A stretch of DNA of 64,000 nucleotides from Perognathus longimembris pacificus (taxonomy: Eukaryota; Chordata; Mammalia; Rodentia; Heteromyidae), in contig NC_063167.1 in NCBI RefSeq assembly GCF_023159225.1, positions 18,355,360 to 18,419,359 on the forward strand. The letters run 5' to 3'. A program made the translations under genes and the position numbers. Each line of letters begins with the position of its first letter. Within the stretch, counting starts at the first letter, position 1. The notes under the pieces are model-generated. The model was given only the letters and a program-made list of their open reading frames with translations, did not search any database and was not told where the DNA came from. Shown here one piece after another: positions 1-64,000 of this stretch.

Positions 1-829
1 CCTGGTTTGGCTGGAGCACAGGCAATAGCAAGGACTCCTGGATCAGTTGGATGGAGATCTTGAGGACCAGTCGAGTGGAAGTGGGTTTAATTTTCATTCT
101 TCCAGTGCTGGATTTGAGTAGAGGCAAAGCATGATGAGAAGACAGTCCAAGCCAGTGGCATGGCTAAGCTGGGTCACTTGGGAGCTGTCATTGTCATGGT
201 TGTGATGGATCTTTGAAAAAAAAAAAAAGAGCCTTCTGAAATTCCGTGGGTGGATGACAATAAGGAAGACAGATTGTGTGTGTGAGCTACTTCTGTCCAT
301 GTTGGCCTTGGACAAGTGTCGCCTCTGCCCTTTCCTGAGCCAGGCTCTGCTTTGTCTCAGTGAGACACCTTTCTGTGTCCATGTCCAGCAAAGACAGAGG
401 CTTTGAAGAGCAACTTCATTCATGTCCTCTGGAGCCAGATGGAACAGAGCCCAGGGGAGACAGACTGTGTCCCTGGCCCCAGGACACCCTGGCCTCTGCC
501 CTCTTGGGGAAGTGACAGGGTGGCAGGGCTGCAGCAGATCCTTTGTTTTGTGTTGGATGCTCTTCCTGCAGCCAGGCCTTGTCCCATGGCCAGTCGGTGA
601 GGATGTTGAGTCCACTCTGCCCGTTTCCCTCCTGGACCAAGGATGCCCACCCAGGGTGGGTCCTTTATGGGCTTCCATGCTACCACTTGTCCAAGCAGCA
701 CAAAGGCACAGGGCTAAGGGCAGTGTAAGAAACGTCTCTGCTCTTTCCCATACAACAGTCAACTGTAAACAGATAAAAGATATCAAAGTAAAACCTAGAA
801 ATGGCTAGAGGAAAACAGGGAACACCTTT
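1..829. other. Unique DNA, no gene recognised
   Basis: No recognisable repeat or exon. A minus-strand frame of 230 codons covers most of the stretch but has no domain, signal or membrane pattern I recognise, and overlapping frames are open on the other strand, as expected in GC-balanced noncoding DNA. A short A-run lies at 217-228. Confidence 0.5.
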
Positions 830-1292
830 GAAGGTATAAGCACACTTAACATTTTTTTTCTGGATAGAATCCTAATTGCTCAGAAAATAACAAGAATTGA
901 AAAAAATGGGCTTACATTGACAAAGCTGCTGCACCGCAAAAGAAAAAAAAAAAGCCACAATCAAAGGAAAACCTACAGAATAAGAGATAACCTTTGCCAG
1001 TTATTCCTTTGATAAAGGGTTTATATCCAGGATATATAAAGAGCTACAAAAATTAAAGAAAAGATAAATAATTCAACAAATCAATTGGAACAGCTAGTGA
1101 ACTAAACAGTTTCCAAAGGAAGAGATACTCATAGTTTAGAAATATATGAAGAACTATTCAATACCCTTAGCCATAGAAAAAGCATGCAAATCAAAAAACC
1201 ATTGATTATCCATCCATCCATCCATCCCAGTTAGGAAAGCCATCATTAAGCATGAAAGCAACAACAAATATTGTCCAGGATGGGGTGTGTGG

Positions 1293-1331
<39 letters not shown>

Positions 1332-1338
1332 ATATATG

Positions 1339-1371
<33 letters not shown>

Positions 1372-2145
1372 ATGTATGTGTATGTGTATACGTATATGTA
1401 TATGTATATATGTGTACACACACACTTCTGATGAGAATATAAATTAGGGCAACCACTGTGGAAAGCAGTATGGATCTTTCTTATAAGACAAACTACAACC
1501 AAAGGGGGGAAAACCCCTAAAACTAGAGATAGAACTACTATATCATCCTTCTATACTACTCCTGGCCATATATCATAAGGAACTAAGTCAATATGCAGTC
1601 AAGATACCTGTACACCTATGTTTATTGCAGTACTATTCACAGTAACTAATCTATGGAATCAACTGGGTGCCCAAAGACCAATGAATGAATAAAGACAATG
1701 CAGTGTCCATATACAATGGAGTATTATTCAGCTATAAAGAATGAAATTGTTATTAGTAGGAAAGTAGATAGACCATCATGTGAAGCAAAATAAGCCAGAT
1801 TGAGAAAGATAAAGATCGCATGGTCTCTCACAGATGGAATCTAATCTTCAAAAGCAATGGCAGGAAGTGTTAAGTGGTTGGTTTGAACGAGAATACTGCA
1901 GGAAGGGGCGGGAGTGAAAGGAGAGGGTGAAGGGAGACAGATGTGACCGAAGTATCTCTAAACACATGTATGAAAACAGAACAATGGAAGGTGCTGAAAT
2001 TGATTCACGAAGTGGGAGGGAGGCTGAAGGATGGACACAGAGGGTAATCTTGACAAGGGCACAGTACATTGTACACCTGTATGGAAATATCATAAGGAAG
2101 CCTCTTGGTACAACTTCTATCTGCAAAGAGAATGCAAAAGATAAT
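830..2145 (+). mobile_element. 5'-truncated LINE-1: ORF2 3' end plus 3' UTR
   Basis: The sequence follows the end of placental L1 ORF2 and then the usual L1 3' untranslated region. A recognisable stretch around 1660-1760 reads as the typical sequence about a changed ordinal, few-base-indel string ending in an ATGGAGTATTATTCAGC motif (about 1717-1734). Stops and indels interrupt the ORF2 portion, so it cannot make a protein. The 3' part (about 1850-2140) is related to the 3' ends seen at 35490-35690 and 58870-59575. It is interrupted by a dinucleotide array at 1293-1425. The exact start is uncertain by tens of bases. Confidence 0.8.
1293..1425. repeat. Compound (TA)n/(TG)n microsatellite inside L1
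   Basis: Alternating TA runs (1293-1319 and onward), TG runs (about 1353-1371) and mixed TATG/TGTA units. It sits where L1 ORF2 sequence would normally continue, so the array has expanded within, and partly replaced, the L1 body. Confidence 0.9.
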
Positions 2146-2304
2146 CCATATTCCAGTTGCTCACAAACTCCAAGTCCCCCAAAGCATTTCTTGCAGGTCT
2201 TTACCCCTTCCCCTACTCTGTTTACCAGAGACTCTTACTGGCTCCCGCCTGGACACACCCTGCTGTCTCAGCTTCTAGGAGGAGGCTGACTTTTTAATCT
2301 GGAG

Positions 2305-2468
2305 ACCTTGGTGAAAACTTTGACTCAGCCCGATCCTGAAGGACTTCTGCAGCCTCTCTGAGCCTCTGTTTCCTCATCTATAAACTGGAGACAAAAACTG
2401 CGGCTACTCGATGGAATTCTAAGGGTAAAGAAGTTAGTGCATGCAAAACCTTGAGCCCAGTGCCTGGG
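2305..2468 (+). mobile_element. MIR SINE relic
   Basis: Contains the MIR-type core with CCTCTGTTTCCTCATCTATA (about 2366-2385) followed by a degenerate GTGCCTGG-type tail. Diverged, as expected for an ancient mammalian element. Confidence 0.65.
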
Positions 2469-2552
2469 TTCGTGGAGAGCTCTTAGTGTGTTCTTCTGTG
2501 ATTTGTTTATTGTATTCTTCCTCTTGTTCCTCCTCCTCCTCTAATTGGTTTT

Positions 2553-2660
2553 ATTACAAAGTCTTTGTAGTCCAGGCTGACTCCAAACTCATGTTCCTCC
2601 TTCCTCAGCTTCCTCCGTGCTGGGGTGACAAGCGTGTGCTACCATGTCCAGCTGCCTCCT
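2553..2660 (-). mobile_element. B1-like (7SL-derived) SINE, antisense
   Basis: On the plus strand it reads GTAGTCCAGGCTGACTCCAA, then the cctcagc...tgctggggtgaca pattern, then gtgtgctaccatgtcc, which is the reverse complement of a rodent B1/Alu-type monomer. Moderately diverged. Confidence 0.7.
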
Positions 2661-4617
2661 TGACTGACAGGATATTTTCCTTCTGAGAGCAGTCCTACCT
2701 TGCACCACCCTACCAGCCCATCCTTCGACACCCACTCCCATGAGTCATAGCATTGCTAAGTCTACCCAGGATAAACTGGGTTTCCTGTGACTCGCACCCA
2801 GGAAATCCTGACCCACACAGACCTGATAGGGGCAGACCACACTCAGCTCCTATTATGGGGCTCCAGCCCTTTGCACCAACAGCTTTCCACATACATGTGT
2901 CCATGCTGTCTTTTCTTCTCGCAGCTGCCTCTGTCTGTCCTTGTCTTCTCCTAATGCTAGGAAGCATTTAACACACCCCGAAACTCATGGGCAGTGCTGA
3001 GGGAGGAAGAGAACCCACAGTGAGAGTGGGGTGGGCTTCAAACCCGCTCCTCACCTGAGTGAGCACACACTTGGAGAGGGAAGAGTTCACTCAGCCGACA
3101 CGGGAAGATTTAATGGGCTCCACAGGGCTCTTCAGTGTCTTCAGCGTGGTGTGTGGTGGGTGCTGACTCCCACAGTCAGGGCTGGGATGATGTTTGGGAT
3201 CCGTGGCCCAGCATCTCACCTCCAGTGGGCAGGCATGAACACCAGGGGAAATCTCACCTGCCGGTCTCGCTCTGAGAAGGAGAAATAGAAAATACTTTTA
3301 ATTCCAAAGAGTAAATGTCACCAGCTTGGGAAGGATTCTGAGGTTCTGAAAACAAACACAGGGCACATAGGGAGGGGGGAAAAAGAGGGAAGGAGGAAAG
3401 GGAGAAAAAGGATTAGAAGTTGGGGTGGGTAGGTTGTAGACAAGAGAGGGGTATTGAGGTGGAGAGATGTAGGTGGAGGGGGCAAAGAGACAGGGGAGTC
3501 TCCCCAGGCGGCCTGTTCCCTGACTCTCCCACACTGCCAGGGGGCAGACACAGCTGCTTGTGGGGGAACTGGGATGCCTGGCTTCATCAGTGTCCCATTG
3601 GGGGACTTGGGGGGGGCAATTAGGGAAAGTGCCAGGTACTCTGCCTGGCCATGGGGGGGGGGGTGCAGTCATCATGTTCACAGGAAAAAAACACCACCTC
3701 AATGAAGCCTATCGTATGGGTAAGGAAAATATCTAGAATGAACTATCTCTGGGGATGGTATTAGGGAGAATTTTGTTTTTATTGTTGGCTGTGTAAAATG
3801 TATTTTCAGAAGGGGAGGAAAATAAAGAGCTTTCCATGATATAATTCTTCCTTCCTTTGGTTCTTTACTAAATATAAAGACCCAACTATGTTATCTCTTG
3901 GCTTGAAATCCTAGGTGTAGCCTTTGGGACCTGGATGTCCTGACCCTTCCACCGTGCTTCCTCCTCTGAGGTTGGGGGAAAGCAGACAGAGGCTTAGATG
4001 AGGAGAAAAAGCTCAGGCCTCCAATGCTGGCCCTGCTATCACCTCTCAGGAGCCTTCTTCTGCATCGCAGGCTCAGGTGCACACAAGGGCTCCATGGATC
4101 ACCACAGGTAACGGCTGCTGTGGGGGCAGAGCGAATCGAGGTCAGGGTCAGCCTAGCCAATCTGGCTGAGTCCTGATTCACCACACAGAAGGGGAGGACA
4201 CTGCGAGCCAGGCACAGGGAGCGAACGCATGTGGTCTGGGAACTGGACCAGGGTGGACGCAGCTTCTGTGTCCAGGAGGAGGAGGAGGCAGCATGGGAGG
4301 CCTGGAGAGAGAGGAATGGCTCTGAGTGCCGGGTGCAGAATGACAGAGGTTCAAATGAGGAGCCGTATTACTAGGAAGCAAGATGTTTAACCCAGAAATA
4401 TGAGTATACATACCCTTTGGCCCTGACCCAGCACCTGTGAACTCAGAGGAGTCTCATGGAGAGTGGGCTAAGGGTATGGTGGGCTTTTGAAGAATGAATA
4501 AGGGTTTACCAGGTGGAGGGGTAACATGCATGGAGAGTGGCACTAAAGTTTATATGAGGGCAGTGGTGGGAGTATAACTCAGAGATTTATCACTGACTTC
4601 AATCTCCCAGAATAGAG
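2661..4617. other. Unique DNA, no gene recognised
   Basis: Mostly non-repetitive. A purine-rich patch lies at about 3365-3415, and runs of G occur near 3607-3615 and 3652-3662. No splice-flanked coding block or known repeat is apparent. Confidence 0.45.
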
Positions 4618-4621
4618 AGAG

Positions 4622-4675
<54 letters not shown>

Positions 4676-4718
4676 ACACAAGAGAGACAGGGGGAGAGAG
4701 ACACACAGATACAGACAT

Positions 4719-4752
<34 letters not shown>

Positions 4753-4770
4753 TGTGGAGAGAGAGAGACA
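4618..4770. repeat. (GA)n and (CA)n microsatellites
   Basis: A nearly pure GA array at about 4624-4671, a short impure spacer, then a CA array at 4720-4749 and another short GA run to 4768. Frames through it code only for repetitive serine/leucine or valine/cysteine strings and are artefacts. Confidence 0.95.
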
Positions 4771-7104
4771 AGGGTAGAGATCAGCCAGGTATTTGTGTCT
4801 CAGACACCAAGCTGGGCCAAGGTGATAAGAATGCCTGCTATACATGATCTGGCTTTAAAGAAATGCATTGCAAGCACTAATATCTGTTAGACTCGGCAGC
4901 ACCCCAATAAATTACACTTTTTTTCTTCCTCCTTGTTGGAGGATATTTTCTGCCTCAAGACCTATCACATTCTACATGAGAAGTTGCTAGTTTCTTTCCA
5001 AAGAGTAAAAAACCCCATAAAGCTGGGAGTCTTCTGTGAGAGATGAGTTCATAACACAGCATGCTTTTGTCGTTTACACCTACAGCCATGAAATTGGACG
5101 CGTGGAAGCCTGTGAAGCTCATTTCCGGGGTCCCTGCCCTCCGGCCTGTGCATTTCCCCACTTACTTTAGCACACGGACGATGGGCCCATTGCTGCCGAA
5201 TGGGATGGAGCCTTCAAGTATTTGTGCTTCTGCAGTGTAGGTCCTGAGAAACGTGCTTTCAATACATGTATAAATAGTTGGGGATTTTCTCAGTTATAGA
5301 CATCAACTTTACACTCTAATAAAATCTCCATGCCATATCATTGCACACACTAAATGGTTGTGTGAGCAGGAACCCCACACAGATGCTCCACACTCCTGGT
5401 TTTCAGTCCTGACTGGGGCAAAGATCTTGCTGTGTGGTTCTGGGACTGTTGTGTCTGTCTCTGGGCCTCAGCATCGTTGACATTGCTTCTCATGTTCCTG
5501 GTTTGGATGTTCCAGGCAAACAGGACCTACAGGACTTCAGGTACTGAACAAGTAAGTACCTACTGTGTGCCTGGCACAAGGCTGTATCCCAGAGGAAAAT
5601 GGCTGTCCCTAATGTCAAAGAACACATATTCTGAGCAGGTGCCTTCATGCTGTGTGGCTGTGTATGGTAGGGATTGTTTGCTCATTTTCTCTGCCATTGC
5701 CCCCTTGGCTGCAGGGGCAACCTCAGGAAGGGGCTCGTTCTTCCTTCACGGCCCTCATGAAGGCCAGTGGTGTGTGGTGGGAGCTTTGTGCATGCCTTTA
5801 ATCCCACAGCCCATGGCCTGGGTCGATGCATTGTGAATGCAGCACACGCCACCCCCAGAGGCCCATCCAGGCCCAATCGATCCAAACAGCTGCAGCACTG
5901 GAGGCTCCTGCCTCCGATCAATGCTGCTTATGAAGCTGGGCAGGAGGGCTGTCATTCGGTTTTCCTTTCCCCACATCCTTTCTGAAACAACCAAACCTTC
6001 TCTCTGGTGAATAAATGCCCACCCTGTGCCCTCTCTGCAGGCTTAGAAGTGTGCCAGGCTCCAACCCCAGCTCCACACCTGATTGGAGCCCTGGCCTGTG
6101 TGTCCCCCTCCCTGCAGCAGCCCTATGAGATGAGGTCAAGTCACTTACCCAAGATGCACAGCCTGGGTGGAGCAGAGCCTCATTTGGGACCTAGGATGGC
6201 TTAGCAATAACAGCTGGGAACATTTGGGGACCTTCTGAGGGGTGGGGAGGTGGATGTGGCAGGGGAGCTGCTCTGTCAGGTGAGCAGCTGGGCAGCACAG
6301 GTGTGCACAAGGCGTGGGAGGCAGCTGTGAGTGGTCCCAGAGGCTGCATGGCAAAGAGCTCTGAGGAGGAGCCAAGCCTCCGAGGCCTTGAACGTCAAAT
6401 CAGGCTGGGGCTAGGGTGTCAGAGAGCCCAGAAGGGACCTCACAAAGCTCTTGCCGTGGGCCTAAAACTCAGCTCCCATCAGCCCCTAGCACTTCTCATA
6501 GAGCCTTATGGGTTTTATTTGTGTGTTTCCCTTGCAGCAGCTGAGGGTCAGTTGTAGATGGGCCCTAGATCCGGCTCTGCTGATATGTCCTTCCTCTAGG
6601 TTGGAATTCTGGGTAGGATAGGGACCAGCATCCTTCTGGGCCTCCAGCTGTACAAGGAAGACAAATTAGTTTTATTATCAGTGATCTTATGAAGGAGCCA
6701 TTTTCTGTGACTCGCCATGAGCCACATCTTCTTCTAGCATCTGCAATACCCACTTCACAGATAGAGAAACTGAGTCACAGGACAATTTTTTTTTGTACAC
6801 AGTTACATGTCACAAAAGATAGCACTCTTGGCCTGGCCTGGGTTTATCTTCTGGAGCTTGAGACACATCCTTTTACCTGTCTTCTCTCCTGTGTCACTGT
6901 TGTTTTCTACTGTTAAATCAAATAAATACAATATTCAAGGAGCTGGATTGTTGCATCTTGGGCCTGGCCTTGCTGAGCTTAGGGGATGGCATCAATTCGA
7001 CTCTGACTCCGAGTTTTATCTTTGCTGAGAAAATGGAGAAAATTAGACTCCATGATGTTTGTAAAGGGTTAGACACAGTATCAGAGCACATCTCCTACCA
7101 CCCT

Positions 7105-7260
7105 CCAAAAACTTCTGTGCGGCAAGTTTAATTCTCTGCAATTTACAATGGAGGCTAATGTAGCTCAGAGAGGCAAAGAAATTTGTCTGAGGTCACACAG
7201 CCAGGCAGTGCCATAGCCAAGATAGCTGACCCCAGAAGTGCCGTGCTCTGAACCCTGAGT
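7105..7260 (-). mobile_element. MIR/L2-type ancient repeat relic
   Basis: Contains the widely repeated pattern of agaggcaaagaaatttg...gaggtcacacagccaggcag (about 7169-7208) followed by a tctgaaccctg ending. The subfamily and orientation assignment are uncertain. Confidence 0.45.
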
Positions 7261-8273
7261 TCTCTAAGTCTGATGTTCATGAGAAGGAAGTGGAGGATGG
7301 AGAAGTAATTAATTTTTGTTCTTGGTGGTCAGCGATCACGACCTCCAAGTTCTGTGTTATCTAGGCTGCTCTGAGAGCAGCTGGGCTGAGTTCCTGGGTG
7401 GGGGCCCCCTCTCTGGCTGTTCTTGCCTAGACGGTGGCCTCTGGCTCAGGGCATGGCTTTGAGTTGTCACGTTTGTGTGCTTCCTGTTACATGGGGCTGT
7501 GCCTATTGGACAATCTCTGCTGAGAGCCAGGAGACCTGTACCTTGGAGATACCCACTCCACAGCTAGACTGGCTCTTGAGTCCCTGCTGTCCCCACCCCT
7601 GATCTGTTGGAGTAACATGGGAGTCCGTGAGTTTGAGCACTAACTCAGCTGCCACTCACAGAAGGCAGCTCATTTAAGTTTGTATTATCTAGGGTGGGCA
7701 AGCATGTACTGTAAAAACAAATGATCACAACTGGCATTGACTTTAAACCCCAGCTATTTTATTTCTTTCTAGTGTCGCTGGTGGGTTGGGAGGGTTTGGG
7801 TCTGCTCAGTCACCCACAGATGTGGTGAGCGAGATGCTCTTGTGCCAAATGAGATGGGGGACTCTGGTTTGCACCAGCCCCAAAGGAAGCTCCAGGCAGT
7901 GAAGTGACAGGCATCGCTTCAGCCCTCACAACCACTGTGCACAGCTAGCCATGAGGTCCCACCAAGCCGTGGCTCCCAAGAAGACAGTCCCACCTCCACC
8001 CTGGGGAGATGTGAGCACACTGGGGTGTCATGGCGATGGCTGTGCCTCCACCTCTTCCTTCCCCCTCTCACCCTGTCTGCACCGGGAGGCTCCTGGTTCT
8101 AGCAGTGCACCCATGGCTCTTCTTCCTTTTCAGTATTGCTGGACACCAAGGTTCTGACCGGTTCTAAGACAACCTGAGTCAGCAGTGGAATTGACTTGGC
8201 AGTGAGGGCAGAGCTTGGAGCCGCGGGGATGGGGTTGGAACCCAGGTCTGTCTGGTTCAAAGCTCAGAATCCT

Positions 8274-8302
8274 GGGGGTGGGGGTGGGGGCCGGGGTGGG
8301 GG
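8274..8302 (+). other. G-quadruplex-type motif
   Basis: Five G-runs of 4-5 bases separated by 1-2 base loops (G5-T-G5-T-G5-CC-G4-T-G5). The loop lengths fit a stable intramolecular quadruplex on the plus strand. Known for such motifs in general; not shown for this locus. Confidence 0.7.
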
Positions 8303-8404
8303 CAGACTGACAGACCTCTGCTATCTAGAGCCACGTTCTGATGGGAGAATAGACTCCAAGATGCCAGACCGAGGGAAGGGCAAGCATGTGTGAGGCAGAC
8401 ATGA

Positions 8405-8516
8405 TGGTGGGCCGGGAGCAGGTGTGGAAAAGAGAGGTGGAGAGGGAAAGAGAGGAAGAAGGAGGAGAGGAGGGGGAGGAAGAGGAGGGGGGAAGAAGAG
8501 GAGGAGGGGGGAGTTG
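8405..8516 (+). repeat. Purine-only low-complexity tract
   Basis: About 110 bases almost entirely A/G, with GAGGAGG and GGAAGAAGAGGAGG units. No other repeat structure. Confidence 0.8.
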
Positions 8517-9119
8517 TTGAGTAGGAAAGAATGGGCGTGACAGGTGTGGGTTCTGACATCACACAGACCTGGGCTGGCAACCCAGATCTGCCATTTCCCA
8601 ACAGATTCTAAGACGCGTTTAACCTTTCCACCCATATTTAAAGGAAATCGCACCACAGAAGGTGGCTCTCAGGTTTAACGGTGATTAGTAATGGAAGTAC
8701 ATGGAATGCTGTTTGATGTTCAGGGGTCTTGGTGATGTCAGTACAGGCTCTGCACACACAGTGGGCTTTCCCTTTGTGCCCAGCCCTCTGCCAATCAGCA
8801 TGCATCACCAAGTCACCACTCCCTGCTCAGGGGTTGCCCATGACCAAGCCCATTTTATAGATGAGGAAATGAAGGCCAGAGAAGTTGATGCCCGAGATCA
8901 CTCAGCTGGCTGGTGACCAATGGCTGAGCTCACATTCATACCACACTCGACGCTTGGCTTTTCCTTGTGAGCTTCAGGACCTGACAACCAAGCTCTGGGT
9001 TCAGAAAGCTTGTGGGAACTTGAACACCCCCCTCCTGCTTCCGCCTCTGCAGCTGCCAGTCCCAGGCCTGCCCTCAGGCAGCTCCATTTTGCTGAGAAGG
9101 AACTTCTTCATTCCATGAG

Positions 9120-9365
9120 GTCTCTCTTTATGAACGTGCATAGCAGAGACTAATCGAAGCCTTTCAGTTCAGCAGCACTTTGGAAATCAATGCTCTTTGC
9201 ACGCGTACCCAACATCTATTTTAACCGAACATTTGTGGGTTTCTCACCAGGCTCATCTCTACTTCAGTCAGCAGAGGCTTTGAGAAACATCCTTGGTGTT
9301 TTGCCTAATAAATCCTTGTGAAATACAAATCTGCGGTTACTCAGAGAGCTGCCGGCCATGCTGTG
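9120..9365. other. Candidate conserved noncoding element
   Basis: Repeat-free AT-balanced block with no low complexity, several CpGs (ACGCGTACC at 9200-9208) and AT-rich octamer-like words, in contrast to the surrounding GC-rich filler. No frame looks coding. Conservation is inferred from texture only. Confidence 0.3.
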
Positions 9366-12300
9366 GGAGGAGAAGTGCTGTGGAGGACAGCAGCCATAAT
9401 TCCAGGGTGCTACCTCTTCCTGCTCCTTCTACACCTCGATCACCACCTTGACCTTGGCCTCACAAGCTCAGTCCTAGGAAATCCATATCCTTAACGGTTT
9501 CAACTCTGGCTCAGAGCCACAGGGGCAGGACAGCAGTAGGGTGTTAGAGGTGTCTCCAGGGGTGGGCAAATTCCCTTTTAGGGGGCCAGGTCTGATGCAG
9601 AGGTTACTTACTGCCCCTCCATGTGTGGGAGGCTGATTCAGTGAGATGAGGTGCTACCTGTGTCACTGTCTCAGGAGGCAGTGGGAGATGGGGGGTGCTC
9701 AGAGGGTCTGGAGTCTGGAAAATTCAAGCACATAAACAGCCGGTGGTTTTGTGAGTGGAAGTGGACACATGAGCAAAGATGTCTTCATCTTGTACCCTGC
9801 TGCCCAGGCCATGGGTACCTCCAGAAAGAAGTGGGGAGATACTTTACTAGTAAGTAACAGACATCCAACAGCTCAGCCAGGGGGGAGCATCTTGTGTACC
9901 AGGTTTCTTTCTGCTCATCCTTGGATGCTCCCTACCCTGGAACCTGCTTCTTATTCATACAATGAGTCTTGTGATCTTCTCTTTGGACCAGTGTTGTTGT
10001 AGGCCTCACAGGAGAGAAAGCATGGGTTCCAGTGATGGGTCATTGTTGCTGCCTGGCCATGCTCTCCCTACATGAGTGATAATCTCCTATGGATTGTACC
10101 TCTATGTGAAGTGTTGATACCTTTCATGATACCTGGCACAAAGTAGGTGCTCAATTAACAAAAGCTCTTCTTTTTGCTAAGGGTAACCATAGTAGGCCCC
10201 GACTTGCAGGTCAGGGCAAGTTTCTATGCTGTCTCAAAGCCTGAGCATAAAGACTCTGGGGAGCTAGCGGCCCTATGACTTCCTGTCCCCTCCTCACCCT
10301 GGGTATTCTGAAACAGTGCTCCCCCTGATACACTCAGAGGCCCATCCACTCTGGTTCCAACTGAGGGGCCAATTGTGCCCTCTCAGTGGGTGAAGGAGGG
10401 CCATACCATGAGCTTCAGTTGATCCCAGGATCGTGACTATTTCCTTAGAATGAATTTCCAAAGAGGACTCATCACCCCAGATGCCTCTGATACCCCTTGT
10501 CAGGCTGTCCCACTCTTTCATCTATTTACCAGATTACCACAGGCAAAAATAGTCATATGCTTATATACACAAATGGATTAACTGAAGTATGCTATATGCA
10601 GGGGAAGATTCCAATGGGGAAACTCCTTTGAACAACTAATTTATAGTTTAATTAAATGCATACTAGGAATCTGGAACATGTGTTATGGAGGGAGGAGGGT
10701 TGAGATCAAGGGGAGGGAGGCAGACTAATGGAGAGAGAAAGGGTAGGCAAAAATATCCAATAATATCCAATGTGATAATATCCAATAATAATATCCAATG
10801 TCGTAATATCCAATGTGAATATGTAAAAGTGGAATCAGGTAAATGTGAGTCTTGATCAGTGTCATCTCTTTCATCTCTCCCAGCCCCAAACCATCTCCTC
10901 AATATTTTTTCTAGTTCCATTTTCATCTAAATACAGTGAATATTTTGACTACAGAATTTCACTTTTATATGCTTGAGAAATCTGTCTTCCACCCCTGCTC
11001 TGCTGTCTAGGAAACTAACGTCCTGGGGTTCTCATGATGTCCAACGCCCTGGAATAGCCCTGAGCTGGCCAAGGCCAATCTTTGCGTGACTTACATGACT
11101 GGAGCCCCAGGTCAGTAAACTTGTGTCACAGATGAAGAGATAGAGGTCAGAGAGGCGGGACATTTCTGCCCCTCAGGATCTAGCTGGAATGTGAACATCC
11201 CCTCCCACTCTCAAAACCTGGGAAACCACAGTACATGGCAAGCAGTTGGTCTTCCAATAATCACAGCTCATTAATTGATTAGTGGTGATTAGTTGGTTAG
11301 TCACTGGGGAACAGTAGAGAATAAAGCTGAGTATTCTCAAGGGGGTGAGACCACAAGTAGAGCACATCATGGCAGAGATGAGAGGGAAGGTTTGCTGAGG
11401 CAGGCAGAAGCGATGAACAGAAGGGGAGTCGCCACCAGGCATGGGTGGGGCAGGAGGTGAGGCAGGGGTTGCAGCATTCAGAACCCTAGAAAGCACTCAG
11501 AAGGCTACAGTATGGAGTGCAGGAGGGTGTGGCTTGGAGAGATAGACAGGTAGTCTTGGGCCACATCATAAAGGCATCAGAATGTCTGTCACTCCTTCCA
11601 GCTAAAGGCCTTTCATTTTTTTTTCCTTCCTGTTTTCCTCTTTCTCACCACAGTTCCTTTCAGGTTGTCAATCAAAACCTTCCCATCCAATCAGGAAGCA
11701 TGTGACGTAGAAGTGACCAACCACAAAACCCAAGTAGATACTCTAATTGGTTTAGGGGTAGGCACATAGAGCATCCTGCCAATCAGAGCTCTGCCCTGGG
11801 TTTACGAATTGGGTCATGGGGAGCCTTGCCTCTCTCTGTGTTCTCTGGCTGGGTGCCTGAAAACCTGGTACTTTCTTCCACTTCAGCATCTCTACTAGTC
11901 TGGTCATTAGGAAGAGAGTGATCTGGGAATTTGATATCCATGTGTGAGTGTGGGTCCCAGCTCTTAATTGCTACCTGCCTGATTTGCATGCTTACCTATA
12001 GCCACACCTCCCTGTCCTTGCCTCCCCCTAGCTACCCAGTCCCCTGTTTTTCCTGATTCTCAGTAAAGACTTTTCTTCCCTTCCTGTACTGAGCCTCAAA
12101 GCTCTGCCATGCTGGAGGAACTGGGACACGGCCCCCATCCATCCTGCTTCACAGCAAGCCTGGATATCTCAATTATTTACTAGGCTGACTTTCCATCAAA
12201 GGGCCTGTGTGACAGTCCAGGAAACTTTTCCCTGCAGCCACCTGCTGCGAGTCGCAGGTCCCACTGATTCACTGAGCAGGGAGTAAATGAGAGCATGTGG

Positions 12301-13133
12301 CTTCCCAGGGGAGACCGGCTGGGCTGATCTAAAATAGGAGCCGAGGAAGCTGACCTGGTTTGGGCTGGTTATTTGGGGCTGGCATTCTGGGACTGTTCCT
12401 CAGGGTGCTGGGTAAGGATTTGTAATAGAAGCATGGTATCTGGGCAGTGCTAGCCCTTCTGGGGTGGGAAGGGCAGCATGGAAAAGCTGTTTGGGTGGAG
12501 GTCCTGGTCCTTATCTGTGTCCATGTGCTCAAGATCCCCTCCTCTTAGGAGGAAGCCTGGGATGGCAAGACTCTGTCTCCTCCCACCTACTTAGGTCTCT
12601 GAATCCAAGGACCTCAGGACCTCAGAAATCTATTCAAATAAAAGTTCATTAACATTCAATCTTCACTCAGCTAAAGCCAATGGCTTTTGCAATCCTGGCT
12701 CATAGAAATCTCCAGAAAGAAGTCCTAGGGTGCGATGTCATCAGAGAGTACCCCTGGCCTTAAGAGTTTCATTCTTTGGCACTTCACTTGAGGTGTGTTA
12801 CATGCTGGCCTCCAGCACACTTCCAGCCCTCTCCTGGCCACAGTAAAGTCCCCAGAATGCTATGGACCTGTGTGGCTGCTGGCTTTCCCTGCCTGGCACT
12901 CCCTCCTGTCTCCTTATTACATTCTAAACATCTGGCAAGAATAGATTTGGTCTCTATACTTGGTTTCCCAACCCACCAGGCAGAGCTAACTGCTCCATTT
13001 CCCACTGTGATCTCAGTTCACACACCTCCTTCTCAGAAAGAGCTTCATGGACAGATCCTACGATGGGTGCCATCTCCCCCCTGTAGTCCAGTCAGACTCT
13101 CCGTCTACCCTGCCTTTCTTCTTTCCAGCATCC
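9366..13133. other. Unique DNA with small MIR-like fragments
   Basis: Mostly unique. A MIR 3'-type fragment lies near 10120-10165 (cctggcacaaagtaggtgctcaa). A local direct repeat of 'aatatccaat(gtg)ataatatccaat' units occurs at 10753-10820 in five imperfect copies. No exon seen. Confidence 0.45.
11640..12115 (+). mobile_element. Possible ancient LTR-like relic
   Basis: Has two CCAATCAG boxes (around 11692 and 11780), a polyadenylation-like CAGTAAAGACTTTTC near 12060-12075 and an LTR-like downstream tail. I cannot assign a family, and no TG...CA ends or target duplication were found, so it may be coincidental. Confidence 0.25.

Positions 13134-13189
<56 letters not shown>
13134..13189 (+). 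repeat. (TATC)n tetranucleotide microsatellite
   Basis: Pure tandem CTAT/TATC units, about 14 copies. Confidence 0.97.
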
Positions 13190-13190
<1 letters not shown>

Positions 13191-13257
13191 GCTAAAAGTC
13201 CTATATTTGAATACAATAAAGTAGCAACCCTGAAATCAAATTTTCTTCCTTTTCTAA

Positions 13258-13530
13258 CTTAGGACTTAGTACTTGCTAGGCAATTGCTTTGCCACTTGAG
13301 CTATGTTCCCAGCACTTAAAAAATTTAGTTATCTTTTCAAGTAAGAGCTTGCATTTTTTTTTTTTTGCTTTGGCCCTTGATTTTCTTTCCTAGTTCTCTT
13401 GTGTAGCTGGGATCACAGACATGAGCCATCATGTTTGGGCTGTTGACTGAGATGAGTTATCTAATTTTCTGAGGCTGGCCTCAAGCTTCCAACCTGCCAA
13501 TTTCTACCTCTCAGTGGTTGAAACTTATAG
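13258..13530 (-). mobile_element. Diverged dimeric SINE, antisense
   Basis: The plus strand reads as the reverse complement of the local tRNA-type SINE head (aattgctttgccacttgagctatgttcccagc) followed by a B1-like portion (tgtagctgggatcacagac and ggctggcctcaa). It is more diverged than the copy at 58456. Confidence 0.6.
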
Positions 13531-13767
13531 AGCCATCAAGTCCACCAATGTGTGTGTAATTTTAAAAATTGTTGTATTCCATGTTGGTGCTAAGGAACAG
13601 TCTGAAATGCCAACTTTCTTGAGTCTTCTTTGGGTTTTTCCCTGGCATGCATAGTTATTTCTAATTTTCCTTTAGCATACTATATACAACACATATAGTC
13701 TTGGATGTTCATGCTCTCAACATGGAAAAAAAGAGAAAAATGAAGAGAGGGAAAGGATGCTAGCTCT

Positions 13768-13783
13768 GTGTGTGTGTGTGTGT

Positions 13784-13819
<36 letters not shown>
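13768..13819 (+). repeat. (TG)n microsatellite
   Basis: TG repeats with one GAG interruption, directly abutting an antisense SINE. Confidence 0.95.
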
Positions 13820-13820
<1 letters not shown>

Positions 13821-14030
13821 GATGCCCATGGCTTGCACTCAGGGTCTGGTGCTGTCTGTGAACTTTTTTGCTCAAGACTAGTGCTCTACCATCACAGCTC
13901 TGCTTCCAGCTTCTTGGTGGTTAATTGCAGATCTGGATCTCATGGAATTTCCTGCTCAGGCTGGCTTCCCAACACAATCCTCAGATATCAGTTTCCTGAG
14001 TCATTAGGATGATAGGTCAGAGGGTGCTGG
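13820..14030 (-). mobile_element. SINE, antisense
   Basis: Matches the local SINE reverse complement: cactcagggtctggtgctg, ctcaagactagtgctctacc, ggttaattgcagatctgg, and the end ...cctgagtcattaggatgatagg. Confidence 0.75.
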
Positions 14031-14296
14031 CCTTTCAACTTCCCTGGAGGTCACTGTCGATGGAGACACCACTATAGCAGCACTGGCTGTCCATTTCTTG
14101 GCCTGTTCTGCAATCAGGAACAACAGAGATCTGAGCACCGATTCTGCTATCTGGAGGACAGTGTCCTTTTGTATCTACTCTGACTTCTGGGAGCCCTGTG
14201 TAAGCTGCTTGAGGAGTGTGTGTATTACTGCCTGCTGCATGGTTTAGGGGTATGGACTGAGTAGTTGCTACTTAGCTAGAACTACAATTGTCCAAA

Positions 14297-14560
14297 ATTG
14301 CCAGGAAGGTGGCTCATGCCTGTAATCCTAGCTACTTATGGAGTGGAGGGTGGTAGCAGCTGAGAGCCAGAGGATTGCCTTTGGAGGCCAGCACTGCCAG
14401 AAAAGACTGCAAGACTCTATTCTCCAATAAACCAGCAAAATACAGAGTGAGAGCTATGGCTCAAGTGGTAGAGTTACAATCTAGCAAGCATGAGGATCTG
14501 AGTTCAAGCCCCAGTGCAATCTCCTTCCCGTCCCTGATGCCCCTCCACCCCAAAGACCCA
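14297..14560 (+). mobile_element. SINE, sense
   Basis: Has the B1-like head ggctcatgcctgtaatccta, the middle ctattctccaataaaccagc, and the tRNA-like block gctatggctcaagtggtaga followed by gagttcaagcccca. Confidence 0.8.
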
Positions 14561-14764
14561 AATTAACCACAATTTGTTTTCTAAATTTTCTCTAGAAATT
14601 TGCAAGCCCTTGATTCTGGTGTTACAAAACTGTTGCTCCACACATATTCTGTTTGTAAAGTTGTTTTGCTTTCTGTTATGCAGTGAAAGCTATCTGATAC
14701 ACATCTGAAGGGGCCAAGTTAAGGAGGAGTGTTGCCTTCTGAACTTCAATTCTGAGACTCCAGT

Positions 14765-14935
14765 GCAAGCGTTGGAACCTAATGGCCTGGGTTGAAATCC
14801 CAGTTCCGCGACTTAGCATGTGTGGGACACTGGCAGGTCATTTTACTCCTCTCTGGCATGGTTTTGGCATATGCCGAGTGGGGACAGTACATATTCTGGC
14901 ACATGGTAAGTGCTTGGGAAATACTGGTCACTGAT
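14765..14935 (+). mobile_element. MIR SINE relic
   Basis: The order ggcctgggttgaaatcccag, gacttagc, cattttactcctctctgg, and ctggcacatggtaagtgctt is the MIR pattern. Confidence 0.7.
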
Positions 14936-15164
14936 GTCGCATCTTGTTGCTGATTATGGCATCTGAAGACTCTGCGATTCTGGTCCAGCTCAGCTGACCT
15001 GGATCCCAGGAACAGATGAGGTGTGGATGTGTTGTTGTCAGGCCACACAGTGGGTCTCATAGAATCCCTTACCTGACCCTCCAGCCCATTCAGGCCTTTC
15101 TGGCGGAGAAGGGCTCAGGAGATCCAGGTGTTCTGCAGGCCGGTGGAATTTCCTCTGCTAGATC

Positions 15165-15385
15165 CAATGGCCTCTAATAGCAGAGACCCACTTGGTCTTA
15201 AAATAAACATGTGTGTCACGCACACAGTGCTTCGGGGAGAACATCATTCCACATGCACAAGAGACACTTGCCATATTGTTAGGTTGTTTCTCTAAACACC
15301 TGGAGGCCTTTGGGTAATGACTTCATTTAAATGGAGCATCGGAGAAATTAGAGATGACACTACTGCTTCCACACCAGGCTTTTTA
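15165..15385. other. Candidate conserved noncoding element
   Basis: Repeat-free block with homeodomain-like AT-rich words (TCATTTAAATGG near 15323-15334), isolated CpGs and no coding frame. Judged only from sequence texture. Confidence 0.3.
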
Positions 15386-15547
15386 AGAAGTTAGTAAAGC
15401 ATCCAGCCAACTCTTATACTCTGGTCCCTCCTCATCTGCTCAGAGACAGGATGAGACCCTTTGTCTCTTCACTTCTAACTTTCATAAGGTGTATGGATTT
15501 AAAGGTGGAGGTCACTGACAAGGGTTGGATATGTTAGATGTCCAAAA

Positions 15548-15785
15548 GTCTAGGTGCCAACAGCTCACACCTGTCATTATAATTACTCCAGATGTTGAGA
15601 TCTGGAGGATCTTAGTTCAAGGCCAACCTCTGCAGTCATCTAGGAGGCTCTATCTCCACGATAAACAGCAAAACATTGGGCTAAAGATATAGCTCAAATG
15701 GTAGAGTGCCAGCCAAGTAAGCAAGCTAAGCAAGCACAAGGCTTGCTGGAATTCACACCCTACTACAGGCAAAAATAACAGGCTG
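15548..15785 (+). mobile_element. SINE, sense
   Basis: Diverged copy: gctcacacctgtcattataa, gttgagatctggaggatctt, gctaaagatatagctcaaat, ggtagagtgccagcc, ending aattcacaccctactac. Confidence 0.7.
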
Positions 15786-15894
15786 AGGTAAGTGATCAAG
15801 GAATCAAAGATGTGATTATGGCAGTTCATCCAATGTTGTTATGAGATCTTCTCAAATGTTATTACCACAATTCATCCTCATGATTCAACTATGA

Positions 15895-16010
15895 GGAAAA
15901 TCAAATCATTTGCTTCATCTTACAGATGAAGAAACCAAGGATTAGTACACTGAGCTGTCTTCCTGAGACCACAGAGGCACTGGGTGAGCCCTGGAGCCAG
16001 GTCTCAGCAG
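15895..16010 (-). mobile_element. MIR/L2-type ancient repeat relic
   Basis: Contains cttacagatgaagaaaccaa followed by a degenerate accacagaggcactgg pattern, as at 7105-7260 and 8858-8930. Confidence 0.4.
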
Positions 16011-16204
16011 GGTGACGTGTTCTAGGACCCACCTTAATGCTTCTCTTCAAGATCTGGCTTAAATGATTTGTCTTCTAAAGCAACTGTTCTAGCTCCCTAT
16101 TTATGAACGAAGGAACAGAATCTCAGTGTCACAAAGCTCAACAGGACCCAGGAATTAAGCCTTTGTGGTCTGTCCCCAAGGTCCATGTGACTGATGTTCC
16201 CTAC

Positions 16205-16450
16205 ATGTCTTTTCATGTGTATGTGCCAGTACTGAGGTTTGAACTCTGGACCTTTCTATCTCATTTAGCAGTTTTTTTTTCCTCTCAAGGCTGGCACTCA
16301 ACCACTTAAGCCACATTTCCACTTCTCAGCTTTTTGCTGGTTAATTGGAAATAAGAATCTCATGAACATTTTTGTCCAGGTTAGCTTTGAACTACAATCC
16401 TCAGTCTTAGCCTCCTGAGTGGCTAGGATTACAGGTGTGAACCACCAGTA
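16205..16450 (-). mobile_element. SINE, antisense
   Basis: Reverse complement of the local SINE: gtactgaggtttgaactctg, caaggctggcactcaaccac, ttgctggttaattggaaata, cctcctgagtggctaggatt. Confidence 0.85.
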
Positions 16451-17719
16451 CCTAGTGGTCCTCACAGGTCTTCATTCTTCCTTAAACCTTTGGAAGAGGA
16501 TGGCAGACCTGTTTTGGCAACAGGACAACAGCTTTGATGGCCCTGAGTGGGTTGGATGGAGCCATTCCTCCTCTGGGATAAGGGCAAGTGGGGCCTTCCA
16601 GTGTCAGAGATGTCCTGGTCCAAAGGCAAGAACCCCAGTGGGATTTATATCCCACGTGCTCCTTTATGTGCACTTCCACAGGTTTCTGGGTGAATAGGTA
16701 TCCCGTTACCAGCTTGGTTACACTGGTAATATTAATAATAATAATTATTAATAACAGTACAAATGGCAGCAGCAGTGGTGGCTACTTTGTTCCGTGCCTT
16801 CTGTGGGAAGATGCATCTCACAGTTGCACTTCCTTTCACAGGCCCACCTGGAAATATGAGAGAGTTTCCCCAGCACCTGGGGGAGGGAGGCTGCTGTCTG
16901 TGTCTGCCCCATGTATAGGTGGAAGAAGGGTTAGAAAGGGCTGGGTAGGATGAAAAGGGCAAGCCTTAGAGTGGCCTGGCCAATCAGGAAAGCTGGCTGT
17001 GCCCCTGACCAGCCATGAGGTAGAGTAGTTCCACCTCTTGCCCCTTGCTCTCCTCATCTGTAAAATAGGGACAAAGGTGGTTCCTACCTCCTGGATTGTT
17101 GTGAAGATAAAATGATTTGATCTGGCACAAGCTCTGAACAGGCCCTGGTATATGCTAGTGCTCAATACACGTTAGTAAGCTGTCCTAGCCTAGTGTATTA
17201 CATTTACCTGACTGAAAACACAAACAACATATGTCAAATGACCATTTTCAAGACATTAGGCATCAACCAATGGGGAGAATGATCCCCAAAAGATGGGAAA
17301 CAGCCCTATAACCCTCTAATAGGCTGGACAGATTATTACAGACTGGGGATATGAAGGAGGTGTCTAGGAAGGACGTGGTTTTTCTCTGAGCCGAGACTGA
17401 GCTGAGACGCAGGGAATGAGGCAGCTTCAGCTTTTGAGGCAAAGTCCCAGAGATGAGAAACCTATGCAGAGTAAAACAAGGGATTAACAAGCCTTGAGGT
17501 GAGTACTGACCACTGCCTGGTATGGGAGGAATCTACTGCTACTGAAGGTTGGAGGAAAACACCAGAGTGTTGGAGGGAGCAGCCCTGAAATGCAAACAGT
17601 TCCCACCGCACTGGTCTATCAGCCATGGGCCACAGTTCAGAGTGTCCAGAGGGATCTTGCTTCAGAAGCAAGGGAAAATTAGCTCTAGGTTAAAAGCCAC
17701 TCTTTTCAAATTTAGCAAG
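16451..17719. other. Unique DNA with one MIR
   Basis: Unique DNA except a short AAT-rich run at 16728-16753 and the MIR at 17000-17180. No exon recognised. Confidence 0.45.
17000..17180 (+). mobile_element. MIR SINE relic
   Basis: Clear MIR order: ctcatctgtaaaataggga, cctacctcctggattgttgt, gaagataaaatgattt, then gctagtgctcaatacacgtt. Confidence 0.75.
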
Positions 17720-18504
17720 TTTAAAAGCAAAAATTGAAAGATGTCATGTGTCCATGTTTCTCAACTGTGCTTACTCCAGAGCAAGGTTTAAGAGTATTTG
17801 CAAGAATGAAAGTATCAAGTGCCCCAGGAAGTAAATTTTACGATGCTTAGCATTCAATCAAAAATTTCTAGGCAAGCAAAAAGAATATATTGAATAAGTA
17901 TGAAAGTTAATCATCAATCAAAGTCAGCTGAGAATAGACACAAATTATATAATTAGGAGGCACAAAGAACAAGAGTTATTATCATAGAATTACATATATC
18001 CTGAAACAAAGAAGAAAGGCTGTAAACACTAAGTAGATCTGTGTGAGATCAATGCAAAGCCAAAACTGGGTTTCAAGAAGTGGAAATAAAAATGTGTGGG
18101 GTTAAAAAAACCCAAAACAAAACATAGTACAGGATTGGAATGGCAGCTTAGACACTGCAGACAAGAAGGCTGGCTAACTCAGTGTCAAAGAAATACAGAG
18201 CATCAAAATGACACACACAGACAAAACAAATAAAAACTGAAAAACTTGAAGCTGCTTATGCATATAATCCCAGTCTTTGAAAGTTAGCAGGGATCAGAAA
18301 AATATTTGAAGGACCAAACGGGAAAATTCTACCCAGATTTGATGACAACTGTAACACATAGGAGCTCAAGTAATGGAAAGCATACCACTAAAATGTTTCC
18401 CAAGGCTAATGACAAAGAGAAAACCTTAAAAGCAGGCAGAGAAAAAAAATGACACATTACCTACAGAGCAACAAAAGTAGAGGACAGGAGGGTTGTCATC
18501 TACA

Positions 18505-18840
18505 ACAATGCTAGTTGCTGGGCACAGTGGCTGAAGCCTGTAAGCCTAGGTACTTGGAGGCTGAGATTGAGAATTGTCATTTGAGGACAGCTTGGAATCA
18601 AGGTTCAAAGATAGCATCACAACCAATGGCTTTCGTTATCCTGGATCCAGGCTGTCAACTCCAATGACACAAGAAAGCACAAACAGGGGGATTACAGTCC
18701 AAGCTACCTCATGCATAAAGTGAGACCCTACCAAAACAATAACCAGTGAAAATGGGGCCTAGATGTATGGCTCAAGTGGTAGAGTACCTGCCTATAACAA
18801 CGATAAGGCCCTTAGTTCAATCCCCAGTACTGAAAAACAA
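18505..18840 (+). mobile_element. SINE, sense, interrupted
   Basis: Head ggcacagtggctgaagcctg with the B1-like body, an internal unrelated stretch around 18610-18710, then the tRNA-like block gtatggctcaagtggtagag and an AAC-rich tail (caacaacaacaaaac). Confidence 0.65.
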
Positions 18841-18967
18841 CAACAACAAAACAGACTGAGAGGCTCAGGCAGGAGGACTTTGAGTTCAAGAACAGCTTGG
18901 TGTTATATACTAAGATCCTGTCTAAAAAAACTCCCCCAAACCCAAAATAGAAAATACCAAACAAAAA

Positions 18968-19040
18968 CAAAGCTGGCATGGCGGTTCATGCTTATAATCC
19001 CAGCACCTGGGTAGAAGAGATGGGGGAATCCTATGTTCAG
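18968..19040 (+). mobile_element. B1-like SINE fragment
   Basis: Only the head is present: agctggcatggcggttcatg, cttataatcccagcacctgg. It lies within the old L1. Confidence 0.55.
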
Positions 19041-19569
19041 TATCTCAACAAAACCCCAACAAAAGTCCAGGAAACAAAGAAGCAAAATGTTTAAAGAACT
19101 GTCTATTGACAGTGAAATATTTTTCATAAAATAAGACAACATGAAGACGTTTCCAAATATACAGAAATGGAAGAGGAACGATCTCATCACTAGACAGTGT
19201 GCGTTCCAAGAACTCTTCAAGGCCAGCAGGAGGAAAATGACAGCAGATGGGAATGAAGGGTCTCCACACCCAGAGATCAAGAGCTCTGAAAACGGCAATT
19301 GCTACATTCCTTTCACAGATAATTGACTACTTAATGCTTATTATGTAGAAGTGAATGCAAGACAGCTTTAGCGCAAATATCGGAAGTGGCTGTTGTCAGG
19401 TTTTCTTACTCAACGTGAAGTGGCATATTATCACTTGAAAGTAAGTCTGTGACCAGTTAAAAATGTGTACTATGAGCCCTCAGGCAAAGAGCAACATAAC
19501 AAAATGAAAAAGTTACAACTAAGAAGCCAAGAGAGGAGATAAAATACAATCATAAAATCTGCTAAACTA

Positions 19570-19850
19570 GCTAGGTGCCGGTGGTGGTTCATGCCTGTAA
19601 TCCTAGCTATTCAGGACACTAAGGTCTGAGGATTATGGTTCAAAGCAAGCCTGGGCAGGAAAGTCCAGGAGACTCTTATCTCCAATTAAACACCAGAAAA
19701 TGGGAAGTGGAGCTGTGGTTCAAAGTGGTAGGGTATAGCCTTGAGCAAAAAGAACTCAGGGATAGAGCCCAGGCATTGAGTTCAAGCCCCATGGCCAACT
19801 TAAAAAAAAACATACACACACACACACACACAAACCCCACCCCCCCCAAT
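19570..19850 (+). mobile_element. SINE, sense, with A-rich and (CA)n tail
   Basis: Complete-looking local SINE: gttcatgcctgtaatcctag, ctgaggattatggttcaaag, tctccaattaaacaccagaa, ctgtggttcaaagtggtagg, gagttcaagcccca, followed by A9 and a CA array at 19811-19832. Confidence 0.85.
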
Positions 19851-19897
19851 CAACCAACCAACAAAAAAACAGAACAAAGCAGAAAGAAATAAAGAAA

Positions 19898-20020
19898 AAA
19901 AAATCCAAAAGTGGATCTGTGGTTCAAGTGGTAGAGTGCTAACTTTGAGTGCAGAAATTTAGGGATAGTACCTAGGCTCCTAGTTTAAGCCCTACAATTG
20001 GCACAAACAACAACAAAAGC
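19898..20020 (+). mobile_element. tRNA-type SINE monomer
   Basis: ggatctgtggttcaagtggt, agagtgctaactttgag and a short AAC tail; the B1-like half is absent. Confidence 0.65.
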
Positions 20021-20179
20021 ACTTTCCAAACTAATCCAAAGGAAGGTAAAAAAAGGAAAGAAGAAAGAAAGAAAAAGGTAAAGAAGCAACAGGTAGAAGA
20101 ACAAAGAGTAAGAATACTATGGTCATTGAAACTTGACTGTATCAGCAATCACATTACATGTGTCCAATTAAAAAGCAGA

Positions 20180-20300
20180 GATGGGGGTTGGAAGCATGGC
20201 TCAGTTGATAGAGTCCAGCCAATGAGCAAAGCATCAGGTACTGAGCTCAAGTCCCAGTCCTGCAACAACAACAACAAAATAAAACAGAATAATATTAAAA
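20180..20300 (+). mobile_element. tRNA-type SINE monomer
   Basis: gttggaagcatggctcagtt, gatagagtccagccaatgag, gagctcaagtcccagt, then a CAA-rich tail. Confidence 0.65.
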
Positions 20301-21610
20301 AAATCCAACCCCAATATTAAAAAAAAAAAAGCAGAGATGATAATACCGGAGAAAATTGCAAGCCCAAGTTATGGGTTGCTGTCTATCTACCACTTTAGAT
20401 CTAAAGACAGAAATAGGCTAAAAGTAAAGAATGGGAAATATATACTATGCAAAACTAATAGAAAGGAAGTGAGGTGTCCACACTGATAACAGATGAAATA
20501 GATTTCAGGAGAAACAACATCATCAGAGATAAAGAGAGTCATTCTGTATAATAAAAGGATCAAATTCTCAAGGGATATATAAACTCTAAGTGTTTACAAA
20601 CCCGATAAAAGAGGTCCAAAATTTATGATAGAAAACTGATAAAACTTCAAGAAGAAATAAACCGATGATTGGGCTGGAGATTGCACTAGCCCGCTTTCAG
20701 TAATTGAGAAAACAAGCAGGGAATTAGGAAGCATGCAGAAGACATGGACACCATTGCCAACAACTCAGCCTAATTGGCATTTATAGAACACTCCAGCCAG
20801 CAATGGTGGAATATGCATTTTTATGAAGGGTACAAGGACATTGACCAAGACAGATAACTTTCTGGGCCTTGAAAAACAAATTTTACCTTTTATTTCTAAC
20901 AACGTATATTCTCTAACTACAAAAGCATCAAGTTAGAGACCAATAAGAGAAAGATATCTAGAAAATACCCAAGTATTTAAAAACAAAAATAGCATGCTTC
21001 TAAAGAATCCACAGTACAAAGGAAGAGATCCAAAGGGAAATTATGTTATACCCTGAATTGAGTGAAGATTGAAGCACAACAGACTAAAAAACAAAACAAA
21101 ACTTTGCCAGCTGTTGAAGCTTGCCAAAAATTGCTCAGGCACATTCAGAGTGGTTTTGTTGTGAACAGTTCAAAGCTGGATGCAAGTTAATTGCTCACCA
21201 ATAGCCATCAATGGATAAAACAAACTACTGGAGATACATACAGAGGAATGCTACCCAAAAATAAAGGAGAGTAAGTTATTGAGCATGTAGCAATATGGAT
21301 GAACCTCAAAATAATTATGCAGAGTGAACGAAGCCAGACAGAAAGATTACATATGGTACTGTTCCACTTACATAAGATTCTAGAAAACCCGGCCCATCTT
21401 TCGTGAGAAAAAACAGATGGATGGTTGTCTGGGGACAGGGTAGGGTGAGATCATCTTTGTAGGTCAGGATCTCAAAGGGGTAAAAGGGAACTTTAGGAGT
21501 GTTGAACGCTCGTGATGGTTTTTCAGATGCACACATATCAGAACTTCCCAAGTTTGCATCCTTAAATATGTTTAGTTTATTGAGTGACATTTATACCTCA
21601 ATAAGCCTCT

Positions 21611-22784
21611 TAAAAATAAAGCTGAGAGGTTTTTTTTTTTTTTACCATTTCATCTCAGGCCTAATGCTAAGAACTGTTCAGTTTAATTTTTTAAAGTCTT
21701 TAAATAGAATAAGATGATGTTTCCATTATTATCTCGACTTTGTAAGGACACGTATGCATAGTAAAATAACCAAGATAAAGTCATGGATTTGGTAGGTAAC
21801 AGTGCCTAGACTCTACTCCAAGTCCACTTTACTCCAGAAATCCTGCAGCTGAAATTTGAGATGCATTTTCCATGTTGGGTCCTGGTGACTGTGTTTATGG
21901 AATCGCAGCGACATTTGTATGGAGTCTTAGAAAGGGAAGTGGTTTCCAGGAGGAAATGGTGGAGGTGAGTGGAGGCTCAGGGTTTTTGGAGTGGAGGGTT
22001 ACAATCCTGAGCAGTCATCTGGGGAGGGGGGGGGAGAGGGAGGGGCCTGGACAGCTGTTCTCCATGTGCCCAGTGGCTCAGATTGGAGGAGGTTCCTTGT
22101 TAGGGCCTCACAGGGTCACACAGCCATGGCATGACTGAGCCCAAGCTTATTCCCAGTTCTATTCCAACTAAGTCTGGGTGCTTCCCTTGCACCGCTATGG
22201 CCTCAAGCCATAGCAAGCTATGTCTCTGAGCATCCTGTTCAACACCCACCCAGATTTTCTGATTCCAAGATTCTGAATTCCTGAAACTGGGGAAGGGTCA
22301 GTGCAGGAAATGAGAGGAAGACAAGGCTCCTCTAGCAGGAGGGACTGTCATTTGGAGAAACACAATCAGTTGAGCAGGCTGGCTTGGCTCAGGAGTAAGA
22401 AACTTTCACCTCAAATTCATTGATGTCTCTGAGCTTCAGGTGTGTCATCTGTAAAACGGGCCACTCAGGTCAGCCTTAGGCAGTGCCCAGGAGGCTCAGA
22501 GCAGGATGCAACACAGACTCCAGATCCTGCACTTGCGGGATCTGCACTCAGAGACCTGGGCTCTGGGATTCTGAGGCCTCCTTCCCCTTTTCTCTCCTTC
22601 CCTCCTTCTTTCCCTCCCTCCCTCCCACCTCTCCTGCTGCTTAAACTCACTCTCAGAATCTCAGAAGGAAGCTTGTTCATCCTGCTGGCTCTGCAGTGCT
22701 GGGAGCAGGCAGATGCTCCGGAATCAGCAGTGGGCAGACAAAGGAGGTTCCCAGCAGAGTCAGCTGTCACCTCTCAGATCTCAC

Positions 22785-22877
<93 letters not shown>

Positions 22878-25219
22878 AGAGAGAGGGAGCTGTAGTGTAT
22901 CCTTCAGCTGCAGCCCCTAGAGGCCCTAGCCAGGGGTCTCTGGAGGTGGTCAGGACTGTCAAGAGCTGTCTATTACCAGGGGCAGAGGCTTGCTTTTCCC
23001 AGGTTCACCCTGCCTTCCCACTGTGGGGCTGGTGCTGGTGCTGGGAGCTGGCTGCCAGCCCTGTGTGTGCTGGTTGGTCCCTGGGGCAGATCCAGCCAGT
23101 GGAGCATGGGTGGAATGACAGTAGACACATTGGCTGATGTGGTTAGTCCTCTGGGTGACCTTCTGATGCCTCACTTTTCCTCCATGGGCCACTGGAGACC
23201 ACCGTGAAGAGGACATCATCACCGATGAAGGAGCCTGGGTCCTGCCTGGAGTAGGTCTCCCAACCAGCTTCCATCCTGCAGGGCTTTGCCTGGGAGGGAG
23301 CTCGAGGCTTCCCGGGAGAAGCCACTAGGGTTAGGGCTGTTTATGAAACCTGGCTCCTCTCCAACTGTACAGCTTCATCCCCCTCCTCCTCCGATTTCCT
23401 CCAGAGTCATTTAGGGGCCTCCTTTGAGCTGGCCCACTGGGAATGAGCCCCACTTGCCCCTGCTGTGTGGGGAGCTCTGACCGTTGGGGACCCAGACAAC
23501 AATGAGATAATTGCACCATGTGCGAAGTGTCATCAAGGATAAAAAAGGATTATGAGAAAGGGATGTCAGATTTGGGGGTGTGGCCTGAGGAAGCAGAGTC
23601 ACAGGTCAGGAGGAGGCATCCATAGAGGTCAGAGAAGCAGCTTTGACCATGAGGCCCTCTGCTCTCAGGTTTAGACAAGCACTTCCCTGCATCCACAACA
23701 CCCCTGGGAAGGGCATCATGTCTCTTGTTTTATGGGGGAGGGGACTATGATCCTTTAAGGGCCAGGGCATTGTCCCCTTTCATGGACCTGGAGTGGGTCA
23801 AGGCCAGGAGGAAGATGAGCTTGGTGGTTTGAATGTCCCTATGCTTAGGTTCTGTGGGGTGGTCTCCTCCCTCCCTATGTGGGGAGCCAGTGCTCCCGCC
23901 CAGCCAATGCCTCCTAGGTGTGATCACCCCCAGAGAAATGCTAAGGTCAGATCCACATTTGGGCTTGAAACATACCAGTCATCTTCCATTTGAGACAGCA
24001 CTCGGAACCCACCCTTAGAATCAGAGGGACCACCTGGTCACTTCTCTGCCAGAGCCTCATGCATGCGCAGAGCAGTCCAGTGCTTGACTTGGAAAAGAGA
24101 GGCTGACTTGACCACGGGGAAATGATAGTGCCAGGAAGTGAGAAGCTCCTGGAACTGGTCAGGGTGCAGAACTACGGGCTCCTGACAGCGCATGTGCCTA
24201 TGCCGTGGTCATGTGCACCATTTCTAATGCTGAATTCTTTCTGATGTCCTCAATTCCCACAACCTGCTAATTGCCAATTTTCTTCCCTGCCCGGGGTTTA
24301 ACACGGTGCCTCTGAAGCAAGCTACCTACTGCGGCTCCCTCCTCCCACTTCCCTTCTTCCTCTCCGGCAGCATCTGCAAGTTCCTTCTGTGCATCTTGCC
24401 AGGGCCAGAGTTTCCCGTCCAGGGATGAAGACAGGGGAGCCAGACCAGATGTGAGCTCTGCTGCCAGGAATATTCGACTCCCTCAGGGGACCCTGGGTGG
24501 GGATCACCCAGGAAAGGACCTTGTCAATTCAGTGGCACTTTTCTTCCTAAGACAAGAAGACCTCACTTACAAGAAGCTATTTCCTCACAGGAAGGCACCC
24601 ACTTCTGAGTCCTTACCTAATGGGCATCGTTAAAGTGCTTGTCAGAGATAGGCAGGAGGCAGGAGGGGCCTGAGATGCAAAGGAATCGCTGACTCGGCAG
24701 CAGCTGGGATGCTGATCTGTGCAGAGATGGAGGCAACTCCCCCCCCCCCCCCCCACCAAACAGGCATCAGGCTCCCAAAATAGCCCCAGTCCCACATCAC
24801 ACACAGGAAGAGCAATAGAACAGGTGTGTGTTTTCTGCTTAGTGATTCCAGGTCAGTTTCTGTGGCCTCCTTGGGGGACCTGGGCATCAGGCAGCCTCAG
24901 GCAGAGCAGAGAGGAAGTGCCTCGCTTGCTCACCTGTGCTCAGGCGGGGTCTTTCTTTGCAAGGCTGCTGCACAGGAGGGGATTTGCAGGAGAATCAGAG
25001 GCCCAGACCAGGTGGTTCCTGAGATGATGGGACATTCAGCGGCGCTGCCAGTGGCTGGTGGAGCTGACTAGGTGGGTCAACATGGTCTGATGGCCTCTTC
25101 AGAGTCACTTGTGAGCGTGTGGCCTCCTTGTTACAGATGGGCAAAGTTAGCGACCTTTCCGGCAGGAGCATTGGGGCCTCACATCAAATAATCACAAAGT
25201 TTCTAGGTTCTCAGGGATT
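21611..25219. other. Unique DNA, no gene recognised
   Basis: Mostly unique and GC-rich. A MIR-like piece lies near 22415-22470. A C18 run occurs at about 24738-24754. A 231-codon plus-strand frame at 22442-23137 runs straight through the GT/GA microsatellite and is not credible as a gene. Confidence 0.45.
22788..22886 (+). repeat. Compound (GT)n(GA)n microsatellite
   Basis: GT array about 22790-22823 passing directly into GA about 22824-22866, then a degenerate GAGGGA tail. Confidence 0.95.
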
Positions 25220-25421
25220 CTTTTCTTTTTTGCTAGTCCTGGGGCTTGGACTCAAGGCCTGAGCACTGCCCCTGGCTTCTTTTTGCTCAAGCTAGCCCTC
25301 AACCTCTTGAGCCACAGCCCCACTTCCGGCTTTTTTTGTTTATGTGGTGCTGAGGAATTGAACCCAGGGCTTTGTGCATGGTAGGCAAGCACTCTACCAC
25401 TAAGCCACATTCCCAGCCCCT
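25220..25421 (-). mobile_element. Dimeric ID-headed SINE, antisense
   Basis: Starts with a T-rich tail, then gggcttggactcaaggcctg, cttgagccacagccccactt, atgtggtgctgaggaattga, and ends cattcccagcccc. An imperfect target duplication (agggattctttt at 25213, agggaatccttc at 25422) flanks it. Confidence 0.88.
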
Positions 25422-25874
25422 AGGGAATCCTTCTGTACCCCACTTTTCATGTTCTACCTGAGGGCATCTCTTCTTATACCTGACTGACCCTAAGAGTTGA
25501 ACTTCTTCCTGGTGAATCCCAGGCCAGAGAACTTAAGCAGCCACCATGGCTGTCTCTTCCCTGGTAGTTTCCTCTAGGCCCAGCTAGTGGTCTCCAGGGA
25601 ATCCTCTGTGGGGTGGCCTTGGGCATATCACTGAAATTCTCTGGAACTCCCATTCTCTCTATGTAAAATGACATGTTTGAACGCACACACTCATGTATTC
25701 TGTGGTGATGGAAATGAATGTACAGCACCAGCACAGAGGCCAGTGAGAATGTGAGGGACCAGGTTCTAGCCTCTGTGTGCCCTGCTCCCCTTCTGGGAGA
25801 CCTGACCTCTATCTTCTCTGTGGATTATAGCCCTTCTAGGCATTCTGAGTCCTTTAGAAGGGTTCTTGCGAACA

Positions 25875-25960
25875 TTTTTGCACCTGCTGGCCTCATCTCC
25901 ATCCTTTTGATGCCAGCCTCCCAAGTAGCTAGGATGACTGGCTGGAGTCACTAGCACACC
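25875..25960 (-). mobile_element. SINE fragment, antisense
   Basis: Partial B1-like half: ttttgatgccagcctcccaa, gtagctaggatgactggctg, gtcactagcacacctgac. Confidence 0.55.
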
Positions 25961-27285
25961 TGACCTTCCAAACAGTTTACAGGCTAATATAATCCTAGAG
26001 AAGTGACCACATTTAATCTTTTAACTCCTCTGTAGGAAGCTGGGCCTCCCTGCCTACCCAGCCCAAGATTGCTTGTTGTCTCAGCGGCTGGCCCCTCCTC
26101 CTCTGCATACACAGGATGTGGGGGAGCTCTAGGTTGAAGGGATGTCAGAGTGCCCCCCCTGGAAGTAAGAGAGCAGAGAGCAGGAAACATGAGGCAGCTA
26201 GTGTTACAGAGATACTATATTAATGAACCGCTTGACTAAAAGCACACAGGGTCTATTCTCCTTGCTTAAAACTTTATACTCTCTCACAGGTAGCAACCTT
26301 ACAAAACGAAATAGAAGGGGTGGAGTGGGGACACCTCTCTTCTCTGACCTTACCCACTTGCCCAAATAATTAATGTGCTCTGGGAACTTAGCAAGGGTAT
26401 TTTAAAGATGCTTATCCAGAGGTAAAAACAAAAGTGAACCCCTGGGAAAATGACTACTCCTGGCACACAAAAAAAACCCAAAACACAAAACAACTTCACA
26501 GAGAGAAATACTTATCTCAGGGATAGATACCTGTCTGGAAGGGAGCATGTGGCAGAACCTCTTTTTGTTTACAGGGATGCTTGGACTATGAAAGTTAATG
26601 AGTGGACCAACCTTGAAACATTGATAAACAATGTGGCCAACAGCACAAAGGGAGAGTCAGCCCCTCTCTCCCCCCATCCCCCTCCCTCAGCCTGCTCCTT
26701 CCCCATAAATATCTGTAATAGTAGAACACTCATTATACCCATTATCAGATGTGCCTACACTTGGGCCTGGATTGTGTGTTCTCTTTCTATTTCTCCTTTG
26801 CTTTGCTTTACTAACAAAATCTCTGGGCTCTGGGCTCAAGCAAGGGCCAGGCAGAGGCCTCCTTCCTTTGGGAGACTTCCCTGGGGCATCATGCTTTTCG
26901 GCCTAACAGAAGGAGCGAGGATCCTGGGAGAGGCTGAGGCTGAGCAGGGAAGAGGGCTCGCAGGCCCATGGAACAGGAACTGTCCCAGGCCCATGGAGGA
27001 CCCTATCTGTCCTGCTCCTCACAGCACAGAACTCACCTCTTTCCCAGCTCAGTTTGGCTCTCCTTCACTCATCACATGTTAACTAAGTGTTTTGCCATGG
27101 AGAAACACAAAGGCCCGCTGTCCTCCTGGAGTTGACATTTGAAGGAAACCAGATTGTGTCACCTCAGATGCACCTCTATCATGCAGAATCAGAAGCTACC
27201 GGGTGCTTAAGCTGCAATGTGTGGGTGTTTTCCATCTTCCTGATGTTTGCCTAAAAGCAGAACAGAGGTTTATGAAGACAAAAGG

Positions 27286-27335
27286 TCTCTCTCTCTCCCT
27301 CTCTCTCTCTTTCTCTCTCTCTCTCTTTCTCTCTG
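27286..27335 (+). repeat. (CT)n microsatellite
   Basis: CT repeats with CCCT and TTCT interruptions. Confidence 0.92.
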
Positions 27336-28089
27336 CCCATCTAGCCTAAAGATGTGAGGTAGATTCCCCTTTACCCCCTAATCAGCTCACAGATGGTGAT
27401 GGTGCCAGGAGTCTGCGAATGCTCCACTCCACTAGTTCAGTTCCTGTCTGTTTCCTTCCCCACACGTTCCTGTCTTCTCCTGCCTTTGTCCCTATTGGAG
27501 TCTGGAAGGCAGATTCTGGAGCCACTGTACTGAGTTGCTTTTTACTGAGGTCTCTCTCTTTTGATGTGCACCACACACATTACTTGATTTCTTCCTGTAT
27601 TCTGTCTTTTGGTGCAGGAGTCTGTCCCCACTGTAAACAGCTGGGGAAAGCTGTATTTTCTCCTCCTCACAGCCAGGGCAGGGAGATAGACATAGAGAAT
27701 CAATATGATATGTTCTACTTAATGTGGAAGGCAAAGAGGATGATGGCTGACTGTTCAGGGCAGGCTGCACATTTAGTGTAGTGGTCATAGGTGGACTCTG
27801 GTGGTCAGAGGACCTGGCAGAGGAGAGCTAGGACCCAGCTGACAGTGGGGAGAGCACACCACACAGAGGGCATGAGTTTGCCGTGTGTGAATAGCCAACA
27901 GGCCAGGCATCTGGAGGAGGGAGAGAGCAAGATGTGGGATGAGAGAAGGAGACAACAGAGGAGCAGTGGTCCATACCATGTAGGGACTTGGAGACTCCTA
28001 CGAGGCCTTCAGGGTTACTCAGAGGGTCCCTGGCTCTGGACAGGATTGCAGCAGAGCGATGTCACAGCCTGACTTCTATCTGAAAAAGC

Positions 28090-28255
28090 CTCTTCTCATG
28101 AGGCTGAGATCTGAGGATTGTGGTTCGAAGCCAGATGAGGTTGACTTTGGACTGTGGAACTGTGGCTGTGGACTGTGAACTGTGGAACTGTGGCTCCAAG
28201 TGGCACAAGTGGTAAGCCTTGAGCAAAAAAGCTCAAGGATCACACTCAGGCCAGG

Positions 28256-28314
<59 letters not shown>
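28090..28314 (+). mobile_element. SINE, sense, ending in (CA)n
   Basis: gaggctgagatctgaggatt, gtggttcgaagccagatgag, then a local 'gactgtggaactgtgg' duplication (28148-28193), caagtggtaagccttgagca, and a CA array at 28257-28312. Confidence 0.75.
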
Positions 28315-28315
<1 letters not shown>

Positions 28316-28589
28316 TGAGGGCCAAAGTGGGAGAGACCTGCTGGGGGAGTAAAGAGGCTCCAGCAAGGTAGAAGCCAAAGCACAAGTGGCTTTTGAAGGA
28401 AAGCCAGCAGCATGCCCCTAGAAACTCAGAAGGCTATATAGCTCAGGGGAAAAGAGGCTTGGGGCACTGGAAGCAGAATTAAATTTAAGGCAAGCAGCCT
28501 CTCCTTCTGACTGCCTGCTTGCCCATAATGACTACGAGTCTCTAGGAACTGAGCAAGAATATCTGAAAGAAAGATACTTGCCCAGTACC

Positions 28590-28700
28590 AGGGGCCACAC
28601 TTATCATAGTAGCTAGTTGGAAGGCTGAGATGGATAATCCTGATGTCAGGCCAGTCAGGACATTAAAGTTCTCAAGATGCCAGAGCAATAAAAGAAGCTG
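28590..28700 (+). mobile_element. Diverged SINE fragment
   Basis: A degenerate B1-like head (ggggccacacttatcatagt, aaggctgagatggataatcc) with no clear tRNA half. Confidence 0.4.
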
Positions 28701-28865
28701 GGTGTACTCATATGCTTCTGACAGCTCAGATATGGTGGGAAGCAAAAAGAAAGGACAGGAAGAAAGAAAGACAGAAAGAATAAAAAGAGGATAAAGGTTC
28801 AGATTATGTACTTCAGCAAATAGCAAGACCCATACACAATTAGATGTTCATACACAGTGAGACCA

Positions 28866-29046
28866 AAGGAAGATATTCTTTTTTTTTATAAAGTACTACT
28901 AGTTTAATTTTTTTTCCTCAAATTTTTATTATCAAACTGATGTACAGAGAGGTTACAGTATCATACGTTGGGCATTGGATACATTTCTTGTACTGTTTGT
29001 TGCCTTGTCCCTCATGCCCTCCTCCCTCCCCAAGGAAGATATTCTT
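28866..29046 (-). mobile_element. Short L1 3'-end insertion with 15-bp TSD
   Basis: The element body (28881-29031) is the reverse complement of the L1 3' terminus also seen at 59440-59570 (ttattatcaaactgatgtac at 28927-28946). Perfect 15-bp duplications aaggaagatattctt lie at 28866-28880 and 29032-29046. The tail contains two A-runs separated by about 20 non-L1 bases. Only about 150 bp long, so strongly 5'-truncated. Confidence 0.85.
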
Positions 29047-29103
29047 AAGAGAGGAACACAAAGATGTAATGTCTATGTGCATCTGGCTATAATGTTATGG
29101 CAA

Positions 29104-29485
29104 TGCAGAAGAGGAGAGAGTTCAAGACCACTTTTTAGAGAAGATAAAGGAGTTTATTGTCGGCAACCTGAGCCAGGCTAATATCAGAAAGAAGTTCAGA
29201 TCCCAAGAAAGAGGAGACTCCAAGTTTTATCCAAACCAGTTACACACAAACTAATCAGGTCTTTACTCAGAAAGGCAGAGGTCAGGTGGGGGTGACATCA
29301 ACTCCAGGTTAGGTGTGCAATTTCTGCCTTGTGGGCTTTCTGTTATCTATCCAGACAGCGCCACCTGGTCTGTGTGAAACTCACATTCCAGTGGACAGCC
29401 TCCCCTAGCCACATACCGGCAAAATGGTCTTTGCCATGAACATGGTTACTAGGGAGGGGGTCACTATGTCTACCTCAGCGTGACA
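29104..29485 (-). mobile_element. Probable solo LTR, antisense
   Basis: Read on the minus strand it begins TGTCACGCTGAGG (ends at 29485), has a TATA-like GGATAAAAC, a polyadenylation signal in CCGACAATAAACTCC (about 29152-29166), and ends CTCTTCTGCA at 29104. This is the U3-R-U5 layout with TG...CA ends. No internal retroviral sequence is adjacent. I found no target duplication at these exact ends, so borders may be off by several bases and the family is unassigned. Confidence 0.5.
29358..29371 (-). promoter_or_regulatory. CTCF-core-like site inside LTR
   Basis: The minus strand reads AGACCAGGTGGCGC, fitting most of the CTCF core (CCAGGTGGCGC) with mismatches at the first two positions. It lies within the probable LTR. 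Confidence 0.4.
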
Positions 29486-29621
29486 TCTCCCCAGTGGGAT
29501 GATGAGGATGAACCTTAAGCCATCTCTTTCAGTCAAGCCAGCACCCAGCATGCATCAGGAGAACAGTCAATGGATTGAAGCTCACTACTTTTAGATCCTG
29601 GACCTTGCTCTTGCCCTCGGA

Positions 29622-29710
<89 letters not shown>

Positions 29711-30109
29711 GAGATTGATCACAGGTCACATGGAAGAAATTGAGTCCAGGGAGATGAAGTGGTCTCTTCAAAGTTACATGGCTGAACTAGTGAGGGGAGA
29801 CTGAGTGCTGCCCTTGTCTGGCTGGCTCTGGAGCCCCCTGCCTCCCCTCCCCCCCCCAATGCCCAGGGCTGTGTCTGTGCCATTCTGGGCCTTCCCTGCT
29901 CCTCCCACCCCTCTGGAAAGCTTCTCTATCTCCAGCCTGAGGCAGCTGAGCAGAGGGCTCAGGCAGAGACTCCAGATGCTGGGCAGGATGGCTGATCTGC
30001 ACTCAGGCTGCTAATGGATGCTCCTCTCCACTTCCCCAGCAGAGTCAGGGAAGGCTTCTTGGTCCCTGTGGTGGGGGCTGGCTCCTCCTTTGATGGACTA
30101 GAAGCCCAG
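29486..30109. other. Unique DNA around a microsatellite
   Basis: Apart from the (GT)n(GA)n array and a MIR-like fragment near 29730-29790, nothing recognisable. Confidence 0.45.
29624..29715 (+). repeat. Compound (GT)n(GA)n microsatellite
   Basis: GT array 29626-29659 followed by GA 29660-29714 with one GGGA interruption. Confidence 0.95.
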
Positions 30110-30310
30110 TTACCATGCCTACATTGTAATTAATATAAGCATGGCATTTCTGTCAAAATCCTTGCCTGGATGAATCGCCGGCAGGAGGATTTAACTTGTG
30201 TACACAGGAAAGAGCTCAGACTTGTCCCTAATATTTATTCTGGTGACTGTAACATGCAGATAAGGTGAGTGCCTGGCGCCTGAATGCAGAATAAATTTAC
30301 ATTCTGGAAG
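30110..30310. other. Candidate conserved noncoding element
   Basis: Repeat-free AT-rich block with ATTGTAATTAATATAA (30124-30139) and an AGATAAGG GATA-type site near 30258. No coding frame. Inference from texture only. Confidence 0.35.
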
Positions 30311-31655
30311 TCACAAAGAGCTGTGTACACATGACCATATGGGTCTGGCTGGGGGCCCAGGATGGGGGACAGCCAGCTCCCACCACACAGCTTCCACCTG
30401 GTGCTGCACCAGCCTCTCAGGTCACCCCTCTCCACATCTGAGGACCTGCAAGCGGCTAGACTACTACACTCATACAATAGTGAGCTGGAATCAAGGCTTT
30501 GCTTAGATGCCCAACTGGTGTTCCAGCCCTATTCACCCTCTTCCAGTCAGAGCCTTTCCAGATTCCTGAATTTGCTGAAGCATGGAATCCCTCCCTGACC
30601 CAGCCAGATCAAGGCCCTCAGGGCTTCAATGGCAGTGTTGAACCTGACCTCTTGACTTCCATTGTCAAGTCCAGCAGGAGGAGAGGGTGTGAGCATAGTC
30701 GATGGTGAGGGAGTAGACCCCACAGGCTACAGTACATTTGCAGCCTGATGGAGCTGCCCTTGGCACTTGATGAGTAAATGGTACCTATAGGGGACAAGGA
30801 CCTGGCTGACCCCACAAGGTGAAGGGTGTAGAGTATAGATGGAGCCTTCTCTCTATCCTGTGGCACTTTGGGTTGGAAATGCCTCCTCAGGGATAGCAGG
30901 ACCAGGACTCACTGCATGTGTTTGTAGAAGTCCTGTACCATGGGGCCAGAGCCTGGCTGTAGGGTCAGATGATATCCTTCCAATCCTGGAGTTTCTACCC
31001 TCTAGTAGATTAGCCTTGGACAAGATACTTGACCTTCTCTGTGCCTCAGTTTCCCAACCTGTAAACTAGGGATGGTGAGTGAAACTACATAGTAGGTACT
31101 CAATAAATGCTCAGATCTTTGCACCATATGTTCATGCTGACCAAAACATCCCTAGGGAAAGAGGCACTAAACAAGCAAGGAGATTCGAAGGCTGGACACT
31201 GGTCTCTGCTGCTGTCCTGTCCCCTCTGGGGGCTCAGAAGACTGCCAGTCTGGTCCATACTGCTCTTGGAAAGCAATCTGCCACTCACTGCAAGTTGGCC
31301 GCCCTTTGTCCATTCACAAGGACAGGTGCACACAGGAATGGACATGCACTTCTAGTGGGGCTTTGTATTATTTCCTGTGGGCAGGGCTTCGGCAGCACCA
31401 CTGTCTGAGGATGTCCCGACCATCTGATCTACAGGCATGAGACTCCATCCAGCAGCCCTTTAGGCCAGGGGAGCCACTTTACTAAGAATAGTCCAGAAGC
31501 AGGCTCAGGAGGTAAGGGTCCACTGCTTGTATCACACACTGCAGCTCCTGATCTGGACTGCAGAAGACCTGGCTAACAGTCACTTTGGAGAGAATAGTCT
31601 GAGGATGGCCCTTCATCCTGCAAGATACACTATTTGAATTGCCTCAAAGCCCCTT
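30311..31655. other. Unique DNA with one MIR
   Basis: Unique sequence apart from the MIR at 30990-31115. Confidence 0.45.
30990..31115 (+). mobile_element. MIR SINE relic
   Basis: cttctctgtgcctcagtttc, ccaacctgtaaactagggat, then tagtaggtactcaataaatg: the MIR 3' two-thirds. Confidence 0.8.
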
Positions 31656-32230
31656 CCAGTAGGGGGTGCGGGAGCCGAGCGGATGTTTTCAATAAGAACT
31701 CACAGCCTTAAGAAAGGATGGGGTATGTGGTGGGGGGGTAGGGAAAGTGGCCCATGTACCATTCCCAAGTGATCACTTATGGGAAATAACAAACTCAAAG
31801 CACTTCCCTTCCTCCCTGACGGTCTTATCTTTGAACTGTTCTTGCCACTGACCCTGATGAATCATCCTCCCTCCCCTTTTCCCTGAATACACGCATCTGG
31901 CGGTCTTGGAAGAGAGCCTGAGATCGATGCCACATCTGGTGCTGACACCCCTGGCAGATATAGGTCCTGTGGAGACCTTGAAATACCTTGCTCAAGATGA
32001 TACTGCTTTCTCAGCCCACCTGCATCTCACCCCGCTTCCATCTGTCCCACCTGACTTCACTTTTTCAGTCTAGTCAAAAGAAACCTTAAGCTGTCAGGGA
32101 TGCCAGGCTGAAGGACACCTTGTTACCCTTCTCATGTTTTCAGTCCAATAAAATCTCTTGGCCTGTTATGTTCACCTTTTGATTCTTTTCTCTGTTTATA
32201 CTCCTGGTGCTCGAAATATTTACTTACAAC
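31656..32230 (+). mobile_element. Possible LTR relic
   Basis: A repeat-free block that ends in an LTR-like polyadenylation region (CCAATAAAATCTCTTGG at 32145-32161). Its left end holds a near-match to the CTCF core, CCAGTAGGGGGTGC (31656-31669, one mismatch). No paired end, target duplication or family was identified. Confidence 0.25.
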
Positions 32231-33494
32231 CACTACCAGGGCACTTGGTAGTTCTCATCCCTGCAAATCTGGGTTCTGCAGAGGCATCCTGGTTCCTCAA
32301 AGGGACATACAAGTGCCAGGGGACACAATAAGAGTCTGATTTATTGGCTATAGTGACTTTTTTGGCCACTTTGGTCTCATTAGGTCCAGGGATGAGGAGG
32401 CAGAGCAGGAGGCCACTGGCTCTTGGAGGTCTAACAGCAGGATCAGGTAGGACTGCACTAGTGCCATTGGAGCAGACAGCAGTAAGGTAATATGTGGGAC
32501 CCAGGTGACCCAACTGGGCAAATTACAGCACTCTCTCCTCCAACTGTGAATGAATGGCTACATCAACTCCTCCTTAGAAGGGTATGGTGGCTAGAGGCTT
32601 CCTAGAGGTGGGGGTAACCTGGGATGGGCATAGGAACGGGGAAGGGACAAGACCACTGACTGCTTTGCTCTTATGTCTCCTTCTACATTCCCTCTTTTGG
32701 GAGGCTCAGTAGCCACCAGAAAGCCAGAGAAGATTCTCCCTAAGAGTGTCATGAGTAGAGAAATGGATCCAAGTGGCCCTAGTGTGTGTGGGGAGACTGG
32801 CCTTCAGATATCCTGATGTTTTGCTTTAAAAAAAAATTCACCAATTAATTATTTTAGCATAACAGGGTTAGAGTAAGGAGAAGTTTAAAAAAAGAGAAAG
32901 AAAAACATTTCTTACTTTTCATATGGGAAATGGGAGTTAAAAGACTCAAAATGCTCATTCCTATTTGTAGCTCTTATCCTTTCTGAGCTAAGTGAACACA
33001 GGTGGTCTACTCCATAGATAGTGCTTTGGGGTAAGATGGGCGAACCCACCCCTAAAATCAGATAACCTTTCAGATTATTTTCCTTTTGCCAGACACATCC
33101 TCTCATTCTTTCTGTCTCTACCCACTTGTAAAGAGTTCCCAGACATTTACCATTTCAAAGAAAGCAGGTTTAGATAGCAGCCCCTTCTATGTCTCCTAAC
33201 CTTGTACTTTAACATTTGAAAAGAGGTATGGAGGGAAAGAAGCTTATCTGCTCTTTCATTTTACTTCCTACTTTTCATTTCTGAGTCTGATTCTTTTGAT
33301 ATTTGTTAAAAATGACATAATTTCCTCATATCCTTATCTATCTATTTATCTATCTTTAACCTATCCATCCACCCTGTCTTCTTTCTCTTCCAAAGGATTT
33401 TAATCCCTTTTAATATATATATATGTACATATATATGTGTATATATATTTTTTAATTTTCAGTTTTGCTTATTGTTGCTTGTGGGGCTAGAACT
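32231..33494. other. Unique, increasingly AT-rich DNA
   Basis: No recognised gene. A TA-rich run lies at 33413-33450 and short TCTA runs at 33340-33356. Confidence 0.45.
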
Positions 33495-33725
33495 GGGGCT
33501 TTTAAAAAATAATCTCTTTTTCTTATTTATTGACATAGTGATGTACAGAGAAGTTACAGTTTCATATGTTAGGCCTCGGGTACATTTCTTGTACTGTTTG
33601 TTACCTCCTCCCTCATTCCCCCCTCCCCCTCCCCCTTTTCCTCTCCCCCCAATGAATTGTTCAGTTGGTTTACACCAAATGGTTTTGCAAGTACTGCTTT
33701 TGTAGTCATTTGTCTTTTTATCCTC
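33495..33725 (-). mobile_element. L1 3' end, antisense
   Basis: Reverse complement of the L1 tail at 59370-59570: gacatagtgatgtacagaga, catttcttgtactgtttgtt, the C-rich tract (33617-33650), then caagtactgcttttgtagtc. Diverged. Confidence 0.75.
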
Positions 33726-33734
33726 TGTCTCTTG

Positions 33735-33930
33735 CTTTTGATATTTCCTGAACTTGGGGCTTGAGTGCTGTCCCTGAGCTCTTTTTTTTTTTTTTTGAGC
33801 CACAGTGCCACTTCCGGGTTTCTGGTGGAGATAAGAGTGTCACAGACTTTCCTGCATGGGCTGGCTTTGAACCACAGTCCTCAGATCTCAGCCTACTGAG
33901 TAGGCTTGAGCCACCAGTGCTGGGCTTCCT
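33735..33930 (-). mobile_element. SINE, antisense
   Basis: aacttggggcttgagtgctg, T15, gagccacagtgccacttccg, ggctttgaaccacagtcctc, cttgagccaccagtgctggg. Confidence 0.85.
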
Positions 33931-35489
33931 TTTAATCTTAAAATGGGTGCAGAGGTCTGTGGTCTGTCTTCTATAGCTTCCAACTGGGCTATTTGCTCTA
34001 CCTGGAAAAGGGAAATGGAAAAGTCATTTCCTTGTCTAATTTAGGAGGTAGGATGGGACATTTAAATGGAAACAAAAATTAGCTGCCAGGCTTCCATGAC
34101 CAGGATCAGAAGATCAGTAGTCGGAGATATCAAGTCATTCTTTTAACTAAAAGAGAAGTCCAAGAGATAGTAGTGAAAATCATCTTTAAAAAAGTAAACC
34201 GTTTCTTATATAGTTAACAGTATTTTTTTAAAAAAGAAATAAAACATTCAAGACTTGCAAAAATGTATAGACAAAGCATAGTGAATATATCTGCCATCCA
34301 CAGAAATGGTCTACTAGGTTGATAAGCTATAGTAGAGAGGGCAAGCCACGTCTATTTTCTACTTTAAATGTCATGGTGTGGTTCATTACTCTCTATGGAC
34401 TATGTTTTTCTTTACTCCTGAGTGTCTTCTGGAGGGAGGAGGTTGGTTTTTAAATACTAGAATGACTCACAGGGATGAGATTCTTTAGTCTCTGATTAAT
34501 CTGTTTAGTTGTTTCTGTTACAATAACGTAAGAAGAGTATGTTTTACTCTTGAAATGGAAATCCAAATGCCTTGTAGTTACATATAAAATGAAAGGCTTC
34601 CCTAAATTTGAAATTCCGAGCCAATCTGGAGGTTGTGTTTGCTGTTTCTTAGTTTACTCCAGGTATTTCAAATCAGGTTGCCTCATCATGGGTTTTGACA
34701 GGGTCCAGCCATTTCCACATAGGGCTTGAGCTTTTTTTCCCCCCCTTCTTTTCTTAAGTACCCCTAATATTAAGGTGGCTTTTTCCCCTTAGGGCCAACA
34801 GTTAATTCTCCTGGAATTGCAATATGGACTAGCTAAGCCAACCTTTTGCTAGGCGTTCTATTTTTATTTTTCTAGATACACTGCATACAGCAGACTCTAG
34901 GAATCTAGAATAAGTTTCCACAGTGTACATTTCCTTGATAAGGGGTTTTTAGTTGCAATAGGTTTAGGACCTGACATACTACATTGAGCTAAGGAGAAGA
35001 AAGTTTTATTAGTCCTTTCAGCTATTTTCAGTGTCAGATTTAATGTTACCCCTTATAAAAAAGAACTAAGATTATCATAGTTGGAAGACAAGCACTTGCT
35101 ACAGTATTTTTTTATAAGTTTGATCATATATTTTATCTCTTCTATTATGCTTTCTTACACTTGAACTCCCCATGGGGAGTAGGCGTGAGTTGCACAGCCC
35201 AGAGGCTGGCAGGGAAAGGTCCTTCTGTCTAGCTGCAAACAGGGCCTTTCTTGTGGGCTTAGCTTCCTCCCTCTCTTCCTCCCTTTCCATCCTTAGTAAG
35301 CTTTGTGCCCCTAACTCCACCCCAGTGTGTTCTCTAGAATCTATTCTGTGACATAGCCAAGACCCATGGCTTTGTACCAGTTAAACTCTGATTGGGAATT
35401 TGATGTCTATCACTGAAAGAGGTGGTATAAGCAGCTTGTCTCTATGCCTCCATTTTCTCCTTTATAAAACGGGGCCAATAACCCTCCTA
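33931..35489. other. AT-rich unique DNA
   Basis: A 1.5-kb AT-rich stretch in which I recognise no transposon or exon. Confidence 0.45.
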
Positions 35490-35690
35490 GACTTTCAAGA
35501 AGATGGAACATGGGGATAAAAAAGCCTATGAAACTTGTAATATTGAGGGGGCTGGTGGAATTTTGGGAGCAATGGGGAGGGTGACACTGATTAAGTTGCA
35601 TTGCACTCATACACTGGCACATTGAATGATAACCCCTTGGTACAACTACCTAAAGATAACAACTATATAATTTTTAAAAAGAAAAAAAAT
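35490..35690 (+). mobile_element. L1 3' UTR fragment
   Basis: Shares the end pattern of the L1 at 830-2145: cactcatacactggcacatt, aaccccttggtacaactacc, then an A-rich tail (35667-35688). Confidence 0.6.
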
Positions 35691-36639
35691 GCTTTGTAAA
35701 GGGAGCATGCACACATGCACACACACGCGCCCCACAATGTAGAGTTCCTTCTGCTTTCACCTGTGCCAACAGTACTTAGAGCCGGAGTGCCTCAAGGATG
35801 AACATGACTGGATCTTACATCCAGCTGGGAAAGAGGTATGGGCAGCCTGAGGCCAGGTTCCAAAGCCCCCTAGAAGGGAGGTGCAGTGGGGGGTGGAGAT
35901 CAGGGTGTACTGGGGGGGCTGAGCTGGAGCCGTTGACATGTGTGGCAGAATGTTCCCTTCCCTCCCCACCCCCTTCCAGGAAGCCTCACTCCCCTGCATG
36001 GCTGCTGTGGCACATTTCAGATCAGAACATCTAGATCATCAAAACAAGGTGTCTGAGACATCTACAGAGCCGTGGGGGGCGGGGGGAGCTGGTGGGTGCT
36101 GAAAGCTCATAAGATCCCTCTGCATGTGTGGGAACAGACAGGCCTGTGTCTCCTGAGAGCTCCAGCTGGATGGGGAAAGGCCCAGACAGCCTGGGCAGAT
36201 CAGGGGCACCAGTAGCTGATGGATAATAACAAATCTGCGAAGGAAATGTTCCCTCCCCAACTCCTGATCCAAGGTGCCCTTGAGTGATGGTTTCTGGATG
36301 CCCCAACCTTGCCATTTGCCCCTTTTCTGTCACTGAAAGTGATGGCTGTATGGGCAGCTCCAGCAAGCAGGAGAACCTGGCCAGCTGACAGCCAAAAGGT
36401 TGTCCACCTCTGTGCAGCTCCTGGTGGTCAGCATGGTCCACTGGAAGCACACCACAGAACTGTGTGTTTCTTTGCATCTTTGGGAGTAGCACGCATCCAA
36501 ACAGAGGAGGAGTCTAGGCCATCTTGGAGTTGGGCGTGGGAGACTTTGAACCTCAGTTTATCAGGATAATCACAGAAATCTCTAGAGATTCCCAGATCCT
36601 ACTCATGGATTCCCCAAGGGCTTTTCCGGTGACATGGTC

Positions 36640-36815
36640 TCTCCATTTCACAGTAGAAGTTAAGAGTCTTCTGGACCTGAGTGCAAATCCTAGCCTGGAC
36701 TCTCAGCTTTGTGACACTAGACATGTCATTCAACTTTCTCATTTTCTTCTGCAATGTCTACGGGGTAAAAGGAGCTGTTGCTTGGAGGCTCTTTGCAGCA
36801 CCTGGCACTTGAACA
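36640..36815 (+). mobile_element. MIR SINE relic
   Basis: gacctgagtgcaaatcctag, ctcagctttgtgac, catgtcattcaactttctca, gcagcacctggcact in MIR order. Confidence 0.65.
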
Positions 36816-37374
36816 ACAGAAAGCTTTTGTGTTCTGATCATGTGGCCACTGCTATGAGTAGCCTTTCTGAAGGCATGGACTGCAAGGTGAGCAGGCAGCA
36901 CATTCCTGTAATTGAGACCTTACAGTGCATCTCTTTCTTGGAAGTTCTTCAAATGCCAAATGTTAACAGCTTCATAACAGCCCTTCACTGAGATGTCTCC
37001 TGCTTTGCATGGATGCTTAGCCTCAGGCTGCAAGGGAACACCTCTAGGCCCAGTTCTCACCTAAGGGGGTGTTCTTGGAGGTAGAACCACTGCCTATGAG
37101 CGTGCTTTCTCTGAGACTCCATCCAGATCTGTCTTACTTAACTGTCTTCTGTGAAGCAGTGTGCAGACTTGCTTGCTGCACTCTATCCACCCGCTCCTTC
37201 TCTTTTCATTGCATCTTCACTGATTATATTTCATCATCTTTTGGAGGCACAGAGCCCTGGCCTGTGGTTCCTATTTCCTGGCAGGGTGAGAAATCAGATT
37301 ATACTCAGAGGCTTCCAGGAAAACTCATGATGAAAGGCAGCTGGTGGCAGGGTAGCCCAGGCAGGCTGTGAAGC

Positions 37375-37565
37375 TGCTGGGCTCTGGTCCCAGTGCTGTG
37401 CTCACGGACTGTGTGGCCCTGGGTATATTATATCTCCCTCTCGGAGCTTTCCATTTATTGGTTTGTACAATAGCCTCCCAGCTGGCCTCTCTGCCCCTAC
37501 ATCATTTCACATCTAGCATAGTGGCTGGCATCTAAACATGCTCAATACATATTTGTTGAAGACTG
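37375..37565 (+). mobile_element. MIR SINE relic
   Basis: gggctctggtcccagtgctg, gactgtgtggccctgggtat, tagcatagtggctggcatct, tgctcaatacatatttgttg. Confidence 0.65.
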
Positions 37566-39044
37566 AACTGAGTGACCTTTCTAAAGGGAAAATCTTGCCA
37601 CATGATTACAATGCCGACAACCTTTGCTCAGGCTCTCTTGAATTCTGTTTACTCTTCCATCTTCTCATGAATTTTTGTGTCTATTTAGGATAAGAAAACC
37701 CCAAGAGACAAAATGAGAAAAAGGCCAGATAATCCACAAAACTGAAACTTTTCTTGAGCCCACTGGAGAGCTGGTGTTGCAAAGCAGCCCAGCAAAATAA
37801 AACCCAAGGATGGACAGTGTATTTTCCAAGATCTCCGCATCTTGGTCAGGCAAGGAGGGATGAGCATGGTCATGAAGGCTTCAAGGCTGAGTATGGACTT
37901 GCGAAACACCGAGCTTAGGCCCAAGGAAGGTTTGCATCGAGAGAGCACAGAACCCTAGCACCCATTCCCTGGACACAGGCATGAACAATCTCCACATCCT
38001 GGGCCCATCTCTCATTCCATCAGGAGCTAAAGTCCATACAGACTGCTGGCTCATGTGTCAAAAAACTGCTTACCTTCTGCTGGATCGGAGCTCTGCTGCT
38101 ATGGGTGAAGTGGAGCTTTGGGTAGGGGTGGAGTTTGCTTTTATTTTCTGCAGGATTAGGGCAGCCACTTCCTCCCCACATCCCTTCCTGTTTGGGCTTC
38201 TGGCTGTTTTCACAGAGGTGAAAACTCTTGGGAAGTGCTACCATGTCCCAATTCAGGCACACAAAGATAGTCCCTGAGACCCTCAAAAGACCCATCAATG
38301 GCCAGAGGAGCAGAAGCTGCAGAGGAGAGGGTTGGGTTCAGGGAAGAGGAGAAAACCACAGAGGCATGTGTAGGTGGGGCTGTTACATGGACAGGGTAAT
38401 GCAGGTTCCATACCTTCCACCCTGCTGTGTGACGTTGAGCAAGTGCCCATACTTCAGATCTTCAGCTTCCCCATTTGAACACGAAGCCATTCAGCCATTC
38501 GGGTAGCAACTCATCCGTTCTTATCCCAGAGGTGGAGATTGCCTGCTCCAGGCAAGATGGAGTGGCAGAGATGGAATTCACCTTCCCTTTACAAGCTGTG
38601 ACAAAGCAGGTGTCCTTCTTCCTGAGGTACCAGCCAGAAAGGGGTTCTAGAAACCCCCAAGAGGTACCAAAATGGAAAGATGCTCAAATTCCCTATACAA
38701 AATGGCATAGTATTTGCATATAGACTGCATGCCTCCTATTATAAATCATTTCTAGATGACTTCTAATTCCCAATGCAGTGCTAATGTGGTATATACAGTT
38801 GTCATACTGTATTGTTTTGGGAATAAAGGCAATGAAAAAAAGCCTTTATGTATTCACTAGAGACACATTTTTCAGTTTTTCCCCTTTGGCATCCCTGCCT
38901 ACTCCTAGATGTCCAGGCTTTAGGCTTAGAGAAATATATTTTCCTTTCCCTTCTTCCCTCCCTCCCTCTTTCCCTCTCTCCCTTCCTTCTTTCTTCCTGG
39001 CCTCATGGCTTCTGGGAAGGTGCTATACTATTTGAATAAACTAC

Positions 39045-39260
39045 ATGCACAGCCATTTCTGCTTTAGTTATTTTGTAGATAGGCCAGCCTTGGACCATAG
39101 TCCTGCTACCTGTGCCTTACCCATAGCTAAAATAACAGGTAGAAACCACCATATCCAGCTTATTTGTTGAGACACCCAGACTGGCCTCAAACCATAATCT
39201 TCTCAATCTCTATCTCCTCAGTAGCTGGGAATGAGTCACTGTGCCTAACCTAAAAATAAC
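39045..39260 (-). mobile_element. Diverged SINE, antisense
   Basis: Two B1-like halves in antisense: ggccagccttggaccatagt and gactggcctcaaaccataat, with ctcagtagctgggaatgagt at the end. Confidence 0.5.
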
Positions 39261-39419
39261 TTTGAGTCATGATTGGCTGAATCATTGAGTGGGAAACTTG
39301 TGGACATAGAGGACCAACTATACATGATTTACAAGAAGACACTGGACACCAGACCATGATGAGAAATGAAGCAGCTGCCTGTTTCACTTTAGGAAGGGAT
39401 GAAGAACCCAGGGGAGTTC

Positions 39420-40560
39420 AGCAAAGCTCAAAGTGGAGGACACAGAGCTGAGATTTCAAAAGACCAAGGTGGCCGCTACTTACAGCATACAGTACCAAAG
39501 AGGACATAGCTGCATGGGGGAGAGAATCTTAAAAGAAAAGAGTGGAAGGATCATATTGCTGAGTAGTAGCTCAACTGCATCCCAGGAGCTCAATGCTATG
39601 GACAGCAAAGCAAAGATAGGCAGTGCCCAGTGAGCTAAAAATCACAGTCTCTGGCAAGGAAAGGTGGGTGGGCTCCAGTAAAATCAGACGAAGTAGATTT
39701 CAGAGCAAATAGTATCTCTAAAGATAAAGGCCACGATGTCAGGACATCCACAGAGCATAATGATCCTAAATGTTTATAGACTCAATATATGGAACTTCAC
39801 ATGGCATGGAACAAAATTTGAGAACTGCAGGGAGAGATAGGCAAAAGCACAGTTACAATCTGAGAATTTAACGCCCACTCTCTGTAACTGATGGAACGAG
39901 TGGGCATAATGTCCTCAAAGACACAGCTCTCTCGGTCAACACTGTAAACCAACTTGGTCTAACTGACATTTACACAACCTTCCACAGCAGGGTTCATCAT
40001 CTTTTTAAGTGTATCTCTAAATATACCAAAATAGATTACATTCTGGGCCATCAGACCAATTTCAATCAACTTAAACTAGACTAGTTGCACAAAGCACAAC
40101 ATTTGTTACCACAGTATTAAATTAGAAATCAATAACGGAAAGATCTCTGAAAAAAATCTCCAAATGTTTTGAAATGAAACAGGACACTTCTAAACCATCC
40201 ATGTGATACAGAATAAGCCAGAAGGGGAATTAGAGACCTTTTTGTTTTTAACTAAACATAAAATGGTAATTTGTAGGGTGCTGTTATAGAAATTCTGGGG
40301 AAGAACTTGCAATCCTGAATGACTAACAGAGGAAAGAGGAGACATCTCAAATCTGTGACCTCAGTGGCTACCTTACTACCCTGGAAACTGAACATAAAAT
40401 TAAATCCAATGAAGGGAACAAAGAGGGAAAGAGTGTCAGAAGATAAACCAAAGGAGAAAACAATGGAAAATTTCAATGGAACCAAAGCTGGTTCTTGGAG
40501 ATCAATAAAATTGATTGGAATAAAAAAGAGGAGATGCAAATTACTAATATCCCAGAATGC
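39420..40560 (+). mobile_element. Ancient L1 ORF2 segment
   Basis: Follows the early ORF2 region of old mammalian L1, with aaaatcagacgaagtagatt (39680-39699), taactgacatttacacaacc (39960-39979), ttagaaatcaataacggaaa (40122-40141) and ctggttcttggagatcaata. Multiple stops and indels; same family and orientation as 17720-21610 but a different retained part. Confidence 0.7.
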
Positions 40561-40618
40561 ATATGCATTATCTGGAATTCTTCTGCAGGCAGGATCTGTC
40601 ATCTTCTGTCTGTCTATA

Positions 40619-40621
40619 TTC

Positions 40622-40673
<52 letters not shown>
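40619..40673 (+). repeat. (TATC)n microsatellite
   Basis: About 13 TATC units, with further scattered units to about 40702. Confidence 0.97.
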
Positions 40674-40674
<1 letters not shown>

Positions 40675-40699
40675 CCACTGTATCTATCTATCACTTATC

Positions 40700-41479
40700 T
40701 ATCTAATAATTTCAGCATTTGGTATTTATTTTATACTTTGGGTGATAATCTAATGATACTTTGGTGTTCCAATCATTGCAGTATTTGCTTCTGAGAGCTC
40801 TTTTACTTGATTCAATGTTGCTTTGACATCTTCCTGTTGTTTTGAGTTTTCTTTTTCATGCATCCTGACTTCTCAGTGCAGTAGGCTCCAGGCTCACCTT
40901 GTATATTTCCTGTCCCATCTTGTCATCATTCTTTCTCTTAATGGAGAAGATTAGAGATGGAGATTTGGGCACTGGGGTGTCATTGCTGCCAGCGTCTTGG
41001 CTCACCGAGCAAGGGAGTCTACCTCTTTCCACTCACCCCTGCCTAGACACATATGTATAAGTATTTCTGATGTGGACACTTGTGTCTGTGTTTGGCTTAA
41101 GGCACGTTCACCCTGGTGTCTACACCTCCAACCCATGCATGCATAGGTCATTCTGGCCATTTTCTTTTGCTTGCAACCATCCACTGCACTGGTGAGAAAC
41201 CTGCCTGCCATCTGTGTTCTTGATGGTTATTCCCAGGAGGATCATACAATGATTTCTTTAGAACTTCAAAACTCATACCCACAGAGACAATCTTATCAGG
41301 CTGAGCCTGGTGCTTGTGTGCAGTTCTAATGATGAATGTGATGGCCTCCAATAATTTTTAAGGTGACTTAGGTCAGTCCTTCTTGTTTCCTGTGTATTCC
41401 TGAGGTTGCTCCATATATTGTCAATGACATTTTTTTGTCACATCTCCTTCCAGGATCTCTTGGCCACTTAAATGGTGGG
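40700..41479. other. Possible ancient LINE relic or unique DNA
   Basis: Continuous with L1 relics on both sides and T-rich in texture, with a phrase near 40965-40985 (tttgggcactggggtgtcat) that resembles old L1 sequence. I cannot define it further. Confidence 0.3.
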
Positions 41480-42370
41480 GTTTTTGGTAATAAAGTTGTA
41501 TACATAAAGTTCAGAACATTGTAATATTCTAAGGATTTTGACAAATGCATGGAATTCTTTACCTGCCACTATAGTGCTGTACATAATAATAACTTTCTTG
41601 CTGTACACTTCCCCTCTTCGACCACTCTTAATCTCCTGGTAATCCTTGCTACTCGCCAATCTGCTTGGTATTGCTATGATTTTGCCCTTTTGTTTCTGAA
41701 TGTCATATAAATATAAGCTTTGCAAATGGCCTCCCCCCCTTAATAATAGGCATTTAAGATACATGGCACCCTCCAGGCACAGTGGCTCACGTCTGGCATC
41801 CTAGCTAATCTGAGGATGGCAGTTTGAGGCCATTCCAGGGGAAAAACTGCTGCATACCTATCATCATAGCTGTAGTGGGAAGCATAGGTAGGAGACTCAT
41901 GCTCCAGGTTGGCCTGGGAAAAAAGTGAGACCCTATCTCAAAAAATAACCCAGCCCAAAAGGTCTGAGGTATGACTCGAAGTGGTAGAGAACCTACCTAG
42001 TAAACACAAAGCTCTGAGTTCAAACCCTAGTGATCCCCACCCCCCAATCCTTCCCCCCCCAAAAAAAAAAGAGAGGAAGGAGAGAAGGAGAAGAAAGAGA
42101 GAAAACAGAAAGAAGATTAGGAGATTGATAGCATCTTTGTGGATTTCACTTGCTCATTTCTTTCCATTGCTAAATTGTATTTCAGTTAATGGATATACTG
42201 CCATCTATCCAGCTACCTATGGAAGGCTATCTTACTGCTTTCTAATCCCAGTAATTAGGAGTCAAATTGCAATCAGTGTTCATCTGTAGGTTCTTCTGTG
42301 TTTGTGAACTTTGACATTATTTGTGTAAATGCCTAAAGCATGATGGTTGGGTTGCATGGCAAGACTACAC
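41480..42370 (+). mobile_element. Ancient L1 relic split by a SINE
   Basis: The left part (41480-41730) includes gattttgacaaatgcatgga and ttgcccttttgtttctgaat. The right part (42118-42360) includes gctcatttctttccattgct, ggatatactgccatctatcc and tgtgtaaatgcctaaagcat. Together they follow one old L1 segment in order, with the SINE at 41775-42115 inserted between them. Confidence 0.65.
41775..42115 (+). mobile_element. SINE, sense, with long A/G-rich tail
   Basis: ccaggcacagtggctcacgt, gaggccattccaggg, gagaccctatctcaaaaaat, gtatgactcgaagtggtaga, gagttcaaaccctagt, then a C-rich and A-rich tail to about 42115. Confidence 0.75.
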
Positions 42371-43689
42371 CAGCCAGGAACAAGCATTTGTGTTGGCTTC
42401 CATCCTCTCCAGCAGGACACATCTGGGTGTGGCTTATTAAGAAGTCCAGATCTGGGTCTCATTATCAGGGATTTTCATTCCATGAGTCACCACCCTGAGG
42501 TAAGACACTGACCGTGACCATCCTGGTCACCCTGGTCTTGGGGACTCTGCTGTGCCTCATGGTCATGTCCTGGCAGGCCCAGCTCTGTGCATTCCCAGGA
42601 CCACAGGCTCTTCCTGTTCCACCATCCCACTTGCAGTCCTGCCTCCCTCTTCTTCCCCCCTGGGGCGGGGGTGGGGGGCTGTCAGGGCTCCATCTGTCCC
42701 CCCTTTTTCTTCTTCTCCATAACAAACAGCTTCACTTAAAAAGCCATCTGGGAGGATGGATGGCACAAGACACATTTTGTAGAACAAGTTTTGAGGAGGA
42801 GAGCCAAGAAATTAAAAGGCACAGCACTTAGGATTCCAGTCTCATCAGGCCCCATAACTCTGACTGAGGAGGAATTGTATTTCTGAATTATAAAGTTGTC
42901 CCTTATCCTTCCACTCAATGTTTTGGGCTTTGTTCGTGTTTGTCTTCCAGTGGCTTGCTCCTGATGTCTCATCATTGTTGGCCCACTGCAGTGGCTGTCC
43001 CCTCTCCCTCAAGGGTTCCAAGCTTCTCTGCCCATTGATCTCAAGGCGGATTTGGGGCCAAGGAGAAGATGCCCTGAGAAAGACAGCCATGTCCAGAGCT
43101 GGGATTCCCAGGTGGCCCTGGGGAAGGGTAGTGAGCTCCTTATCCCTGGAGGTACGCCTAGAGGAGCTGAGCACTTGGCACAGAAGCTTTGCAGGCAAAG
43201 GAACAGGGGCTGGAATGTGGTCTTAGGAGGCCGAGAGATCTGAGTGGGTACTGGCCACCATGCCTCCAAGGCATCTGACCTTCAGCAACCAATTTATCCT
43301 CCCCCAAGCCTCAGTTTCTTCATTTGGACAGTCCCTGCTTCCCAGGGTTGTCATGGAAACGACAGGACACAAGGTGGGCAGGACACTGAGCAGAGAATGC
43401 ATCCATCACACCCAGGAGGAGGGGGTGGAGCTGACCCCACTGGGCAACCCAAGGCTCAACATTGCTGTGGTTTAAAAACACAAGACTCTGACATCGAAGA
43501 AGCCAATTATCCTGTTGATAAGAATCCCTGAGATTCCAAGGCTTTGAGAAACTGTGATATTTTTCCATGTAGAAAGTCAATTTCTTAAAGATAAAAGGAT
43601 ATTTATCAAAATGAATTCCATGAAATGGAAACAAGATGGTTTTTTTCTTTGTCACTGTTTTTGTTTTCTATACCTTTTGTCTTGGATGT
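42371..43689. other. Unique DNA with one MIR
   Basis: Unique apart from a MIR fragment at about 43288-43400 (cctcagtttcttcatttgga, ccagggttgtcatggaa). Confidence 0.45.
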
Positions 43690-43965
43690 GAGTTTATGTA
43701 TTTGGGGGCAGGTAAGGGGGAGCCCAGAAATCATGGGACAAAGGGTGAACACATGCAGCAGTGATACTCACTAGACACAATGTTGAAAATGAACTATACA
43801 TGTGGGGTAGGGGTTGGGAGAGAGTGGAGGGAAGAGGTGACACTGTTCCAAAAGAAATGCACTCTTTGCTTGCCTTAGGTAACTGAAACCCCTCTGTACA
43901 TCACCTTTACAATAACATTTTTTAAAAAAAGAATTAAAAAAAAGAAAAAAGAAAGAAAGAAATTG
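43690..43965 (+). mobile_element. L1 3' UTR fragment
   Basis: Ends with taactgaaacccctctgtac, atcacctttacaataacatt and an A-rich tail, a variant of the L1 terminus at 59500-59575. The preceding G-rich tract (43800-43850) also fits the L1 3' UTR. Confidence 0.65.
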
Positions 43966-45896
43966 CAGTATTATGATTCTTGCCCCAGGTTCCTTTGGGT
44001 TCTGGTGGTCTTATGGATGTGTGCTCCTGCCTTGAGCTTTCTGGCTTCCACACTGAACCCCACCTTGTCTTCTTGAAGCATCAGTCCATTCTTAAGGCTA
44101 GGCAGACCTGTGAGGCGTCCTCACCTTCCAGCTGAACGGAAGGTGCTTGCCGCAGTATTCCCAGCAGACAGTTCCAGTGGCAAGTACCCTGCACAGCACT
44201 TACCATAGTCTGACTCATTAGAGTTGAGAATGAAACTTCTGTCCTCAGCCCTCTGCCAAACCCAGGTCTGGTGACTTTCTCAGGCCCCCTCCCTGCTCTC
44301 TAGGAAGGAAGAGGCTTAGGTCTGATAGGTGGAAAGGGGACATTGGTATGACTCAGATCACTGGAGGGCAGAGTTGGTGCTTGGCAGGTGAGGGTAGCAG
44401 AGCCAGCTGCCTCCTGGCTACCCCTTTTCTCCTCTACCTCTGTGGGTGCCAGGAGCAAGCAGGTCATTCCCACAGACACTGCTGCCGACCAGCCAGGTGG
44501 GGATCTCTGGATCTTCCCAGTGTCCACCCCCCCCCACCTCCATCTTCCCAGTACCCTCTCCCTCGGGGTGTAGGGAGCATTTATACTCACACACCTGCCT
44601 ATTGTCCATGGGTTCACTTCTGCATCTCCAACTCCTGCCAGTCCCCCTCCTGAGCCTCTGGTCCATCTCTGCTGAGCACACCTAGTCGAGCTAGACAGGC
44701 CACACTCGCCATCTTTCCTTCTGAGGCTCCTGCAGCTGCTGCCCTGTGTCACTTTGGCCTCCCACTGCACATGCAAAATCTGACCTTCACTGTCCCATTG
44801 ACTTGTTCCTGGGCCCTGGTTACCTGATCACCCCATCTCCCGGGCTCCCTTCTGCCATCTTAAGCTCCACTACACACTGTCAATCCTGGCTCCCAGGGCT
44901 CCCAGGGCTCTGAAATGTCCTCCTCAGATACCTCCAGGCTTTCTGCCCTTGCTCCGCTCCCTGTCCCTGCTGTGGCCCATCCACATGTGTATGCCTTAGG
45001 GCTGAGCATGGGGCTTGCCTGGCCCAGGCTTCCAGGATGTATGGGTGTCCCAGAACTTCCCACCTGCCTGACCAGAACTTGCATCTAGGGCCCTCATGGA
45101 TCTGTTCTGTGACCCCAATTGTGCAGCTGTGTGGGATGGGTGTGCAGAACATGGGCCTGCAGACAGGATTGTTACCATCTTGTGAGACTGTGGTGTGAGG
45201 CTGGGCTGAGGGAGGGAGGAAGGTCAAAGAGGGCTCCTCAGGCTGCTCAGGGGTTAGGGGTCAAGGGTCAGGGGGTCAGGGGTCACCCTTCTCAGCTCCT
45301 TGTATTCCAGGGCAGAGCTTGGAAAGTCATTGCTGTGGGAAAAGGCTAGAATTTGTTTTATTTACCACATCATTATCTTGGTTTGTAACTTTTAATATTC
45401 AGGGTGCCAGCCTGCAGGGCTCCCTTGGTCTCTTGCTCTGGTCTGTACAGATGCTGAAGAGAGCTGGATCCATTGCCTGCCTCCGGCACAGTGATCGTGG
45501 GAAACAGTGCTGGGTCATTTCACTGTACCAGCACCCACATGGCTCTCATAGCCTTGGCGTGGCTTCCACATGTGGGCTGGCTGTCTGACTGGTTGACAGA
45601 GCTCATGGTGTAAAGACACTCCCAGCTGTTTAGTTGTCATTCCCCTCTGGGCATCAAACATAAGCACTGGGAGAAACCCAGGCTGTGGAGAAAGCTTTGT
45701 TCACCCCATACTTCCCCAAAGTGGACTTTCAGGCTGGGGTGGGGGGCACAGGCCCTGGCTAAGAGCTGGGGAAGGACTGGCCAGGGACGGGCTATGTCCT
45801 CATGGGCAGTCTTGGCTGCCAAGGAAGCCTATAGGACTGCTCTACACCACCAGGGCCAACTGGGGCCTCACTGCCTGGGCCTCTAGCTGCAGGAGG
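43966..45896. other. Unique GC-rich DNA
   Basis: No repeat recognised beyond a short tandem 'ggggtcaagggtcagggggtcagggg' cluster at 45252-45282. Frames of 100-158 codons overlap on both strands and are not convincing. Confidence 0.45.
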
Positions 45897-46210
45897 CCTC
45901 TCCTGTCCCTTCCTGTCCCCTCCTATCCTCTCCTATCCTCTCCTGTCCTCTCCTCTCTCTCCCTCTTTCCTTGCCTCTCCACCCTTCTCCCTTCTCCCCT
46001 CTCCTCTTTCTTCCTCTCCTCATTCTATCCCTTCTCTCATCTTCTCTCCTCTTTCCCCCCTCCTACCTCTCTCTCCCTCTCTCCTCTCTATTCACCTCAC
46101 CATTCTTTCCCTGCCTTCTGTTTTTCTCCTCCCCTCCTTTGTCCTCCCCTCCTCTCCTCCTCCCTCCCCTCCCTTCTTCTCCCCTCTCCTCCCTTCCTCT
46201 TCCCTCCCCT
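45897..46210 (+). repeat. Polypyrimidine tract, about 310 bp
   Basis: More than 300 bases that are nearly all C/T, with units such as TCCTATCCTC, CTCTCCTC and CCCTCC, interrupted by rare purines. It could adopt triplex (H-DNA) forms. Frames through it are artefacts. Confidence 0.9.
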
Positions 46211-47296
46211 ACTTGAAAACACATTGCATTCTCAGAGCTGGCAGTTATAGCTCCCATCTCTGCTTTGTGCTCCTGGTCTCTGGACCTTGAAGACAGGAGC
46301 CATTTCATATTTAATCAGCATTAGTTCTGGGATGCCCCAGGGGAGAGACTCACTTCTTAGCTGTGTCATTTTATTCTCAGTGATGATAATTAGATCAAGA
46401 AAAGAGCCTGGGCTCTGGGTAGGAGCCCAGCTTCACCTGCCATGCCCTGCTCACCTTACCCCACTCTACTCATTCATCTCCCCACACTTCCCTGGGAGCG
46501 AGAGGGGAACCAGCATCTCCCCAAGCCTGCGAGGACCTGCACAGGCTCCGTGGAGGTTAGGACCACAGTGGATGCATGGAGCAGACCCCCTTCCAGTCCC
46601 CCAGCCCCCCCCCCTCCAGTACCTCAGCCCTCTCTTCCTGGCAGGTGCGAGGAGCATCAGGAAGATAATCAGCCTCATCTCTTTGTGTGGAGGGCTGGGC
46701 CATCCATCACCTTCTGCCGTCCACCACATGCATAAGGAGGCTCCTGCCGGATAGGGCACCTTGAATCTGGATTTGTACTCTAGGCCTCCAGAAGTGTGAG
46801 ACAATGGATCTGCTTGTCACAAACTCACTCTCAGGTCTCCTGTTACAGCAGCCCAACACTAACTGAGGCAGACTGGTTGTCTAGCAGAGGTGGGAACCTT
46901 TCTACTGCCAAAGTCCATTTGGCTCTTTCTAGCAACATTCATGGGCCATACAGACAGATGGCCTGGGGTGGCCAACCAGCCACCCATATGCGAAGCGTCC
47001 TGCACCAAATAAATATTGCATGGGCTGTACATGGCTATAGGCTGGATCTTCCAAGACCTGGTACAGCCTCTCCATCTGCTCCTTACAGCCTCACCCCAGG
47101 GCCTCCTGACCTGCTGGAAAGGGAAGAAAGAAGAAGCCCAAGAGGGAAAAGAGCCCCCAGGAGCCAGCCCAGGAGATCGGGTCTTCCCCCAGGAATGGTG
47201 ATGGGTGCAGAGACCAACTAGGTTCCCTAGGCCTCTGCTCTCACGCCTGACTCATAGCCACCATCTCAGGAAACACATCCCTCCATTTCATCCAAG
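46211..47296. other. Unique DNA, no gene recognised
   Basis: Unique sequence; no exon or repeat identified with confidence. Confidence 0.4.
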
Positions 47297-47515
47297 GTGC
47301 CAGTGGACTCATGCCTGTAATCCTAGTGCTCGGGCTGAGATCTGGAGGATTACAGTTCTAAGACAGCTTGGGAAGAAAAATCTACTAGACTCTTACCTTC
47401 CAAAGAACCACCCCCCCTCCAAAAAAAAGCTGGGCTAGAGACATGGCTTCAGTGGTACAGTGCCTGCAGAGTGAGCAAGCTGCATGAGAGACCCCAAGTT
47501 CAAACCCTGAAGTTT
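47297..47515 (+). mobile_element. SINE, sense
   Basis: gactcatgcctgtaatccta, gctgagatctggaggattac, then gggctagagacatggcttca, agagaccccaagttcaaacc. Confidence 0.8.
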
Positions 47516-47949
47516 CAAAGTCTCAACAGAGACTCTCTGGGAAGTGTCTCTCTGATATCTAGCATGAGAAGTAAGACCTAAGAAGTCCATGTGCAAGTGG
47601 GCCACCTCATAACATGTAGGTGTAGGGATGTGCTGTTGGCTTCAGGACAACTCTAGCAGGCATTGTCTGAAGGAGACTTACTGGTCATGGGCTCCCTCGT
47701 CTGCCTGGCCTTGGGTTGAGCAGGTGGCATCTAAGATGCTGAGATGTCACCACTGCATCCCTGTACACTGGGGAATCTTCACACACGCACAGCTCTGCAG
47801 GACCAAGGAGGGGCTGGGTCAGCCTGGGTGGGAGCGGAGTGAGGAGTGGGGAGTGTGTGTGTGTGTGGGGGGGGGTGGTCTCCCCATCAGATCCTCAGCG
47901 CTGGGTACAGTGCCAGGACCTCAGAGCGCTGAAGGGCCTAGGGAAAAAG
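47516..47949. other. Unique DNA
   Basis: Contains a short GT/G run (47850-47876) only. Confidence 0.4.
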
Positions 47950-48180
47950 TATTAACAGCCAGCTAAAGTTATAGGATTAAAATACAAATAGAAAACGGCA
48001 ACATTGAAATGGATACATGTTTAATTAAATATATACAAAACGTAACATTGTCGACTAGTCACTTTCCGCTCTGATAGTTGATGCTTACACAGTTATATAA
48101 GCATTGGTTTCATGTGGGATTTCAACATCTTTGATTGGCTGGAGGAAGGAGCTTTCGAAAATACAAAGAGCTGGGGCTGG
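47950..48180. other. Candidate conserved noncoding element
   Basis: AT-rich repeat-free block with TTTAATTAAATATATAC (48020-48036), isolated CpGs including GTCGAC (48049-48054) and TCGAAA, and an ATTGGC box near 48135. No coding frame. Confidence 0.4.
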
Positions 48181-48454
48181 GAAAGTCTTAAAAGAACAGT
48201 GAGTGGTTGGGGTAGGTGGGGGATAAGGGACAGCAGGTCAGAAAAATGTTGAGCAGGGGTGGCTGGAAGGATGAAAGGGGGCTTTTACTAGGGGGAATGA
48301 GGGACAGCATGAAGGAAGGGCAGAGTATGGGGGACCTGGGATATCTGAAGATCAGGAAGGACCATTGCTAGTTGTGTAAAGTGGGTGGGGCAGAGAGGAG
48401 GGGAGGCTGGACCATGGGCTGTTTTCTCTGTCTGTCTCTGTCTTTCTCCCTCCT

Positions 48455-48592
48455 CTTCAAGCTTTTTGCTGATTAATTGTAGATAAAAGTCTCAAGGACT
48501 TTCTGCCCAGGCTGGCTTCAAACCACGATCCTCTGATCTCAGACTTCTGAGTAGCTTGAATTACAGGTGTGAGTTACGGTGCCTGGCATGTT
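48455..48592 (-). mobile_element. SINE fragment, antisense
   Basis: gctttttgctgattaattgt, gcccaggctggcttcaaacc, cttctgagtagcttgaatta. Confidence 0.75.
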
Positions 48593-49128
48593 TCTTCCTT
48601 TCTTGAGCCTCTCAGTACCCTGTCCTATCTCCTCTCATGAAATCCCAGCTCCGTCTAATCAGGCCATGCCTGTGGCCAGGAACTGTTTTAACTACCTTTT
48701 CCACCCATTTTCCCTAGTTCCCCATATGTAACCAGAGGCCAATGTCTGAACTACCAAAGGCAGCTAAAGATGTACCGAAGTGGGGTCTTAGCGTGGCTTC
48801 CATGTTAAAAAAATCTCCTTTCTCTGCCCTTTGCCAGGTCTCTACTTGGTCCATGGGATGAGTGGCTGGATCTCACGTGGGACTTCTGGGTTTGGGGCCT
48901 GGGTTCTGTAAACCCGGTTTCATTGCCACATGCCTCATGTGGCTATCTCATGTAGGTAATCATCAAATCCTCACAGGAACCCATCAGTTGGAAGCCAGTA
49001 CTATCACTAAAATGGAAACCAAGGCACAGAGACATCCAGTCAAATATCCAGTGACCTCAACTCTTGAGTTGGTTAGTGCTCACTTCCCCTGAAACCCAAA
49101 TTTCTAGAACCCTAGGGCCCAGCACTTC
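48593..49128. other. Unique DNA
   Basis: A MIR-like fragment lies near 48930-49080; nothing else is recognised. Confidence 0.4.
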
Positions 49129-49256
49129 TTCAACTCGTTTTATTTTTATTTATTTTTTTCTCAAATTTTTATTATCAAACTGACGTACAGAGAGGTTACA
49201 GTATCATACGTTGGGCATTGGATACATTTCTTGTACTGTTTGTTCAACTCGTTTTA
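49129..49256 (-). mobile_element. 100-bp L1 tail insertion with 14-bp TSD
   Basis: The body 49143-49242 is the extreme L1 3' terminus in antisense, nearly identical to 28919-29000. Perfect 14-bp duplications ttcaactcgtttta lie at 49129-49142 and 49243-49256, showing a complete insertion of only 100 bp. Confidence 0.9.
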
Positions 49257-50425
49257 AAATTCCCAATCCATAATTTAATGATGCCATGATCTTAGGGACT
49301 CTATTGATAACACTCCATGACTCTGAAAGCCTTAAAGGCTATAGTTTCATGCTAGGTCTGGAGATCTTAGACTATTATCATAAGTTCTTCCTGTCTAGTG
49401 TTTCATAGGAAACACTGGGAGTTATTTAAAAGCAAGCAGTGTGAGGTAGGAGCACTATTCCTAACTTCCCTGGAAGAAAGAGAGGGAGAGGATGATGATG
49501 TCTGATTCTCCCCTGCTTGCTACCCCCCTCCCCCCCGGAGGCTGGCAGGGGAAGGCAAAACCCTTGCTATTTTGGCTGTCAGGGACCCATTAGTCAGAGA
49601 GGACGGTGGCTAGAAGCCAATGCCTCAAATCTATAAGGGGTCTTCTCCAGGGGGCTCTCTAGCACCTCATCCCCACCGAGATGGCACTCCCTCAGGACAG
49701 AGTGGGGAGTGCAGGGAAGTAATCTTTGTTCTAGGATGGAGGAAGGAGGGGCTGAATGCCTCCATGGTCCAAGATCAGGACATCACGCTATACTTCTTTC
49801 CTCACCAGTGGCCTGGGGAAAGGGACAGATTATCTGTCCCATTCTCCCTTTAAAGTAGAGGTGTTGGTATCCCTAAGCTTAGGGAAAGAAGGGAGAATCT
49901 GAATTGTTTCTGGTCCTGGAGTCAACTGCGGCTACAACACCATTATGACTTCTGTTGTATCTTTCTAAGTGGGGGCCCTGAACCCCCGCCCCCCAGCATG
50001 ATCCTTCACCTGCTCCAGTCTGAGCCCCCTCCTCTGAAGGCCTCTGCCCTTTCCTGCTTCACTCTGCAAACTCCTATCTCTCTGGCCAGTAGTTCTTATC
50101 CCTCCTAAGCCTCCTCTCCCTTGCACCACCCGGTGTGCCAGAACAGGTAAATACTTGAGAAGGTACCAGGCCCCTTGGTCCTCACTACCCACCTGTAGGA
50201 CGGGTGCTGTGACCCAGGGGAGCCAGGCTGGGAAGGGAAGGGCTCCCTCACTAAGCTCAGCAGTCCTGGGTCTGGTCCTTTGGGCAGTGGATTTGACAGC
50301 TGTTGAGGTTGTGGAGGAGACAGAGACTGGGATGGGAGACAGAGAGGACGGGGTGGGGGATACCCATTCACAGAACCCAGCCTGCAGGCAGCCAGGTGGG
50401 CGACCACGGGCAGTGCCTACTCCGG

Positions 50426-50439
50426 CCTGCAGGTGGCGC
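50426..50439 (+). promoter_or_regulatory. CTCF-core-like site
   Basis: CCTGCAGGTGGCGC fits the CTCF core pattern CCWSYAGRKGGCRS at every position, in a GC-rich non-repeat context. A plausible insulator/loop-anchor site; occupancy is not shown. Confidence 0.5.
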
Positions 50440-50490
50440 TGCAGGCCCTCACAAGCGCAGGCCTGGGCGGGAGGCACAGGGCCTGGAGGT

Positions 50491-50511
50491 GGGGTGGGGG
50501 CGGGAATGGGG
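50491..50511 (+). other. G-quadruplex-type motif
   Basis: G4-T-G5-C-G3-AAT-G4, with further G-runs at 50522-50532. Short loops favour a quadruplex. Confidence 0.6.
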
Positions 50512-50932
50512 TCTGGAGGAGTGGGGTGGGGGACAGAGGAACCAGGGACTATAAGAAAGTGTGTGTGGGGTGGTTGGAGGGGCCCCTCAGGCTTGCAGAA
50601 GCATCCTTTCCCCCTTCTCCTCTACCGATGGCTCTCCAGGCCTTAGAGAGAAGACCCAGCACCGCCCCTCTGCAAGCTGACCCCTAGTGGACCCCAGCTC
50701 CGTTTTCCTGCACTGACCCCTCCATCCCTCCCCGGCCTTTGGGCTGGGAACCCCTGCCATCTGCAGGATGCAGGGCTCCCCCTCGCTGCCAGAGCGGAGT
50801 TGTGCTGCTGCCAGTGATGACCTTCTCCTCCAGTGCTCTCCTGGAGGTGCCCTGGCCCGGCCCACATCTCCTTCAGCCCCCAGCGCACCACTGCCTCCTG
50901 CAGACGTCCTCTCTGACCCCAAAGTACATTAA

Positions 50933-51064
50933 TACACATGCACAAGTGCAACACACACTCGTACCCATACATACCTACACATAACACACATGCACAGACA
51001 CACACAAGCACACATACATCTCCATTTACATACACATATATGCACACGTGCACAAACATCCATG
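50933..51064 (+). repeat. Degenerate (CA)-rich tract
   Basis: Interrupted CACA/TACA units with many substitutions, an old eroded microsatellite. Confidence 0.8.
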
Positions 51065-52439
51065 CACAGCAGTAATATCGGTCCAATTCTGTCTCCCATA
51101 GCAACATGAATTATTAGCAAAACTCCTCTCCTGCACAGGCAAGGAGCCAGACCCACAGCCTATCTACGTCTCAGATTGGACACCACATCCTCCAGGACGT
51201 CTTCCTTGATTGACTGCTGTTACTGATCCTAGGTTGAAAATCCCTTACTGAGAGGCTAGCCTACTAAGCTTTGCCTGTCAGCACACTGTTGTCAGCATTC
51301 TGCTCACCTGTTTCTTCCCAGCGGACCCTAGACTTTGTGAGGACTGAGCCTGAGAGTAAAAGATTGCACCTTCCAAGCCTTCTACAGGTACTCTGTGATT
51401 ATTTGGTAATTGCAGAATGAAGAAAGAAGAACAAAGCCTTGTGACTGCATTGCCCTCCCCACTTCCTCCCCAGTTCTGATTCTCACTGTAGTCAGAATAC
51501 CTGTCCGGCATCCTTTCTAGTCCCCTTCAAACTCACAGCTCTGTTCATTTCTAGCTGTGCGGCCTGCGGGAAGTTCATCTCACCTCTTTGGGGTCTCAGT
51601 CTCTTTTCCTGCCTAAGAGACGGTTTGCAAACCAGGGCAGAGCAATTTAATAAACCATTTAATAAACTCCCTGGCAGTGGCAGATGGGAATCTGTGCAGA
51701 TCAGGCTCGGGGGGGAGAGGGGAGCTGCCATTATGGCTGTCTGGTGACAGAGGCTGTCTACAGGAGCCTGCCAGGTAGGAAAGAACATCTGGACTTCATA
51801 CCTCAGGGCAGTGGTATGCAGACTGGGGGTGGGGGAGAGGGTGGGAGGAGGAGGAGTTGCTGAGCCCTGGGAGAGGATTGGGGTCTGCGATGGGACTTCT
51901 GGGGGAAATCAGGGTGAAGGAGCTGCTGCCTGGCCCCTGGGAGGGCAGAGTGGCAAAGGAATGAAGGACCATTTCCTGTGCAGAGTAAGTGATACTTTCC
52001 CAGGCTGGTTTTCATTAGCTCAGCTGCAGGGTTGGAGCCACGGCAAAGCACCCTGGGAGTCAGGGCAAGTCACAGCACAGAGGCCTCCACCAGTATCCAT
52101 AGCTGATGCTATTTATGCTCCTGGCTAGGTGTGGTGGGCAGCCCTTTTACCTCTCTCTTACATCTTACCCAGGCAGTATGTATTTCCTTAATGTCCTGGG
52201 AAACAGCCTCAGGCTCTTTCCATCCACCCCCCACCCCCACTCTGGATTCTGTTCTTCTCTCGGCCACAGAACTTACTGAGTGCTACTCCCCTGCCCTCTC
52301 TGGAGTGGATTGAGTGGGCCTTGAGACTCCTCGCAGCCTGCACTGTGGGTACCGGGCCACAGCGAATGTTTGCAGTCCTTGCAGGCGGCAGGCAGAGCTG
52401 GTAGAGTTTCTCCCGTTCTCTTCCTTCCCATGATTTGTG

Positions 52440-52570
52440 GTTGTGGTCCTTGGAGAAGCCCCCAAGCAAATATTAATAATGCGCGTTTTTGTGTACATTG
52501 GCTGGGAGATAGGATGAGTCATTTCCTGCTTTCCTCCTAGGCTCTGAATCTTACGCAAAAATGTGCTGGG
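52440..52570. other. Candidate conserved noncoding element
   Basis: Repeat-free, contains AAATATTAATAATGCGCG (52468-52485), a consensus AP-1 site TGAGTCAT (52515-52522) and TTACGCAA (52550-52557). No coding frame. Confidence 0.35.
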
Positions 52571-53016
52571 TCCTTGTGAAGGGCTTGATGGGAGAGACTG
52601 AGGGAGAGCCACAGAGCAAAGGACCGGGGCTGCCTTCATTTCCAAGTCCCCTCACCCTCAAGCGGTGCCTAGAGCATTAGCACAGAGAACATGGCCTGAA
52701 GTGCTTAGGCTAAGTCCTTCCTCAGTATGGCCCCTCTGGGTGGGCATAGCTATTGTTTACTTTCCTCTCTGGATCTCAGAGGCCCAGAAACTGTGCCCCA
52801 TCCCACAAGCTGGCTTCTGGAAAATTCTGCAGATTCTATCCCCTGGATTGGATCAGGCCTCAAGTGCCAGTTTGTGCATGGAAGGAGGTCCATGAGATGC
52901 AGGAGGGAAAGCATTAATCATACTCCAGGCTGACAAGAGCACCCAGCAGAGAGAGGCAGGCAGGATGAAACAGCCTGGACCAGGGGACTTTTTGACATTT
53001 GCCAAGCTCTTGTTCC

Positions 53017-53020
53017 CTAC
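53017..53020 (+). other. Left target-site duplication, CTAC
   Basis: The four bases before the retroviral terminus match the four at 58154-58157. Four-base duplications are typical of gammaretroviral integrases. Confidence 0.7.
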
Positions 53021-53099
53021 TGTTGTGCCAAGTCGCAAGACCACCCCCAAGAAGACCACCGAGATTCAGACACTCCGAAATGCAAAAGCAAGGCAAGGC

Positions 53100-53105
53100 T
53101 TTATT
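53100..53105 (-). terminator. Polyadenylation signal in inverted arm
   Basis: TTTATT on the plus strand is AATAAA on the minus strand, the LTR signal in inverted orientation. Confidence 0.7.
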
Positions 53106-53185
53106 TAACGAGCTGCCAACTCGGGCCTCGTCCTACCCACCGACACAGCGGAGGTTAGGAGGAAGCCCGAGTTGGCAGCTCGTTA

Positions 53186-53191
53186 AATAAA
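53186..53191 (+). terminator. Polyadenylation signal in forward arm
   Basis: AATAAA within the R region of the promoterless left LTR. Confidence 0.7.
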
Positions 53192-53272
53192 GCCTTGCCT
53201 TGCTTTTGCATTTCGGAGTGTCTGAATCTCGGTGGTCTTCTTGGGGGTGGTCTTGCGACTTGGCACAACATT

Positions 53273-53290
53273 TGGGGTTTCGTCCGGGAT
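53273..53290 (+). other. tRNA-Pro-type primer binding site, altered
   Basis: TGGGGTTTCGTCCGGGAT, two adjacent differences from the intact site of copy 2, directly after the LTR end and two spacer bases. Confidence 0.8.
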
Positions 53291-53323
53291 AGCCCCAGAG
53301 ACCCCGAGATCCCAGACTCCGAA

Positions 53324-53330
53324 GGTAAGA
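53324..53330 (+). other. Candidate 5' leader splice donor, copy 1
   Basis: AAG|GTAAGA context at 53322-53330, with GT at 53325, at the position expected for a gammaretroviral leader donor. Confidence 0.45.
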
Positions 53331-53470
53331 AAACAGCACTGTTCATTTGTCTTGTCCTGTAATTTGTCTGTTTTGCTTTTGCTTGTAGGGCGCGAGTCAG
53401 TTTGGTTTTTGGCCGGAACTGACCAGGAGGACCTCCTAAACGAGACTCAACCCGCCCACCTTGTACTTGG

Positions 53471-53730
53471 GTCTGCTCCTTCTGCTTATCTGGCAGGAGG
53501 TTGTGGGCCAACTTGGGTCCACTCCTCCCGTACCCTGGCAGGAGGTTGTGGGCCAACTTGGGAGATCTCCAACTCGTAACTCGGGTCCACTCCTTCTGCA
53601 CCCTTGCAGGAGGTTGTGGGCCAACTCGGGTCCACTCCTTCTTACAGGAGGTTGTGGGCCAACTCGGGTCCATTCCTTCTGCACCCTTGTAGGAGGTTGT
53701 GGGCCAGCTTGGGAGATCTCCAACTCGTAA
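53471..53730 (+). repeat. 45-bp-type leader tandem repeats, 5 copies
   Basis: Five occurrences of GGAGGTTGTGGGCCA separated by about 40-60 bases, with units of cactccttctgcaccc and cttgggagatctccaactcg. Not gag-coding; frames stay open on both strands because the unit is a multiple of three. Confidence 0.9.
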
Positions 53731-54070
53731 CTTTTCTTAGGCCTGTGTGTTTTCCTCCTTTTGTATTAATTGTTTTGTTTTTGTAGCCTTTTGGAAGAAA
53801 TTTGGAAGTAAAATTGTCCTAAATAATTATTGCAAAGTGAGAAAAGGAGAATTATGGCTACCAAAATGTTTAATTGCCATTCCAGCTTCTTTGTAGGTTT
53901 TTTTGTAACAGTTTCCAGCAGGCCCACAGAGAAGCACAGGTGATTCCTACAAGTTTGTCAAGATCTAATACTGACCCTTAATAAGTTCCAGGTAAGAGAG
54001 CATGCTTAAAAACTACTTCTGTGTGGACCACCTTGTTGCTTATAATTGGAGTAAAGTGGCCCCTTATAAG

Positions 54071-54259
54071 ACTCATTGATCTGAATCTGCGGTTCGAAGC
54101 CAGCCCGGGCAAAGAAAGGTCCCTGTGAGAGACTTGTCTCTAATCAGCCAGCAGAGTGCTGGGAACGGAGTGGTGTGGAGCTCAAAAGTGGTACGGTGCT
54201 AGTCTAGAGCTGGAGAGCTGAGGGACAGCACTCAGGCCCTGAGTCCAAGTCGAAAGTCA
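54071..54259 (+). mobile_element. SINE captured in ERV internal region, copy 1
   Basis: Has the SINE pattern: atctgcggttcgaagccagc, tctaatcagccagcagagtg, gctcaaaagtggtacggtgc, cactcaggccctgagtccaa. The same insertion is at the same place in copy 2, so it predates the duplication. Confidence 0.75.
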
Positions 54260-54625
54260 CTCCTCCTGGGACAAAAGTGATGGAGCATCCAGAGGCAGTA
54301 AGCCACTGCTTGGATGGCAGAGATGATGTCAGATCCTAGAGTCACTACTGTTGGCCTTTCAAAAGTTAAAGCCGGGAAGTCCTAGAAGAATAGTTCATAA
54401 GCATGCCTTTCCAATGCCCATGTCTGTCTACTGGGCAGGAATTTGCCAGTCATCTGTGATAGTGGTTAGTAAGGGTAAGTTTGTCAAATGAGAGGATAGA
54501 TTAAAATCTCACCCCCCGCATTTACTCAAAGCCCTGACTGGCAGTGAGAATTTTAAGCTCATACATCTGTTTAGTAAAGAAAGCTTGTAGACCTGAGATT
54601 GTGTCCTTATTGAGATCTGTTAAAG

Positions 54626-55236
54626 GCCTGTCAGCTTGCCAATGCCCCCAATCAACAGATTACTAAAGGAGCTCGCCTCTGTGGGAATAGGCCAGGTGTG
54701 TATTGGGAAGTAGATTTCACAGAAATTACAAATATTTGCTAGTTTTTGTAGACACCTTTTCAGGATGGGTTGAAGCCTATCCAACAAAGCATGAGACTGC
54801 GAATGTAGTGGCTAAGAAGATCCTGGAAGAAATCCTACCTAGGTATGGCTTCCCATCCACCATTGGGTCAGACAACGGACAGGCTTTCGTCTCAAAAGTA
54901 AGTCAGGGAATAGCTGCAGCACTGGGGACGGATTGGAAATTGCATTGTGCTTATAGACCCCAGAGTGCAGGACAGGTAGAGAAAATGAATTGGACTCTAA
55001 AAGATATGATTCTGCTTCTGTCCCTACCCCCCATTTATTCAGACCAGGGGACTGAAATCCTAAGAACCACGGTGGAAGGAACCCTAGATGGCATCGCCAC
55101 TTGGGTTCATTGCTTCCACGCCAGGCCAGCTGACCCCTTTGCCCTGGATGACAACTACCGTGGTGGAACATGGGAGGTCTCCAAGCACCCAACTCAGCCG
55201 CTTCGCCTTCGCCTCAAGAAAAGAAAGTTAGACTGA
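54626..55236 (+). pseudogene. Broken retroviral pol: integrase part
   Basis: Integrase catalyses joining of viral DNA ends to host DNA. Here the zinc-finger end and first catalytic aspartate (the DFTE motif, codon at 54713) are in one frame, which stops shortly after. The catalytic core then continues in another frame from about 54727, with the second Asp in GSDNGQAF (codon 54871) and the Glu in GQVE (codon 54979), spaced 35 residues apart as in D,D-35-E enzymes. A deletion after position about 55010 joins core to a C-terminal segment ending TGA at 55236. Thus a frameshift and an internal deletion inactivate it. Reverse transcriptase is absent upstream. Confidence 0.85.
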
Positions 55237-55570
55237 ATATTGTTATAATTTTCTTTTTGCCTTCTTTCCTTACTACTCTGGCTAGTGGCAGCTCACTCCA
55301 AAGTGAGGTGAATCCTGCAGTCCCTTGGTAAAGTAGACTAAGGTTATAGGTTCCTGGCTAGGTAAGGTCAACGCCCCTGAGTCAGCCTGAAGAAATTACA
55401 GAAGATGGATGATCTTCACCCATCAGCCCCCCTTTAAAACCGAGGGACCAGAGTTATTTTCGGATACTACTTTTGGCCCTACTGGCCCATGCCTTACCTC
55501 TATATCATCCCCTAGACATGCAAGCCATTGAAATGGACAGAATGGAGCCATGATTGGCTCCCAAGGTACC

Positions 55571-55589
55571 AAAAAGAAAAAGGGGGAAA
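55571..55589 (+). other. Polypurine tract, copy 1
   Basis: aaaaagaaaaagggggaaa immediately 5' of the middle LTR, the expected plus-strand primer. Confidence 0.9.
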
Positions 55590-55653
55590 TGAGGTGCCAG
55601 ACTTTGAAGTCAGGCCCCACCACGTGAACCCCATTTTAGAATCGAACCCTGAG

Positions 55654-55729
55654 CCAATCAGATTTGTACCTGTGTTCTAATCTCGCTTGCACAGCTGATT
55701 GTTGTAACCTTGTTCTTTGCCTTTATAAG
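55654..55729 (+). promoter_or_regulatory. LTR promoter: CCAAT and TATA boxes
   Basis: CCAAT at 55654-55658 and TTTATAAG at 55722-55729. Initiation would fall near 55750, just before the R region. This is the only intact promoter upstream of an internal copy. Confidence 0.75.
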
Positions 55730-55812
55730 CCCTGTGTAATCACAGCTCGGGGCTTCCTCCTAACCTCCGCTGTGTCGGTGGGTAGGACGAGGCCCGAGTT
55801 GGCAGCTCGTTA

Positions 55813-55818
55813 AATAAA
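55813..55818 (+). terminator. LTR polyadenylation signal
   Basis: AATAAA in the context gttaaataaagcc, followed by T-rich and GT-rich sequence. Confidence 0.8.
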
Positions 55819-55899
55819 GCCTTGCCTTGCTTTTGCATTTCAGAGTGTCTGAATCTCGGTGGTCTTCTTGGGGGTGGTCTTGCAACTTGGCACAACATT

Positions 55900-55917
55900 T
55901 GGGGGCTCGTCCGGGAT
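55900..55917 (+). other. Intact tRNA-Pro primer binding site
   Basis: TGGGGGCTCGTCCGGGAT, 18 bases, directly after the middle LTR and a two-base spacer, the classic proline-tRNA site of gammaretroviruses. Confidence 0.95.
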
Positions 55918-55950
55918 AGCCCCAGAGACCCCGAGATCCCAGACTCCGAA

Positions 55951-55957
55951 GGTAAGA
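55951..55957 (+). other. Candidate 5' leader splice donor, copy 2
   Basis: Same AAG|GTAAGA context as in copy 1, with GT at 55952. Confidence 0.45.
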
Positions 55958-56097
55958 AAACAGCACTGTTCATTTGTCTTGTCCTGTAATTTGTCTGATT
56001 TGCTTTTGCTTGCAGGGCGCGAGTCAGTTTGGTTTTTGGCCGGAACTGACCAGGAGGACCTCCTAAACGAGACTCAACCCGCCCACCTTGTACTTGG

Positions 56098-56402
56098 GTC
56101 TGCTCCTTCTGCTTATCTGGCAGGAGGTTGTGGGCCAACTTGGGTCCACTCCTCCCGTACCCTGGCAGGAGGTTGTGGGCCAACTTGGGAGATCTCCAAC
56201 TCGTAACTCGGGTCCACTCCTTCTGCACCCTTGCAGGAGGTTGTGGGCCAACTCGGGTCCACTCCTTCTGCACCATTGCAGGAGGTTGTGGGCCAACTCG
56301 GGTCCACTCCTTCTTACAGGAGGTTGTGGGCCAACTCGGGTCCATTCCTTCTGCACCCTTGTAGGAGGTTGTGGGCCAGCTTGGGAGATCTCCAACTCGT
56401 AA
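56098..56402 (+). repeat. 45-bp-type leader tandem repeats, 6 copies
   Basis: Same array as 53471-53730 with one extra 45-bp unit (around 56262-56306, marked by gcaccattg). Otherwise nearly identical. Confidence 0.9.
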
Positions 56403-56741
56403 CTTTTCTTAGGCCTGTGTGTTTTCCTCCTTTTGTATTAATTGTTTTGTTTTTGTAGCCTTTTGGAAGAAATTTGGAAGTAAAATTGTCCTAAATAATT
56501 ATTGCAAAGTGAGAAAAGGAGAATTATGGCTACCAAAATGTTTAATTGCCATTCCAGCTTCTTTGTAGGTTTTTTTGTAACAGTTTCCAGCAGGCCCACA
56601 GAGAAGCACAGGTGATTCCTACAAGTTTGTCAAGATCTAATACTGACCCTTAATAAGTTCCAGGTAAGAGAGCATGCTTAAAAACTACTTCTGTGTGGAC
56701 CACCTTGTTGCTTATAATTGGAGTAAAGTGGCCCCTTATAA

Positions 56742-56930
56742 GACTCATTGATCTGAATCTGCGGTTCGAAGCCAGCCCGGGCAAAGAAAGGTCCCTGTGA
56801 GAGGCTTGTCTCTAATCAGCCAGCAGAGTGCTGGGAATGGAGTAGTGTGGAGCTCAAAAGTGGTACGGTGCTAGTCTTGAGCTGGAGAGCTGAGGGACAG
56901 CACTCAGGCCCTGAGTCCAAGTCGAAAGTC
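56742..56930 (+). mobile_element. SINE captured in ERV internal region, copy 2
   Basis: Counterpart of 54071-54259 with a handful of substitutions (for example ggaatggagtagtg). Confidence 0.75.
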
Positions 56931-57300
56931 ACTCCTCCTGGGACAAAAGTGATGGAGCATCCAGAGGCAGTAAGCCACTGCTTGGATGGCAGAGATGGTG
57001 TCAGATCCTAGAGTCACTACTGTTGGCCTTTCAAAAGTTAAAGCCGGGAAGTCCTAGAAGAATAGTTCATGAGCATGCCTTTCCAGTGCCCATGTCTGTC
57101 TACTTGGCAGGAATTTGCCAGTCATATGTGATAGTGGTTGGTAAGGGTAAGTTTGTTAAATGAGAGGATAGATTAAAATCTCACCCCCCGCATTTACTCA
57201 AAGCCCTGACTGGCAGTAAGAATTTTAAGTTGATACATCTGTTTAGGAAAGAAAGCTTGTAGACCTGAGATTGTGTTGTCCTTATTGAGATCTGTTAAAG

Positions 57301-57508
57301 GCCTGTCAGCTTGCCAATGCCCCCAATCAACAGATTAACCACGGTGGAGGGGACCCTGGACGGCATCGCCACTTGGGTTCATTGCTTCCACGCCAGGCCA
57401 GCTGACCCCTTTGCCCTGGATGACAACTACCGTGATGGAACATGGGAGGTCTCCAAGCACCCAACTCAGCCGCTTTGCCTTCGCCTCAAGAAAAGAAAGT
57501 TAGACTGA
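57301..57508 (+). pseudogene. Residual pol integrase fragment, copy 2
   Basis: Retains about 36 bases of the zinc-finger end, then a 403-bp deletion relative to copy 1 (54663-55065) removes the whole catalytic core, and resumes in the C-terminal segment ending TGA at 57508. Non-functional. Confidence 0.85.
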
Positions 57509-57826
57509 GACTAAGGTTATAGGTTCCTGGCTAGGTAAGGTCTACGCCCCTGAGTCAGCCTGAAGAAGTTACAGAAGATGGATGATCTTCACCCATCAGC
57601 CCCCCTTTAAAATCAAGGGACCAGAGTTGTTTTTGGGAAGATGAGGCAGGATAAACTAGAGACATGCAAAACAGAGGTACAGAGAATATTCTTGTAAGAA
57701 ATGGTGACAGGCCATTTGTTTACTACATTGGGCCCTACTGGCCCATGCCTTACCTCTATATCATCCCCTAGACATGCAAGCCATTGAAATGGACAGAATG
57801 GAGCCATGATTGGCTCCCAAGGTACC

Positions 57827-57845
57827 AAAAAGAAAAAGGGGGAAA
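57827..57845 (+). other. Polypurine tract, copy 2
   Basis: Identical 19-base tract aaaaagaaaaagggggaaa before the right LTR. Confidence 0.9.
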
Positions 57846-57909
57846 TGAGGTGCCAGACTTTGAAGTCAGGCCCCACCACGTGAACCCCATTTTAGAATCG
57901 AACCCTGAG

Positions 57910-57985
57910 CCAATCAGATTTGTACCTGTGTTCTAATCTTGCTTGCACAGCTGATTGTTGTAACCTTGTTCTTTGCCTTTATAAG
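57910..57985 (+). promoter_or_regulatory. Right LTR promoter elements
   Basis: CCAAT and TTTATAAG as in the middle LTR; would drive transcription into the flanking SINE/L1 DNA. Confidence 0.7.
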
Positions 57986-58068
57986 CCCTGTGTAATCACA
58001 GCTCGGGGCTTCCTCCTAACCTCCGCTGTGTCGGTGGGTAGGACGAGGCCCGAGTTGGCAGCTCGTTA

Positions 58069-58074
58069 AATAAA
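58069..58074 (+). terminator. Right LTR polyadenylation signal
   Basis: AATAAA in the R region, expected 3' end of proviral transcripts. Confidence 0.8.
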
Positions 58075-58153
58075 GCCTTGCCTTGCTTTTGCATTTCGGA
58101 GTGTCTGAATCTCGGTGGTCTTCTTGGGGGTGGTCTTGCAACTTGGCACAACA

Positions 58154-58157
58154 CTAC
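58154..58157 (+). other. Right target-site duplication, CTAC
   Basis: Pairs with 53017-53020. Confidence 0.7.
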
Positions 58158-58440
58158 TAGGGTTTGAACTTGCTAGGCAAGTACTCTGTTGCTTGACTAC
58201 CTCTAGCCCCTTTTGCTGCGGTTATTTTTGTGATAGGATCTGTCATTTTGCCTCCTGGACCTTGATCCTCTTATTTACATTTCCTATGATAGCAAGGATG
58301 ACAAGTATGCATTATCATGCCCAACTTTTTCCTGCAGAGATGAGGTTCTAACAAACATTTTTGCCTAGACTGGCCTGGAACTATGATCCTCTCGGTCTTA
58401 GCTCCTGTTCAGTTCATATGGCAGGAACATCACACTGTAC
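58158..58440 (-). mobile_element. SINE, antisense, cut by the ERV
   Basis: gggtttgaacttgctaggca, cttgactacctctagcccct, then a B1-like half with gactggcctggaactatgat. The ERV integrated near its right-hand (3') side; the few bases left of the ERV fit a continuation. Confidence 0.65.
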
Positions 58441-58682
58441 CTAGCTATTAGTTATTTTTATTTTATTTTATTTTGGCCAGTCCTAGGCCGTGAACTCAGG
58501 GCCTGAGCACTGTCCCTGGCTTCTTTTTTGCTCAAGGCTAGCACTCTGCCACTTGAGCCACAGCGCCACTTCTGGCCATTTTCTGTATATGTGGTGCTGG
58601 GGAATTGAACCCAGGGCCTCATGTATACGAGGCAAGCACTCTTGCCACTAGGCCATATCCCCAGCCCCTAGCTATTAGTTAT
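58440..58682 (-). mobile_element. Young dimeric ID-headed SINE with perfect TSD
   Basis: Body about 58456-58666, with a (TTTTA)n tail at the left because it is antisense. Contains gggcctgagcactgtccctg, cttgagccacagcgccactt, atgtggtgctggggaattga, ending atatccccagcc. Flanked by a perfect 16-base duplication cctagctattagttat at 58440-58455 and 58667-58682. Confidence 0.95.
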
Positions 58683-58869
58683 GATGATCTCTCACAGCCT
58701 TTTTGTTTTAGCTCTTCTTAAACTGCCATCTTCATCTCTCTCCCAAAGTCCTTCAAGATGCAGGTCTTGCTTCCTCCTCCAACTTCTCCATCCTTGATCA
58801 CTGTCATAGACCTTGACTCTAAGTGCAGTGGGAAACGTGGGGCTTCCTCCTTCCCACCTAAATGTGCGA

Positions 58870-59575
58870 GAGAAATGCAGCCTCTGAAAATGAAAGAACA
58901 GAGCTATCCATGACAGACAAACTCTGCAACCAGCCTGCCATCCACTGATGAACGGATAAAGAAAATGTGGTATGCAGACACAGCGAAATATTATACAGAC
59001 ATAAAGAAGGATGAATTATGTTGTTTGCAGGAAAAAGGCTGGAACTAGAAATGCTAAGTGCTATATCCAGACTGATACAAACAAATATCACGTGTTCTCT
59101 AGGTCCAGACACAGAATCTAGTCCTAAAAGCAAAAGAATGACACAAATATAAAACAGGGGTGACAGTTTTTTTTTTTTTGAGGAAACCAGTGTGAGGGGG
59201 GAATGTGAAAGGAGGGGGTGAATACTTCATACACATGTGTGAGAATAGGATAATTAAACTAGCTAAAAACAACTGTTTACATGGTTTAAACAGGGTTGGA
59301 AGGAATAAGAGAGTAATGGAGTGAATTGGACCAAAGCACACACATATGGTAATATGACAATGACACCTTTTGTACGATTAAACAACTACAAAAGTAATAC
59401 TTGCAAAACTGTTTGGTGTAAGTGAACTGAACACCTCATGGGGGGAAAGGGAAAGGGGGAGGGGGGAATGAGGGACGATGTAACAAACAGTACAAGAAAT
59501 GTATCCAATGCCTAACGTATGAAACTGTAACCTCTCTGTACATCAGTTTGTTAATAAAAATTTGAAAAAAAATGA
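58870..59575 (+). mobile_element. L1 3' UTR with A-tail
   Basis: ggataaagaaaatgtggtat (58955-58974) and the typical nearby L1 3' sequence, a G-rich tract (59439-59469), then the terminus taacctctctgtacatcagt and an A8 tail. 5'-truncated and non-coding. Confidence 0.85.
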
Positions 59576-59582
59576 TCTTGAT

Positions 59583-59632
<50 letters not shown>
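59583..59632 (+). repeat. (CA)n microsatellite
   Basis: Nearly pure CA, just downstream of the L1 A-tail. Confidence 0.97.
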
Positions 59633-59635
<3 letters not shown>

Positions 59636-59659
59636 GCATGCTAACAAAAAAAGGGAGAA

Positions 59660-59870
59660 AAATTAATGCCAGCCCAGCGTAAACGGGCTAGTGATAGCCA
59701 TTGGCGGCACTTTATTAAGTCTCTTGAATACATTTAAACCTGGGCATTTAATTTAGATTTATAGGATAATTTGGATTTATGAGACTAGTTATTATGCACT
59801 AAGTGCAGGAACGCCTGTTGGTTTCATGGACGACATTTATTGGAGCGCGTAAAGGGAACATGCTGGTGTG
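59660..59870. other. Candidate conserved noncoding element
   Basis: Repeat-free AT-rich block with ATTTAATTTAGATTTATA (59745-59762), CCATTGGCGG and several isolated CpGs (ggagcgcgtaaag). No coding frame. The strongest-looking such block in the window by texture. Confidence 0.4.
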
Positions 59871-60499
59871 AGAGCTGCCATGGAGGCTGGGTCCTAGGTT
59901 CTGGCTCCCAGAACACCCTACTCTGCTGGAGTGTCTCCCGGTCCCGCCCACAGAGCTTCAGTCCTTAGGGACCTGAGAGATGTCACACCCAGGCAGTATC
60001 TAGTGGACCTGGTGTGCTGCCATAGGACAATTAGCTGGTTGTGTTCTGGGGGTGTGGGTAGTGTACCCCACCATACTCAACCAGGGGATACGCAGAGCGA
60101 GGATGCAGCACATCATGTGACTCAGCCAGCCTGGAGTCTCCGGATCCACTAGCGACACCAGAGGAGGCAGAGTGTGGCAGGACATGGTGCAGCACGGGTA
60201 TGGGGCCCCACAGAGGCTGGCTTGGTCTTGCCATGTGATGCTGGGTTAAGCAGCTTTGTCTCCTAGAGCCTCAGCTTCCCCATCTGTAACACATAGAACC
60301 TAACAAATGTTCCTCATGGGCATGTTCCTACTATCATTCATCCCTGCTCTGCCCTGACTCAGATGTGGAAGTTGGAGGGTGACACAGAGTTCATTCATGC
60401 GGTTGCACTTCACATCATTAGCTTTCCTTTATTTGGGATGCTCACGGATATTTTTTCACCTGAAAAATTGCTATTTATCCTTCAAAACCAGCACAGAAC
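59871..60499. other. Unique DNA
   Basis: No exon or repeat recognised, apart from a MIR-like fragment near 60250-60300. Confidence 0.4.
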
Positions 60500-60605
60500 C
60501 TAGGTGTGATGCTACATACCTACCTGTAATCTCAGTTGTATGAAGCTGAGATAAGAGGACTGTGGTCTGAGACCAACTTAGGCTACATAGCAAGACCCTG
60601 TCTTA
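60500..60605 (+). mobile_element. B1-like SINE
   Basis: gtgatgctacatacctacct, gtaatctcagttgtatgaag, gaccaacttaggctacatag, caagaccctgtctta, running into the CAAC array. Confidence 0.65.
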
Positions 60606-61005
60606 ACAGAACCAACCAACCAACCATCAACTCAACCACCCACTCACTTAACTACCTTGCCAACTACCCAGCCAACCAACTAGTGAACCAAGTCAACTAC
60701 TCAACTAGCCAACCAACCATGAATCAGCCAACTAACCACCCAAACAACCAACTACTCACTTAACTACCCAACCATCCATCGACCCAATCAGTCAACCAAC
60801 TAACCAACCACCCAACAACTACCCACCCAACCATAAACTCAACCAACCAACCAACCAATCAACTGTCAACTCAACCAACCATGCATCAACCCAGCCAATT
60901 GACCAACCACCAACCCAATGAATGACCAGCCAACCAACCACTAACTCAACCAACCAACTACCTACCTACTTGGCACCCAACCAGCCACCAACCAATCAAC
61001 CCATC
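60606..61005 (+). repeat. Degenerate CCAA/CAAC array, about 400 bp
   Basis: Repeated (C)CAAC/CAAC-TA units with irregular ACT, ATC and CAGC interruptions. Almost no G. It begins exactly at the SINE 3' end and probably grew from its tail. Confidence 0.92.
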
Positions 61006-61589
61006 AGCTGACTCCATTGTGGTTGCTGGGGCAATGTGTTGAGATGACAGGTGGGCTGGGATCCCAGAGTTGCCCTAGCCTCTGCCCTGTGTGTGAACTT
61101 AGGCAGCTCCTTCTCTCCCCTGCTCCCAGCCCCAACTTTCCTGTCCTATGTGGGGGTTATCCATGATCTTTGAGAGCTCTGCTGGCTCCCATGAGCAGGG
61201 GTCCTGAGAGGGAAGAGGATGTGAGGGGCCATTCTTCCTGGACCTGTTCAGTATCCTGTCAGCCAAATTCAGCCATTATGACTATCTCAGTTTTCACATC
61301 TGTAAAACAGGAGTTAGAGCAGCACCTCTGTGGGGAACAGCAAAGCCCCCAACCCCACGTCAGGCCCAGCTTAATCACTCAGTGCTCCCTAGCAGTGAAT
61401 GGCAGAGGCCAAGCAGGAGTCACAGCAAAGCATCATCGCCTCACTTTCTTCAGGGACTTGCAGGACTTGCTCAGTGACCATGAAGACAGGAAGATGAAGG
61501 AAGTTCTTCCCAGGAGGAGACAGGAGGCTTGCCCACATCAAGAACAGTCAGGGACTCTGAGATGGAGGCCATACTCATGAGGGAGCACA
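61006..61589. other. Unique DNA
   Basis: A 136-codon frame at 61170-61580 shows no recognised domain; a MIR-like piece (ttcacatctgtaaaacagga) lies near 61293-61312. Confidence 0.4.
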
Positions 61590-61765
61590 GTTAACCACTT
61601 TTATTACATTAATGAGAGCCGGAGTTATTATCGTCTCCCTGGTAGCAATTTTCTTAGTGTGGGGACCAGTTGTGAGTTCACAGGCTCGTAGTAATTACAA
61701 TGATTATTACAGCAAGACACCGAGGTCAAATTCCATGCCAATAGATTAATCATGGAGAAACACAA
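61590..61765. other. Candidate conserved noncoding element
   Basis: Repeat-free block with TTTTATTACATTAATGAG (61600-61617), GTAATTACAATGATTATTA (61690-61708) and AGATTAATCATGG: a dense cluster of homeodomain-type TAAT cores. No coding frame. Confidence 0.4.
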
Positions 61766-62604
61766 ATGGAAAACCATGAGTAAATGACAGCCATGACTCT
61801 TGTTAGGGAGATGGGGTGGGGGGAGGCGCCTCAGTGATGGGCACTGACTGGATGGAAGCCTTCCTGAGGCCTCTGCTGGGGTCAGTATTAGAGATAAAAT
61901 GAAGCAGCAGTGAAACAGGTCTCCAGATCCCACAGGGGCAAGTAGTGAAGTCTGACCTCCAACTGAACTCTGCCTGAGTCTGAGCTTGGATCAAGTATCA
62001 CAGTTGGCCACTAGCTCCATGTCTGTGGCTGGGCCTCCCCAGCCACAGCCCAGCATGATTGGGGGACAGGGATAAAAGGAGGTGGTACACTCTCTTTGGC
62101 ATGGATGGATGGTCCAGGCAGTAAATGCAACTGTAGCCCACATCTGGAAGGACAGGAGGGCAGAGATGATGCAACAAAAAGGTCACAAAAGGTTTCCTTA
62201 GGGTGGGAGTGGGGTTTATAATATGCTGACTCCAGGCAGCTTCCTGGCTGGCAAAGGCCTGAGCGATTATTTGCTACAGCACCCTCATTTTAAGGTGGGG
62301 AACTATCTGAAGGGGGATTCTCGCCCTGGTTCCAAGATGTGCTGTGTTGAGAGAGACAGACAGCACCCTGGCTCCTGCCCACCCTCCCAGTAGCAGCCAA
62401 TGACTCTTTATGCACATTTGCAATGATGAAAGGGGTGAGGCTTATTGCTGGTTAGGCCAGGTGAATTCTTTATGGCCTCAAGAATATTTTAGTGCCATAT
62501 GCTGAAGGTTATGGCTCCCTATTAGATCTCCCCCTGCTGTTTCCTACGAACTTTCTCCTAGCCAGTGGGCTCTGTCCATAGTGCTAGAGCCCCCCCCTCT
62601 CTCT
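61766..62604. other. Unique DNA
   Basis: Nothing recognised. Confidence 0.4.
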
Positions 62605-62925
62605 CTCTGTAACTAGGCTTGAACTCAGGACTTGGGTTCTGTTCCTGAGCTCCCTTTCCTTCCTTCCTTCCTTCCTTCCTTCCTTCCTTCCTTCCTTCCT
62701 TCCTTCCTTCCTTCCTTCCTTCCTTCCTTCCTTCCTTCCTTCCTTCCTTCCCAAGGCTGGTGCTCTACCACTTAACACAGCTCCACATCTGGCTTGTTGT
62801 TGCTGTTGTTGATTAATTGGAGATAAGATCCTCACACACTTTTTGGTCTGGGTTGGTTTTGAACCACAATCCTCAGATCTCAGCTTTCTGAGTGGTTAGG
62901 AGCTACTGGTGCCTGGATCTTCTAA
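62605..62925 (-). mobile_element. SINE, antisense, split by (TTCC)n
   Basis: Left part: aactaggcttgaactcagga, tgttcctgagctcc. Right part: aaggctggtgctctaccact, gattaattggagataagatc, gttttgaaccacaatcctca. The array occupies the T-rich linker. Confidence 0.8.
62655..62751 (+). repeat. (TTCC)n tetranucleotide array
   Basis: About 24 pure TTCC units; frames read repetitive KEGR-type strings on the minus strand and are artefacts. Confidence 0.97.
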
Positions 62926-64000
62926 GTATTTTGAGAACTAGTCTCAAAGTCCTCCCATCTCTGTCCTTCCCTAGAGCCCATCTCCAGCCTACTTTAGCCC
63001 CAAACTGGTGAGACTTTTAGAGACCCTGGGCCCATGTGGTTGGAGAGAGCCTCCTGTGTCAGTGGTGCTGGCCTCTGCCTCCCTCACCATGAGCATCCTG
63101 TGAGTGGTCCCCAGCAACCAGTTAAACATGGTTACCATGACAGCTGCTTACTCTCCAGGGAGTCTGATGTTAGCATGTATGCAACTCACTCCTTTGGGAG
63201 CCCGAGGGAGCAAATGGTTTCCCCCCCTCCCCTCCTGCGTTGGAGGGGAGGAGGTTGGAGATCATAAAGGGTGTCCCAAGAGTACAGTGATGAGGGAAGA
63301 GAACTGGCTCTGTGCCAACTGATATTGTCATGGAAGTTCCACTTCACCAATAAGGAGATAGGCTCAGAGGAAGTTAGGGCTCTTACTAGAGACCACGCAG
63401 CCCACGTGTGTGCTGTGATGGTATGCAAGTCTTTCCTCTGCCTTCTGGTCTTGAATCCTTAGCCTGGGATTTGGATGTGAAAGACCCCAAACCAGCCCCC
63501 TGGGGTGCATTGTCTATGCCCTTTGTGCCAGCAGGTACCCGGCTCACCAAGGGAGCAGCTGGACCTCCAGAAGCAAAAAAAAAAAAAAAAAAAAAAAGAA
63601 CTTCCCACCTCAACAGACTTCTGTCTTCTTGGAATTTTGGGGCTGCTGAGGTGGGTAGATTTCTCTAGAAACTAAATGTTGTCCCAAGTCAACTCTCCCC
63701 ACAGCAACCTTGGGACTGTGGAGAGCTGGGGTTGGAAAGCCTGGAGTTGACTCCTGACTGGACCACTTCTTGGCAGACATCAGCAATGTTATCTAACCTC
63801 TCTGACTTTCCTAGAGATAGAAGATTCCATTCACCATCACTGAAGCCTGGCTGCTAGACAACTTCTAGAGCCACCATTATGCCTGTGCAACGCATCCACC
63901 TTGCCACTTGGGAATCGATGGTCCTGCCCAACTTGGTCCTGGTGTGTGGAAGTTCTCACCTTCCTTTAGCCACCCTAAGGCCTCTGTTCCCAATCATGTC
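62926..64000. other. Unique DNA with poly(A) and one MIR
   Basis: A run of 23-24 A at 63575-63598 lacks an adjacent recognisable SINE or L1 body. A MIR fragment lies at 63725-63830 (gcctggagttgactcctgac, atctaacctctctgactttc). The window ends in unique sequence. Confidence 0.45.

Follow-up and report, generated by a model that had tools for sequence, protein, structure and literature searches.

Self-priming of HIV-1 strong-stop DNA was reportedly described by Guo et al. in 1997 as a reaction depending on TAR. According to one study (PMC4668388), HIV-1 strong-stop DNA self-primes, nucleocapsid reduces this self-priming, and synthetic HIV-1 RNA starting with GGG gives rise to abundant abortive strong-stop DNA in vitro. 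Concerning the ends of the viral DNA, two other papers report that HIV-1 integrase preferred pairs of U5 ends in vitro (PMC8742673) and that integrase complexes can hold two U5 duplexes each in vitro (PMC3623958); further literature was consulted (PMC10986323, PMC13185573, PMC2656454). An integrated provirus whose left end is an inverted U5-R folded back on forward R-U5 was announced in none of the titles or abstract openings of the best-ranked papers with an open licence in PubMed Central; a subscription paper, or one outside those listed, could still describe such a provirus.

The window, that is the whole stretch of 64,000 nucleotides of Perognathus longimembris pacificus analysed here, contains an endogenous retroviral element with precisely this kind of left end. 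The element is a tandem consisting of the fold-back left end, a first internal region, an LTR, a second internal region and a further LTR (Table 1). Its traits are those of class I (gammaretrovirus-like) elements, namely a 4-bp target-site duplication (TSD) and an MLV-related integrase, whose remnant matched PF00665 (rve) above the cut-off (E 8e-16) and PF18697 (MLVIN_C) below its cut-off (E 2e-5). The primer-binding site (PBS) of the second internal region reads TGGGGGCTCGTCCGGGAT at 55900-55917, a putative match to tRNA-Pro; two of its bases are altered in the first PBS at 53273-53290, and this variant with TT for GC occurs in ordinary copies of the family too. Rfam and tRNA scans of the window gave no matches, and a scan for the LTR/PBS junction gave 0 matches in a set of viral contigs that possibly left out the window's own genome. 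An ordinary provirus has U3 on the left and U5 on the right; the left end of the window element is an inverted U5.

Table 1. Features of the fold-back element, in window coordinates.
Feature	Position	Strand	Basis or remark
Whole element	53021-58153		CTAC immediately outside either end
Left TSD copy (4-bp), CTAC	53017-53020		
Fold-back outer strand, reverse complement of U5-R	53021-53168	-	148 bp, equal to inverted 58006-58153 with 1 mismatch
GGGC, putative priming site for strong-stop 3' end GCCC	53123-53126	-	minimum-energy single-strand DNA fold
Fold-back loop, 38-nt, itself a predicted hairpin	53127-53164		
GCCC overlap at switch point (3' end of minus-strand strong-stop DNA)	53165-53168	+	compared with LTR 58005-58009
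Inner arm, forward R-U5	53165-53270	+	perfect complement of 53021-53126, 0/106 mismatches
First primer-binding site, tRNA-Pro-like, TT replacing GC	53273-53290	+	
Internal region 1 (45-bp repeat in the leader, remnant of integrase, polypurine tract)	53271-55589	+	
Integrase frame remnant (rve core, weak MLVIN_C)	54703-55236	+	Pfam
Middle LTR, complete U3-R-U5, common to both tandem units	55590-55897	+	
Internal region 2, tRNA-Pro-like PBS, two deletions of 402 and 98 bp when compared with region 1	55898-57845	+	
Right LTR, complete U3-R-U5, normal right end	57846-58153	+	
TATAAG box	57980-57985	+	first base 26-29 bases before the fold-back junction equivalent 58006-58009
Right TSD copy, CTAC	58154-58157		

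The left end begins with TGTTGTGCC, which is the 3' end of the LTR in reverse complement, and extends backwards for 148 bases to 53168. The preliminary description had taken the left terminus for inverted U5-R instead of U3, and this is borne out; the fold-back, the CTAC on both outer sides and the normal U5 right end, which it also contained, are every one found in the sequence. The arms, given there as perfect over 105 bp, are indeed perfect, but their length is 106 bp (53021-53126 and 53165-53270, without mismatch). A CCCGAG microhomology had been placed at the switch. The real overlap is GCCC (53165-53168), because the LTR has four Gs there and the fold-back strand three Cs. In the case of the base thought to be private to the arms, both arms do carry CTTGCGACTT against CTTGCAACTT in the two other LTRs of the element, but it turned out to be a common variant of the family and not unique. 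Chance can be excluded for the inverted copy, since it extends over 148 bp with 1 mismatch and recurs at nine other places. Judged from its sequence, this outer strand is read as minus-strand strong-stop DNA in its full length, with the U5 end at one side and the predicted cap site at the other.

The fold-back junction falls on 58006-58009 of the intact LTR, inside or just past the run of four Gs and 26-29 bases from the first base of TATAAG. Transcription is expected to start at about this distance from the TATAAG box, so that minus-strand strong-stop DNA would end there, and the cap site of the family is predicted at the junction. When 53021-53168 was folded as single-stranded DNA, the 3' GCCC was predicted to pair with the GGGC at 53123-53126, the four pairs having probabilities of 0.73-0.87 in the window copy; the 46-nt R hairpin so formed (53123-53168) has a predicted energy of -10.9 kcal/mol. 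The bases that would be copied next from the GGGC site are exactly those present in the inner arm. As expected of self-priming, the window copy combines a paired 3' end, by prediction only, with a second arm that copies the first in 106 of 106 positions. A terminal 4-bp stem at P >= 0.7 was predicted for 12 of 293 candidate 3' ends in the LTR, the junction end among them, and the overall fold stability of 53021-53168 was unremarkable (z -1.03).

We consider it likely that self-primed strong-stop DNA was carried through to integration with two U5-type ends, and this repeatedly. From the structure we infer the following course. Firstly, tRNA-primed minus-strand strong-stop DNA would be copied to the RNA 5' end, R starting with GGGC. 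Secondly, the jump to the 3' R would not take place; the GCCC at the 3' end of this DNA would fold onto the GGGC 42 bases upstream (53123-53126), and extension from this GGGC would copy R-U5 and presumably the tRNA 3' end, i.e. the PBS. Thirdly, the PBS end would serve in the second strand transfer where plus-strand strong-stop DNA normally does, and extension of the minus strand across the hairpin would reach the outer U5 end. Fourthly, a separate strong-stop molecule, probably of the co-packaged RNA, would make the normal first transfer, leading to the right LTR. Lastly, integrase would join the two U5-type ends with a 4-bp duplication. Two strong-stop molecules are required because self-priming uses up the 3' end of the strand, which is then no longer free for the first transfer. 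The model therefore implies that the right LTR and the left end derive from different strong-stop molecules, which extends the interpretation given at first.

The preliminary description had also proposed a search of the genome for other fold-back left borders. The search, covering 2.21 Gb in 6180 contigs, yielded at least nine further palindromic fold-backs and one remnant. Close matches to the R region of the family number about 2000 genome-wide (956 forward, 1033 reverse; none with a reversed-pattern control). A 250-bp fold-back query returned at least five full-length palindromes including the window copy when 40 of 114 candidates were scored, and one R-region match locus (L014) was a further palindromic fold-back. 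A pattern for the junction matched 66 places (control 0) and, with a palindrome scan of 68 loci, added two more; 30 of these 66 places were scanned for palindromes, and of the other 36 C17:13.6M was read. A gap pattern for the older subfamily added another two, while the exact gap pattern of the young subfamily and a short-loop pattern retrieved only copies already found (the window copy and C17:3.7M in the first case, C18:40.5M in the second). Ten of the 66 pattern matches carry GAGTTG or GAGTCG; the truncated remnant C17:13.6M is among them, as are L052 and L054, which were rejected as fold-backs since they have no palindrome. In total at least ten palindromic fold-backs and the one remnant are present, and these counts are lower bounds. 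The fold-backs are C7:18.4M (the window copy), C1:98.8M, C17:3.7M, C19:24.7M, C18:40.5M, C14:1.07M, C6:35.3M, C7:82.5M, C14:34.07M and C18:47.66M.

The arrangement of the window copy, called type A in the following, occurs in eight of the ten, all except C14:34.07M and C18:47.66M. All type-A copies have the junction in common, and the loop is shortened in one. A single internal region and a single right LTR follow the fold-back at C1, C17:3.7M, C19, C18:40.5M, C6 and C7:82.5M; C14:1.07M is a short element of 919 bp whose right LTR matches in R-U5 only. The two remaining copies, C14:34.07M and C18:47.66M, are old and have an inverted loop, with the partial reverse strand first and the full forward R after it; this could be due to copying of the hairpin's complementary strand or to an inversion that took place later between the arms. 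As to the right end of C14:34.07M, the U5 end followed by ATAT occurs at 87 places genome-wide, none of them nearby. A different arrangement was seen on the minus strand of L025 (1700-1200), where a sense LTR is directly followed by an inverted LTR without part of U5.

In single-strand folds, the best predicted 3' partner is the observed one in six of the eight type-A copies. The exceptions are C18:40.5M, whose outer arm has no pairing site and whose loop is much shortened, so that a secondary deletion is needed, and C7:82.5M, where the paired site has decayed and the predicted fold lacks the pairing. At C6:35.3M the pairing has a probability of only 0.36 and is absent from the minimum-energy fold.

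All eight type-A copies could be read at both ends. A flush 4-bp TSD was found in six of them (CTAC, CCAT, CTAT, ATAC, CTTC and ATTC), which would be expected by chance with a probability of about 1e-13. The other two have a TSD with one extra base on the left (GCTA at C14:1.07M, GTTA at C6:35.3M); this base sits between the TSD and TGTTG (L035 and L069), and may reflect incomplete end processing. Fold-back inversions are known in chromosomes, so that ordinary proviruses could in principle have lost their left U3 after integration by an inverted duplication in the host chromosome. We hold this to be very improbable, for such an event would have had to stop at the exact processed U5 end next to a TSD that is flush in six of eight copies and one base off in two, and to produce an identical junction in all eight. 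Least probable of all, and hardly credible in our view, is an artefact of assembly or library of the snap-back read type, to which palindromes are generally known to be prone: ten loci are present in one assembly, eight are read at both ends with a TSD at each, and in six of these eight copies the arms are no longer identical.

The locus had first been proposed to be a single integration of a viral DNA with two U5-type ends, made by strand switching or self-priming. This reading is supported by the flush 4-bp TSD in the window together with the same junction at seven other loci, each with its own TSD, and furthermore by a junction lying at the predicted cap site and a 3' end whose predicted pairing site is the place from which copying went on. 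Altogether the observation is confirmed and its interpretation supported, and the finding is better than first stated, since it is recurrent.

The flanks of all eight copies (180 bp on the left, 1500 bp on the right) were compared, which gave 17 matches of 20-207 bp at 74-95% identity, as interspersed repeats would give. No same-side match running border to border was found between any two of the eight, which indicates that they are not duplicates of one locus. Five loci were tested for an empty site. With the element taken out, the joined flanks of C17:3.7M and C14:1.07M are collinear with other SINE copies, as in an empty site; for C1 and C19 the search gave no SINE copy across the site, and for the window locus only a weak 27-base match.

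To describe the relation of the two arms, each pair was compared over the 106-bp piece and with its own 3' LTR. The arms differ by 0 mismatches in the window copy, 0 in C1, 4 plus an inserted base in C17:3.7M, 1 in C19, 6 in C18:40.5M (5 of them at the loop deletion), 2 in C14:1.07M, 6 in C6 and 3 in C7:82.5M. In five of the eight (the window copy, C1, C19, C14:1.07M and C7:82.5M) the arms are nearer to each other than to their own 3' LTR, and in C17:3.7M, C18:40.5M and C6 they are not. Bases common to both arms and absent from the own 3' LTR exist at six of the eight loci, the two without being C17:3.7M and C18:40.5M. Several such changes are limited, within the alignment, to the two arms of one copy: GAGTCGG in C1, two substitutions in C14:1.07M, an inserted T in C6 and two substitutions in C7:82.5M, including GGCATAACA. 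Beyond the alignment, the GTCTTGC shared by the arms of C14:1.07M occurs in the ordinary copy L034, and GGCATAACA occurs in the remnant C17:13.6M. Some arm-shared bases are later changes of the 3' LTR or variants of ordinary copies, and those restricted to the arms here may not be unique in the family. The shared bases would fit two sources, one arm being a copy of the other and the right LTR stemming from a different strong-stop molecule.

These comparisons also bear on a switch between molecules, in which, with no hairpin, a second strong-stop DNA of the same particle served as template for the 3' end of the first, or in which reverse transcriptase jumped from the RNA 5' end onto a second strong-stop DNA, giving the same product. 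Such a course would suit C17:3.7M, with four substitutions and an inserted base between its arms and no base common to both against the 3' LTR, and C18:40.5M, whose outer arm is without a GGGC partner. Against it stand the arm-shared changes of C1, C14:1.07M, C6 and C7:82.5M seen in no other alignment row, which two molecules from one RNA lineage could however share too, and the pairing within one strand that is predicted by the single-strand fold in six of the eight copies. On balance we find a switch between molecules unlikely as the general explanation. C17:3.7M above all may have been primed between two molecules or altered later.

The common junction of all eight copies could also be explained if one founder fold-back element had been copied and spread. 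For the relationships among copies, an R-U5 tree was built in which 45 ordinary copies were combined with the eight inner arms and the 3' LTR of each of the eight elements. On this tree 7 label changes are needed for the fold-backs, a number as low in 141 of 500 shuffles, and few branches are well supported. A single clade of all eight is nevertheless rejected (AU p 4.4e-5), the fold-back arms falling in different LTR subfamilies, while the five young copies alone are not separated by the tree (p 0.23), which is what a founder could have left among them; the independence of these five rests on their borders and TSDs. Besides, transcription is predicted to start downstream of the fold-back, which is itself without a U3, so genomic RNA should not carry the fold-back and, by textbook retrotransposition, it should not be copied. 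With unmatched borders, different subfamilies and one clade rejected, we judge the spread of a founder to be quite improbable, if slightly less so than chromosomal inverted duplication. A PBS variant (TTTCG) and a CG in U5, both found in the window copy, C1 and C14:1.07M, had suggested common descent of these three; this was dropped, as both occur in ordinary copies.

Returning to self-primed strong-stop DNA as the source of the left ends, we would place somewhat more trust in than doubt on a fuller scheme, in which it constitutes an alternative route of low rate: the self-primed hairpin would replace plus-strand strong-stop DNA, strong-stop DNA of the second RNA would make the first transfer, and integration would follow with two U5 ends, the whole being repeated in young and old subfamilies owing to the GGGC start of the RNA and a fold of R that brings the strong-stop 3' end onto an internal GGGC. 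The tandem of the window may then come from both RNAs in the same event.

The internal regions of the tandem form a mosaic. Between the two (53271-57845) the leader has 2 differences in 852 positions, the middle 27 in 831 and the 3' end 2 in 423, i.e. near-identical leaders and 3' ends enclose a middle diverged by 3%, with large indels in addition. Compared with the first region, the second has one extra unit of the 45-bp leader tandem repeat (53578-53713 in region 1, 56205-56385 in region 2) and 84 bp at 57637-57720 where the first has one base. The middle and right LTRs differ by 2 CpG transitions in 307 positions. Simple unequal crossing-over after integration is a poor fit to this uneven divergence. 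Two source genomes or later gene conversion are likely, because plain duplication after integration would give even divergence. Tandem and fold-back are separate features. Tandem proviruses exist in HERV-K, and the phrase LTR-internal-LTR-internal-LTR is reportedly used in a paper on pear. Among the listed part of the 1989 R matches, two other runs of three same-strand matches, 1.9-3.4 kb apart, were seen at C1:20.76M and C1:67.67M; three-LTR arrays may therefore not be rare in this family.

Some neighbouring sequences should be mentioned as well. A SINE lies at 58474-58667 and resembles, as we presume, SINEs of heteromyid rodents. Segments of both internal regions (54186-54247 and 56858-56919) resemble this host SINE at 58491-58554 with 75-77% identity, from which the family seems to have captured a SINE-like piece. 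Further downstream there is a long degenerate CCAA-rich repeat (60609-61005) and a perfect (TTCC)24 array (62656-62751).

As to the meaning of these loci, they suggest that self-primed strong-stop DNA can take part in the second strand transfer, lead to a complete genome and be integrated via two U5 ends. They further suggest that this happened several times in one germ line, and provide natural evidence for integration with two U5 ends. Inverted U5-R joined at the cap site is a signature by which any genome, or proviral sequencing data, can be screened. Fold-back proviruses are without the promoter of a left U3 and are probably silent from that end. Self-priming as such is known; that it is completed to inherited proviruses appears to be new within the literature searched.

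How, then, do these elements compare with known systems? They share LTRs, PBS, polypurine tract and integrase remnant with the ordinary ERV1 proviruses of the same family, but their left LTR is without U3 and has inverted U5-R instead. In outline the window copy resembles tandem proviruses that share one LTR, being LTR-internal-LTR-internal-LTR; unlike in those, its first LTR is a fold-back, and the other seven type-A copies are single. As in the paired-U5 integration reported in PMC8742673, two U5-type ends would have been joined in a concerted manner with the usual target duplication. There, however, short DNA donors and HIV-1 integrase were used in vitro, whereas here both ends belong to one natural viral DNA. 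Finally, as with self-primed strong-stop DNA of HIV-1 (PMC4668388), the 3' end would fold within an R hairpin and be extended on itself; but in HIV-1 the product is abortive, whereas here it forms the left end of complete, integrated and inherited proviruses.
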